From positions 496,001 through 560,000 of the forward strand of contig CALYLX010000160.1 in assembly GCA_944990035.1 (NCBI GenBank): a stretch of DNA of 64,000 nt. Direction: 5' to 3'. The notes under the pieces were generated by a model, which was given only the letters and a program-made list of their open reading frames with translations, searched no databases and was not told the origin of the DNA. Source of the stretch: Clitopilus passeckerianus. Taxonomy: Eukaryota > Basidiomycota > Agaricomycetes > Agaricales > Entolomataceae. Both the position numbers and the translations under genes were made by a program. Each line of letters opens with the position of its first letter. Position 1 is the stretch's first letter. Positions 1 through 64,000 of this stretch are shown here, piece by piece.

Positions 1-219
1 TGTAGATGATTAGAATATAAACATATCAGTTAAGATGCCAGAAAGCTATTGTAGAACGCACCTATGAGGTCTCCTGCCTGCACCAGGTCTCCTCTTCATA
101 TTTTCCTCATCTAGCTGCCGCGGACGCCGTTTTGACGCGTCATTTTTGCAAACTAGAGCTTCTATATCGGACTCCAAGCTTAGCATACAGGTCTCTCATC
201 CCTAGCTCATCCAACAACA

Positions 220-2540
220 ATGGGTCTTGTCCTCAGCATCCTTAGCGCGTTATAAATTGGCCTCTCCACCGTGGTGTGCCGAGAATGTCTCTTTCCACTC
301 CTTCGCGTTCGTGGGGCCTGTCCAACCTATATGGACCTCCAGTCAATAACTGGTGGACTGGTAAGATGCATTCAATGTCAAGGACTGGCGCGTGCTGAAG
401 CTAAGGGAATCAGGAAACTGGCATCAACTTTTCAGCAAAGAAGGCTGGGCCTTCAAGCTTCAAGCTTCAAGAAGCACATATCTGATACCTATGGTACCGC
501 TCTAAAGGTTAACGGTGTTGGCTGGGCCAGTTCAAACCATTGCTCGTCTGTCATGTATCTCATCCGATTTTCCGGGACCAACAAGCCTATCTCACCCATC
601 CGTTGGCCATCACCAGAATCTTCCGGACTGAGCGTGCTGGTCACGAAACAGCTCGTTATCACTTGCTGTAAGTCTAAAGCTCCTCCCTATGAATTGAGAA
701 TAATCTTGACATTGACTCTTTCTAGTCACCCACAGCCACCTCTCCTTCGGATGGGGTCTTGTCGGCACCGCCAACGAAAAGCACTGAAGGCAACGTCGCC
801 TCATGGCTCCCTTCTTTCCATCGAACTACCTTCGTACTCTGATGCCCCTCGTCTATCCTTTTGCATACGAAGTGAGTAGCCCACCAGTCGATTTGGCCTG
901 TCTAACTCGGGAATAGCTTGCCGAGTGTACGAAGAAGCACGGCGAGAGAAACGTTAATATTCTCGACTCCCAAGATTCACTCGATCGTTTCCGGTCCTTG
1001 AATACGTAGGTGCCGGTCTCGGTTACTGTTTTGGCGTCTTGAACGAGGTGAGGCGTGTTGTCTACAGTGACGCTGCCAGGAACATCAAGTGAGTACTGTT
1101 CTGAATGACCACGTCGAGCACGCCCTGATTCTCTAATCAGCCTCCTAACCTTCCGTTCCTTCCTACCTTACATGGTTAAGTTGGGTCCCCCCCTTGTTTG
1201 CAAGACGTTGATCGACTAGATTCCTTGGCGCGCTGCCCAAGACTCAAGAAAGAGATCTACATAATCGATGATGTGGACCAAGACATTCTCGGGACTAGGC
1301 GCCAAGCTTTCGCCAATGGTGAGGGAAACGGAAGGGACATCTTCAGTGCCATCAGGGAGTTTGCTTCAGCTAGCCCCGCGATCCAGCATCTAGTGTTCTT
1401 CTTCCCTCAGTGCGATGGAACGATGAAGCCGATGAAGATGAGAAGATCGAAGACTTAGAGATCATCAGCCATACCACGTTTGTCACGTCTCCATGAACAC
1501 ACGAGGTGACTGTGCTAACTTCAGGAATTCCCCATCTAGCACCACTTTGTTCGCTAGACATGAGACCACTGCCGGAACACTCTCCCGTATCTTCTATCGA
1601 CTCGCCACCTGCCCTGAGGCCCAGGAGAGGCTCCGTGTGGAGTGCACCAAGGCTCGCTTGGAGAAGGGTGATCTCGAGTTCGAAGATCTCTTGGCTCTTC
1701 CCTACCTGGATGCCATTTGCAAGGAAACCCAGGGAAACCCTCCATGTGTACGCCGATCTTCCATCCACCCTGCTGAATTCTTGGCACTCACCGTATTAGT
1801 TATAAGGTTCACTCACGTCGATCAGCTCTACCAAACGTAAGCCCCATTGCTTCTGGACTCGGACGATTCATTGAGCTGACGGACCACGCACACAGTGCCA
1901 CGAATAAGACTGTTCTCCCTTTCCTTTTCCCTTGTAGTTGGCAAGGATGGGAAGGAAGTTCGAGAAATCTCCATCGAAGCTGGCACAGAGACTATTAATA
2001 CCATCATCGACTACAATTGCAACCCACACAGCTTGGGTGACGATGCAGAAGAGTGGATTCCCGATCGCTAGCTCGGGGAGCCTCGCAAGAGCGTTCTCGA
2101 GGCCAAGCTTCCCGCAATCTTCTCTCACATGTGGGTGCAAGTCGAAGTTCGCATTCTTCCGACACTGATGATTCCACCTCAAGATGACCTCCACCCTCGG
2201 AGAGCGTCACTGCATGTAAGTCGAGCATGCCTCCGATCTTTGTCAAGATGTTTAACGATTGCACTTTCCTGCGGTTACAAGTTTGCCGAGGTGGAGATGA
2301 GTATCTCCGAATGTGAAAGATCCGGACATTGCTGACAGATTCATACTCATCTTGACGGTGTTATTGCCGAGATTCCAGATTGCCCTCTGAGTCGATCCCA
2401 ACAGCGAGATCTACTGGAACATGGGTGGCAGTATTGTTCCCGTCGTCAAAAGACCCAACAGCATCGAACCCGCCCTCCCCATGAATATTACTCCCATTCT
2501 CAACCCCAAGGTCCAGAGAACCGGTCTAGATATCTCAAGT
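220..2540 (+). pseudogene. Cytochrome P450 pseudogene
   Basis: Fragments of a fungal cytochrome P450 (haem monooxygenase, normally ER-anchored) occur in the right order but in changing frames. They are an N-terminal stretch with GPPVNNWWTG (about 310-370), FGWGLVGTANEKH then QRRLMAPFFPSNYLR (about 735-835), the I-helix HETTAG motif and the K-helix region LPYLDAICKET (about 1555-1730), a GKEVREISIEAGTE stretch (about 1945-1995), a decayed haem loop LGERHC with YKFAEVEM (about 2195-2300), and a typical C-terminus EIYWNMGG.VPVVKRP (about 2405-2440). The possible first codon at 220 is followed by a TAA after 11 codons. Several frameshifts, an in-frame stop in the ERW region and a lost 3' splice site at the haem-loop intron argue that it is dead. 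It cannot be assigned to a CYP family by eye. Confidence 0.8.
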
Positions 2541-3231
2541 TAGATATATCCTTAACGCGCTGCGTGTATCATTCCACACTTCTCATATAAACATCTTGTC
2601 CGTCACGAAATATATGCTGAGGTTATGTGACATGATCAGAGGCGAGTAGTTAACTCAATATCGAGAAACAGCATTCATGGTCTAAGACTTCGACCCTCGG
2701 CGGCCGACCTTCTACAAGTTCTGACGGTGCTTTCTCTCTTCGAGTCAAAATCGAGTTTGCATTCGTTACCAGCGTCGGAGCTAGACTGACAACTTTGGGG
2801 TATTGTCGGCGCGACGACCCATTTCGGCACGAATGGACTCTGAGGGAAACGTGTTCGAGCCCAACGTCTCCGCTGATCAGAAAGGGAAAGCCAGATGTAA
2901 TTCCCGCTAGAACAACTCAGATGCCTTCATCGAATTGAGGTTAAGAGAGGTTCAGAATATCGGGAATGATATTACCGTTGATTCGTCCAAGGCAACTTAC
3001 AATTGCGCATTTCCTACGAGGATGAAGTCTCCCTTATGGCTTGATAGACACAGGTAAGGTATATCGATTATTTTTTTTGCCAAAGATAAGCCTAGAAATA
3101 CATGACTTATCTATCTATTTTACATTTGAAATTCTCGATCTCGTAAATGCATCATAACATCGTCAAACTAGGGTTATATAAAATACAATAATTTAGTACA
3201 GTCCAGCTGGTCTAAGTCACGCAGCGTCCAA
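2541..3231. other. Intergenic, no gene seen
   Basis: No open frame longer than about 70 codons and no recognisable motif. The 3' part (3060-3230) is AT-rich and would contain the 3' end of the zinc-finger transcript on the minus strand. Confidence 0.5.
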
Positions 3232-3780
3232 TCATCGGATTATCTTTGGGTGTTTCTCTGCGTAATGCCTATCCAGACGCTGATGCGAAGAAAAGAGCCG
3301 AGGACAATGCGAACATGCAAAGTCTGAGCGGATGCCATGTTGGCTCCACTCGTGCCTCATACGATCATGTCGCCTCGTGAACTGTTCACCGCACTCGCTC
3401 ACCGTGCACTGATGAACGGCTCGGGAGCTGAGAGTGGCAGGTGCGTTGGTGGGGTTGTGGATCGTGGAGTGTCGACGTTTTACATGGTTATTTCGAGCAT
3501 GTACTCGCTTGAAGACCTTTTTGCAGGATGGTTCCAAGCAAGGAAATGTGCTCGTTGGTGAAGAAGAGCTAGCATTGTGATCTTCGTCCTCTGAGCAGCC
3601 TGAGTCGGACAGACTGCTATGAGCCGAGGGGCTAGAAATGCCAGAATGAAGGATCCCGTCCTGTTGCTGCGCGACAACGTTGAAGGGATACTCCCGTAGG
3701 TTAAGAGCAGGATGCCCACCCATTGAATATCGTGAGTTATCTAGAGAATGCTGGCTCAACGCATCAGACAACTGGTGCAA
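3232..3780 (-). CDS. C2H2 zinc-finger protein (182 aa)
   Basis: Single-exon open frame of 182 residues starting at an ATG. The N-terminal half is Ser/Asp-rich and low in complexity (an acidic SGCSEDEDHN patch near residue 60). The C-terminal half carries three C2H2 fingers in a row: CLEPSCKKVF..H..RRH, CTVSECGEQF..H..QH and CSHCPRLF..H..KH, ending close to the stop. The first two have the spacing C-x4-C-x12-H and the third C-x2-C-x12-H. Such proteins are usually nuclear DNA-binding regulators; the target cannot be inferred. It is isolated, with long gene-poor flanks, and no intron is needed. An additional 5' exon upstream of 3780 cannot be excluded. Confidence 0.85.
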   Translation of the reverse strand: MHQLSDALSQHSLDNSRYSMGGHPALNLREYPFNVVAQQQDGILHSGISSPSAHSSLSDSGCSEDEDHNASSSSPTSTFPCLEPSCKKVFKRVHARNNHVKRRHSTIHNPTNAPATLSSRAVHQCTVSECGEQFTRRHDRMRHEWSQHGIRSDFACSHCPRLFSSHQRLDRHYAEKHPKIIR

Positions 3781-6700
3781 GTTAGATACTACATATTTCG
3801 ATCAGTCAGCCGATTCACCAAATATCGTTCTTGGGATACGCACAGGAACCTCCTGGTGACGACAACTGCGAAGGAGTAACATTCAAGGACGTAGAGCCGC
3901 TTGGCATATTCCCGAGTAGATCGGGCATTTTCCATGGAGTCCAGTCTATTATCAAACGCCCGATTTAAGTGAATCTAGTACCGACACGATTAGTCGCCGA
4001 CACTCACCCATGGATGGATTCGGAGTCGTTGAATAATCAAGAGAGTAAGCAGATTGACCTAAGGTATTTACGATGAATAAGACGAGTTTTCCGGACTGGA
4101 TATTGCACTAACCATCGGTGTGATGCTGGTCTATGGGTGACTGCATCATCGGCTCAAGAAACGAGACGGAGTGGCCGGGTACGGGTAACCCCGCCAGTGA
4201 GATCCTCCACATTTCCTGCCCATTCTTCTCACAGGAAGATACATGGATGAAGCCTTCTCCCAATTGATGCGCTAGAATTAGATCAACAATAAGAAGGAGA
4301 AGGCATGTGAAGGCATGTCAAACGAACCTGTACTACTCTGGATCGTTGGCGAAGAACATAACGCGTCGCCGTTTTTGGGGCAAAGCGAGACGTTATCCGA
4401 ATCCGTACGAGCGACTTGAAGTTCGAAGTGCTCAAAGACACTTGTAGGAAACGAGAATTGGACCATAGTGGAAGAAAGATCGTGTAGGGCCCCTTGGCAG
4501 GGTTGCATTATAAAGGGTTCGAGTCCGAGCAGCGTATGCCAACCGGAGGCTTCTTCATCCCCGAAGTTCCATCGTCACAATGTACTCGGTGCTTGGGTTC
4601 CAATCGAAAACCGGCATATCGCTGGGCTAGTATGATCACCAGTAATCTTGGTCCAAAATGGCAGCGACCGTAGAGATCGGTGATCCTGCTCCACGACGCA
4701 ACCATGCGATTTCCATTTTCGGACCATCCGGGAGAGTCTAAGTTCAGATAAAACTTCGATTGTTGTCGTATTGGCCAGCCAGAGGCAAGTCTATCTATAA
4801 CAAGACATCATGAGATGAGCGCGGAATGGTCTCCCGTGTATCAGCTCTCTGCGCAGCGTAGGCTTGTTTAGTAACTACGCGAGTCGGAGTGCGACTCGCC
4901 TTCTTTTGGCCAGAATGGTGAGTGCTGCCAATTATTGCCGTCACACAGCGGTAGCCGAGCCAATCAGCCAGATTATGGGTTTTGCTTCCGGACCAGATAA
5001 TGAACTGTCATCATGTGTAGAGAGGTGTATAAGATACGACGAACGATAAGTTGTACGGTAGTGGCAGAGGTAAAGTCCTGGAGAAAGCTGCTTCCATCTC
5101 ATATCCCTTCACCTTACTCTTTCCGTGACGGGGGTAGTTCAGCTGGCGGGCTCGACGAAGCCGTGTCATCACGCTGATTAGTACTCATGATCGACAAAAA
5201 TGTGGGAGATTATCGTCCAGCTGTTATTCTGTCCTTCCGGGGGCCGTCGCCATCCAAATCTGTAAACGAAATGGTAGAAATGTCTCAACTGCAAAGATGA
5301 GTATTTAATTTCTAATACTCAGAATAATGGTCAGAGTCGAGATGCAAATAAGTCCTCTTGAGGCCGAAGGAATGGTAATCTGGCTTGAAAACATTAATGC
5401 GAACTCTCGAGCTATATTTTCGGGGTTAGATCCCTCGAGACATATGTGAGTTCTTATCAACCCTCCTTTGAGAAGCAATTGACACAGGTCAAGTGACTTG
5501 GTGGTTCACTTCAGTGATAAGAAAACGGCCCCGAAGGGTGAAGAGTTACACGTTATCCGGTTGGCCTGCCCCACAACTGGATTGAGCCGCTTAGGATTGC
5601 GAGTGAGAGAACAGAGTCAGAATAAGGCAAGTTCTGTGAGTTCGTGAGATCGTTTCCGTTGCTTGTGGGTTTCCTCGGGTATTACCGAAGTGGGGCATTG
5701 CTATTCATGCAATCTCGAGATTCAGATAGCAAGGAAACATTATCATAGCAAGTTGACCCATTTCAATACACACAATCCTTTGAGCCAATGAACAGGAAGA
5801 GTGTAAGCCTTCGGAGTCTGTGATTGTGAGCCTTGGAGCAGTTCTGAAGTGCCTCGAGATGCCAGCACCGGACACGGGTACACTGAGCTACACTGCGCTG
5901 CGTCATGGATGTCTTCATCAGGACCGAACATAATTAGCCGACGAAACGGAAGCTAAATGTGGCCCTGCAGGAACGGCCAAGCCAACTTCACTTCCCCATC
6001 TATCGTAAGGTTCAGGGGCGTAGAATAGCAACTTTAAAAAATGGGCTATGGGGAGAATCTCTCATTCGCGTTGACTCTCAATTTGAGGAGACACACCTCT
6101 TGTTGAGAATAATTTCGGAGCCTTCGGGTTTGCGTTCGGTTATGTAATTGATAGATAGTGTTTCGCACAGCAAACAGCCACTTCCTGAATCATGCGCACC
6201 GTCGAGGAGCATTCGAACACTAACTGGAGTACTTTCGCTCCTGGTAGGCTGACCAGCGATGAACGACTTTCGCCGACTCGGGATACTTGACCTACGTATC
6301 GTATCCGAGTAAAAACTCCTAGCAAATATGTGATCAATCGGGAGGGAGCCAGCATGCAACGACGCTGATTCGAAGTCACTCTTATCATCTCAATTGAATA
6401 AGTGTCACTGTCAGATTCCCTGGATTCGGGGCGTCCACGGTCCCCACTGCTCAAGTCAAATTCCTCCAAGGACTAGCTTCAGGCCTTTCATATTCATGCA
6501 TCGTGATTCATTCAACGAGGGATTTCGCAACCTGTGAGCGTCCTGGTGCGGCTGCCGAGGCTCGCCTTGAAGGTGAGAAAAGGTATTTTTAGATTGTTAT
6601 CACTGCAAATTTGATACGATCGGATTTGCACAGAACTCGTGTGCTCGTGTTTTGATTCATCAAAAATCTGTGGAGCATTCGATGAAATCTGATGTTTTTG

Positions 6701-8285
6701 GAGATCCGTTGCAATTGTATGATGTCCGTCCGCACGGCCCGACAGTTTTTTGGATCAACACCGAGAGAGATTTGCGCTCTATAGTCGTCGCGGTTGCTAG
6801 TGTGCCAAGAGCGAAGCTGGTATAGCAGAACGCGTCTTGCCTTGTCGAATTTGAGTTGTTTGATTGGCTGATTGCCCCAGCTGGGGTCGACGCTGCTCAG
6901 CGAGATGAGACCCAACCTCACAGAACATTGGCAGAGGAGACTCTCGAGAGTCAAAAATGCCCCCGCCGATCTTCTTGAGCCATGAGGCAGTAGAGACTTT
7001 TGTTCAAGCCCGACCTCCTTCCTAATGGTCGGAATGCTGACTTACCTGGTGAGCACATCAAACCAGGTCGAATCTAAAGCGAACCACTTAGGCAATCCTT
7101 TCCTTTCGGAGGAGGGTCAAGTGAGAATTCTGGAACGACATGAACTAAGCGTTCGGGAACGATGCCTCCTCAGCCATCGGTGCCTCGGCGTTTTCTATTT
7201 CGCTGGATCAAGCTCTTTAGGTGGTGTTAGGCCCAACCATGCTAATTTAAGCTATGATACGTGACATTGCTCGGGGGACTCTGGATCTGGAAGAAGAGAA
7301 ACACATGGTAGTGGCTTGTATGAAACCTACCTAACTGCAGGTTCTAAGAAATTCGAAGGGACCTTATTGCCTCCGGTGGCATCACGGCATCGGATCCTCC
7401 GACTTCTCTACAATGCATGGGATGGACTATATGCTAAAAGATTCGTACCGTCGCTCATCTGGAGCGTATCAGATTCCCACCCCACACTTGAATTCGCCGA
7501 TAAGATTACAGAAGATAGTCAACCTTAGATATTCCAGTTTATACTCTCGATAAGCCCAAATTCCGAGTCGGACGTTAATAGCGGAAATTCAACCTAATTG
7601 CTTGAAGGATCTGCACAACAATACCTGCAAGGCACGACAAATTAGATAGTTATCAATGTAGTGTCTCAACGGCCGCTGAGGGGTAATCACTCTCTTCAAT
7701 CATCGGTAAAACTGTCTCCCTTGAGAACACTAAAGTTTAACGCCAAAACTCCAAATAAGCATCCCGTCGAGGCCGAGAGACAGGCAAATCTTCACAAATT
7801 CCCCAGAGACGAAGTATGGCACCCTCGCCCTGCGTAAGAATAGATATAGCAAGCATCTTGGATTGAAAATGTGTCATAACGCGATGTCATAGACCCAGTA
7901 ATCGGCGTTAATCAGTGCTCAGCTTTTCGATTCGAGCTGTTGCGACATGTCCAGAAGGTTTACACCCTGATGTGTTCAGAAGAAATCAGTTACGCATGAT
8001 ATTCAAAGCCCGCCTCAAGCCGGGACGCTCCGAAGCAAATAAGGACAAAGGGAACTTTGACTCCAATGGCACTCGTTCAAGAGCCATTAGAGCTGGTGCA
8101 TGGTAACCCAGGTCGACAGAATTCGCCTTTATCTGAGTAGGTACTGGAATGGCTAAATCTCAAAATGTACACGCACGAATGTACTACAGTATTGAACAAA
8201 GCAGGGTACGTCTCAACCTGATCGATGGATGCCCAAGAAAATTCGATACTAACTTAATACCTGTCGGCCCCACGCGTCTTTCTCT
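3781..8285. other. 4.5 kb without a supportable gene
   Basis: Only scattered open frames shorter than about 120 codons, none with a domain I recognise on either strand. A pair of adjacent minus-strand frames (4278-4508 and 4508-4705) and one at 6589-6954 are the longest, but they show no motif, no credible splice-linked continuation and no conserved composition. Probably decayed gene and transposon sequence. Confidence 0.4.
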
Positions 8286-8860
8286 TCACAATCCTCTTCG
8301 GTGATAATTGACCGTAACCGCAACCCCATTGTCAAACTCAAAGTTATACTCGACGGACCCATTCGCCCAGCTCGTGCTACGCAAGTATGGTGCCATGGTT
8401 CCTTGGCCGATGAATACAGGAATTATCATCTGAGGCATCACCGGGGTGTAGAGCTTGATGCGAAAACGACGATTTGACAGCGTATCCGTCAGGAGGATCT
8501 GTAGGATGATACTACCCAAGGACTTCTCTTGGGTACCGGCAAGTTCGAAGTCTACCGGGATCCCTGCATCGTGCTTGTCGAGAGGTGGGCGGTGCTCTTC
8601 TGGAATTGATTCGTAGAATGCCTGTAGATGGTGAGATTAGGAAAACATAAATCAGTTATATGAAGCTTGTCACTCACCTTTGAAACAAAATTTCCAATAC
8701 CCCCAGCTAAACAAATGCCACAGCTACCATCAATATTCGGATCGAAGTGATCGAGGTATCCGAGCATGTTTGCCATGTTTACAGCACTCGAAACTGTAGG
8801 CTGCGAGGTCCAGTATGCCCCTCCACGATATGTTTCATCGTAGAAGGTAGGTATCGCGGC
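8286..8860 (-). CDS. Unidentified two-exon gene fragment
   Basis: Two minus-strand exons join in phase. The first ends GGIGNFVSK at 8678; the intron is GTGAGT to CTACAG (8677-8622); the second runs 8621-8286 and ends in a stop. The reading frame upstream of the first ATG (8776) stays open to about 8860 and looks coding (FYDETYRGGAYWTSQPTVSS), so the true start probably lies further upstream, behind an intron I could not resolve. The C-terminal half is rich in beta-type residues (SVEYNFEFDNGVAVTVNY). I do not recognise the family. It lies just downstream of the dienelactone hydrolase gene on the same strand. Confidence 0.4.
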
Positions 8861-9053
8861 GTCCGATGCAGGTATTAGAGGAAAAGAGGAAGATATTATG
8901 TCGGTTTCACAACATCATATATGTCCACCTTTGGGAATGTGTAAACAAATTAGGCAATTGACTTTCTCACATGCGTCATGGCTTCTTTTGAAAACAAGTT
9001 GACTAGTGACATGCCATCGTCGATATAATGCGTGCCTTCGTCTACCATAACAA

Positions 9054-10214
9054 TTACACAGAAAACCTGTCAAACCACCCAATAATGCCACGAATGGACT
9101 CCTCCTTGGCCCATCCTATATCGTCGTTAGTCCATCCAGAAAGACATAGTCCGAGACAGGGCTTACTCTCATTCTCTTTCTCAAGATTTCCTCGAGTTGC
9201 AAATCCGTGCGAAACTCCAGAGAACACCTGAATGTGATAAAGTGCCTTCTTCTCCACCAGGATATCCTCAGCCCTTCTACGGGATGCCGCAGGGAATGTG
9301 AAATCTTCCTCTTTTGGAGAGAAGAGGGATCAGCGACAACACTGGATACAGTCTAGATTTGGATGCTCACCAGCGCATGACATCAAAAGTGGTTCTAGAG
9401 GCCGCCGATCAAAACGTCATCAACTGTACATCCTCGAAGACCATGCCACTTACTGGTCACCTTCCGGAAGTGATCCTCTTCGAGGAACGCAGGGTGGGCG
9501 AAGGCCGCTACTCTACTGGTGAGCTAAGAGTGGATGTGAACGAAATATTCTGCGCTGACCTGCCACAATTTCATCGGACGCAGCTAAGTCCAGGACAAAT
9601 GGGCCGCCAAAGCAGTAGCCTCGAGGAAACTTGTGAGCCCGGAATGAATTATAGGCGGTTTGGGCGTGGGCCGTACCGACACAGAAGTATTGCGCCTCCT
9701 TTCCTAGAATATAAATATTGTCAGCTGATACTAGTCGAAGACTATGGAATGATACCAACCATGGGTATCCTTTACAGCCGCCAACCACTTAGGGACGAGT
9801 TGTTTCTCCCTCAATCCGTCACGTTTACCAGTTGCCCATTTGAGAAGGTCAAATGTTGGATCTTGCATGTGAAGGTGAACATAGTCGCCAAAGAGGTAAT
9901 CAATTCCAAGGACCACATATCCTGGCGAAGGGTGTTCATTAGTTCACGGTTGGGTGCGGTCATGTTAAGGGAGTCATACCATTCTCCGCATAGCAGTCTT
10001 GTACCAGCTGGTTATTCTTCGAGAGGACGCCTCCGATATCTGAAAGGAATAGCAAGACTTTCTTGACACCTTGAGCAGTAGTGCCAGCAGGTGGCTCAGA
10101 GAGGTAGGTTGGGATACCAGCAATCTCGATCGTCTTGCCTACAGGCGTCCCTTCATGTTTGACGCCTTTAATGCAGCAAGCGCCTGGAGGGCCAGCAAGA
10201 GTTTGTGAGGACAT
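9054..10214 (-). CDS. Dienelactone hydrolase family protein (256 aa, 8 exons)
   Basis: Intact alpha/beta-hydrolase gene. Exons on the minus strand are 10214-9980, 9921-9760, 9703-9677, 9619-9560, 9510-9454, 9394-9371, 9310-9167 and 9115-9054, which sum to 771 nt and 256 residues, the usual family length. All introns are 50-62 nt with GT and AG. The family signature is complete: CCIKGVKHEG near the start, GYCFGG with the nucleophile Cys (created across a splice junction), CAEEDFTFP with the Asp, and SGVSHGF with the His. Bacterial members open dienelactones in chlorocatechol breakdown; fungal ones are mostly cytosolic with unknown ester substrates. Two exons are only 24 and 27 nt long. The last intron leaves an Arg codon split across the junction. 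Confidence 0.92.
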
Positions 10215-12029
10215 CTTAGAGTTTACGGTGGCAGTTCGGGTTGAACCAATTCTGCACCCAGGCCTAGTATTATATAGTCCGTCAGAAATGAATAGTACTC
10301 GTCAGATTCGCGAGAGATACATGCGGGGAGACCAGAGTTACGAGGATTCGTCATCTCATAGGGGGTGCAGCTGACGCGGCCCACCATAGAAATGAGCCTC
10401 CCTGGGCCCTGCTGACAACTATCGGATAGACGGATGACATCTGATATGCATCTGGAAGGATACGCAACCGTGATTCACAGGTGAGGATTAGGCATGAAAA
10501 CCACCACCACCACATGACGCACCCCAGCAAGGGAGTCCATACACCACGAAGTTAATCAGTGGCAGATGACCTGCTTGTAGATAAGCTCATTGCATCGAGC
10601 CCCTCTGAAGGCTTCCTCAGATGCGATCTAGGGCAAAGGCTATATGACTACTCACCGGACATTCTGTGATGCACTGTACCTGCTTTGGAAGCCCAGCCGT
10701 TGCGTGCGGCATTCCGGAACCAGAAGAGGATCCCACAAGGCATAGGTCTAGTATCATAATTTTCAAGAAGTGGCCCACACATAGACCCATTCAAGTTGAT
10801 TTTCACTTCGAGACCAGGATGACTCGCCAGCTACGGAAACCTGTTCTCCAGCACTTACACGTAGTAAGCTCTGGCACCCTCTCGGTCTCAGTATGACTAT
10901 AGCTTATTATCAGTGCTACCTTTTTGGGGAATTCTTAACAACCAGTGGCAACGACAAGTTTCCAGTAGGTAGAGTTGTTGATAGTGTTCGCCTCAGCTGT
11001 CGATGCGATGACGACCTAAGTTCCTGCAAGAAATGAGTCAATATTTGGAGTCTTACTGTAGGTGAGACATAGAGGGTGATTTTGTACCCACATTGGCCCA
11101 ATCGCTCGGTGACGTACCAGTGTTTTCAGGTGAAGGTTCTTCGTCAAAGCCCAAACGGAAATGTTGGTGGAAAAACAAAGACAAACAGAACCTCAAGAAC
11201 TGAAGCACCCAAGGACGCAACCTCTTCTGATATCACCAGCCCAGGCTCGCTTGGATTTAAATTAGAGGAAGCCACTCGAACGTCCTAACGATAAGCTGCA
11301 TTCTATTCACTTGCTTAACCTGAACGAACTGCGTCATTACTTGGACTACTCTGCGTTCTGCTTCCGTGGGCGTTCCTGTCGCAGTGCCGCCATAAAAGAC
11401 AAGCAAGGCTGACGGCGCTTGCTCAAGCACTTCAGACTACATCGTGGAATGGGTGACATACCGGCTTGTCTAGTGGTAACTATAGATGCCCCATTTACCT
11501 GTTGAATCACCGTGCCTAGCTAAATGAAAGTGAAGTATTCTTCGCCGTCAGTGAGCGTCCTATTTTTCGATATCCCATTGCCCCGGGGACCGGTTTTCCA
11601 CACATATATGCCGTATGTAAAGTCGTCATTGACCTCCAACAAGATTAGAGCCTGTCACGGAAAGACTACTTCACCTTTTGCTTTAGTCCAAGGATGCGCG
11701 GCAAATATCAACGTCACCTTCTCCTTAAGTTACATGGCTGTTACGAAGCTCCCCGACTAGTTCATCAGAAACCTTGCCAGTGAGACCGTGCTTCGATATT
11801 TCTTCTCGGACCGTGCTTGTTTTCCATTTGGTCCTCGCTCTCCGGCTAGTTATCTTCGTTGCCAGTCTTTATTTGTATCTTGCTACTTGGGATTCGAAAC
11901 TAGCGGATATGAATAAAGAAAAATGGTCACTCAGATGAAAACTTTGTATGAACCAAATGAGGATTGAATTAGGAGTATCCTATCAATAATGGATTGATGA
12001 CAACGAAGTAAAAGAGGCCCGAATAATCA
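10215..12029. other. 1.8 kb without a supportable gene
   Basis: Short open frames only. A plus-strand frame at 11524-11760 is protein-like in composition, but I could not place it in a family or link it to neighbouring exons. Confidence 0.4.
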
Positions 12030-12395
12030 TCAGTGTACATGCGTATGCAAACCCCATCCAATCTTGACTCTCGTAACAAGTCCACTCGCAATCCCAACAA
12101 CCTGACTGACAGTTCCCCCAAATACCTTCACCGCCGAATGCCCGATGGTTCTTCCTCCATCCGCCAAATGCGACCAAACTGCTTCAGCACCTTCAGTAAC
12201 AACCTTCATCCCCCCATTTAGGTCCGCACCCTTCACACTCTCCACAACGCCTCTCCCGAACACCGATAACGTCGACAAATCCGCCGCCGCCTGCGGTACC
12301 AGCGCTGGAACCGCCACCCCAACACCCACAACCCCCGCAGCAGCAACAGCTGTCGCACCAGCGGCAGCCACGTAAGGATGGTCGTGTGCCAGTAG
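12030..12395 (-). other. In-frame extension behind the leaky stop (121 aa)
   Basis: Directly after the TGA the same frame stays open for 121 codons to a stop at 12030-12032. It starts LLAHDHPYVAAAGATAVAAA, continues with Ala/Gly/Val-rich helix-like sequence and ends with a basic stretch (VTRVKIGWGLHTHVH). An HPY-AAAGATA-type hydrophobic segment of this kind is common in tails of fungal proteins. It has no peroxisomal SKL-type terminus. Alternatives are a recent nonsense mutation, or an independent small gene starting at an ATG at 12371. No splice arrangement I tried removes the TGA. Confidence 0.5.
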
Positions 12396-12398
12396 TCA
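12393..12398 (-). promoter_or_regulatory. Leaky-stop motif TGA-CTA
   Basis: The stop of the SLM1-like frame is TGA followed directly by CTA. UGA-CUA is the best known eukaryotic stop-readthrough context; in fungi it produces extended, for example peroxisomal, isoforms of glycolytic enzymes. Here it is followed by a long open frame. Readthrough itself is an inference. Confidence 0.5.
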
Positions 12399-14964
12399 TA
12401 ATTCCTCCTTAAACCGACTCTCCACCTTCTCTGATTGCGCAGTCTTCGTTCCATCACCCTCGTCGGGTTCGGGTTTTAGGTCAGGGCCTCCTTGGTCGGA
12501 GGTACCGTGAGTTATCTTCGGTGGGGGGATCTCCTGGTCGTCTCCAACCGCCGCCGCCGTTGGCATTTCCGTGGCCACAGGCGTAGCCTCATGGGCATCC
12601 ACAACATGAGGATGGACATCACGTCCTTCCGGAGCTTTCTCCTGCTGCCTTTTGCTCGGTGTTCTCTTGACATTGGCACCAGCGTTCGGACCAGTGACAG
12701 TGGCGTCAACTCCTTCTCTAGACGCAGTATCATCGTAGTTCGGTTCGGTAGCAGTAGCAGTGTCAGGACGAGCCGCATCACTGTTGACGCGTGTGCGTTG
12801 GTGTTCATCGTCGTCTTGATTAGGATTCGAATCATATTTCCCAATCTATTGCAGAAACAAAAAAGTATGAACATAGGGTATTTCCAAAAATTGAATGAAA
12901 TGAGAATAGAAAGCGACGAAAGAGTACGAGAAAAAAAAAAGCCCGATCCATCCAATTACAACGTCCAACAAGTCCAAGAACGATAATGGAGAAAGAGCAG
13001 GCTAAGCTTCATCGACTTTACTTACGGGAAATTCACCCGGCAAGTGTTCGACTGCAGGTGCAGGTTTCTTGTCAAGCCCGACCCCGTACCCATTCTGGGC
13101 ATGGCCAGGATGACTATACCTCGGCGGCTCACTATGAGCATCAGCATACATATCCTCCCCATCATCCTCTCCCTCGCCTCCATTAACGCCAACCTCATCA
13201 TGTCCATGCCCATGCCCATGAGAATGCACCCCATCAGGCATCCCATGCTCATGATGAATCGGCAAGCCCTCATCATGATCAACCTCCTCCTCCACACTAC
13301 TCCCCTCCACCTCCTCGTCCTCATCAGCCTCCTCCTCCTCCGAATTATACCCAACACTCCTAACCGCAGCCGCAATCGGCCCACTCCTCTCCATACTCTC
13401 ACTCGCCACCAAAAACCTCGCACAAAGCATCCTCAAATCATTCCACCACTCCATCATATCCTCCCTACTCCTCGCCCTGAAACTATACGCATGCCCACTC
13501 CCTCCCGTACTCCCAAACGTCCCACTCCTCTTCAAAAGCGAACTCAACCCATGCCCAGCCTTCGTCGTCCCCGTCCCATCCCTCCTCTCCTCAATATGGA
13601 ACTTATGCGACCTCGCATTCTGGCCGGAGGGCGGGCCTAGTGTACACGCAGGGAGGAACAGACTGAACATCGGAACGAGCCCCTCCTGGCTTCTCGGATC
13701 CGCACTCTTATATTCATGCAGGAACCCAGCGGGGGTTAGAACGAAGTAGCTCTCCCTATACCGCCTCGTGTACCGTTTCTTCCTCTCCAGCCAGCCGGAA
13801 TGAACAGGGATGACGGAGGGGTCTTCCCGGCTCGGGTAGTCGATTCTGCTGGGATCGCGGAGGGGCGTTTCGGGGTCTAGGAGGTGGTCGCTCCGGGCGG
13901 CGAAGCTGATCCATTCTTGGTCGGCCTGGAGGGAGTTGAAGTGCGTGGTGAGGGACTGGAAGGTGTCGGCGACGGCGATGGAGGAGCGGGATTGCCATTC
14001 GTCAAAGGTCTGCCAGGCGGATTGGAGAGCACGGACGATGCCTTCTTCGAAGTGGGCAGAGTTCTGCTGCATAATGATGATGGACTTCTGGAGAAGGTTT
14101 TCTTCGTGGACTTGTTTCTGGAGTTGGTGTACAACGGCCTGGTTCGCAACAAAGCTAACATAGGAAATTAGTTAAGTCAAACGGGAAGGAAGAGACAGGG
14201 CAGTGAACGTACGGATCGTTCTTGTGAGTAACGTGCATGGGCGAGTTCTTGAAGAGGGAAATATTGGTCGAGAGTTCAGTAATGAGTCGAGCAGACATTT
14301 CGCGCTCTTTGGCTACGTTGGTAGCCAGCTTCCCTGTGTCATTCTGGATGTTCTACGAGCGAACATTAGGGCGACGATAAGCACGATAGCCAGGTGGTTA
14401 TGCATACCTTGAGGTGAGCCTTGATCTCGGTACGCAGCTTCTCGAGATGTTGAACAATCGAACTATCTATCGTTCGACCAAGATTGGCATGTTGGTCGGC
14501 GATGACTCGAGTCTTGTCTCGGATACTGTAATACACATCCTAGGAGAGCTGCAGGTTAGCTTCTTGCCTCAAAGAACACCTCTTAGTATCGTACCTGTAG
14601 TCCATTTTCACCCAAGAACTGGTTCCCAGACCGAAATGGAACCTGGATGACGGCTCCAAGCCTGGTCAGCTCCTTTGCGACATTGTTCTCGATATCGGCA
14701 ATTCCCTGCAGAAACCGGTGTCAGAGCTACCACAGACCACCAACAGAGCAGTCCAAGTACTTCAAAGTAAGCAATGAGCTGCTTGACGATAGCCTTCCAA
14801 GCGACAAAGCGTTCAATGAGGACGTCGGAAGGTCTGAGATCCTGCGGTTGAATAGCCTTCTTGATCAACGATTGGTTTCTGGACATCGTTGATCCATGTT
14901 TACTAGCCCTAGATATAGAGGTCGCTCGAGAGGCTGAGCGTTGCAGCTCGACTTCGTGGTTCAT
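12396..14964 (-). CDS. SLM1-like PH-domain protein (721 aa, 6 exons)
   Basis: Exons 14964-14761, 14705-14595, 14539-14408, 14352-14213, 14154-13026 and 12845-12396 join in phase (2166 nt). The N-terminal half (residues about 25-240: FVAWKAIVKQLIAYFE.., QFLGENGLQDVYYSIRDKTR.., HLEKLRTEIKAH) is the helical BAR-like region of the yeast Slm1/Slm2 family. It is followed by a PH domain opening HSGWLERKKRYTRRYRESYF and closing around MMEWWNDLRMLCARFL. In yeast these proteins bind PI(4,5)P2 at the plasma membrane and act with TORC2 in actin and sphingolipid control. The tail is long, acidic, and His- and Pro-rich. An upstream in-frame TAA limits the start to 14964 or the ATG 72 nt later. Skipping the last splice (GTAAGT at 13025) would give a shorter form ending VSKVDEA. 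The stop is discussed separately. Confidence 0.87.
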
Positions 14965-16099
14965 GGCGTGCTCGTCGTCAAACCGGTCGTGTCCGTCGTT
15001 GGCAGTGATGAAGAAGAATTGGCCGACGATTTAAGAGTCTGGAATGATTTGACGTCATCAATAACACGTGTTCGGCAAAGCGAGCCTCTTGCCAAACAAA
15101 GACAATCAACACTGCCTTCAATTCGCGAGCGAAGAGGAAAAGCTAACCTCGGGGTTGCACGGATGTGTGAGGACTCCACTAGATCGTCATAAACTTTCCC
15201 TTTACAAGAGCGCTGCCACAGGCTCGAAAATTGCCTAAGACTTACCTTGCAGAAAACCTCAGCCTCAAAAACCACTTCCGTTATGAGGATGAACAAGAAC
15301 TTGACAAAAACATAGGGCTGGTTCCATCTAATTCCAGTAGCTCTTTCAAGTTCTTGACTCTACAGTATTATGGTTTCCATATGGTAGAGTCGCGGTCCTC
15401 TTGCCGAACAACTACGTACGGGAGCTTACGCTGATCTGGGCCGAGCAACCCTTACATTCCATACCTTGAGAAACTCGTTCGCCACTTCACATGTTTTGAC
15501 TGAGGGCTCAGGGCACCTCACATCTCCATGATAATCCAGTGGTCATTAGGCGCTTTTGACTCACTACGATCCAGGGGAAGTAGGGTCCTCTTGATTGAAA
15601 AGCAACTAGAACCTTTGGATCGATCACTTTCGAATCCACACGGATCTCGTGGTATGCCGGACGTCTCGCGAATTCTTCCTCTTGGCCGTTTCTCGCTACC
15701 TCAACTCCAGATGGATGGTCAATGAACGCAGTCGCACGCTATTTTAACTGAGATCCTCTACGATGGCCTACGAAGACCATATCTGACGTCCGACTTCCAC
15801 TTCAAGTTCGTTGTCCTGGTCGAGAAAGCCGGACGATCATACCGAAAAGATAGGGCCCGCCACTCAGGGACGTCTCCCGGCAGAATCATGAATCCCCACC
15901 TGGCGGTCCTAGCACATTGTTTTACCGTCACAGTCGAAAGGCTACATAACCATCGTCATGCGACTTCCCGTTGCCTACCATGCTTCCCCAACCCTCCTTC
16001 CCCTAGTTCCCGCCTGAAGATGGCAGATACCGCATTCAATATGTAGGTCTTGTCGAGTAGAATCCTATGCCTCTGCAAGGAAACTTAACTTTCACCAGG
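14965..16099. other. Intergenic, promoter side of two divergent genes
   Basis: No domain-bearing frame. It separates the minus-strand SLM1-like gene from the plus-strand DUF6533 gene. The segment at about 15860-16060 resembles the stretch at about 18165-18380, as expected if the downstream gene was duplicated with its promoter. Confidence 0.4.
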
Positions 16100-17690
16100 A
16101 TGACGCCTCGGCTCTTCCAACTATCATCCTTCATTGTTCTAGTGTATGATCACGGTATGTTTTCGCGCAACTCTCCAGACTCACACAAATCTCACGTAAA
16201 CTCCAGGATTGACGTTCTCGGAAGAAGTCGAGAAGATATGGATGCGTCGTTTCAGCGGAGTCACTCTTTTATTTCTCCTAAACCGCTATTTCACCCCTAT
16301 CGAAATGGCCTTCGCTGTCGTAGGTACGCCGACAACCGTCAAATGGGCAACTTCATGCTGATGCAGCCTCACAATCTAGCTGTTAACGATCCGAATTATG
16401 TTGGGGAGGTGAGCGCTCCCCTAATCAACTCGACGCGAGACTCATTCCATTCGTATGATAACTCAGCTGTACGTGCTCGCCCAACACCCGAAATAGAATT
16501 CCTCTTACGTTTTCAAAGCTGCAGGAATACTGTTAAAATGCAAGCATTCGGGGCAGTGGCTATTGTGGCGGGTTCGTCTATCCCTCTTGATACCTTCACC
16601 CGTTGACGCCCGCTCATCCCATTTGCAGTCGGCGAACGTTAGTACACCCTCTCTACCTTGACTGAGTTTGCAACTGAAAGGAACTTTAATCAATCAGTCA
16701 TCATGATCCTTCGCGTCGTAGCGTTCTGGGATCGCTCGAGGGCGGTTATCATCCTCCTAGCCGTCATGTGGATAGCTCAGGTCGTTGTATCCTGCATCGG
16801 GTTCTCTAGTGGCCATGGTACGATTTTCTCCACCCTACGCTCGCCAATGCTACAACAACAAGATGCTGAATCTGAGTCTATCTTTCAAGCGGTATGGCAA
16901 TGGCCTCGTCCAGATATGCACGGTAAGGAGGCCTCATGGTCCCGCACTACCTCGATACCTGATCAACCGACCAGGATGTGTATATATGGGGGGTAGTTCC
17001 ATATTTCGTAAGCCAAATTTTCCTTCCCCGAACCTCTCAATTCAACTTGAATACCGTCAAAGCGGCGATGTGGATAATTGCCTTAATAACAAACACCGCA
17101 ATATTCCTTCTCACTATCTACCGCTCAATTCACAAACAGCTTTTACCAGGGCGTGATACTCCGTTCGTACCTATCTTGTCGAAGACCTCTTCCTTCAACT
17201 TCAGCAGCTGATCCACCGCCACAACCCAGAATCCTACGAGTTTTTATACGAGATGGAGTGGTATACTTCGCCAGCATCTTCATTGCCAACCTCATCAACA
17301 CCCTAATCTATTTTGTCAGTCGTCGTTCTCCCGCTCTACCCCTTTGTATAAGGTAGCCACAACTATGCTGACTAGAGCCATGCTTCCAATTAGCTCGCTC
17401 CTTCGGAAAGCAAATCTCTGACAACGTCTTTCACGACGGTCATAACGTCCACCATGGTCTCGCGGCTTGTCCTCAACCTCCGGCTCGCAGCGGCGAGGAC
17501 GCAGGCCCTAACAACGACTGACTGGAATGGTAGGCAAAGTCAACCATTGAGCTTCCTTCACAGGACGATTGAGCATATTGGAGAGGATGTAGACGAGAAG
17601 GGAGGAGATGAAGTTACATGGGAAGGAGATAAGAACGAAATTATAGATGTAGATATTCCGCTGCGCGATATACCCAAGCAATGTGCATAG
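16100..17690 (+). CDS. DUF6533-type membrane protein, copy 1
   Basis: Multi-exon gene for a fungal membrane protein with about seven helices, of unknown function. The first two exons are clear: LFQLSSFIVLVYDHG, intron GTATGT..CTCCAG, then LTFSEEVEKIWMRRFSGV and FLLNRYFTPIEMAFAVV, which is the DUF6533 signature (acidic-EKIW-RRF...LF-LNRY). Further exons give QSVIMILRVVAFWDRSRAV and MWIAQVVVSCIGFSSGH (about 16695-16815), AAMWIIALITNTAIFLLTIY (about 17065-17125), a segment near 17245-17320 (VVYFASIFIANLINTLIYFV) and a soluble acidic tail after SRLVLNLRLAAAR ending at 17690. The exons near 16330-16560 could not be joined with confidence, so part may be decayed. The start was chosen by alignment with copy 2; an ATG 33 nt upstream is in frame. 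Confidence 0.6.
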
Positions 17691-18385
17691 AGTCCTTTAG
17701 ACCGCAGGAGCGCACAATCTTGCCGCGAAACCTTAACGCATGTAACTCCTCGCCGTGAGAACTTTGTCGCCACTGCACATGTTCGATCGAAGCCCGTCTC
17801 TCAAATGACGCTATGGTGGCCAATAGACACGTTCTACCATCTTCGATCCAGGAAACGCAGGGTCTTCCTGATCGAAAGTGAATAGAGTCTTGATAGGTTC
17901 GTTTATGATCGATCATTATTGTTGAGGTTACTTTTACCTTGTGATAATCTGCGACCCGCATTGTCCAAGCTCCGTAGTACTCCTTGCGCTCAACTTGAAG
18001 CGACCCAGGCTGGCTAGAATATGGGCTTTATACATCAAACCTCTCTTACGGAGGTCACAGTGTCAAAGGCCGTGGAAACGTTATCGACCTGCAAGTCGCC
18101 GCAGAGTCGAGGTCCTGGTAGGACGCGGCATGAAGGACGACGATCTGACCAAGTAGGTATGGTCTGCCACTCAGGGACATCTCCAAGAACCTCATCACGA
18201 CACACCTGAAAATCCCAAGGAAAACAACCTCTACCGCCTCAGTTAAAAGACTAGATAAGACCAGTGGCACACTCGCATAACCCGTTCGCCCCACCATCAC
18301 ATCCAGGATGGCAAGTACCGCCGCAAATATGTGAGTCCGTAGCATTGTATTCTATCTTCTGACAGGAGCGTTAAATCTCAGAAGG

Positions 18386-19854
18386 ATGACGTCCAAGTTT
18401 TTCCAAATTTCATCCTTTGCTGTCCTAATCTTTGATCACGGTATGCTCCTTGAGCATCCATCAAACTTCGTATTATCCTCACATTATGTGCCGTCAGTAT
18501 TGACATTCCACGAAGAACTTGAGAAGATATGGAGGCGTCGCTTCAGTGGTGTCACACTTTTATTTCTCGTGAACCGCTATTTCACTCTCTTCAACATGAT
18601 TTTTGCAATTGAAGGTACGCTTTCGGTTCCAGAAACTGGTTACTCATTATTCAATGCTAATAATACATTTCCAAGCTGTCCATGATTGGCGTTTTGTTGG
18701 GAAGGTAAGTATTCATATTCCCCCAGGTTGTTCAAACACGGACCTAAGACCGTTCTTATGGTTTCGCAGATGTACGTACGCGTCCTATCGCCCATAAACG
18801 GGACCTTGATGCCTGAAAGGCTGCCATCATACTGTGAAGATGCAAGGATTTGGAGGAGTAGCTATCGCAGCAGGTTCGTGAGTCACCCCAAACCTGCATT
18901 CCGAACTCCTCACCTAACACCCAACAGTCTGTGAACGTCAGTGCCTCGAGCGGGTTATACTGTCGGTTTATAATTGACTCTATACAATCAGTCGTTATGA
19001 TCCTTCGCGTCGTAGCATTCTGGGATCGGTCCAAAGCGGTTATCCTTCTCCTGTCCATCCTATGGATAGCTCAGCTCACTCTATCCTGTATAGGGTTCGC
19101 TAGTGGACATGGTAGGTTTTTTTCTTACACTCCCATCTCTGAAACAATGAGCTGAACGCGAACCTATCACGCACAGAGGCAGAATGGCCTCGCCCCGATA
19201 TACACGGTAAGCATACCCTCATCCGGTCTGCTCTCACTCCTAACTTAGTAGCCAGGATGTGTATTCATGGGAAGTAGCTCCCTATTTCGTAAGCCCGCTG
19301 CCCACCTGAGGCTCTAGTTTGAAGCTGACTCCCTCCAAAGCCGCAACCTGGATAGCCGCATTAGTGACGAACACCACGATATTCATCCTCACGATCTACC
19401 GCTCAATCCACAGGAATCTCTTGCCGGGGCGTGATATTCCGTTCGTACCCCTCTTCGTTCCCGGTATTCATCCGAAGCTGGATATTGAATACCACCCAGA
19501 ATACTACGAATCTTCATACGAGATGGAGTGGTATACTTCGGCGCCATCTTCATGGCCGATTTAATCAACACCTTGATCTATTTTGTCAGGGAAACACGGC
19601 CGACCGGAATGATCCAAGAAAAAAGCGAATCGCGAAAACCCCTGCAAATGAATTAAAACCAAATTATGCAGTGCATTATTTCCGGCTTACGAGAAAAGGT
19701 TTTCGGAGGAGCCGTCACGATGGGTATTGACAAGGAACGGAAGCTAATATCGTCATGTCTGATAGATATACTTACAAGATACCCTCTAGTAAATGAGGAG
19801 TCAGTAACTGAAAATCAGTCAACCACGTCAGACTTACGGAACCTAACATCATGA
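18386..19854 (+). CDS. DUF6533-type membrane protein, copy 2 (possibly decayed)
   Basis: Tandem paralogue of the preceding gene: MTSKFFQISSFAVLIFDHG, intron, LTFHEELEKIWRRRFSGV with FLVNRYFTLFNMIF, then QSVVMILRVVAFWDRSKAV and LLSILWIAQLTLSCIGFASGH (about 18990-19110), AATWIAALVTNTTIFILTIY (about 19340-19400) and a segment near 19530-19590. The order of helices matches copy 1. The region 18660-18900 between the DUF6533 exon and the next helix is hard to splice, and the C-terminal tail differs from copy 1 and runs into several alternative stops. It is either a diverged active copy or a pseudogene. Exon borders beyond the first two are uncertain. Confidence 0.5.
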
Positions 19855-21645
19855 TCGGGGGGACCCTAACAGCCGGGAAGTACTTGGCAAGGAGAGCGAT
19901 CGGCGTGCCAAAGCTGCACAGCTGGACTAATCGTCAGCTATGTATGGCAGGGAGGTAACTTACCCGGTGAAAGGCACCTGCCCAACCGTTTAGTAGACCT
20001 GACGCAGTAAAGTTCCCGAACTCGCGGAGAAGACCATCACTAGAATGTAGTACTAGTATGGGTGGTTCGACTATCAGATTTCTTGCAAACACAGTATGCA
20101 TAGGCCATGCGCTTGCCTGATTTACCGTCAGTTCGATGTCCTTGTCCCAGCCACCTATCTTTCCGTATCCTACGTACCCCAGGTCGAATTCGGTGAACAG
20201 GAACCTGGGAACAATTGTAAGATAATAACCTCGTTCAAAGTTCGGTAAGTCACTTACATAAGCATCTCGAGAAGAAATGGGGTACGGCGGTGTAGTTTTG
20301 GGGGAAGAGATATGAGCTTGTATCGATATTTCCTGCCCTGAACGGCTTAGAGGTCATTTGGCTGTATTTTACGTTCATCATCTCATTTCTCTGAGAATCG
20401 AGAACAGGAACTGATTGACACCACATAGTTGCCCCTGGAAAAGGCGATTCTATTCAATGGTGTTCGCAAGGAACCGTGGTCGCCCACAATGAACTTGAGG
20501 TGAAAGCTACTCAACGTCGACTCGGACTCGGAGCTGAGGCCTGATGCATGATGCATCGATGTGACGACGAGGCGTGGCTCGGGAAAATGATAAAAATGGA
20601 AGTCCTTGAATTGGTGGCTGGTGGCAGTGAACGTGCGGGTAGAGGGCCGTGGCAAGCGGGGCCGCCTGGCAGTACGAGTCTGGGCTATGATGCTTGGTCG
20701 ATCAGTCGATGTCGAGAGGCGATGAGCACGCAATGAAATGACGATTTCACTTTCTAAATAGCAGAACAGGAATTCTGGCCTGTATAATGACCTTCCGCCC
20801 AACGGGATCTCTCATGGTCGGGCGGATGTTTGTGGCCCAAGCAACTGCTTCTGAGTCGCGGCACAACGCTGATTTCGCCCTTCTGGCGATTGTTCTTTCA
20901 ATACAGCTCTTTCAGCGCACAGAGAGCCTTCAGAATCGGTAATATAGATAATAACATGCTATACTTGATATCTGCCACCAATGAGTAGTTGAAACCCCTC
21001 CTACGGTGCCATCAAAAATTCTAAAGGTGCAGTTATTCGACCTTACTTGCACCCCCCATGCACACCAAAGGTATTTATGACCATTTAGCCTGCCATATAT
21101 ATGGAATATCTATATGCATTGAATGATACCCACAATGTCCCTCCAAAAATGCGAAGTTTACAGTCGATAGTAGGGAAGAGAACACAAACCAGGACAGGAA
21201 ACCAGACGGCCACGAGGAACTCAGAAACATTGAACCCGGCCTTGACAAATTTGAACCCTAGATTGGACGGCTACAGGTACAAGCCTATGGACAGGGAGGC
21301 AGTCTGGCTATCCAAGGCTCAGCCCCTGCACAAACCTTCGCAGCGGCTGCACGCTGCTCAAGTTTGTGCCTGCGAGTCGCCATCTAACTGGAAATGATGA
21401 TATCAATAACAAGATCAAACTTCATCAAAGGCCATCAAGTCGATGTTCTTGAAAAGGAAATGTTTCCTAATTCAGTTGTTTGCCAGGACAACAACGGAAA
21501 TACAACGAGAAAACGGTTACGAGCCAATGACATCGCGAGAAAACCACATAACAATTCGAAACCTGGTTTATTTTGATGGTTTAAGTCGCAACTGTTGTAA
21601 GTCCGAATCTTACGTTATAACCTCCAGACTCGTAATAGTTACCTA

Positions 21646-21933
21646 TCAATGATCTGTCTTCTCGTAAACCAGAGATGAATGCCGAGCGTACATCTGCAAG
21701 TTAGGCTTTACAAACATTTTCGGACAACCAGTCGGCTTCGGAGCCTTATGCACAACATGTTGCGCCCTAAAGGAGTGTCGGACAGAAATGTTAGAACGGG
21801 TAATAATCAAAGTAGCGTGTGGTTCATTGCATCTTGGACTCTTGGAGTCTGGATAACTCGGATAGAGGAGGTCACCATAATAAAACAAACTCAAGGCTCG
21901 TAAACCGCCACGCAAAGCATTGGCCATCCCCAC
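21646..21933 (-). repeat. Dispersed repeat copy A (inverted partner at 63244-63535)
   Basis: About 285 bp that match, in inverted orientation and roughly 80 % by eye, the segment at 63244-63535. Both encode a recognisable shared frame around VVHKAPKPTGC and NLQMY..HSSLVY. Each copy has an open frame but they differ by small insertions. It is probably a relic of a gene or transposon family; no protein domain is recognised. Confidence 0.7.
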
Positions 21934-23253
21934 AAGTGTTTGTGAATGACATCCAACTGCCTACCTCAAACTGACTGGTAGGCCTGACCATCAACAAGAC
22001 TTTCCTGTCGGTTGAGCTCAGCTACCTTCCATTTCCGGCTAATGTGGCAGTCTGACTATGGGTGGGGGCGTGGAGCGATGTAGCTGAGTTCGAAATGTTA
22101 TACTATATATGGTATATTGCTCTGATCCGCCCTACTCTGTAAGGCAAATTGTTATACCTATTTAATCAACTGCACATGACTGACGTGATCGAGGATTCTG
22201 ATTGGTTCTTGCTTCTGAATTAATTAATTAATTTTTCTTCCTCTGCGAGGCCCCCATCCATAGTCAGAGTGCCGCTAATGTGTGTCCAACACACATTTAT
22301 TCCTGTAAAGGCTTGGATCTTGTCATGGCTTCATCCGACGGCCATTTGGCTCACTTTAAGAAACCTCTGACTGGTGAATCTGTAACGGTATATAAAGAAC
22401 AGCATCATCTATTAGAGGCTTTGCTTAAATCAAGGCTGATTCAATGCAAAGCCTTGTTTTACCGTAATATTTTTGGAGGGCCTGGGACACTACCAGACAA
22501 CTATACAATCACGATACTTGGCCACCCATAGAATTCCTCTGGCTCCCATTCCGTCCAGCTTCTCCATGGAATACTTCTCCATTTACAGAACCAATTGCTT
22601 TGGGATCCAACACGAGGACCCATCAGCGTACCGACCTGCGCGGATCGCATTCAACTGATTGAGGACTTGAATGCTATCACGAGTACGACATATCACTCAA
22701 TGGGGGTACGCTATCTTTACCCCACCAATTCGCAGATGAAGGGTACCCCGCATGGCAGAGAGAAATACTTCCAAAGACAAAGGACAGATATGCACAGGAT
22801 GATTGTCTCAACTGAATCTGATTCTCTGGCGATTATCTTCAACTCTTCGACCTCAACAATACATGCGAGATGCTTTTTGACCGTAACAATTACCTCAAAA
22901 ACTTCATCAGAGGCGTAGTAGATCTGGATTTGTTCCTGAACCGACGACAAATACATTCATGCAACTTACGACTCCTTAAGCACGGGATGATAGATGTTTG
23001 CTTGGTAGGCATTATAATCTACTCCCAGTCATCTGCGGCCATAGGCCATTAGTAGTTTCCAAACTTTTGGGGCTCGAATGCCGCCCCAGGAAAGGGGCCG
23101 CATCCGGTAATATCATAACACCTGGGGAACCTGAGAGTTGTAGGCCACATCCGTTAGACTCGTAGCGCCTGAGAAGCACGAGGGTAGTCAGCAGGTGTTG
23201 CAGCGCTAGAACGCCTTTAATCGATGGAACGCAATCATAGTATAGCACAAATC

Positions 23254-23260
23254 TATTTAA
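23254..23260 (+). promoter_or_regulatory. TATA-like box
   Basis: TATTTAA, about 60 nt upstream of the ATG of the small secreted protein gene at 23319. Confidence 0.4.
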
Positions 23261-23318
23261 GAGTCTGTTTGGCCAGAGCAGATCCCAAAAATTCTCCCTC
23301 TCCGAGTACAACCCAACA

Positions 23319-23817
23319 ATGAAATTCACGTCTGCCTCCACTCTCATCACTCTCGTGGCCATGGCCATGTCGGTTTCGTCTGCCTCTTCAGGTGGCGGCG
23401 GCTGCCTTCCTCTCTTGAGGGGCAGCCAGGATCCTCTGATGCCCATCGCAAGTCCCAGCAGTACGTAACTCATCTTTGTTGCTAGTAATACACCCCATCT
23501 CCAACTGACTACTCACATCTGCAGACCAGCTTGCCATCGACAGTAATGGTACCAACACCTACAGTTCAATGCCTACCCATACAAACGAAGCTACTAGTGA
23601 GCCAACTAGGGCATATTTTCCAGACACGCCCGAGAACAGAGCAAATCCCTTGATACCGACCAAGGAGATGCTGGAGATTGAGAAAGCGGCTCTTGAAGCG
23701 GCTGACGAGAGCTGTAGGCCGTATGGTCATTCGTGTGAGACGACACCTGGCGCCTGGCCATGCTGCCCCGGATACACTTGTTACGCCGTCTTTTTGTTGG
23801 CCGGTTGGTGTTGGTAA
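23319..23817 (+). CDS. Small secreted protein with knottin-like C-terminus (144 aa)
   Basis: Two exons (23319-23460 and 23525-23817; intron GTACGT..CTGCAG) give 144 residues. The N-terminus is a classical signal peptide (MKFTSASTLITLVAMAMSVS, then SASS). A middle region is polar and Thr/Pro-rich (TNEATSEPTRAYFPDTPENR), and the last 35 residues hold six cysteines spaced C-x6-C-x8-CC-x4-C-x9-C, ending CW. This is the cysteine order of the inhibitor-cystine-knot (knottin) fold, so a disulfide-rich mini-domain released from a propeptide is plausible; the fold is an inference. Fungal secreted proteins of this size are often effectors, inhibitors or cell-wall components. A related pattern occurs in the gene at 28384. 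Confidence 0.8.
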
Positions 23818-24711
23818 ACGTAGGGAGCTTTACGATCATGCGTGGTTTCAAGAATGTGCAATGTTTCAAGAAATTAGCTACAGTAGTTGATAGGGACCGG
23901 TTGATGTATTCCTGTTATATTGTCGTTGTCAAAATGATTCTTGTCACGACGTTCAGTTGTCGTTGGTCTTTTTCACGCCTATTTGTTGGAGTTCGTCAAA
24001 TGATTTGCGAATGATGTTCGGGAGAAGGTCCAACAACTGATCTCCCAACGACAACTCGTGTCTGGTCCCCTCGGAGGGCTGTTTGGAACGTTGATATTTT
24101 TTGATCCGTTGCCAATAGAGTGCAATCGCAGCTGATAGATGCCTCCACTTCCCCACTGGCGGGTCCCTGCGTGGGTACCATACAAGAAGGCGTGGGCCGT
24201 GGACCTTTCTACACGAACCATACCTATCCTCTCTATCTTGCAGCGACAGGCCACTTAATCCTTCCTGGTCCCTGATATCCTCGTATCACACTCGTCGATC
24301 TGGCTGTGGCACCGCAGGCAACCCTCTAAACTCGAGTGACATGAGCGCCCTTCTGACCTCGTGCCGCTGCAATCTAACGACTGTCAGTGTCATAGTCTAC
24401 TGCGACCTGACTGCGACAGCAGAAAAAAAAGTGCTTACAACAATGTGGACTATATGAGGCCTTGAGCTAGCAAAGATTTGGATACACTCATGGTGTCATT
24501 TTCGGTTTCTATTAGGCGCCTTAGCTATATATCGACCACTCAAACAACTACTTGTCGTTGGCGCCACAGGCGTCTGTCGATCAAACACAAATGAAGTCAC
24601 TTCCTTCGTCCGATTTTGAATAGATAAAGATGGTTATCGCCTGATGCCCGTTTCTGTATGCTCAGTATATAGTTAGTGAGTTGGAGTCGCCGGCTGGAAG
24701 GGATCACACCG
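23818..24711. other. Intergenic, nothing recognised
   Basis: Short frames only on both strands. No domain, repeat or RNA gene seen. Confidence 0.4.
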
Positions 24712-26096
24712 ATGTCCTCATTTCCCGTGCGTGCTCGTCGGGAAGCTCGCCCTGTAAGTCTAGGGCTAACAACATACGACTGGGTCAACTTCCCAGCCTG
24801 GTATGCCTTTCAGTTACCAACGATCTACGGGCTCCTACTGGGTACGCAATCCATGCTTGATTCAGCGGGCTCAACTAACAATCTCCAGGATTATCCCTCG
24901 GTTTACTCTTCGTGACTACCCTCATGTTCAGGTGTGCCGCCTCTGCATATCATCATCTCTCCTCTTTCGAACCTCATTCCCTATCTGCGTCGGCTCGGAA
25001 AGGCAGCGCCTGGCCCGTCGCCCCGCCACAAGAACGTTCTTCATCATCTCAACCACAAACCTGGCCCTCCTCCTGACTTTCTCCCTCGCTGAATTACACC
25101 ACTTATTCCTCAACTCCCACGCCGATCTATGCTTTACATGGGTGAACCAGAAATATTCTGGGGACTTCGATAGTAGCAGAACATGCTATGACAAATTCAC
25201 CCGGTCCTCTCCCCAGTCCGACCTGAGGGAGGGCGTGTTCTTTTATGTGCTTCAACTGCTCATGGTGCGACCGCCGTAGCCTTCATAGGCTGTGACCATC
25301 CTCACTGATCAATAACGTCCCAGGTCCTACTCAGCGATGGATCCATCATGTATCGAGCATTTGCCATCTCAACACATCGAGCTGCGACGCCATTTCGCAT
25401 TCTTCTGATTACTCTGTGGGTTGGGTTACTGGGTGTGTGATTTCTACATCATACCACATTCCGAATCTCACCACCTTCCGTTACCTCAGTACTCGGTATT
25501 CTAATCCCAACATACTCCATGAGCGCATCCTCATCTGCAGGATATATCCCCTTCATATTCATCTCGTTCTCATTCCTCTGCAACGCCTTCGCCACCACCG
25601 GGATTGCAATCACCCTTTGGTACGCACATTCAACCACTTCCTATTCCTTTCTGACACCCACTTCTAATCTGACGGCCTTCCTTTCTCCAGGCGATACCGC
25701 CGCCTCCTCCTCAAAGACCTCCACATCCGTCCCGAAAACCTCACCAAACACCGCCCCCAGAAAATCCTCGCATCCCTCTTCGAATCCGGACTCATCTACT
25801 GCGCATGCCAGGGCGTCTACGTCCTCCTCCTCGCCCTGCTATCTCTGTCGAAACCTAAAATTAAGGACGACACTGGACCTCCTAGTTCAGAGTACTTGAT
25901 ACAGGCTGTGTATCTTGGATTGACTGTGAGTGAGGTTCATTCGAATTTGCACGAGAACCGTTTGTCTGATGGTGTGATTCTGAAGGGTGTATATCCTGCG
26001 ATAGTCTTCGTTATGGTTAACGCCCGGATGATCTCCCCCGACGAGGATGGAATTTCGGTAGTGTGCTCGGATGTACCCTATAGCGAACCAGGTTAG
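24712..26096 (+). CDS. Fungal polytopic membrane protein (339 aa, 7 exons)
   Basis: Exons 24712-24841, 24889-24931, 25003-25264, 25324-25432, 25490-25619, 25691-25925 and 25986-26096 join in phase to 1020 nt. The product has about seven hydrophobic segments, for example AWYAFQLPTIYGLLLG, LSLGLLFVTTLMFR, ISTTNLALLLTFSLAELHH, YIPFIFISFSFLCNAFATTG and LIYCACQGVYVLLLALLSLS. It has basic loops between them (RYRRLLLKDLHIR) and a short acidic cytoplasmic tail. Its layout is that of a common basidiomycete family of integral membrane proteins of unknown function that look receptor-like; no enzymatic motif is visible. The start at 24712 is the first ATG in frame. All splice sites are GT..AG and the introns are 47-71 nt. 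Confidence 0.85.
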
Positions 26097-26464
26097 CAGC
26101 CATATCGCTGGGTGTTGGAGATGGTTAGAGTGGTTACTGCGACTCTCCGGTGCGTGAAGGCCGGTCTCGTGCTCATTAACAGCGGTAACATAACCTCAAG
26201 GAGCCACCACAGACACCGCAGAAGATGATAGGGTTGCTCATGGGGTTCCGCAATCGTAAGAGGAACCAGAGATGTGGACACCATGGATGGAAATATGAAT
26301 GCATTACGCAGTTTGACGTGATACAATGGGTATCGTAGTGTTGATAAATAAATAATAGATTAGATTCCCTAAAAGGACGAAGGTCAGACAAATGCTCAAA
26401 TCTCTGAAGAGTCGGAACATGCCTTTTCTCCCCAACATAGCCACCAAAGGATGACAGGATGTCA

Positions 26465-27184
26465 TCATAGAGCAACAAGTGCGCCCACAAGGCCACCAAG
26501 CGCTAGGGTGAGACCAGATCCCTCTCCAACACGCAAGCCGCTGTTTCCCGTAGGTGTAGCAGCAGGTGCAGAAGACGTAGGCGCAGAGCTTGTGGTGCCT
26601 GTAGGCTTTGGGTTGGCCGAAACACCAGTCGCAGGGACAACCGTCATGGCTGGGAGCGTGTAGCCTCCTTGAGCACAGATGTTCGCAAATTCTGTCGGAA
26701 AATCCTGTTAACAGGTGGAATGGAACAGGGGAAGGAGAATACGCACGATCGACCTGCGATTGGTACTTTTTGATGTCTGCAGGCTCCGAGCCGTTTGCTG
26801 CCACAATACAATCGACGCAATTGACAAAATCTTTCTCCACGGTGTCATTGCAGAAGCAAGTCGCGCCGGAACCGTATTTACACCTCTAAAACGCGACATT
26901 TGTCAAATAGAGAAGACACGAGCAGGCAACATGGGACGTACATTTGTATCAGCCAATATGGCTGCACATTGGGTCTCGCAACCAGGAGGGACGTTGCTGG
27001 GCTCTATAGACTGTCGGGCAAGAAGTTGTGAACGCTTGGCCATTTGGGCATGAGAATCAATTGAAGCTGGACAAGAAAAGACGTGTCAGCATCAACGACC
27101 AGCAGCACATTGGATTCAAAGATAACTACCTTGGCTGAAGCCCAGCAGGCTTAGCAGGATCGTAGAGAACAGTGCACTCTTCAT
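26465..27184 (-). CDS. GPI-anchored cysteine-rich cell-surface protein (183 aa)
   Basis: Exons 27184-27130, 27066-26942, 26885-26754 and 26704-26465 join in phase (552 nt). The product has a signal peptide (MKSALFSTILLSLLGFSQ), a domain of about 100 residues with eight cysteines (CETQC, CKYGSGATCFC, CVDC and a final C in NICAQ), a Thr/Ser/Pro-rich stalk (TGTTSSAPTSSAPAATPT) and a hydrophobic C-terminus (LALGGLVGALVAL) preceded by small residues, the usual GPI-attachment signal. The eight cysteines recall CFEM domains but the spacing is not an exact match. The donor of the third intron (GTCGAT) is weak, but the phase leaves no better choice. A TATAAG box lies about 75 nt upstream. Confidence 0.85.
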
Positions 27185-27255
27185 GTTGGTCAGCGACTGG
27201 CGCTGGACGGGGCGGGGCGAAAAAGAGCCTTGTGAATGTGAAAACAACCGCGTCC

Positions 27256-27261
27256 CTTATA
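27256..27261 (-). promoter_or_regulatory. TATA-like box
   Basis: TATAAG on the minus strand, about 75 nt upstream of the ATG of the GPI-anchored protein gene. Confidence 0.35.
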
Positions 27262-28324
27262 TCTCGGCACCTAGGCGACCATATTGATGGTGATTTCTGG
27301 CAGCCAACTGTATTGTATGGGCGACAGACTTTTGCTTAGCTGCAAAGCTAGGCCGTCAAGGCATCGAAACCAAATGTTATTCTGGGAAAAAATTAAATCA
27401 TCGTCCAGCGTACATGCCTCTATGGTCGACCAGCAGCCGGAGAGATTTCGATCGGTGGGCTCGGTCAGGAGAAGATGTGGGAATTATCGGCAACTAGCGC
27501 TTTAGGGCAGGCGAACATGACCTGAGGCAATTTCGTCGTTCAGAATCGCCGACGAATTCAAAGCTCCAAGGTAACTCAGGAAGAACATCCGACAGATCCC
27601 GGATGCTCAATAGATATTTATAGACCCAAGACTTCCCAAGCAAAGATGAAGAACATTCAAGGAAGACCTAAAATACTAGAGATATTAGAAAGCTCGCTGC
27701 TCGCATTCCGATCGCTGAGCCAGGGAGGCTGGCAACCTGCCAGCCTCCAAAGACACTGAATCCTACCCATACTCTCGGCGCTGGGGAGAGCCAGCTTGGA
27801 TGGACCCACTGCTCTTTTTGCTGAGATTGGTCGCTCCAGAGGAAATCTAGTCTTGATGGGAACGTCACGACTCGGCCAGCAAAGATTCTGCTCTAGTACT
27901 CTTTACACTTCTTTTCATCATCGACCCCAACTGTCGAACCCTGGATCCTCTGGCCGTCCATGACCAGATCCGTCATAGGCTATTGATTTTGGATTTATAC
28001 TCGTAATTCACTCAAGGAATGAATCAGGGTTCGATATTTGGTCTGTCTGTCATGGAGCGGCAATTGAGAGGCGTGTCACCCTCCCTCGCATTCGACTCCC
28101 TCTAGGTTTGGATTTTTTGGATTGCCAGTGCTGTAAGGTATGTGTGGAGCTAGGTACCCTTGTCACCTCCAGGTCGAATGCACCGCTGCCAGGTCCTGCA
28201 TTCAACAAATACCTCTGGCTATATTCGGCTCCAACCTCTCGTAATCCTAAATGGAAATCGGCCACGCTGACACCAGGCCACGATCGCCAAGCGTTGAACT
28301 AAATTAAACTAATGGGCGCCGCCA
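27262..28324. other. Intergenic, nothing recognised
   Basis: Divergent-promoter interval between the GPI-protein gene and the next secreted-protein gene. Only short frames. Confidence 0.4.
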
Positions 28325-28333
28325 TATATAAAA
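28325..28333 (+). promoter_or_regulatory. TATA box
   Basis: TATATAAAA, about 50 nt upstream of the ATG of the small secreted protein gene at 28384; a strong match to the consensus. Confidence 0.55.
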
Positions 28334-28383
28334 GCTCGATATCGACCCGCTTCTCAGTCATTGGTCCCCTCCAAGAACACTCA

Positions 28384-28681
28384 ATGCGATTCTTCACCGC
28401 CTTCTCCCTCGTTGTCTTCAACATCCTCGTCGGCACTGCAACGGCGGCTGCCGTTTGCGACTGCCCTACTGGCCATCCTCCTGGTACGTGTAGTCGCACG
28501 TCGCCATTCTCATTAAATTAATCATTTGCCTTCAGCTTGTATACCCAATGGTAGTCCATGCGATGTCACACACCCAGAGCAGTGTTGCAGTCAAGTCTGC
28601 TCTGTAGCTAACGTAAGTGCCATCCGCTCTAATCATGGAAGTGGTATTGGAAGATTAACACGTTATTAGGGATGCATTTAA
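28384..28681 (+). CDS. Small secreted knottin-like protein (62 aa)
   Basis: Three exons (28384-28483, 28536-28612 and the 12-nt exon 28670-28681) give 62 residues. A signal peptide (MRFFTAFSLVVFNILVGTAT) is followed by a short CDC segment and a compact core with six cysteines spaced C-x6-C-x7-CC-x3-C-x5-C. The last cysteine and the stop come from the 12-nt final exon (GCI). The order C, C, CC, C, C is the knottin framework; the fold and any inhibitory role are inferences. If the later acceptor at about 28690 is used instead, the tail is longer and lacks the final paired cysteine, so the short form is preferred. It has a TATA box and is similar in design to the protein at 23319. Confidence 0.72.
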
Positions 28682-29078
28682 CGCGACAGACGGAAGTGTT
28701 ATTGTTTGTACAGTGCAGAGAGCCTATATTGCCACCTTTAAGGATTTGTGTAGGAAACATTGTCGACAAGCGTACCCTAATATAATGCCGGTGCTTCGCT
28801 CCATCGCGCAGACTGAAGAAAGTGCTTCATATATCATCTTGGATGACCCCATCTAACCCTATGAATCCCGAGCCGCCGGGCCCATGTATTTGCGAATCAC
28901 CTCGCGCATGGACAGTTTGGATAGGCTCTCCTCAGCTTCCTTCCATCTCCGCCTGTCCGGCTCATCTGGAGGTTCTGTTGAACAATGCACTTATCTAAAG
29001 TTATCCGCGGTAGTCCTTAGTCTAAACTTGTTGGTCCGGCACTATGCCCGCGGGTCGAGGCTGAAGGTCCCCATTCGC
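28682..29078. other. Intergenic
   Basis: Short interval between two convergent genes. Nothing recognised. Confidence 0.4.
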
Positions 29079-31155
29079 CTAACCATTCAGATTGGCAGCA
29101 TACGAAAACAGAAGGATCGCCACATCCGTGTGCCCTCTTTTTGACGCCAGACAATGAGCAGTTCTACCTCGCTTGTCTGAGAAAATATGAGCTTTCACTC
29201 CCCACAGACCTAGGAGATCCTCACCTTTCGCATTCACATAAGCGCCGTGGTCTACCAAGATTCGGACCACGTCTATGCGCCCTCGCAGAGCCGCTTCATG
29301 GAGTGCTGTTTGACCCTTCTGATAATCTCGAAAAGGAAACCATGTCAGCCAAAAGTTTTGCAAACAATGCAGCAAGCTGTCTTACCCGTGGCGCTCACAT
29401 CAACACCTCGATCCAGAAGTTGCTTGACAACGTCTCCGTGGCCTCCCTTGGAGGCGAAGTGAAGTGCCGTACCGGATTTAAAACCTGAACGGCCAAGGTC
29501 ATTATAGAATCACGGAGACGGAATATCACTTACGTTTGGTGACGTCTGCAAGCTCGCTAAACCCTGCACCTTGTTCGTATAACCACTGTGTCATGGTAGC
29601 CGATCTCCCTTTGTCCATGTCCTCCCAATAAGGCGCTATTGAGCTGTTCCAGCCTAGGGTTATTCTGAGAAACACCGTAATCTCATTGACAACTAAGTTG
29701 CTTACCTCGAGCGTTGACATCCGCACCATTTTCAAGCAATAGTTCTATGATGTCACCGTGGCCATGTTCTGCTGCTGTATGGAGCGCGACTTGGTTCCCG
29801 CCATCTTAAGGGATTGTGTCAGGAAGCTAGTCAAATAAAAGTCGGCGTATCTTGCACCTTTCGCATTCACATCAACCCCTTGTTCGATCAGAAACTTAGC
29901 GGTGTCGAAATGTCCTTTTGCAGCTGCGACATGAAGTGCAGTTCTTCCAAACCAATCTGAGGTACGAGAATGAGAAGTTGATTTCCAACAAAAGCAGGCG
30001 AAATCAAGTACCTTTTGCGTGGATATTCCCACCTATGCGAACCAAGTACTTGATGGCATCCAGGCAACCTTTCTCTGTTGCGAGCCTTAGGGACTTCTCT
30101 GAATGATTATTAGTAAAAGCGAATCTTAATACAAAACCACGTTTCTTACCTTTGGCATGGGGATCAGGCCCGAGCTCGCCCACGTAGCGAACAACGTCTA
30201 GCTGCCCCTCCTCCACTGCGGCTAGCAATCGTTTCCCGAGATTCCTAGGCCGTCGCTGCGAGAGCGTTTCTATGAGGTCTCGGATGGGCACCAGAACCAT
30301 TAGAAGGGCGAGAACCTGGCCGAATGTCCAGACGGAATCGTCATTGTCCATCAGCCTATGAGCATTCCACGTGATGGTCAATTCTGTATCGGCGAGAAGC
30401 ACAGAATCGGCGATGGCCACCGCCGTTATGCAGGCATATACGGGTGTAATACTCGGTTTGAAACCGGCGGAGCGGAGTTGGGAGCAATAATACATGTAGA
30501 CAGGGCCCACGACAGTGACCAGGATGAGGGGAATGAATGGACAAAGAGCGTAAAAGAAGAGAGATCCAGCTCTCAGTTCTTCAGATCGAAGAGGTATCCG
30601 AAGGCCGATAACGGCAACGGATAATGACTCCAGACACGGCAGGGAGCCTTTGAAGGAATTAGGCCAGCCCCATAGCGTTAACCCAAGCAGTGACATGATG
30701 AACATATGAAACCAGCCAATCATGAAGACGGGATTAATCAGAATCCTCCCAACCTCGCCACGCCAGGAGAACGACACCCTCCTCGTGGTGAGTCCATCAT
30801 CCAAATTTCCTTGCTCCATAGCGCACATTCGGTGGTAGATGTAGAGTAGGAGATAAATGAACAGATTTGTGTTGTTGATTAGACTGAGATTGAGGATAAT
30901 GGCGACGTGATATCGTGTAAGGCCGCCGGCGAAAGATTGAACACCAGTGGATACGATGACGGCGAAGGCGGTGATGAGGATCGTACTTGACTGTGTCTCC
31001 AAGGTCTCCAGCTCGGTTGGCGTGACTTTCCCATCCAGGAGCGCAAGGATTGCCGGTACGAAGCTGAGCAGATTCTGAGCGTAAATCGAGACTCTGACGC
31101 CAATGCCAGAAATATCCGGATTCGATGGCAAACAGAAAGGAGCTGAGCTGGACAT
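29079..31155 (-). CDS. Membrane protein with C-terminal ankyrin repeats, copy 1
   Basis: The first exon (from 31155 to about 30150) codes for an N-terminal module starting MSSSAPFCLPSNPDISGIGV, with about six hydrophobic helices (for example LFIYLLLYIYHR, GWFHMFIMSLLGLTLWG, YALCPFIPLILVTVVG), then an exposed linker (RDLIETLSQRRPRNLGKRLL). The following short exons each encode about one ankyrin repeat (GRTALHVAAAKGHFDTAKFL; QTALHEAALRGRIDVVRILV and others) down to the stop after NLNG at 29079. One exon between repeats is not an ankyrin (GWNSSIAPYWEDMDKGRSAT) and is shared with copy 2. Introns split the repeats at the same Lys-Asp position. The internal ATG at 31155 is preferred because the frame upstream lacks an ATG and copy 2 starts at the same motif. 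The function is unknown; membrane-tethered ankyrin proteins often serve as scaffolds or sensors. Confidence 0.82.
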
Positions 31156-32123
31156 GAAAGGTGATACAAAGAGAAATTGTCTGTCGAGTATATTTATGTT
31201 CGTTCGCGGCACTATCTGCTGTCACCACCCTACGTCGACATCGACGCCCAAAGTCCTCATTATGCTCTCCTTAGTCTGGTTGTCATGGGAGTAGTTATGG
31301 TGTAGCCCAATGACGTCCCGACACGATTGATGTCTACCTCGAAGAATGCCATTTCTAGCCACCCAACAGGGTCGTCCAACGCATCCTTTCCCTGCGGCGT
31401 ACAGTTTGAATGGGTTCAATGACATTGCGGTGAAATGTGGTTTTGATGTAGTTCATATCCCTCGACACAAGGCCGAAACAGCATCACCTTCCGTAATTTC
31501 TGTCAGTCGAACAAGCATAGAGCCAAAGTTCAAGGCGACGGTAGCCAGAAAGCACCCCAAGCCTGAGCCTCGAGGACTCACACTGGCATATGGACCCTGA
31601 GATAGCGCCTGAGCCGTCAGAGTATTGGAAGCCTTCCCATTTTGAGATTGACTGAACTCTATCACCTCAAATTCGTGTTGGATCGTTGACCTCGTAATTG
31701 ACTGGTGGTTAGGCAAAAGCGTATTTCTTAGGATTCCGAGTCGGCGGCCCTCCGCAGACTACCAGAGGTCCCAAGACGAGCATCCACCCACCATGGAGTG
31801 GTGAACCCTTGAGCGCTAGGCGGGCGTCTAAATGCAACCCGTCTGAGTAACGCCCTCTTGGAACAGTCCCACGAATTTGATGGGCCAAATCTTTTCTCCT
31901 CGCCACATCATTTCGAATCCGGCGGCATTAACGTCAAAGATCGGGACGGACCAACATCCAATATGGCTGCGCTCTGTCTAAGATACCTTGGTTCTTCCGC
32001 AGGACTGTCAAGGCTTGTCATGATGCACACCTCTCCGCAGCTTGCAGGAGCCCATTTGGTTTCGTTGGCTGATCTCTGACTTACATTTAACGCTGCCATT
32101 TTCATGTCGTTCGTTATCTACTC
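31156..32123. other. Intergenic, nothing recognised
   Basis: Divergent interval between the ankyrin gene and the sedolisin gene. Short frames only. Confidence 0.4.
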
Positions 32124-34701
32124 ATGGTGCAGCTTCTCCTCCTTTTCCTCGCTGGAATCGCTTCTGCCGCACCGTCGGTCAGTCATAAGAATGAAGTGAA
32201 CTATATACGACATGAAGTTCGCTCAGTCACACACAATCCTTTGCTGCAAGTCGCGACTCCGTCGAAGAATTCGTCTCTTCCGATTCGGATAGCGCTCAAG
32301 CAACAAAACCTGCATCTGCTTCCAGACTACCTTCTATCGGTCTCAGACCCTACGTCTCCGTCGTACGGGAAGCACTGGGCTCCTGAGCAAGTTGTAGAGG
32401 CATTTGCTCCCCCAGTGCATGTAACCCAGGCGATCACGGACTGGTTGTCAGAGCATGGTATCCGTCCCAGTCGAGTCCGAATGTCTCCAAACAAGAGCTG
32501 GCTAGACATCAAAGACGTCACCATTGAGGAGGCTGAGCGCTTCTTAAAGACTCGTTATCATTTGTATAGGCGGGGGGATGAAGACGAAGATTATCTAGGT
32601 CAGAACGAGGATTTTTAACTCAGCGAGCGGAAATCTAAATATCCTTTTAGGTTGTGACTCATACTCTCTTCCAAGAGAAATCTCCGACCTCGTTGATTTC
32701 GTGACGCCGACTATCCACCCCATTCCTCCCTCAAAGCGCAAGGGAGATCGTTTGGGAGGATCTTCTATCCAACGTAGAGATCAAACTCGATCTCTCTCCG
32801 CTACTCCCCTCAGCGGCTGCGATACTGCGGTCACACCTGACTGTCTGAAGGGGCTATACAATATCACTTACACTCCACGAGCCGTGGATCGGAACTCGGT
32901 TGGAATAGGTAACGTCGCACTTGAATTTATGGTGAATTTCTGTCTTAACAAAGGTTACAGTCAGCTACTACTCCTTGACATACCTTCAATCCGATCTCGA
33001 CACTTTCTTCCGAAATTTCTCTCCTTCGCTCGTGGGCACATCTCCCGAGTTAGTCTCAATTGACGGAGGTATGCAGCTCGCTTCTATCTCTGCTGTGACC
33101 ATGGGCTCACCGTCAAATATAGGCACCATTACTCCAGATGAGACCTCTGATTTCGGTGAAGATGGCTGGATCTTACAGTACCTCATGACTCTCGTACAAT
33201 CGCAACCCGTCACATTACTGCAAGTCGGGAATAAGCAAACCGGTAGGTTTTCTCCCGACTTCGGTCTCTGAGGAGTTAGAATGTTAATAAACATCGTGAT
33301 CTTTAGGGGAAACTCGTTCGTTCAATCTGTGGCTGGACGCCGTTGACGGTAGCTACTGCACCTCCGGAGGTGGTGACGACTTCACCTACGACCCTCAAAT
33401 CCCCTCACCCTTCCCCGACGGGCTCAAGGAACACTCCTGCGGAATAACTAAATCCCCATACGTCGTTTCTAATTCGCAGGCAGCCTACGAGCACGGATAC
33501 TCCAACTACTACCTCGAACGACAGTGCAACGAATTCGGTAAACTGGGGTTAATGGGGGTTACGGTGCTCTATGCTGCTGGGAACACGGGTGTAACTGGTG
33601 CTCAAAGTGGTGTTTGTATGGATGAACACAGTACGTCTTATCCTCCGTTCCGTCAATTTAATCCAAAGGCGTAACCTCTCCTTTAGACACGTTGAACTAC
33701 AATGGGACCGTCTTCGTCCCATCCTGGCCAGCTTCATGTCCATGGGTGACTGCTGTGGGGGGAACCCAAGTGAAAGCAAACTCGACAGCGGTACCCGGAA
33801 ACGAAGAGGTATGGAGCCAGGAGGTCCTCCCTGGCGTATTTCAATCTGGAGGCGGCGGGTTTAGCAACAATTTCCCGACTCCGAAGTATCAGAAGGATGC
33901 GGTCAAGAATTACCTGAAGAAATTCGGCTACACACACAATACAAAGTTCAACATAGGCGGGGTGCGCTTCTTTCTCTGTCTCCTTCCTATTTCGCCTCCT
34001 CATCCACGCCATTTTGCAGAGAGCCTATCCTGACTTGAGCGCCAATGCGTGAGTTGTGACTTCAATTCTCAGAATCAACCCTAGATGATATTGGATTGAC
34101 AGTAACTCCTTCTTGAACGTCGACAACGGGTCCCTCTCAATCGACAGTGGCACTTCAGGCTCTACGCCAACGGTTGCTGCAATCATATCCCTCGTCAATG
34201 ACGCTAGGATTACCTCTGGGAAATCTCCAGTCGGTGCGTGGTTTACCTACCCTTAGCTGCCTTCCTCTCATTAAACGAACTCTAGGCTTTATCAACCCAG
34301 CGGTAAGCGACAACCCGGTGCAACGACCTGCGCAAAGCAACTCAACTTCGTTCTAGATCTACTCCCCAATGTTCGCGGGAGCATTCAACGACGTGACTTC
34401 GGGCTTCAGCCAAGGCTGTAGAGGACGTGAGTTGTCTATCCCATTCTTCCACTGGCAACCGTCGCTGAATTAGACATGTATTTAGTGCAAGGTGAAAGAG
34501 GCGGAGGTTTCAATGCGTGAGTCTAGGGTTCCTACGAACTACACGTGTGGCTGAGCGTTTTTACAGGACTAAAGGCTGGGATCCCGCATCTGGTGAGTTG
34601 GACCTCTCATAACTCCAAGCACAGTATTTATTCAGTCAATTCCAGGTGTTGGAACGCCTGACTTGGGGCGTTTAATCGAGACATGGCTGAGGTTGCCTTG
34701 A
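32124..34701 (+). CDS. Sedolisin (S53) family protein, active site altered
   Basis: Multi-exon gene of a secreted tripeptidyl-peptidase-like protein. Signal peptide MVQLLLLFLAGIASA; pro-domain (residues about 30-180: PDYLLSVSDPTSPSYGKHW, ..RFLKTRYHLYRR, CDSYSLP..I..LVDFVTPTIHP); catalytic domain from GCDTAVTPDCLKGLYNITY through YLQSDLDTFFRNFSPSLVG, GVTVLYAAGNTGVTG and SWPASCPWVTAVGGTQV to SGTSGSTPTVAAIISLVND, ending GWDPASGVGTPDLGRL. All introns can be joined in phase, so the frame is intact. The catalytic Ser (GTSGSTP) is present. The family pattern GEANLDLQY reads GEDGWILQY, so Glu is kept but the catalytic Asp is Ile, and the oxyanion Asp of SGDxGV is Asn (AGNTGV). The product is probably inactive as a peptidase, or has another role. 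Confidence 0.85.
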
Positions 34702-37700
34702 TAGAAGACAGCACATCGTCCTGCTAAATATGTCCACTTTTCAATTGTACACTCGACCAACATCTCTAATAACGCATTACATATCACATGTTCTCCATAT
34801 ACTTTGGGCACAAAGGTGACTGGCGACCATCAGATGACTCAGTGATAGTCCCAGCGAGAAAGCGGTACGGTATAGTACAAAAGAAATGAAATGTAAGGGT
34901 ACACAAAAGGGTAGTGATGTATCTCGCTGGAGGTAATGAAACCTCGTGGTCAAAAGAGTGACAAAGGCGGCACAAAATAATAATTTGTGAAGGAGGATGT
35001 CTGATCCTGAAAAGGCAATGCCTTCAGGGCCGGGGCCTCCCAAGCTTGGGGAATTCCGCAGCTTGGTCACGCCTCCCAGGGTACCATCCAGAGTTCTATC
35101 ACCAGAGAATCTCGTGCAACAGGAGGACCTTCTCTGACATCACCCTAGTGCCTCAGAGCCGATTGAGCAAGCCATGCCTGATGACGACCCAAAATGTGTG
35201 CTGGTGGTCCAAAATGCGATGCTGAGGATGATGTGGGCGAGCATGTGGAGATGTACAGAGTACTGGTGGTGAAAAAATGCCAGTTGAGAGACCGACGAGG
35301 GTGGTCATGCTCAATCGGATTGTGGTGGCCCTTGGCTGGTGCCGCTGAAGTGGTGAGGGAGATGCTCTGACGAGCTAGCATATGGAGATAATGCAAGCCG
35401 TGCCTGGGAGTCGTAGGGTCTGAGCTTGAAGATAGTTGACAGCCAGAACGGCCTGTAAAGATTCATGAGGATTGGTCGGAAATTTGATGGAGGGAGAACG
35501 ACGAACCTTCAAGTTCAAGCTTGGATATCACCATCCACATTTTCATAAGGTCCATTCTTCAGAGAGCATACAGCAGCAGGATATATGTTTCATCCTCTCC
35601 ACCGTGCCAGAAGCTGAGTATTGTCCTTTGTACTTCATGGCAATTTAGAGTTCCTCCTTGAAAGCCCACAGGAGTGCAATCAAAACGAAAGCTGATGCTA
35701 ACGACCAAGGCGGTTATTCAAGAGATCATGCGTATTCGTATTCGTATTTGTCTTTTGAAGTTTGCCAGTTTTGCGTGCACCATTCAGGAGAAAGAATGCT
35801 GAGCGCTGAAGCCTCGACCAAGCTTTCCACAAACAAGGGATATGAGGTGAAGATGCTGTGGGAAACAACTTTAGGGCAGGCGACATAATCCTTGTGGCCC
35901 AAGCCGTGATACTCCTGTAGCTCTCCTTACTCAACATTCTCCTCGTAAACCTGCCGACAGCGATTAGAAACATAGCTGCGAACAGTCTCAACGATGACCA
36001 GCAAGAAGAAGAACGAGAACACCTGCCCCAATCAACGTTTCACTGCAACAGTGGCCCCGACTTAAATCTCCTTCCTACTGCGAACTGTGCCACAATTTTC
36101 ACTAGGCGACCAGCCTCAGGTCGCCAGATAGAGACTTACAGATATACCTGCCGGAAATACACATTCTGGCCTGATTCCAGCATGAGCGGAATAATGTCGA
36201 CTCAAGGTCGTCGTCCTACCCAAGATCCTCCCCGAATGCTCTGGCGGCTCGTTTGCAGCCATTTCCTGGTAGGTTCGTCTCATATTTTTATCTCCTGGAC
36301 CTCTCCACTAACATCTTCATCTAGCTAAAGTCAGTCAAGCCCTCCTCAAACTCTGCACCTTACATACCCTCTCGTCGCCCAGCGGAAGCTCCGCGGGAAT
36401 ATCTCCAGCACCAATGGCAAAAAAGGGATCCCCGGATGCAGAACTAGCGAGTGGGCTGCTTGATATGCCTCCGAGCCCCCGTCGCCCAGTGTATAAGGTC
36501 AGTAGCCTCTGCCTGATTAGGTTCGGACGAAGGCTAATCGAACCTTTGCAGGCTCAACATCGCACCGGCACCAAAGCTACTGGGTATCCAGTTCTCCCTA
36601 CCCAGCGTATTCAACTCCCAGAATATGGAGGCCCCTGCAAAAACTGAAGTTACCTCGGAAATTTACGAGTCAGCGACCGTACCCCCACCCGGGTTGTTGT
36701 TTTCATCTCCTGTCTGGGCATCATGACCCTCGTCTGCTGGACGGTTGGGCACTCCTCAGCTGAAAGCTCTGTCCGAATTCCACACACCAGGCCACACCCC
36801 CAACCCTACATGTACGTCGTCCGATCCCTGACCTGTGTTTAATCTAACAGTTTATCTCTCTCGGTCGTTCAGAAGATGCTCTCGGAGTCTCAACGTAACC
36901 TCCATGTCGAGCCTGTGGCTCCCACAACCACGTTGACCATCTCGGCTCCTTCGAGCATTGGCTGACTCAACCTGTTGCAAACTTCCCTGTTCGTCCACTT
37001 CCCAGACCAGAAATTGTGGTCGTGGGTGCAGCACACACCGACGCAGCCCTTTTCTCCGACACTTGAACCACCCTTCAGTGTGGCAGGATTCCACGCCTAT
37101 CGCATCCCTACCCCATCATGTGCCATCGAGTCGAAATCACCTGCAACCTGTATGATTACATCTGGTAGCTTTCATGAAGCCGAAAGTTCCAGGCATGGCA
37201 AATCAAACAATACGATGAGACCGACCGACCAGCATCCCTTCTAGTCCCTCCTCCGAGTTGCCTTTGAGAGTTCCATGTCCTCGCTGGCGGGGAGCTATCC
37301 ACTCGTCATACCAGACTCCTGCACAGTAGGGTCGGTTCCGAATCTACTCAATCGCTTCTGTGAATGAGGACATCCCCTGCTGGCCGGCTGACTTGCTCCA
37401 GCAAATAGTCGGCACATCACACGATGATTTGGAAAATATGCCATGGGGATTTCGATTCTGACTGGGAAAGGTCAGACCAGCCACAGCATCATGGAAGTAA
37501 TGGAGATGGGAGAGCACGACTGTCGAGAGTGGGTCTGAGGAGAGGGTCGGAAGCAGTTGGTTTGGCGAATGGACTGGAAGAAGAGCAACGACGAAAAGAC
37601 TTTCAAGTAGTACGTACACCAAGCACCGTAAAACGTAAGAGTTGTTATACAGGATACAATCGCCAAGGAAATGCCAAACGCTTGTACGAATGTGAAAAGA

Positions 37701-37910
37701 GTAGAGATCATAGGCTCTGGGAAGAAAGAGGTTTACATGTACACTTCAGTAAGCGTGGTAGACGAACGGGTTGTATAGTATAATTCAAAGCAAGAAGGAA
37801 AGTAATTTAAGTGCTTGTGTTTCAACACCTGGAAAGTGGTCACTAGGTGCAAGAGGGCCGGGTCTTTTGGACGACTCACCTTGGAACCAGCGGCATGTGG
37901 CTGAACGATA
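34702..37910. other. 3.2 kb without a supportable gene
   Basis: Short frames only. A plus-strand stretch at about 36180-37250 has intron-like junctions and a hydrophobic segment (VFISCLGIMTLVCWTVG), suggesting an eroded gene, but I cannot assign it. Confidence 0.35.
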
Positions 37911-40900
37911 TCACTTTATGAACCGGAGTTTGGACTCTTTCAAGGTGTTGTTGCTCCAGTAGGGCAGCTTGATGCGGTCTTGGGTGGGCACCCTCAACCA
38001 ACGACCCTGACGGAGACCTAGCAAGACGGCCAGGTAAGGGGACTGCCGGCTGTTGGATACGCGCCCCAGGATGGCCACTTCAAGTCGGTCGTATTGAGCA
38101 AGATTCCCCGCCTCCACATCGATATTCCAGAGATCCTCGACCTCCAAACGAGACTTCACCACTGCCGACACGTCAACCTTCTGCCCCTTATCATGAGCAG
38201 TAGAACCCCCACTAAGGATCCGCACGCTATAACCTGGGAGCCATATACGCAATCCACGATTTGTCATGGTGTAGGTTTGGTCAATGGAGTCATCCATCGG
38301 GCCCTCCTGCTGCGATGCGAATGAGAGAGGGGAGAAGCAGTCTGGACCTGCCGCGAGCATACTGTTCTGGGTGGATGGCAGTCCTTGCCAGGCAAACAGT
38401 CCCATATCGTCGCTACGCTGGAGGATTTCCACCTGCAACCTATAGAACGCAGCGTTGCCCTCCCCATAGGCAATGGTGAGTGGGACGTCCAGGAGACCGA
38501 TGAGACAATAGGCGATGTCTTCTATCCGAGTTGTACGTCTTTTGGAGACCCAGATTAGAGCATCTCTGGCATGACTGATACCAGGGGTAAAGTCAAGAAG
38601 CGAGTCGACGGGTATTCCTGTAATCTTGGAGATGCGCTCCCAGAGAGGGACATCCAAGATATCGTCGGACACCTTGTCGTTATCGTCGAGGTTGGGCTGT
38701 GTTGGGGTAATGCGGCGCCATGATTTCCCAAAGAACAGGACTCTTTTCGGCGCCAAGAGCTCCTGGAGAGTCCATCCTCGAGTAAACCATAGATCTCTCT
38801 CCAGGGTTTCGAGCGAAGTGGTGTCGGCGAGGTGTATGATGCAAAGCTTGGAGTTTCGGTACCAGCTAAACATCGAACGTATCGATTCCTCGAGTTCAGC
38901 ACTTCTACTCTTGTCGATGCAGCCAGTGTCAAACCAGACGAACTGACAACCGTGTTGGAAGGCGATAGCGCAAAATTCGACGATCTTCACCAAGTCCGCA
39001 CAGCTCTCTCGGACCATGGGAGACATCCCATCACAGAATTCCTTCATAGCCGATAGCAGCCCGTTGTTTGGCTTCCCCGTGGTCGTCGCCGCTCCATCCA
39101 CGAAGCCGCCTACTTTTTCCAAGATTTGTGCGCTGGTGTGCAGGTGGTGCGTATATCCATCGTGCATCAGGCTCCTAAATCCTGATGCGCCGAGTTTCTC
39201 GAACTTGGCGACATCCTGAAAATTCAGTTCACCTTTATCGAGCCAGCGGTGAGAAAATATTGCGTATGCAGCCCGTTCCGCAATCCACTCCTTTGCGCAG
39301 TTCCGGATATCCCCCTCAGTTTGGTTCGACCACTGGGGGCGTTTCTTCCATGAAAAATATTCATCGATGAACCGTGTGATTGCGCTCTGTAGAACACCTT
39401 TGATACCTGGTCGTCGAAGAAGTTCCATGCCTTCGAGATGAAGAAGATAGATGGGAAGTTGGTTTTGAATGTGCTCGTCAATGGCATTGTTCATGGCTTG
39501 AGTGGGAGAAGGTGTTTCAACGGGTTTGTGACGGATCGGATGAATCCACTTGCCTTCTATATATCGACTCTTGAAGATGTAAACGAGTTAGAAATAGTTG
39601 GTGCTAGCCATGGCTCGAGAGAAATGGTATTACCCGCTGAAACGGACGAGGACGCGACACAGAGATGACACTGAGCATATCGCTCTGCTATCAAGAAACC
39701 CTGCGTACCAACTGTAGGAATCATGGATGAAAGCCTCCTAAGCCAAGGTTTGGTATTCTTATGAGATAGGCTTACGTTCTAGAGTCACACATAAAAGTAT
39801 ATTAGTCCAGGCGTGCGTGTAGGCGGCGATATCCTTACTTCCTAAAGGTCATGAAGATTGTGGCGATGTTGGTAAGCAGATATCAATATTCGGACAGATT
39901 CACCTACTGTCTAAAGACAAAAGGTAGACAACACGGTTAGAGGCGATGTACAGGTTCAGCAATGCCACTCACTTTCTAGAGATAGGAAAGCGGGTGTCCC
40001 TGATAAGTAAACAGGTCATAACGCAGATATTGGCATACTCTCTGGGGAGTGGGAATGCATGAGATCGTGTTAAGCACGAGGATATGCATACTCAATAGAT
40101 GCACGAACTTTCTGAGGACCCAAGGCAAACAACCATAGTAAGTTGAAGAAAGGCCCAATTAGATGGCTCTACGCACTTCCTGAAGGGCAAAGGCAGATGA
40201 ACAAGTCAGCGCAAGAATGTAAAGGCTAGGCGAGCTTGCATACTTCCTAAAAGAAGAGATTGAACACCACGGTAAATACTTCGGTCACACCGACTTTAAA
40301 ATTTCACATACATCCTGAGAATGCGAAAGTAAACAGCCACGTAAGTAAACGGAGAGCAGCTAGTCAAACAACATACCCGCTAAGATGTCAAGGTGCACGT
40401 TAATAAGAGCATGGTCATGCATACTCGAAAAGTAGACATACACGCTGTTGAGTGGAAAGTAAATACCCCTAGTGAGTGCATGGTTGTGCTTGCTCGACAG
40501 AAAGTCCACGCACGTACTGGGAAAGCAAAGGTACACGACCGTTTTAAGTGCTTTATGAATCAAAAGTTGGCAGATCCACGTACTTTCTGAAGGGTCGTTG
40601 ACGAAAAGCCATCGTAAGTGTTCCATATGAGCGTCTATACTCAATAGCTTGACGTACTTCCTGATGATGGCACGAAGATAACATCCATAAGCACACAAAC
40701 GAAAATATCACGTACATGCGTGACTTACTTCCTGGAACCGGCGGGACACGACTATAAGTGTATGAACATCGATTGTCAATAGATTCACGCACTGCCTGTA
40801 TGACAAGGCAAACGACCGTGGTAAGCGCAGGCTTATACATCGTCTGGTAGATTCACGTACACTCTGGAGGTTCAATCGATCATGCCAGACAACCATGGTA

Positions 40901-43330
40901 AGATCACGGATATGGATACTAAAGCTTCACGCACCGGCTGGAGATACAGAGCCGGAAAACGTTGGTAGGTGCATGAGAGTACATACCCGATGAATTCACG
41001 TACATTCTAAAGAGGAAGCCCTTGGTCAGCCACCAGAAGTGCATGAACGTGTAAATTGAAGGCGTTTACGCACATACTATAGGTGTGAAGGTGAAGCGCA
41101 ATGGTCAAAGCCTTGAAAATGTGTACTCAGGAGGATTCACCTACCCACTGAAGAGGATGTTCCAAGTAAGTCAACGTACGGCCTATCCACATAGATACAC
41201 TTACATTCTGACCATGCGAAGGCAGATGACCATGGTAAGTTCATGGGTGCGGATACACGACAGACTAATTTGGCGCACGAGCTAAAGAAACCAAACCAAA
41301 CAGCGGTCGTAAGCACAAGAGCCTGATTACTCAGTAGAGTCACCTACATTCTAATAATAGACGGGAGAACGACTATGTTGAGTGCCTGAATGTTCATAGG
41401 TCATGGAACCACATACGCCCTGAGGATGCAAAGCTCCTTGATGAATGAATGGCTACATGTCCCAACGAATTCACGTACTTGCTAAGGAAGTAAAACCGAA
41501 CAAATAAGAGCCCTTCTCAGTCAGTAACATGCGTCCACTCGAGGGCTTCACATACTTGCTGGAGAGGAGAACAGCCATGGTAAGTGCATGAGAATGAACA
41601 CGCAATGGATTCACTCACAAGCTGTAGAAACGGAGGTAAACCACTGTGAATGCTTGGACTGATAGATTCACGCACCCACTGAAGTAGCAAGGCCGAATGG
41701 CCGTAGTAAGAGCGTGAGTTTGTTTTCTTATGCATTCACGTACTTCCTGACAGTAGGGAACCGTGATCAGTAAGCAGTATAACGACACACTTCACCGTTT
41801 TCACGTACTCGCTGACCAAGGGGGACCATTCATGGTAAGTGCATGAAGGCACATATATAATGAATTCGCGTACATACTATAGGAAGCACAGGTGAACACC
41901 CTAGAGTTAGTGCACGATCATGGATACAGGGAGGATTCACATACGCTCTAGAGAAGCCAGGGAGGGTATCGATGATGAGCGGAGGGATGGGTGCTCTGAA
42001 GTTATATCACGTACACGCTGGAGAAACAAGAGCGGACGGCCTTAGTCAGAGCATGAGTCTGGGGATTGGAGAGTTCACGTACATCCTGGGAATCGAAGCA
42101 GACGACCTCAGTGAGCGAATGGATCTCCATACCCTTCATATGCACTCACATTCTGATGGGACGAAGATGCGCAACCGTTTTCAGTGGGTCAATGAATATG
42201 CTTCGTGGATTCACTCACTTTCTGAAGATCCCTGAGTAAGTCTATGAATTTACAGGGTCGATGGATTCCCGCACCTCCTGAGGAACGCAAGCAGATCAGT
42301 GTGGGTCAGAAAAGAAGTACAAACGCCTATTGAGTTCGCCTACTTTCTCCTAGTTGTGAATCCGGAAAGACATGATGAGCAATTTAATGACACTCCCGAC
42401 AGTTCCACCTACTTTCTATCAATAGGTCGGTGATTCGGGACAGTCAGCGACTGAACGAGGATACCTCATGAAATCACATACCCGCTGGTTTGTTGAGGAA
42501 GGCGGGATGTACTGAGCTATCGTCATCCCCGTGTGTGTCGCAGGCACTTACAAGCTGAGTTCATTGCATCAACATAGAGCACGTTTCTTCCGGGCGTTGA
42601 CAAGAGAACTTACTTCCTGGTGTCATTGTCGAGTTGTTGGTTGGTGTGAAAGGCTTAGAGTCTCATGAAGAGTACATACTACCTGGGACGGGAAGACGGT
42701 GAATACCAGATTGATAACTAAGGTCTGATGACGCTACTCACTTTCTAGTTTACAGATTCGCATGGTGCATGAGATTAGAAGGCTTCCTTCAGTATTTAGC
42801 AAGATCACACTTGCCCACTGACAAGTAAATAGACGTTACGCAAGAGTGGCCCCTCAAGTCACGATTCACTCACATCCTAGCGTAAATCGCCGAGTACGAC
42901 AGTTAGGCAATAGCTCTCCTCGAGAGATGGCGATTCTTACAAACTAGAAGAATAGTTGCGAAAGAACGGTTCGGTAAGCTTCATCCCGCCAGAAGATGGC
43001 GGATGCCTACTTCTGTTTCCTTTACATAGCGGCGATATCAGTGAGATCTGTTTCTGGTGAGCTTTGCGGGTCACTCACCGAAGATTTGTTGGCCGTCTGA
43101 AGCAATAGAGTCAACGCAGGTGTGCAGGCCTGGGCTAATTAACACACCATAATATCCGCGATGCTTGTTTCAGAGGTAGAGAATGCGAAGCACCAAAGTA
43201 GGCACCGCCCAGTATTGAACTTAATCTCATCCTTATCGATGGCCGTTTGCCACTCAATACGCCAGGTCCACCCGAGCGCTTGAATGGTCTTGCGGAGAAA
43301 TGCCACATGGCTGTCAGTTCTCCTGCGCTT
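37911..43330 (-). CDS. HET-domain protein with about 50 single-codon exons, copy 1
   Basis: The large 3' exon (39496-37911, 528 codons) carries a HET domain: YAIFSHRWLDKGELNFQDV, FVWFDTGCIDKSRSAELEES, WYRNSKLCIIHLADTTSLE, FTRGWTLQELLAPKRVLFFG and IEDIAYCLIGLLDVPLTIAY. HET domains act in fungal self/non-self recognition and cell death. Upstream, in the same phase, are a 16-nt exon (39569-39554, SRYIE plus one base, with a GC donor GCAAGT), then 50 exons at 39634-42943 of which 49 are exactly one codon and one (42349-42344) two codons, then exons of 9 nt (43019-43011, ETE) and 18 nt (43096-43079, TANKSS), and an N-terminal exon ending DIM at 43148. Introns are 51-74 nt. The N-terminal exon has no ATG in the used frame, so the true start is unresolved; an upstream exon is likely, or the start is lost. 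Confidence 0.8.
39634..42943 (-). repeat. Intron array with single-codon exons, copy 1 (50 exons)
   Basis: Diverged head-to-tail units of about 57-77 bp. On the minus strand each unit is an intron with GTRNGT-like donor, an ACTNAC-like branch site and a YAG acceptor, and consecutive introns are exactly 3 nt apart. The triplets sit, for example, at 42941-42943 (TTT), 42874-42876 (GAT), 42815-42817 (TGG, GC donor), 42742-42744 (AAA), 41676-41678 (TGG), 41004-41006 (AAT), 40658-40660 (GAA), 39908-39910 (ACA) and 39634-39636 (CGG). Only one spacer differs, the six-base GAGAAA at 42344-42349. The joined 51 codons have no stop and are rich in Glu, Lys and Arg; the last part reads SAEEKYRRDEEKRKTENLR. 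Intron interiors are so diverged that array homogeneity cannot explain the strict spacing. Confidence 0.85.
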
Positions 43331-43333
43331 CAA

Positions 43334-45328
43334 TTATAATGAGCGCCAAGAAAGAGGCACGGTCAACCATGCTTAGGTCATCCAGCCGGCACCTGCCGGC
43401 TACTGCTAATCAGACTTCGCCAAATGATTCCAATGCCATCCGGAAGAACTGGGAAAGATGTAAGTTTTCGCATTTTGCAAGCTTACGCAACACACAAAGC
43501 TAACCAAGTCATGCAGAACCATGGGCCCTAAACGTTAAACGCCTGAAACCCCGGCCAATGCTCTCATAATCCTTGACGGCAGGTCGTACTAAACTCCTCT
43601 GCAACCCGTTGAAGGAAGCGCCAACTGGCGATGCTACGTGTTATGGCCATAGCACTCTATGGTCAATGACAGCCCTGGAAGTCAAGCCATTTTGAACAGC
43701 CGACGCCCAACCAGACCCCTCGGATTTCCGTTCAGTGCGCATTCTAGCTGTAGAAACGGGCACGAACACGACGATGGCTATGCTGGTACACTCTGGGAGT
43801 AGACAACATTGCCATGCTCGATTCTGACGTCTCCACTGTTCTTCAGCGTTGGAAACGTTGGCTTGGATGATCCTATAGATTGCTAACTCCAGGGTTCGCC
43901 ATCTGCACTTCTTCGCCCTCAGCTCAACGTTGATCTCTAGTTTCTAGGCCTGAAATCGTACGAACACCACTGCCCCTAGTGGGGGTATAGTGGGGAAATG
44001 ACGACCCCATGGTCGTCCTCACCAATTCAAGATGGGATCGTCGAGGATTCTCTCAAATGGAGGCCACATCTGCTGCCAGGCCAAGGGAAACTCTGTCAGT
44101 TCCTCCATACTGTCACGCCCTTGGAGACCTGGAAAGCGTATCCACCTTGCTTGAACTCAGCTCGGACCGATCGATGCCCAGTCGGCCCAAAATCTCCTGC
44201 TGCCTCTGAACGAGCTGGCAGAGCCAGACAAGGTATGGTGGCGCTTATGATGGCCAGACGCTGCTCAAGGGCTACAATCGTTATGCGAGTCTTCATGGAG
44301 CCTTCTTCTTTCCATTATTATTGAGGGAAACTTTAACTCTGCCGATGTTTGGCCAAGCGAACTGAGGGGAGTTCGCATAATTGCGGACCGTTCGTCTGAA
44401 AAGGTTCGTTATCCGCCTTCTCGCTGTAAACGAAGGATTACCTCCAACTTGCAGTTCTGATCACACATGGATGCCGATGCTGATCGTCCCGTCTGAATGT
44501 CAGGAGACCTCTTACTTCTATATTCCACAGGCTTCCAATCACTGTTCATCCCCAAAACCAAACGAGTTTTCTATACCTATGGGACCGAGACGTCATACCA
44601 GGCCTCCTTCATCTCGTGCTCGGCCTCTATTGATCCTCATCCTGTTCACGCGTTCTTCATGGCTTCCCTTGACCTTTGCATCTGCAAAGCTGCAAAACTA
44701 TCTTTCGGATCTCTCAGATGATTTGCAGGCGCATGACTTCAATCCCGATCCAAGCCTCCTCATCCGTCCCCTACTTATAGTTGCGAGATACATTGCCACC
44801 TCCCCTGCCGTGACTACCTGGTTCATCCGGAGACGAATAAATCACTAGACACGAGGTTCTGGAGCAGCGCACAGCCGCACAGCACGAACGATATGGCGGG
44901 TAAGTGTTTTAAGGGACGGAAGGCGGATTTGGTAGCTGTGTGGATGAGGGGTACGTTGGGATAGAGTCGGGATCATTGTAGCGAGTTCTTCCTCTCTACT
45001 GTTTGACATGATCGCTGATATCTTGACGGCAGAGATAAGAAAGCGGTGACGACGAAGCGTTCTGCTGACCCCCGAGATGGAGTTAGGCTCACTGTCCATC
45101 ATCGTCACAATCATCTCGACGCAGGCAAAGACTCTGGCGTACAGGGACATGGCCTGAATCCAAAGGAACACGGATAATTGCACGTATATTAATAATAGAT
45201 CAGGTATTTTGTTACTTAGAATACATTTATTTCTTACGATATCCACGACATTGCCTGTTCAACTAGATTTTCTTGAAAACCAGCGGGATAAAAAACTGAC
45301 GAATAACTTCTGGAATCTCCATTTGAGA
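43334..45328. other. 2 kb without a supportable gene
   Basis: A plus-strand frame from an ATG at 43339 with a following GTAAGT looks like a first exon, but joining it to any downstream acceptor meets a stop. The rest holds short frames only; no family recognised. Confidence 0.35.
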
Positions 45329-45775
45329 CTAGAACATTAACCGTCTACTCCTAACCTTCCCTCTCGATGGTCCATCCGCCGGATTATCGTTCCCATCCAC
45401 CCACAGCACCCTAACCCCTTTCTCGTAACTCCTACAAAGTTGCCGAATCCTTGCCAACACGGCTCTCTGTTGCTCATGCTTCGTTTCTCCTGTCTCCAAT
45501 GCATGGGCAACTCCGGAATTATCAGAACGAATTAGGATGGTTCCAGAGTTGAATCCAGTTGCAAGAATGGCTAGTAAGCCTAATTCTACAGCAACCATTT
45601 CCGCCCAACAATTGTCTCTCCCGTCCGTGTTCCATCCTGGTTTGAAAGGCCACGCTAACCAGTGATTGTCGTGAACAAATCCAATGCCCCATTCTGATGC
45701 ATCGACGAAGACTTCATAGTACGTTTGTGGTTGGCTAGATGATCCAGGACGGGGATTCATGATGTGGTCGAACAA
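45329..45775 (-). mobile_element. Retrotransposon RNase H relic
   Basis: Open frame of about 148 residues with an RNase H-like fold signature of retrotransposon polyproteins: YEVFVDASEWGIGFVHDNHW (first Asp), WAEMVAVELGLLAI (Glu), ILIRSDNSGVAHALETG (second Asp) and LWVDGNDNPADGPSRGK (last Asp). This linear arrangement is typical of the RNase H part of basidiomycete reverse transcriptase elements (DIRS- or Ty3-like). No reverse transcriptase, integrase or terminal repeats are present around it, so it is an isolated remnant. Confidence 0.75.
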
Positions 45776-46417
45776 AAGTGTTTCAGAGGTACCGTCGGCC
45801 AGGTCTTGGGGATGAAGGCAGATAGAAAATGTGATTGTGTGACCCGTGATGAGCCAACGCTAATGGTGATGGTATTTCTCCTGAGCTATCAGTGTATTCA
45901 TGCGATAGCTAAGGAGAAAGACAAGTGGCCAGCGCAATTACGTCCACAGCATAGCGATTTTGTAGAGTTCCGGTTGTGGTGACGTACCTGGACCCGAAGA
46001 AGAAATAAACGGGACGGTGGTGTCATGTGCGAAGATTTTGCATTTATATGTCGTCGGTGGAGTTGACCAGGCCCAACGTAGTAACCTTGATTTAGGCAGG
46101 AGGAGCTTGGGGGGCATTGTGGTAGCCGCAAACTTTGTAGGCCAGAAGCCCGGTAAATTGTGGGGGGTAGTATGGCGGCCTTAGAAGGCGGGTCATATGG
46201 GCTCGATCTGGGTTCCTTACAATGCCACCGTCACTCCCGCGTACCGAGGATTGACTCGGATGGACGGCAACTGGACAAAAGCGCTGATCTCAAAGCAGCG
46301 ATCAGCAACAGACCACCTGTCTAGTTGGCGACAACAAATAATGTTCGGCATTTCTTTCTAAGTAGGCTCTGTAGAGTTGTGTAGGTCTCAACGATCACAT
46401 GAATATCATTTCTAAGT

Positions 46418-47156
46418 TTAGGATGAGCACATTTGGACAAACTCTATGAATCATGGACCTTGTTAAGTTCGGAATGGCAAAACACGGAATAGGATCACTA
46501 ACCTTCATAATTTATCTTCCCGTCTCCATCGAGGTCAACCCCACCCATGACTTCCTCCAGATCCTCGTCAGACAGTGGCTCCCCTAGACACACGTCAGTG
46601 AGATCTTTAAGGTAGAGAACGAAACGCATCGTACCATCTTTGGCCATGGCCAACCTCAACTCCTCCTTATTGATAAACCCATCCCTATCATCATCGAACT
46701 TCCTGAACGTCATCATCAGCGCCATCTGCTCTACCAGGTCCAGAACATAAGCCGCCGGAACGAGAGTCGTGAATCGGTCAAAGTCGATGGGGCTGTCTTC
46801 GTTCTCGTCGAGCTCCGTTACAAGAGTTTGGAAGGGCTCATCGGTAGGGTCTTGTTTGAGCATGGACATGACGGTGTTGAGTTCGTCGGAACTGATGATG
46901 CCGTCGTTGTTTGCATCGTATATGGAGAATATTTCACGGTAAACTAGGAGGGGAGCGGATAGGTGAGTTGGATAACTGGTCTGCATTGGCCATCCAGAAT
47001 ACACGTACCATCGAGCTGATCTGTGGAGAGTGAAAATCCAGCCGTTAACGAAAGTCTTCCATCCTGAGCTATTGAATTCTACCTTCAGTCTGGGAGAAGA
47101 TTGTCAGTGGGTGCGTTTCTGGTGATGGGCATGGTACTTACGAGTCGTTGATCCAT
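46418..47156 (-). CDS. Calmodulin-like EF-hand protein (166 aa)
   Basis: Exons 47156-47142, 47089-47083, 47020-47009, 46943-46503 and 46443-46418 join in phase (501 nt). The start MDQRLTEDQLDVYREIFSIY matches the calmodulin N-terminus and the end INYEEFVQMCSS its C-terminus. EF loops: DANNDGIISSDE (complete), DENEDSPIDFDR (position 12 is Arg, so probably not binding), DDDRDGFINKEE (complete) and DLDGDGKINYEE (complete). It binds calcium and would regulate partner enzymes; it is longer than true calmodulin because of a 16-residue insertion between hands three and four (LYLKDLTDVC). The second and third exons are only 7 and 12 nt long. Confidence 0.9.
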
Positions 47157-48193
47157 GACTTGGGAGGGCAGAGGTTGGAAGGTAAGGAGAATGAGAGAGA
47201 GCAGGTCTCGGAGGGAGGAAGGGATTAAATGTTGCATCGCCGCCTGGGAGAGCCAAGCCTCTTGTGCCAGGGCGCGGCGTATTTTCAAGGTACCAATCTT
47301 CCTGCATGATTCTTCCTTACTATTGGCCTGTCCAGTTCAGGAGTCCTGCGTAGGACATGGTTTGACATGCCGTGACCTGTGGAGATGCAACTTCGGCCCC
47401 TGTGAAGGGCCGCCACAGAGATAGCTTCGTAGCGAGGCTTCGGACCTCTCAATTGGCGCACAAGGCTTCATCAGATAACCATCAGTAATCGAGCGTCCCA
47501 GGATTTGCAACGGTTTGAATACACCGCAGAGCATCCTGAGCCAAGTTCGCATCCTGTGTGTACGGAGCGAGGGTGCAGAAAAAAAACAAGGCTGCACTCG
47601 GGTATTTGTTCCCGCACTCTTCAGAATACCAGTGGTTCGGGCAGACGCGTAGCTAGACGGGCCTTCGCTAAGCCTGCTCCGTCTTCTAAAGACATTTCTA
47701 AGTCGTGATTTTGGGCGAAGTATGTAGGCCACTTCAGATGGATGGAAGAGGGAGAAAGGTTTGCGCTTAGTCATCAGCTTGCCCTCTCCACTGAACCTCA
47801 TGTCGTCTTCGCGTCCACTGGTCTGCCAATCCAACTCTTTGCCTTAAATATTACTTTCAACATGCAAAATTACTCCTTGACTATGATAGTAGCTCAATAA
47901 AAATCGTCTCTCGAAACACTCGTGGCGCCTTCCGTGATGTTAAGACTTCTTGGGGCGAACGAGGCGTTGCCAACTTCAAGTTGCTGCCTGATTCAAGAAT
48001 GCACAAATGGGTAACGCAGCTACCATCTCTGCAGCCTCTCACTAATAACCACTCGGCATACTCCTTTGTGCAACTGGAAGTTCGTTGATGTCCCACCCGC
48101 CAATGTAGAACGTGCCTTGCATCCACAATCCGGAACGTTTCTCGTCCCACATCAGCAGGCTGTTTCAGGTGATACGTGTGCTCAGAGAACCAT
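47157..48193. other. Intergenic, nothing recognised
   Basis: Upstream of the calmodulin-like gene and downstream of ankyrin gene copy 2. Only short frames without domains. Confidence 0.4.
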
Positions 48194-50399
48194 TTAGATA
48201 TGACCGTTAGGGTTAATATACAGCGTACGCATAGGAAATCGACCATCGAGCGAATCACTGCTCAATGAATCTGCCGGATTCTGATTTTGACCCGATTGAC
48301 TCAGAGTAACATCTGCCAGACGGGATCTTGTACGTTGCGCAGAGGCTCCATGCTCAGCCAAAAGGATCACTACATCTCTGTATCCTTGTTTTGTTGCAAG
48401 ATAACGGGCCGTTCTACCCCGTTTATCTGACGAATAATGAGCATTATTTGAAGTCAATGTGGGGCCGTTCTCACTTTTCGCGTCCAAATTAGCTCCATGT
48501 CCGATCAGAGTTTTGACGATATCTATATGCCCTCCCCTGGCTGCCTCGTGAAGTGGAGTTTGACTCTTTAGATGATCTAAAAAGAAACCGTACCTGTTAG
48601 ACTACGCCCATCATATAGAAGCTTTCCCTACCTGTGGCATCAACGTCAGCGCCTCGCTCCACCAGGACTCTGACTACATCTACGTAGCCTCTCATTGACG
48701 CAAAGTGAAGTGGTGTCCCCGGCTTCCAGCCTAGAAAGCAAAGTCAGTATGACATCGTCTCTTTAAAGCCTTCCTCACGCCTTTCAAAGTCCAACTCCTT
48801 GAGCCCCATACCGATCAGCCATGGTACCAAATGGGCGGGCGTGGTTTCCTCCATTTCCTCCCAATATGGTGCTATTGGACTGTTCCAACCTGATGAAAAT
48901 AATGTAGCCGAAGTTCTCACCGAATAGATGAATTACTAACCATGTTCATTCACACTGGCGCCGTGCTCAAGCAGGAATTTTGCAACATCCGCGTGCCCAC
49001 GATCTGCCGTAGCGTGAAGTGCAGTTTGATTGCTGTTATCTGGAAAGACAACATGAGTCTCTTCGGGACCATAGTCGTGATCTCTCCTACCTTTCGCATT
49101 TACGTCGATGCCGTACTCAACAACAATCCTGACGATATCTAAGTGTCCCTTCGCAGCTGCGACATGAAGCGCAGTCCTCCCGAACCAATCTGGGATGGCG
49201 ACGTTAGTATGGCTAAAATTGTGTTAGTTTTCTCGCACCTTTCCCGTGCACATTGGCGTCTATATCAATCAGATACTTGACGATGTCGAAACAGCCTTTC
49301 TCGGCTGCTATGCGAAGCGACTCGTCTGCACCCACGTTATCAACGGCACCCTTCCCTGTAAAAAGGACAACTCACCTTTAGCGTAGGTATCGGGTCCCAA
49401 CTCTCCCAAGTATCGTACAACATCCGATTTCTCCTCCCTTACGGCGGTCAAAAGGTCCTTTCCAATCTTGCACGGACGCCGCTGAAGTAACGCCTCTATA
49501 AGGTCGCGGAGAGGTGCTAGAACCATAAGCAGGGCAAAAATCTGCCCAAATGCCCAGTCATCGTCGCCTTGATCTGTCAGCGGAGAATTCCATTTAATGC
49601 TCAATTCGGTATCGATGAGAAGGATGGCATGTATGATCCCAAGCGCCATCAGCCCAGCGGAGATCTGTCTAGTGCCAGTTCTACGATTGGACGCAGTAAA
49701 GTTCCCGCGACCATAGAAATAGAAGGGCGCCGCAAGGAATATCATGGGAACGAAGGCGTTCAGCATTGGGGGAAACAGGAGCGTGTAGACCACGAGAGAG
49801 CATGTTCTCAGTACTGGGGATTCGAGGGGTATTCTTTGGCCGACGAAAGCCATGGAAATAGATTGGTAACACGGATGGGAGCCCCCAAAGTCAGCTGGAC
49901 GCCCCCAGAGCCACAAGCCGAGCGACGATGTGAGAGACAAGTGGATGGAGCCCATCACGAGGACGGGTTTCATCAAAGCCCTGAATATTTCATCCTTCCA
50001 CAAGAGGGCCGTCTTTCGACTGGTCGTCGAGGTTTCGTTCAGGCTGTCCTGCATTCTTCGTTGTAGAATGCCTGTCCTGTGATAGATATACAGGAGAAGG
50101 TATATGAATAGGTTCGTATTATTCATCAAACTGAGATTGACGACGATCGCGGCGTGGTACTGCGTCAAGCGTGGAATATAATATTGGAAAACGGAGAGGA
50201 TGAGGGCAAAAGCGGTGATCAGAGTTGTTATGGATTGTGTTTCCAATCCTTCCATCTCGGCTGGAGTGACTTTTCCATCCATGAGTGCGAGGATTGCTGG
50301 GATGAAGCTGAGGAGGTTTGTAGCGTAAATCGATGCTCTTACGCCGATTCCAGATATATCCGGGTTAGAGGGCAAGCAAACGGCGGCCGGACTAGACAT
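48194..50399 (-). CDS. Membrane protein with C-terminal ankyrin repeats, copy 2
   Basis: Paralogue of the gene at 29079-31155 with the same architecture: MSSPAAVCLPSNPDISGIGV, about six hydrophobic helices, linker RDLIEALLQRRPCKIGKDLL, then ankyrin repeats on separate short exons (GRTALHVAAAKGHLDIVRIV; QTALHATADRGHADVAKFLL; QTPLHEAARGGHIDIVKTLI and others). All introns join in phase, and the non-ankyrin exon is conserved (GWNSPIAPYWEEMEE). The C-terminal tail after the last repeat is longer than in copy 1 and Ser/Asn-rich, ending at 48194. An ATG at 50435 is in frame upstream; 50399 is preferred by comparison with copy 1. It sits about 19 kb from copy 1, in the same orientation. Confidence 0.82.
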
Positions 50400-52191
50400 G
50401 AGGGGTGCTTGAAGAGGAAATCGAACGAAAGTCATTCATAGAGGTCGTTTATGAGCGTCCTCGGTATCTATATTCGCCATGTACATGAGCGTTAACCAAC
50501 CTCATCAACGTCGAATTGTCTTCATGACACTCATTGCTTTGTCGCCATGGAAGTTGCAGGGGAAACCACAGCACAACCCATTGACATACCGCCACCGCCG
50601 CCTCATTCAGTCAAAAGAGGATTCTTCTACCTGCATACCCTCCAACGATGGAATCAGGCCGTAGGATATCCTAAGGGACCTCCTTTATCCCGTTCGATGC
50701 CTGTAGGTACAATATGTTGTACCTTAGATTATACCTGCCCATCCAGCATCCCAGAATTCGTGGCGGTTTTGATACAGTACTTGGCCATGGGATCATGGGC
50801 CTAGTTTCACCGTAACCTGTGTGTACAGGGTAAGGGACGTAACAGCAATTAAGGCCACACTCGAAACTTCGGGAGTTGCCAGGGCGCCGTTCCCGCACAC
50901 GTCAAAATGCAAGAGGGAAGTATTTTGACTTTCGCTTCATCACCGTAGCATTTATGAGTTTGATATGAATCAGCTTTTGACATCGACTCTTGATAGAACG
51001 AGTAATAATCATACACTCCTAGTTCCAAGATGACTATCACTACAGAAAGCTCCAAGCTAGCCAAATTGAGGTGTATGGCGAGTGTACATTCAGAGCATTA
51101 GCTGTAGCAGCGAACCAAGGTCGGCTGAGGAATGTAGGGTCGTCCTATTTGGTAGAACGGACTGTGGTAATTTTGTGTTCCAGAAGGAAAGGGTTAAAGA
51201 GCAAAGAGCGGTTAGAGAATCAGAAGGATGTGAAAGAGAAAAGGGAGATGATGGAAGACGTGAAGGGAGAGTTGGAAGCTCTGGAAAAAGGACGAGAAGG
51301 ATGGAATCGGGGGAGAATTGGGCAGTCCGCCAGGTGGTTCTGAGGTCAAGTGCCAGTGGACGAGAGTGGGGAACAGAAAGTCAGAAGAGAAAAAGTAACG
51401 ACCTGATCGATTCTGAAGCGAAAAGAGACCAAGAAAATTGTGCGACCTGGCATGAGGATTGCCCTGGATTGACACTCCAAGACGAGTAACTATGCAGCCG
51501 ACGTTACATCTCCAGAAGAACAAGGTATGGGGAGAGCCTGAGCTTTCTCTGGCTTAGTCATCACCAGCAGCCCCTGCTTCGACCACACTCCCCCTAGTAT
51601 CGCATCGAAGAACACCCCAGAGAACAAAGTAGCAAGTAACGGTTACAACCTGAAAAAATTTACTCGCACCTCTCGTGTAGCTTTTACGTGAGGTCGGGAT
51701 TTCTGTAGGCGGAAATAGTCCGCAGCCTTTGCCACTTCGTAAACCGCACTTGGACAGCGAGTAGTTGAAAACCATTCCAATCCCATGAAGTACGTCAGAC
51801 GATGCCTTGAGTATTATCATGGAGATGCTGCGCCTAGGTCTGCTCAGTCTCTTCCATCTCTCACATTTCTCCGCTGACTTCATCACCTAGCCTACTAGTC
51901 AGCTGGTCGGTTTGCAAATCTGAAGTTCCACACAATTTATCCTCTCCGTGACACTACCTCGGCTCCTTTCACCCTTTTGTTGTAGTTTCAGAACAAATCC
52001 TGAATGGACAGAAGTAATGAAGAGGGATGCATGGAATTGGAATAATACGAATACTTGACAATATTAATTATAACTAAGCTTTATTGCGTTCTATACTCAT
52101 CAACTTGGCCGATCATGCTGCTCTAGTAAGTAGTCTTGCAAAGGGAATCCTCGTCCCGTCCTTCCGAGTTCGTACCCTCATGGACGATGAA
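50400..52191. other. Gene-poor interval with one arm of a direct repeat
   Basis: No gene recognised. The segment 51828-51930 resembles 53616-53725; see the separate entry. Confidence 0.4.
51828..51930 (+). repeat. Direct repeat, left arm
   Basis: About 100 bp similar to 53616-53725 in the same orientation (shared CGCCTAGGTCTG start, CGCTGA middle, CAGCTGGT and GCAAATCT end). The pair flanks the oxidase pseudogene. Confidence 0.55.
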
Positions 52192-53215
52192 CTAGTCCTT
52201 GGGATCGACTTGCTGCTTGAGAGCGCGCAGTCTGGGATAGTGCCAGTGCTTGCCCCAGTAGGCACCCTGCCAGTCGACTTCGAGTGGGTCGGCCTTATGA
52301 ACGCATATCAGTATGTCGTAGTTCCAAGCAATTTAGGGTATACTCACTTCGTTGACGTACTGGCCACCTCGAGGAATGGGAACGACCTTGCGAAGAGGTT
52401 CGATTTGGTCGAAGACGCTCTTCTTGATGGCGTTAATCTGGTCAACAGTGGCATTGGCGGCCCAACCGTTTCCGAGAGTCATGCCAGACACGCAAGTACG
52501 CCAAGCGGGGATGACGGCTACTGATTCGGGATCAGCTGCGTTGACGGCACCTCCTCCAACCATGCTGAAAAGGAACACTCATCAGTAATGGTTTAGTCGA
52601 TGAGAGGATTCCACTCACAATGGACGAGCCGACGGGATACCCATCCAAGCCTCAGCAAGTGCAGTAGCGTTGTTGTCGAAGGTTTCTCGGTCAATGAGCC
52701 AGGAAGAGAGAGTGAGGCGAATACCTGGCACCCTGATCGCCAACAGTATTGTTGAATCCGAAACCGTTCTCGCTATAGATGAAGTTGTTGAGGTACTAGC
52801 CCTCGAATTCGGTGTAGTCGACCTTCTTGTTCAGCGGCATGTTGACACCATCAATTCGAGAAGATTGGTCGATGAAGGTCTCCCAGGTCTTGGTGGCAGC
52901 ATCGGAAATGGGCTTGCCCTCAGCAATGAGGGTCGAGTACAGGGCGTTATCGCTGGAGTTAGGATTGCTGGGGGGCGCTAGGCCGTTGAACTGCTGGGCA
53001 CTGAGGCCGCCGCAGATGTTTTGATTGAAGTCCTTGGATGCCTCATAGCAGGAAGCAGCGATAGGGCGCTGGCCCGTGATCAGAGGCTGAGCGTCTTGCT
53101 GAAGGCGTCCAAGGTCTTGTCATCAGGGAAGCAGGAATCCCCCGGCAAGCACTTGCATTTTTTTTTTGGCTGCGAGTGCACTGCCTGAGAGGAGAAGGGG
53201 AAGAGTCTGGTCCAT
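52192..53215 (-). pseudogene. Berberine-bridge-like FAD oxidase pseudogene
   Basis: Remains of a secreted FAD-linked oxidase. Signal-peptide region MDQTLPLLLSGSALA at 53215; CKCLPGDSCFP and DDKTLDAFSKTL in another frame; SCYEASKDFNQNICGG; then a substrate-domain part (LIAEGKPISDAATKTWETFI; YLNNFIYSENGFGFNNTVGD; RETFDNNATALAEAWMGIPS); and the C-terminal signature GGQYVNE, intron, DPLEVDWQGAYWGKHWHYPR and LKQQVDPKD before the stop. The FAD-binding (PCMH) part expected between the Cys-rich start and the substrate domain is missing, a mononucleotide run at about 53157-53166 lies at the frame change, and further stops and frameshifts occur. It was a berberine-bridge-enzyme relative (oxidation of alcohols, sugars or alkaloids). 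Confidence 0.75.
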
Positions 53216-53615
53216 TACGATACAGACCGATATGTCGACCGATGGACGAGTGCCAAAAACCTGCTGGTGAGAGCTGGTGGCGGAGCCGCACTTAGCGATG
53301 TCTTTTCGCCATCAGGACATACTCGGACGAGTTTTCTGAATTGGAACTCCGATTTTCTCTGTGCTTTGCAAGCTCGTGCGCAGATCCTTGCCTTGGTTCC
53401 GTGCTCTCGAAACTCCAGCAACTCTATATCTCATCCCGACCTGGCTGGATATAGCACAAATCTTACCGAGCATTCTGAGATGGTTCTCTACTCCTCGGAA
53501 TCCCTACCGGCCCTGCGGATCCTTAGCCTTGTCACTGGCGAGACGAATGACGACCGCGAAAAACCCGTCCAATCCCGGGAGCTGCTCTAAAGGTGCATAG
53601 AGTACCATCTAGACT

Positions 53616-53725
53616 TCTACGCCTAGGTCTGTTCGGTATCCTCCACGCCTCAAATTTGTTCGCTGATCTCTTCACGTAGGTAACCAGCCAGCGCTCAGCT
53701 GGTGTACTGCAAATCTCAGGCTGAA
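53616..53725 (+). repeat. Direct repeat, right arm
   Basis: Partner of 51828-51930, same orientation, moderately diverged. Confidence 0.55.
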
Positions 53726-53994
53726 CTTCACCATGATCTCTTCTCTTCCCTTCCTGGCACCACCTCTGTTCCTTGCTTGCTCCTTCCAATCTCCGGGACA
53801 TTGAAATTGTCCTTGAGGCCTGCTGTTCACCGGAACTGCAGCTTGCATTGGTTTGCTTCTGCTCCTCATAAGTTCGGGGGAAGGACGGAGGTCTGCTTTA
53901 CACGTCATCAGCGGTGGCAAGGAAGAACTCCCTAAGGGTAGAGCTAGCCGGTGGGCTGATCAATGGTTCTCGAAGTTGTTCTTTCGGACGATAC

Positions 53995-54165
53995 ACAAGG
54001 TTGGTTCCCCGTGTCCATCATAATGTCGAGCTATACTTTATCAAACACCTGCAGGGCCATGGCCACTATCACGCAAAAACTTCCCGGTGCTTAGTGGCTT
54101 GCCCTATGCATTCCCTCTTGTGAGAAGTACGACGGCATCAGCTCTATGAAGCTCATCGCGAAAGC
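53995..54165 (+). repeat. Dispersed repeat copy, partner at the window end
   Basis: About 170 bp matching 63835-64000 in the same orientation, with long shared stretches such as CGAGCTATACT, TTCCCTCTTGTGAG and CGGCATCAGCTCTA. The partner runs off the window, so the full element length is unknown. Confidence 0.65.
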
Positions 54166-55895
54166 GACTGAGACGTCGTCTGTCTGCTCAGTTCTCTGTT
54201 CCTCTTTGTACGTTCCAAATACTCAAACACCCATCACAAATCCTGATCCAGTCTAAAAAACAGCATCTCCGGGAACTCACAAGCCATCCTAAAACGTACG
54301 CATCCAACCACTTCTGCGCCGAATGGTTTTTGGACCACAGGCATCTCCGAGGTACGGCTTTCGACCCGCGAAGGTTACTTGACCTAACAACCTACGTTTC
54401 CAGACACCCTAGGAGGAAGCTCCTGAAACTTCAAAGCGACCTCTTGATGAGACACATCTCCGACTGTGACTGAGAGGAGTGGCCCCTTGACGAAGAAGAA
54501 CCTCCCGGGAACGCCCCCAACCAGGCTAACCAACGCCATGGCTTCGGCCAAGAGCTGCCCCAGCCTAGCCTGCTGCATGACCCTCTGTCCCCGAATCGGA
54601 AATCCTGCATACTGCGACTGTGTCATGCCAGGAGCTCTTCCGATAGGTCTTCTTACCAAACGCCCAATCCATAATCGCCGTGGCTGGATTCCTCATCTTT
54701 ACGACCTTATCGCACCACCACGCCGTTCCGGAACCCAACTCATATGATTACCCTCCCGATCATGCGCAGAGACTCACCCTATGTCTCTGCTGTTCGAACA
54801 CGAATTCTCGGGCATAGCACCTCTTGCAAAGCCATCCTTGAGGCCATTAGAACCAGGAATCAACCCCGAAGAGCTCAAATACATTGGAGACCCGAACTAA
54901 GGGCACACCCTGCCTTTTGGGGGGCAGCCGGCGCTGCTCAATTCCAAACGAGGGAATGAGGCTACGTGTTGAGGCGGCGGTTAGTCGCTGCTCTCTGCAG
55001 GAACAAAGGCAGGCGGGGAGACGAAGGACTTCCATACTTCGCATATCGAGGCGAATTCCACACTCACCATTCGATCGAGAAATGCATTCCTTTCGCCCCT
55101 TGGCGCTTCATCGCCCTTACATCTGCCATGACCTCGTTGGTGGCACCCACTTCGCCCCTCATACCGGCACTCAAGTACCGTTGGGCCGGTTCCGAACCCA
55201 TCGATCTAAGCGCTCCCGCGAACGTCAACATCCTCTGCGGAACTTCACCAGTTACACCCAAGTGCTCAAGCCTCAAGCTGCGATCAGGACTTCTGGTTGA
55301 ACCCTAAACATCCACCATCGCCCCACTCATTGGCAGTCGGACAGGGACGAGTCGGCTAGAGCGTTGTTGAGGTGGCGGAGACCGAAGAGAAGGACGCCCT
55401 GAATAGGGCATAGGAGGAGGGGGCGACGCAACTACAGTAGTCGGTGTTGGCGAATGAAGGAAGAGCGCTCACTAGTAGAACGTTGGTTTGGTACTTGCTG
55501 TAACCAAACTGGCAACGTTTCAATCATCGTCAATTTTCTTCTGGAACTCTGGATCGACCGTCACACTGCATCATTGTCAAGTTCACTCGGCCAGAATGCT
55601 GCGCGACAAACACTGTAGGATCGTAAGAATTTCGAGAGAGAAAATTTTTACAGGATACTAATCACTACGGATATAGAAAACACTTTTACGAGCGCAAACC
55701 CATGAGACGATAAACTTGAATAAGTACGTAAATCAGGAGGTAGAGGCCAAAACGGGCCGTATAGTACAAATGAAAGAGGAAAGGAAAAGTATACTCGAGT
55801 GCTTTCAACGTCTGAGAATGTGTTGGTAAATCAGTGGACGAGATCCATGTCAAGGACAACTCACTTTCAAACCGAATAGCACGTTGGTGAAAGTC

Positions 55896-58800
55896 CTATT
55901 TTATGAACCAGAGTTTCGGCTCCTTCGCAGGGACACCAGCGGGTAACCGAATGCCCTCTTCGGTGACTATCCTTGACCACTGGCCTTGAGTGCGACCTAG
56001 CAAGATGGCTATGTAAGATGACTCTCGGCCATCTAATACGCTTCGGAGAACAGCCATTTCGATTCGCTTGTATTGGGCGATATCGCGGGTCTTCACTTTG
56101 AACGTCCCCATACCCTCGACCTCCAAACTAAACTCCAGTACTCCCGACTTATCGACCGCCCGGCTCTCGTTGAGGATCCGCGCGCTATGGCCCGGTAGCC
56201 AGATCCGCAGTCCACGGTTTGTCATGGAGTAAGTTTGGTCAATAGAGTCGTCCTCCGAATCCGAATCAAAACCCTCTTTGGACGATGTGCGGAATGAATG
56301 GGGTGAGAAGCAATCTGCAGATGCTGCGAGCATGCTGTTCTGGACGGCTGACTGTCCCTGCCATGCAAACAGTCCCATGTCGTCACTACGCTGGAGGATT
56401 TCCACCTGCAGCCTATAAAACGCTGCATTGCCTTCACCATAGGCAATCGAGAGTGGGATGTCCAATAAGCCGACGAGACAATAAGCAATGTCTTCGGTCC
56501 GAGTTGTTTGCCTCTTCGAGACCCATACAAGGGTATCCATGGCGTGTTTAACCCCTGGTGTGAAGTCGAGAAGCGCGTGGATGGGTATCCCGGTAATTTT
56601 AGAGATCCTCTTCCAGAGGGGAACTTTCAAGACGTCATCCGGAACTTTATCGTTCTCGTTCATCGCAGTCCGCTTTGGTGTTATGCGGCGCCATGATTTC
56701 CCAAAGAATAGGACCCTTTTCGGAGCCAGGAGCTCCTGGAGAGTCCAACCCCTAGTGAACCACGGATCGCGCTGTAGGGTATCCAGAGAAGTGGTATCTG
56801 CGAGGTGCACGATGCAAATCTTGGAGTTTCGGTACCAGTTGAACATCGACCTAATAGACTCCTCGAGTTCGGCGCTCCTGCTCTTGTCTATGCAGCCGGT
56901 ATCGAACCAGACGAACTGGCAACCGTACTGCGAGGCGATATGACAGAATTCGACGACCTTCACCAAGTCCGCACAGCTGTCTCGTAGGATAGGAGACATC
57001 TTATCACAAAACTCCTTCATAACCCCCAGTAACCCAAGGCTCCGTCCCTCCGCGTCCGCCCCGCTTATGAAGTCGCTCACGCTCCCCAAAATCTGTGCAC
57101 TGGTTTGTGGCTTGTGCAGAGATATACCGTCCATCAAGCTCCGGAATCCATCTGTACCAAGCTTCTCGAATCCGAAGACATCCTGAAAATTCAGTTCGCC
57201 CTTATCAAGCCATCGATGAGAGAAAATGGCGTATGGGGTATGTTCCGTGATCCACTCCTTCGCATGACTCCGTACTTCACCCACACTTTTGGTCCTCCAC
57301 TCGTGGCGTTTAGCTTCTGATAAACACCCCTGGATGAAGTCCGTCGCAGCGCTTTGTAAAATACCTTTGATAGCCGGCCTGCGAAGTAGTTTCATATCTT
57401 CAAGGTGAAGAAGATAAATTGGAAGTTGGTTTTGAATGTGTTCGTCAATGACGTTGTTCATGGCTTGAGTAGAAAAAAGTAGTTAATGGGGTCTGAGCCG
57501 GTCCAAAGAAATTCAACATGCCTTCAAAAAGTTGACTCTTCAAGATGGGAGACCGAGTCAGATATCGTTAACATCCTGTATATGTAATAAAAAGGTTTAA
57601 ATACCCGCTGAAATCCATAGAAGCACCCGCACAAAAATAATATTGGTCAGCAAGCGGTTTGGCAGACGCGAGGAAGACGACACACCAACTGTAGGAGCAA
57701 AAAAGAGCAACATCATAAGCCGGGAATACGTGTTCCTGAAAGATGTGCTTACTGCCTGAAGACGCAAATACGTCGAGGTATGGTCAGTATAGGAATGTGT
57801 ATAATCCCAGTGGTCGTACTTGCTAAGGATCCAGAAAATTGGGGCACGGTCGGTGAACAGAAGTCGATACTCGACAGATGCACTTACGATCTTGGAAGAC
57901 AAAAGCAAATGTCCATGATGAGTGCAGGAATGACCGTACTCAATAAAGTCACATACTCTCTGGGGGTGCAAAGGCGGACATTCATGGTCAGTCCGTGCTT
58001 GAAAGCACATGCTTGATGGATTCACTTACTTCCTGAAGATGCGACGGCGAAAAATGATGATAAATGTGCGAATATAAATCTCGATGGATTCACGTACTTC
58101 CTGATAATGCGAAGACACATAATGACGGTAAGTGGATGAACGCGCATACTCGACAGATTCACTTACATCCTGAAGGCGAGAAGGCACAAATCTACGGTTA
58201 GTGGGCGAATGCGAATACTTGATTGGTTCACGTACTTTCTGAACATGCGAAGACACACAATCATGGTGAATGGATGGATGTGCATAACCAATAGATTCAC
58301 GTACGGCCTGAAGACGCGAAGGCACAGGATCATGGTGAGTGTATGAAGGTACATACTCGACAGAATCACATACGAGCTGAAGGTGCAAAGGCACACAATC
58401 ACGGTAAGTGGAGGAACGTGCAGACTCAATAGGTTCACATACCTTCTGAAAAAGCGAAGGCACACCGGTCACAGTAAGTGGATGAATATGAATTATGGAT
58501 ACTCGGAAGAATCACGTACGAGCTGAAGACGCGAAGGCGCAAATTGATGGTAAGTGAATGAAGGTTCCTATTCATTAGATTCACGTACCCTCTGAAGGTG
58601 CGAAGGCACACCCGTCATGGTAAGTAGATGAATGTGCATACTCGATAGATTCACGTACTTTCTGAAGATGCGAAGGCACACAATGATAGTAAGTGGATGC
58701 ATGTGCATACTCGATCGATTTACGTACTTTCTGAAGGTGCGAAGGCGCGCAATCACGGTAAGTGGATGAATATAAATGCTCGATGAATTCACGTACTTCC

Positions 58801-61800
58801 TGAAGATGAAGGCACATAATCATGGTAAGCGGATGAATGTGCGTACTCAATCGATTCACGTACTTCCTGTAGATGCGAAGGCACACAATCATGGTAAGTG
58901 GATAAATGTGACGACTCGATGGATTCACATACTTCCTGAAGGTGCGAAGGTACACAATTACGATAAATGTATGAATATAAATATTTGATGGATTCACGTA
59001 CTTCCTGAAGGTGCGAAAGAACAATCACCGTAAGTGGATGGACGTGCATATTCGATAGATTCACGTACTTGCTGAAGATGTGAAGGCACACAATTAGGGT
59101 GAGTGAACAAACGTGCATACTCGATAGATCCACGTACTCTCTGAAGATGCGAAAGGAGACAATCATGGTAAGTTGATCCATGTGACTATTCGATCCATTC
59201 ACGTACTTCCTAAAGATGCGAAGGCACAAAATGATAGTAAGTAGATGAATGTGCATACTCGATCGATTTACGTACTTCCTGAAGATGAAGGCACACAATA
59301 ATGGTAAGTGAATGAATGTGCATCCTCAATCGATTCACGTACTTCCTGCAGATGTGAAGGCACACATTCACGGTTAGATGAATGCGAATATTTGATTGAT
59401 TCACGTACTTTCTGGACATGCGAAGACACACAATCATGGTGAGTGGATGGATGTGCATACCCAATAGATTCACGTACTTGCTGGAGATGCGAACGCACAC
59501 AATCATGGTAAGTGGAAGAACATGACGACTCGATGGATTCACGTACTTTCTACAGATGCGAAGGCGCACAATCATGATAAGTATATGAGTGTGCATACTC
59601 GATGGATTCACTTACTTCCTGAGGATGCAAAGTCACACAATGATGGTAAGTGGATGAACCCGCAAAGTTAACTGATTCACGCACGGTCTGAAGATGCGAA
59701 GGCACGCAATAATGGTAAGTAGATAAATGTGACGATTCGATGGTTTCACGTACTTGCTAATCATGCGAAGGCGCACAATAATGGTAAGTGGACGAACATG
59801 ACGGCTTGATCGATCCACGTACGACCTGAACATGCGAAGGCGCACAAACATCGTAAGTGGTTGAAGATGCATACTCAATTGATCCACGTACGACCTGAAT
59901 ATGCGAAGTCACATCGCTCATGTTAAGTTGATGAATGTACATACCCAATGAATTAACGTACAAACTGAAGATGCGAAGGCACACAATGATGGTAAGTGGG
60001 TGAACGTGGATACTCAATCGATTCACATACCATCTGAAGATACGAAGGGACATAATGATGATCAGTGGATGAAGTTGCATACGCAATCGATTCACGTACT
60101 TTCTGAAGATACGAAGGGACATAATGATGATCAGTGGATGAAGTTGCATACGCAATCGATTCACGTACTTTCTGAAGATGCGAAGGCACACAATCATGAT
60201 GAGCATATGAGCGTACATACTCGATAAATTCACGTACTTGCTGAAGATACGAAGGCACACAATGGTGGTAAGTGGATGAATGTGCATACTCGATCAATTC
60301 ACGCACGGTCTGAAGATGCGAAGGTACACAAGGATAGTCAGTGAACGAATGTGACGCGTCGATGGGTTCACGTACTTTCTGAATATGCGGAGGCGCACAA
60401 ACATTGTAAGTGGATGAACGCGCATACTCGATTGATTCACATACTAGCTGGAGGTAGGCAGGCACGCAATCACGGTAAGTGGATGAACGTGGATACTCGA
60501 TTGATTCACGTACTAGCTGAAGGTGCAAAGGCACACAATCATAGTAAGTGGATGAATGTACATATCCAATAGATTCACGTACTTTCTGAGGATGCGAAGG
60601 CACACAAATCGTGGTAAGTGGATAGACGTGACGACTCGATGGATTCACGTACTTTCTGGACATGCGAAGGCGCGCAATCATGGTAAGTGTATGAAGACGC
60701 ATACTCAATCGATTCACGTACCATCTGAAGATACGGAGGCACACAACCATAGTAAGTGTATGAGTATGAATACAGGAAAGAATCACGCACGAACTAAGAT
60801 GCGAAGGCACACAATGATGGTCAGTGGATGAACGTTCATATTCAACAGATTCACGTACGCCCTGAAGACGCGAGGACACAGCTCATGGTAGGTGGCTGAA
60901 TGTACATACTCGATCGATTCACGTACAGGCTGAAGATGCGAAGGCACACATTCATTCTAAGTGGATGAATACGCATGATAGATTGATTCACGTACATTCT
61001 TAAGATGCGAAGGCACACAATATGATGATCAGTGGATGAATGTGAATACTCTATCGATTCACATACGAGCTAAAGAAGCGAAGGTACATCATCATGGTAA
61101 GTGCATGAATATGAATACTCGATAGAATCACGTACGAGCTGGAGATGCGAAGACACAATGGTGGTAAGTGGACGAATGTGAATACTTGATCGGTTCACGT
61201 ACTTCCTGACGATGTAAAGGACACAATCATGGTGAATGGATGAATGTGAATACTCGATCGATTCACGTACTCTCTGATGATGCAAAGCCCCACAATCATG
61301 GTAAGTGGATGAATGTGCATACTCAATGGATTCACGTACTTCCTGAAGGTGCGAAGGCACGCAACCATGGTAAGTGGGTGAATGTGAATACTCGAAAGAA
61401 TCACGTACGAACTGAAGATGCGAAGGAACACAATTGTGGTAAGTGGATGAATGTGAATACTCAATCGATTCACGTACTTTCTGCCGATGCAGAGCCCCAT
61501 AAACGTGATAAGTGGATGAATGTGAATCCTCTATCGATTCACGCACCAACTGAATATGCGAAGTTCCACAATCATGGTAAATGGATGAGTATGAATCCTC
61601 GATTGATTCACGTACTCTCTGAACATGTGAAGTCACCGATTACTGTAAGTGAAGGAATGTGCAAACTCGATAGATTCACGTACTCTCTGAAGAAGCTTGG
61701 GTGGACGGCTACAGTAAATACATGAAGGTACATGATGCATGGATTCACGTACTGCCTGATGACGCGAAGGTAGATGACCATGGTAAGTGCATGCATCTGC

Positions 61801-62855
61801 AAACTTGATAGATTCACATACCTCCTGTCCACAAGAAGGCGGGACAACACCATTAGCAAATGGATGTCCATCTTCCACATCTTCACCCACCGACTATCCG
61901 TCGAATAGTATTAGCGGCTGAACGCACTCTCTAGATAGACTCACGTACTTGCTGATAATGGACCAAAGTCCGGATGTAATGGGTAAGTGCCGTCTTCGTA
62001 TACATTTCGTGACTCTTACAATCTACGATCATCTTGTCAGTATTCAACACTTTCCTTTCACATGTTAAATGGGTACATGCCTCCTGGTGATGTCACAATA
62101 CCATTACGCTCTCAGAACTGGCGTTATTCGAAAAATGGACATACGTTCTAGACATCAGACGAACGGGAACAACAATCAGTAGATATCATCTTCCTTTCTG
62201 GCGATTCTACGCACTTCCTAGTGACGAAAATATGCATGACACGTGAGTACAATCTCTCCTTCAATGCTGCGTGGGATTGCACTTGCCCACTTAGAATGGG
62301 AGGGAGATTCAGCATCAATGACTCCTTTCGATGGCCAGCGTTTCACATCAAGATCGACTCACATCCTGATGTAAATGACCGGTAACACAGTTAGGAGCCG
62401 ACTCTTCTCGAAGAGATTGCGACCACCTACAAACTAGAAAAATGGCCACAGGGTGGTGGTCAACAAGCTTCCTCCGAGTAGTGTTTAAAGATCGCTTACT
62501 TCCGTTTCCATTGCCTTTACATAGCGGCGGTGGCCTCAGTGAGATCTATTGTTAAGTAAGCTCGCTAGGCTACGCACCATTGCGTTGTTGTTCCTTTCGT
62601 CGGCCTGTAACGATCCCGTCAGCAAAGAAGTGTAGTGGGATCATGTAGACCACCCACCATGTCTGAACGTGAGGAATGTAGCGAGTTATCAGTCGTAGCA
62701 GAAGTAGAGAAGAGTAAAGGCCCGAGCGGGTTCTCATCATCAGAGAATGCGCTTAAGAGAGCTTTCTGACCTATGGCGGCAATATCCTTGATCTCATCGT
62801 TATCAACATCCATCTGGCGGTGAATAGCCCGTTCATTATCGATGCTGTCGCTCAT
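55896..62855 (-). CDS. HET-domain protein with 71 single-codon exons, copy 2 (678 aa)
   Basis: Predicted complete gene of 76 exons. Exon 1 62855-62658 (MSDSIDNERAIHRQMDVDND.., ending SDM), exon 2 62604-62578 (ADERNNNAM), exon 3 62514-62500 (AMETE), then 71 three-base exons from 62431-62433 to 57605-57607, a 16-nt exon 57537-57522 (SQLFE plus one base, GC donor GCATGT), and the final exon 57463-55896 with the HET domain (YAIFSHRWLDKGELNFQDVF, FVWFDTGCIDKSRSAELEES, FTRGWTLQELLAPKRVLFFG, IEDIAYCL-type motif). All junctions are phase 0 except the last. The single-codon part reads as a Glu/Lys/Arg/Gln-rich helix, so the product would be an N-terminal region, a coiled coil and a HET domain. HET proteins act in allorecognition and cell death; a coiled coil would allow oligomerisation (inference). 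Without the array, the final exon could start at its own ATG (57461, 521 aa). Confidence 0.85.
57605..62433 (-). repeat. Intron array with single-codon exons, copy 2 (71 exons)
   Basis: About 70 tandem units, mostly 69 bp (66-nt intron plus 3-nt exon). On the minus strand each has donor GTACGT or a GTRNGT variant, branch site ACTTAC, ACTGAC or ACTCAC, and acceptor CAG, TAG or occasionally AAG (57891, 60999, 62290). Three bases always separate acceptor and next donor. Two introns have GC donors: after codons 62287-62289 (GCAAGT) and 62081-62083 (GCATGT). The 71 codons contain no stop; 15 are Glu, 12 Lys, 7 Arg, 6 Gln, 8 Leu. The stretch from 59549 to 58374 reads KQKEEERQEEEEKKRLKL and the end ..ERIQALR joins SQLFEAMNN. 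Units in the middle are the most similar to one another; those at the 5' end (61.9-62.4 kb) are diverged, as in copy 1. Confidence 0.87.
60034..60171 (-). repeat. Perfect tandem duplication of one 69-bp intron-codon unit
   Basis: 60034-60102 and 60103-60171 are identical base for base. Each contains one complete intron and one Lys codon (60100-60102 and 60169-60171 on the minus strand), so the duplication adds one Lys residue without changing the frame. Confidence 0.9.
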
Positions 62856-63243
62856 CACCACGCGATCCCCTCAAAGTTTTCATTTCGCTTCCCATATCCA
62901 TCTATCACATATCAGATGGCAAGTTCCATGAATGGGACGCGTACCGGTTTCGCAAAAGAGCCTGGGTTAATATATCGATTTTGTAAGAGCTCTTTAATCA
63001 TGGGCGATGGAGTATGAGGAAGACACGCAAGACAACCGCATTCTTGGCATAAGCCAGGGATTTCTGTGTGTTGAACGCTGGGCGTTCGATGGCCCATTAA
63101 TTTGATCTCCACCTGCTTTCGTGCTTCAGCCCTTCAGCCACTGTCACATCAGCCAGCCGATCATGGTACCAAGGAGCCCTAAAGGAGTTACTGGCCCACA
63201 TGACTTGCAGCTGCTCATGTGGCTGTCACTGTGGCTGAGCTCG
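62856..63243. other. Upstream region of HET gene copy 2
   Basis: No gene recognised. It would contain the promoter of the minus-strand HET gene; no clear TATA box was identified. Confidence 0.35.
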
Positions 63244-63535
63244 TCAGACTTGTGGCGATGGCCAATGCTTCGCATGGCGGTTTACGAGTCTGGAGTTTAC
63301 TTGATTATGGTAACCTCTTCTATCCGATTTATCTATACTCCAAAATGCAATGAACCACACCCTACTCGTGATTACTACCTGTTCTAATGTTTCTGCCCGA
63401 CGCGCCTTTAAGGCGCGACATGTTGTGCATAAGGCTCCGAAGCCGACTGGTTGTTCGATAATGTTTGGAGAGCCTAACTTGCAGATGTACATTCCGCATT
63501 CATCTCTGGTGTACGACTCGGAGAAGACAGGTAGC
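63244..63535 (+). repeat. Dispersed repeat copy B (inverted partner at 21646-21933)
   Basis: Same element as copy A in the opposite orientation. The open frame continues past the shared part (GSVKFRGLPEGQRRSGMAG) to 63763, so copy B may retain more of the original coding sequence. No domain recognised. Confidence 0.7.
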
Positions 63536-63834
63536 GTCAAGTTCAGAGGTTTACCTGAGGGCCAAAGGCGCAGTGGTATGGCAGGTACGGCTATGTCCGT
63601 AGCGCGTGATGGCCATGTATTCGGCAGTGATAGTCGACGAGGAGACCATGTGTTTGTATACCATACATGGGTCTATGACGCAATTTTTGTGGAGTGCAAG
63701 CCCAAAGAGGCAAACGAGCATCAAGCGAACCAATTGCAAAGCGGAGACGTAACCCATCACTGATGCGAACGGTCGCTTAGGACCCTCATAGGAAAAAGGA
63801 CTCGCTTCCGTAAACTCCAGACTCGTAACACAAG

Positions 63835-64000
63835 GTCGCTTCCCCGTGCCCATGATAATTTCGAGCTATACTCATCAGACCCCTACAGGCCTGTGACCAC
63901 CTCGACACCACAACTTCTGATTGTCTAAGACGTGACTTGTCTCGTGCATTCCCTCTTGTGAGGAGCACCACGGCATCAGCTCTACGAAGCTCATCGCGAA
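63835..64000 (+). repeat. Dispersed repeat copy at the window end
   Basis: Matches 53995-54165 in the same orientation and is cut by the end of the window. Confidence 0.65.

Follow-up and report, generated by a model that had tools for sequence, protein, structure and literature searches.

A HET-domain gene in the window, by which the whole analyzed stretch of 64,000 nt is meant, carries an array of 71 triplets, each placed between the acceptor of one short intron and the donor of the next. These triplets are probably joined codon by codon into a charged N-terminal stretch, which would connect to the HET domain in frame via an exon of 16 nt. Each of them is strongly predicted to be spliced in and translated. 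Such arrays are found at 21 of the 24 HET-related loci of the genome, with 11 to 94 triplets each. The features in the window are collected in Table 1.

Architecture of the array and of its gene

On the minus strand, the array forms an unbroken AG-NNN-G[TC] chain of 71 units. Herein, the donors are GT in 69 cases and GC in two, and the introns are 55–78 nt long, with exactly 66 nt in 42 of 70. The joined triplets contain no in-phase stop, an absence that is not built in, since the chain finder is blind to stops. The original prediction is thus borne out in its tandem triplets, its two GC donors, and its stop-free reading. Chains in 100 dinucleotide shuffles of the array region reach at most five units, exon lengths of 1, 2, 4, 5, 6, 9, and 12 nt tried in the same region give only one or two, and the opposite strand gives no more than five. 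Over the initial 39 kb of the window, no chain exceeds three units at an exon length of 3 or eight at a length of 1. An exon length of 7 yields 60 units as an alias, because the GTNNGT donor contains a second GT four bases further; exons of 7 nt are rejected, with stops in every phase in all 18 arrays having at least 11 such units. In two very homogeneous arrays outside the window, the opposite-strand control gives 41 and 52 units at a length of 5 from periodicity alone; hence, chain length by itself is weak evidence in those arrays.

Table 1. Features of the array gene and of a second array in the window
Feature	Position	Strand	Basis or remark
Start codon (preferred), closing exon 1 (ATG followed by gtgggt)	62658..62660	-	shares its frame with ATG 62855
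Predicted exon 2, 27 nt (ADERNNNAM)	62578..62604	-	gene model; aligned with three paralogs
Predicted exon 3, 15 nt (AMETE)	62500..62514	-	gene model; alignment
Array, 71 exons of 3 nt and 70 introns	57605..62433	-	peptide FDWENEIQSEARRLKFERELLNPGFMKKLLKTQKKMFVVQTEKQKEEERQEEEEKKRLKLAKDEERIQALR
Intron after last triplet, 67 nt, GT-AG	57538..57604	-	gene model
16-nt exon, phase 0 to phase 1 (SQLFE + 1 nt)	57522..57537	-	same solution by script in 18/21 genes
GC-AG intron, 58 nt	57464..57521	-	GC donor in 9/9 genes of the C157/C97/C36/C34 group
HET exon including the stop codon	55896..57463	-	Pfam PF06985, 38.2 bits (cut-off 22.5)
Second array, gene C157_535, 50 triplets	39634..42943	-	precedes HET exon, open frame ending at 37911; HET match

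A branch-like motif, CTNAY, lies 8–45 nt before the AG in 703 of 863 introns, compared with 296 of 863 after shuffling (introns above 90 nt were excluded from this count and from the intron identities given below). Conservation in the window array is highest at the branch point and the splice sites and lowest in the triplet; over 69 of the 71 units, it amounts to 0.96 for the branch A, 0.99 for the +5 G, and 0.36–0.58 for the exon bases. TRF independently found a period of 69 bp, which is divisible by three, and several unspliced ORFs of 133–309 aa lie inside the array. In addition, 36 of 70 introns have a length of 3n and no in-phase stop, and partial retention would therefore be tolerated in the window gene. 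These features would fit an unspliced minisatellite, either translated as repeats of 23 residues or neutral. The probability of this reading is nevertheless negligible, given that the unspliced array holds 49–60 stops in each frame, that arrays with 50-nt introns have units of 53 nt, not divisible by three, and that the conservation peaks at the splice signals. A 3-nt exon is difficult for the spliceosome, which counts against the spliced reading.

The original prediction linked the array in phase to an ATG exon at 62855 and to the HET exon. The frame of the latter join holds, but the link is not direct, with the 16-nt exon and the GC-AG intron in between. The upstream ATG is in frame as well; the ATG directly before the first donor is preferred. 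Such an ATG (followed by GTR) precedes the array by 207–227 nt in 10 of 21 genes, the window gene among them, and by 54–65 nt in five more. In C34_58 and C36_365, visual inspection favors an ATG further upstream; hence, 62855 is kept as a possible, if doubtful, start of the window gene. HET is the sole domain found by Pfam in the 521-aa HET exon. Neither NACHT nor ankyrin repeats were detected therein, and the remaining predicted exons (3, 27, 15, 71 × 3, and 16 nt) are too short to hold them.

The predicted joined array peptide runs FDWENEIQSEARR...EERIQALR and would stand ahead of MNNVIDEH. It had been described as a heptad-like charged helix; the charge is there, but the heptad is not supported, with p = 0.88 for the helical hydrophobic moment of the window array. 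Among the untrimmed peptides of all arrays, the moment reaches p < 0.05 in 1 of 21 and the spacing of opposite charges in 5 of 21, and proline and glycine abound in the array of C36_304. Hence, no single protein shape is common to the arrays. It also counts against the spliced reading that, among 120 of the 1852 homologues found for the HET exon, the 45 longest extensions of which were inspected, no array-like N-terminal part was recognized, although the homologues compared are gene models or unspliced calls.

Evidence that the triplets are codons

The 895 triplets counted across the arrays use all 61 sense codons and contain no stop in phase 0; the other two phases contain 22 and 55 stops among 874 triplets each. 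With independent positions, 54.7 phase-0 stops are expected, and the probability of finding none is about 3e-25. Trimmed beforehand were 14 of 909 chained triplets at the array ends, being part of longer flanking exons or outside the array (5′ end: two each in C36_304, C34_99, and C106_162, one each in C155_298 and C106_170; 3′ end: one each in C155_282, C155_290, C155_304, C106_166, C106_176, and C106_190). None of these is a stop, and the untrimmed count is 0 of 909.

Three counterpart gene pairs with 94 aligned units have intron identities of 0.896, 0.916, and 0.948. In the same units, 88 codons are identical, 5 differ synonymously, and 1 nonsynonymously (one unit, a leading Y, was later judged to be an exon tail; in C155_298/C106_170, 1 unit out of 30, and in C97_349, 4 out of 52, are below the identity threshold or unaligned). 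In a neutral simulation of 98 codons, 19.8 nonsynonymous changes are expected, and the minimum in 5000 runs is three. The order of the codons is kept in these frozen pairs. Allelism of C155_298/C106_170 gains no support from a flank similarity of 0.649.

Codons of the type NAG, which would form a rival acceptor, are depleted in the arrays. CAG occurs once and CAA 39 times, AAG twice and AAA 75 times, GAG 43 and GAA 140 times, and TAG is absent. In 16 HET exons used for comparison, the ratios are 200:124 (CAG:CAA), 219:170 (AAG:AAA), and 325:209 (GAG:GAA), yielding Fisher p values of 4e-14, 2e-21, and 1e-18 for CAG, AAG, and GAG, respectively. The order of depletion agrees with acceptor strength. 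These tests, as well as those of helicity and codon usage, were run on the untrimmed 909 triplets. Together, the data support the predicted role of each triplet as one phase-0 codon in a spliced gene linked to the HET exon.

The same data bear on a splicing of the array as one long intron or by recursive (ratchet) steps, whereby the triplets would be absent from the mature mRNA. This is improbable when confronted with 0 stops in 895 triplets and codons under purifying selection, even though the frame is kept when all units are skipped and, in the C157, C97, C36, and C34 genes, an ATG is present in the HET exon itself. The HET exons of C155/C106 lack an in-frame ATG where they meet the upstream part and hence require an upstream start or a shortened protein; in five C155/C106 genes, an exon ending in ATG followed by GT lies 54–65 nt ahead of the first array codon. 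Moreover, an intron of 4.8 kb is far from the fungal norm. A further possibility is that the array is mainly a device for alternative splicing, with differing codon subsets per mRNA and many in-frame isoforms. As all units are in phase 0, any subset stays in frame, and excerpts of reviews ascribe the diversification of Tuber NACHT-ANK proteins to alternative splicing of codon-sized microexons. As the main function, it is rather unlikely, since the codon-by-codon avoidance of rival acceptors points to a precise use of each site and the frozen pairs keep their codons in the same order. Alternative splicing is compatible with the joining of all triplets and could be added to it.

Codon re-ordering within the family of arrays

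All 18 PF06985 matches in the genome lie at array-bearing loci (18/18). The HET frame is broken at 3 of the 21 array loci. A 16-nt exon with a stop-free, in-frame join to the HET exon was found by script in 18 of the 21 genes and by eye in a 19th, C106_190; C101 and C98 have no such join by script and no PF06985 match. The introns measure about 66 nt, or about 50 nt in some arrays. The chains have 13 long gaps, three of which contain a lost or displaced splice site, and these three are in the genes with a broken HET frame.

C36_365 and C34_58, a likely allele pair, share 96.4% identity in the HET exon and 85.6% in the flank. Their arrays consist of 45 and 56 codons in differing order, and their introns are about 90% alike despite the re-ordering. 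Herein, the core units use eight codons for eight amino acids and five for five (p = 0.0005 each). The association between codons and intron sites is strongest at the intron ends in C36_365 and weaker and scattered in C34_58; no same-codon linkage is present in C157_535 and C157_563. The pair suggests a shuffling of single codons through the introns.

Identical introns are also found next to different codons, in line with such a shuffling, and within arrays, the introns are alike (median 0.55–0.92, determined on an earlier set of 845) while the codons are not. Both would be expected if introner-like elements had been inserted at every codon of a once continuous coding stretch, the introns being copies and the codons old sequence. 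We know of no cause for an insertion at exactly every phase-0 codon boundary. DNA searches with two arrays gave matches only at HET-locus arrays (counts being lower bounds), and one codon per amino acid together with codon-linked intron variants points to whole-unit copying in some arrays. Hence, an introner origin is improbable.

Proposed mechanism and known systems

In the preferred reading, the introns, with their lengths near 66 (or 50) nt, would be recognized by intron definition. Their removal would roughly follow the order of transcription, because the next donor sits 3 nt past the acceptor just used; a sequential splicing was proposed in the original prediction as well. As every exon is one phase-0 codon, the frame would never shift, however many units are skipped or added. 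Recombination between alike introns could then add, delete, or re-order single codons, so that single residues of the array stretch would change next to a constant HET part; some genes would be frozen by purifying selection and others re-shuffled. HET domains are connected with self/nonself cell death in fungi, and from this domain, an incompatibility or cell-death role may be assigned to the array genes. The stretch itself is likely a variable sensing, spacing, or assembly part for the HET cell-death effector, which is the least certain step. Tentatively, and with somewhat less than even probability, this would be a nonself-recognition family that edits its proteins residue by residue, with near-identical introns as recombination adaptors between single-codon exons, a small codon alphabet, and a constant HET effector.

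A series of as many as 94 exons of three bases is a hard test for splicing theory, and the comparisons made here provide evidence for translation and constraint of such exons, in a gene family where single-codon exon shuffling could be followed between haplotypes. If true, this is exon shuffling at the smallest possible unit, with dozens of serial splicing events 69 bases apart, by which single residues are inserted, dropped, or swapped in frame ahead of the HET effector. The arrays also offer a reason for gene models at such HET loci starting with the last exon, since exons of one codon would be missed by ordinary annotation.

In the excerpts consulted, isolated 3-nt exons, one or two per gene, are described for Drosophila homothorax (PMC7392893) and lipS of Dactylellina haptotyla (two; PMC5639578), in contrast to the tens of consecutive ones in the HET arrays. 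The brown-algal ROCO and NB-ARC-TPR genes, candidate immune receptors, likewise have in-phase, shuffled tandem exons, but there an exon of 72 bp is one LRR, whereas here an exon is one codon (PMC11378527, citing Zambounis et al. 2012). Podospora het-d/e WD-repeat NLRs (PMC4986451) and HET-domain incompatibility genes (PMC10197012) share the HET domain and a part made hypervariable by repeat exchange beside the effector domain; according to these excerpts, the variation resides in protein repeats, whereas here it lies in single codons between introns. Closest are the NACHT-ANK (nank) genes of Tuber melanosporum, whose tens to dozens of codon-sized, 3-bp microexons are said in review passages to diversify the C-terminal recognition domain (2012, doi 10.1016/j.funbio.2011.11.009, as relayed in PMC9815663, PMC4986451, PMC3689799, PMC10197012). 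They contradict the statement in the original prediction that no gene with tens of adjacent 3-nt exons is known, and in the literature searched, as far as excerpts go, dozens of one-codon exons are reported only for this truffle family. Common to both are tens of 3-bp exons (71 here and 11–94 at the 21 loci, at the sequence level) in a fungal family of the nonself-recognition type. However, the truffle family belongs to an ascomycete, has NACHT and ankyrin domains, and is said to vary its C-terminal domain through the microexons, whereas here, in a likely agaric, no domain other than HET was found and the array precedes it; the window gene is not a nank member. Codon conservation and shuffling between likely haplotypes are seen in the HET arrays. 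Judging from these accounts, tens of codon-sized exons are already known from Tuber, and the HET-gene arrays are a variant of that layout.

Architecture of the arrays and their distribution in the HET gene family

The 71 triplets of the window array, each a predicted one-codon exon, are separated by introns of 55–78 nt, exactly 66 nt long in 42 of 70 cases. The chain search confirmed the spacing described in the original prediction, i.e., three bases from AG to donor at all 71 positions with two GC donors; herein, the longest chain in dinucleotide shuffles was 5 units (100 trials). Exon lengths of 1, 2, 4, 5, 6, 9, and 12 nt give chains of just one to two units; at length 3, no more than three units chain in the first 39 kb of the window. 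A length of 7 nt gives 60 units in the window array because a second GT sits inside GTNNGT; this reading meets stops in every phase in 18 of 18 arrays tested. On the opposite strand, other lengths chain up to 41 units in C36_365, 52 in C34_58, and 5 in the window array (genes are named by contig and number). Since very homogeneous arrays chain in this manner, the case depends on the coding tests. Of the window array introns, 36 of 70 are a multiple of three long and lack an in-phase stop, and retaining one would add ~22 residues in frame; such introns are rare among arrays with 50-nt introns.

The HET open frame at 55896–57463 matches PF06985 with 38.2 bits (cut-off 22.5). Searching the genome (64.8 Mb, 160 contigs), in which the window spans C157:496001-560000, with the HET protein returned 26 matches, counted as 24 loci, 21 of which have an array upstream on the same strand as the gene; the C13, C113, and C26 loci, with 1.5 kb upstream, contain no chain of more than three units. 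All 18 genomic PF06985 matches at E ≤ 0.001 are located at array-bearing loci, and DNA searches with two arrays as queries gave at least 23 and 17 matches, all of those found being to HET-locus arrays. The arrays comprise 11–94 triplets with median intron lengths of 50, 54–60, or 65–66 nt. The peptide of C157_535, the second array in the window, matches that of C97_330 at 49 of 50 positions. The array at C36:304496-309755 (C36_304) has 78 codons and is rich in proline and glycine rather than in charged residues.

Coding phase and splicing signals

None of the 895 triplets left after doubtful array ends were trimmed is a stop in phase 0, for which 54.7 stops are expected from base composition by position; the other two phases contain 22 and 55 in 874, and all 61 sense codons are used. 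Because the chain finder ignores stops, their absence is an independent result. The stop-free run noted earlier for the 71 joined triplets extends to the arrays of the family, and the array triplets are strongly predicted to be codons read in phase 0.

An NAG codon following an acceptor would create a second acceptor 3 nt on. In the arrays, CAG occurs once versus 39 CAA, AAG twice versus 75 AAA, TAG never, and GAG 43 times versus 140 GAA; among the four NAG trinucleotides, GAG makes the weakest acceptor. Across 16 of the family's HET exons, the corresponding ratios are 200:124 (CAG:CAA), 219:170 (AAG:AAA), and 325:209 (GAG:GAA). In 703 of 863 introns (shuffled, 296 of 863), a CTNAY motif precedes the acceptor by 8–45 nt. 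Among 69 of the 71 window units, conservation is 0.96 for the branch A, 0.99 for the +5 G, and 1.00/0.99 and 0.99/0.97 for AG and GT, the latter two being partly imposed by the chain finder; the exon bases reach 0.36, 0.55, and 0.58. Judged by sequence, the array triplets obey splicing rules. Thirteen long gaps in the chains were sorted by eye: four are 3-nt exons whose donor is GC, three a lost or displaced site (all in genes with a broken HET frame, C97_349, C106_162, and C34_99), two a long early intron (C36_365 and C34_58), two a 117-nt interval (C101/C98), and two the leading elements of C106_162, which were trimmed.

Gene model and join to the HET exon

The predicted window gene consists of 76 exons and 75 introns (72 GT, 3 GC, all AG) and encodes 613 residues. 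The original prediction ran from an ATG at 62855 through the array to the HET exon. The in-frame link is supported, the join being stop-free, but a predicted 16-nt exon and an intron lie between array and HET exon, and the start is doubtful: it would make the model 65 residues longer than the start used here.

Features of the two arrays in the window and of the predicted window gene
Feature	Position	Strand	Remark
Model start codon	62660	minus	predicted
Model exon 2	62604-62578	minus	predicted
Model exon 3	62514-62500	minus	predicted
Array of 71 triplets	62433-57605	minus	each between AG and GT (69) or GC (2)
16-nt exon	57537-57522	minus	predicted
GC-AG intron	57521-57464	minus	same place in all 9 C157/C97/C36/C34 genes
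HET exon	57463-55896	minus	PF06985
Second one-codon-exon array, 50 triplets (C157_535)	42943-39634	minus	HET open frame ends 37911

Following the last triplet, phase 0 becomes phase 1 through the 16-nt exon; the HET exon starts two bases before its codon. This exon was found by script in 18 of 21 genes, with a stop-free join in all 18, and fits by eye in C106_190; it does not fit in C101 and C98. A 20-nt exon, equally frequent in the enumeration because GCATGT/GTATGT donors hold a GT four bases on, breaks the frame. The intron before the HET exon is GT-AG in the nine script-solved C155/C106 genes, and C155/C106 HET exons lack an in-frame ATG at the join. In 10 of 21 genes, a GT donor immediately preceded by an ATG is located 207–227 nt upstream of the array. 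In five more (C155_282, C155_290, C155_304, C106_166, and C106_176), such an ATG|GT exon lies 54–65 nt upstream of the first array codon, and array codons would come right after the predicted start codon. By eye, the first residues in the gene models of four database homologues from other sources (P0006, P0025, P0027, and P0036) resemble the end of an intron translated ahead of the HET exon; these proteins look as if they, too, lack a start of their own there.

Codon constraint, probable turnover, and comparison with known systems

Three counterpart pairs (C157_535/C97_330, C155_298/C106_170, and C101_382/C98_376) yielded 94 aligned units with an intron identity of 0.896–0.948. Herein, 88 codons are identical, five differ silently, and one is replaced by a change of three bases (GTA to CAT). 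A neutral simulation of 98 codons gave 19.8 expected replacements and never fewer than 3 across 5000 runs. The array triplets evolve under selection as codons. Flank identity (0.892 for C157_535/C97_330, 0.964 for C101/C98, 0.856 for C36_365/C34_58, only 0.649 for C155_298/C106_170) is the basis for reading counterpart pairs as, likely, two haplotypes. The counterpart of C157_563, C97_349 (C97:348129-355893), has a split HET frame and an array that has lost one acceptor and is interrupted by ~1.6 kb. Its codons have drifted: across 48 units, this pair shows 2 silent and 7 replacement codons; the codon pattern is looser where the partner gene is broken. Two further pairs with HET exons ~95–96% identical are not frozen, C36_365/C34_58 and C155_304/C106_166, the latter with 6 of 12 codon pairs unlike (2 silent).

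Within arrays, median intron identity is 0.55–0.92 and codon identity 0.22–0.46. C36_365 and C34_58 (HET exons 96.4% identical, flank 85.6%) have 45 and 56 codons, which are ordered differently, and some letter-for-letter identical introns adjoin different codons. Their core units use one codon per amino acid (8 codons for 8 amino acids, 5 for 5), against an expectation of 7.6–9.5 and 6.5–7.7 extra codons (p=0.0005 each); five other arrays tested showed nothing comparable. The core codons are GAA, CGA, CAA, GAT, GTG, TGG, TTC, and TTG, with near-identical 66-nt introns. In several arrays, units sharing a codon also have introns more alike (for C157_553 and C34_58, p=0.005 on either side), an effect absent in C157_535 and C157_563. 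The codon–intron association peaks at the intron ends in C36_365 and is scattered in C34_58. These patterns, mainly from two arrays, fit a change of arrays by copying and recombination of intron–codon units.

Of the charged, heptad-like helix proposed originally, the charge is retained, at 0.51 for the window array and as high as 0.75 in other arrays, but the helical moment is significant in only 1 of 21 arrays; opposite-charge spacing is significant in only 5 of 21. Given these few significant tests and the proline/glycine-rich C36_304, a shared fold is unsupported. The predicted HET exon model opens with a helix (residues 2–12), which would allow a helix to run on from the array. By analogy with the hypervariable repeats of Podospora NLRs, as outlined in excerpts of PMC4986451, the array would most likely serve the HET effector as a variable segment for sensing, spacing, or assembly.

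No report of codon-sized exon arrays in HET genes or basidiomycetes was found in searches of an open-access collection that covers only a minority of subscription papers. The original statement that no gene with tens of adjacent 3-nt exons was known is not right: such arrays are already reported for Tuber melanosporum, whose NACHT-ANK genes, according to excerpts of citing papers (PMC9815663, PMC4986451, PMC3689799, PMC10197012) on the work of Iotti et al. 2012, contain tens or dozens of alternatively spliced, codon-sized microexons. The Tuber microexons belong to NACHT-ANK genes, whereas the arrays described here belong to HET genes and are known from DNA sequence.
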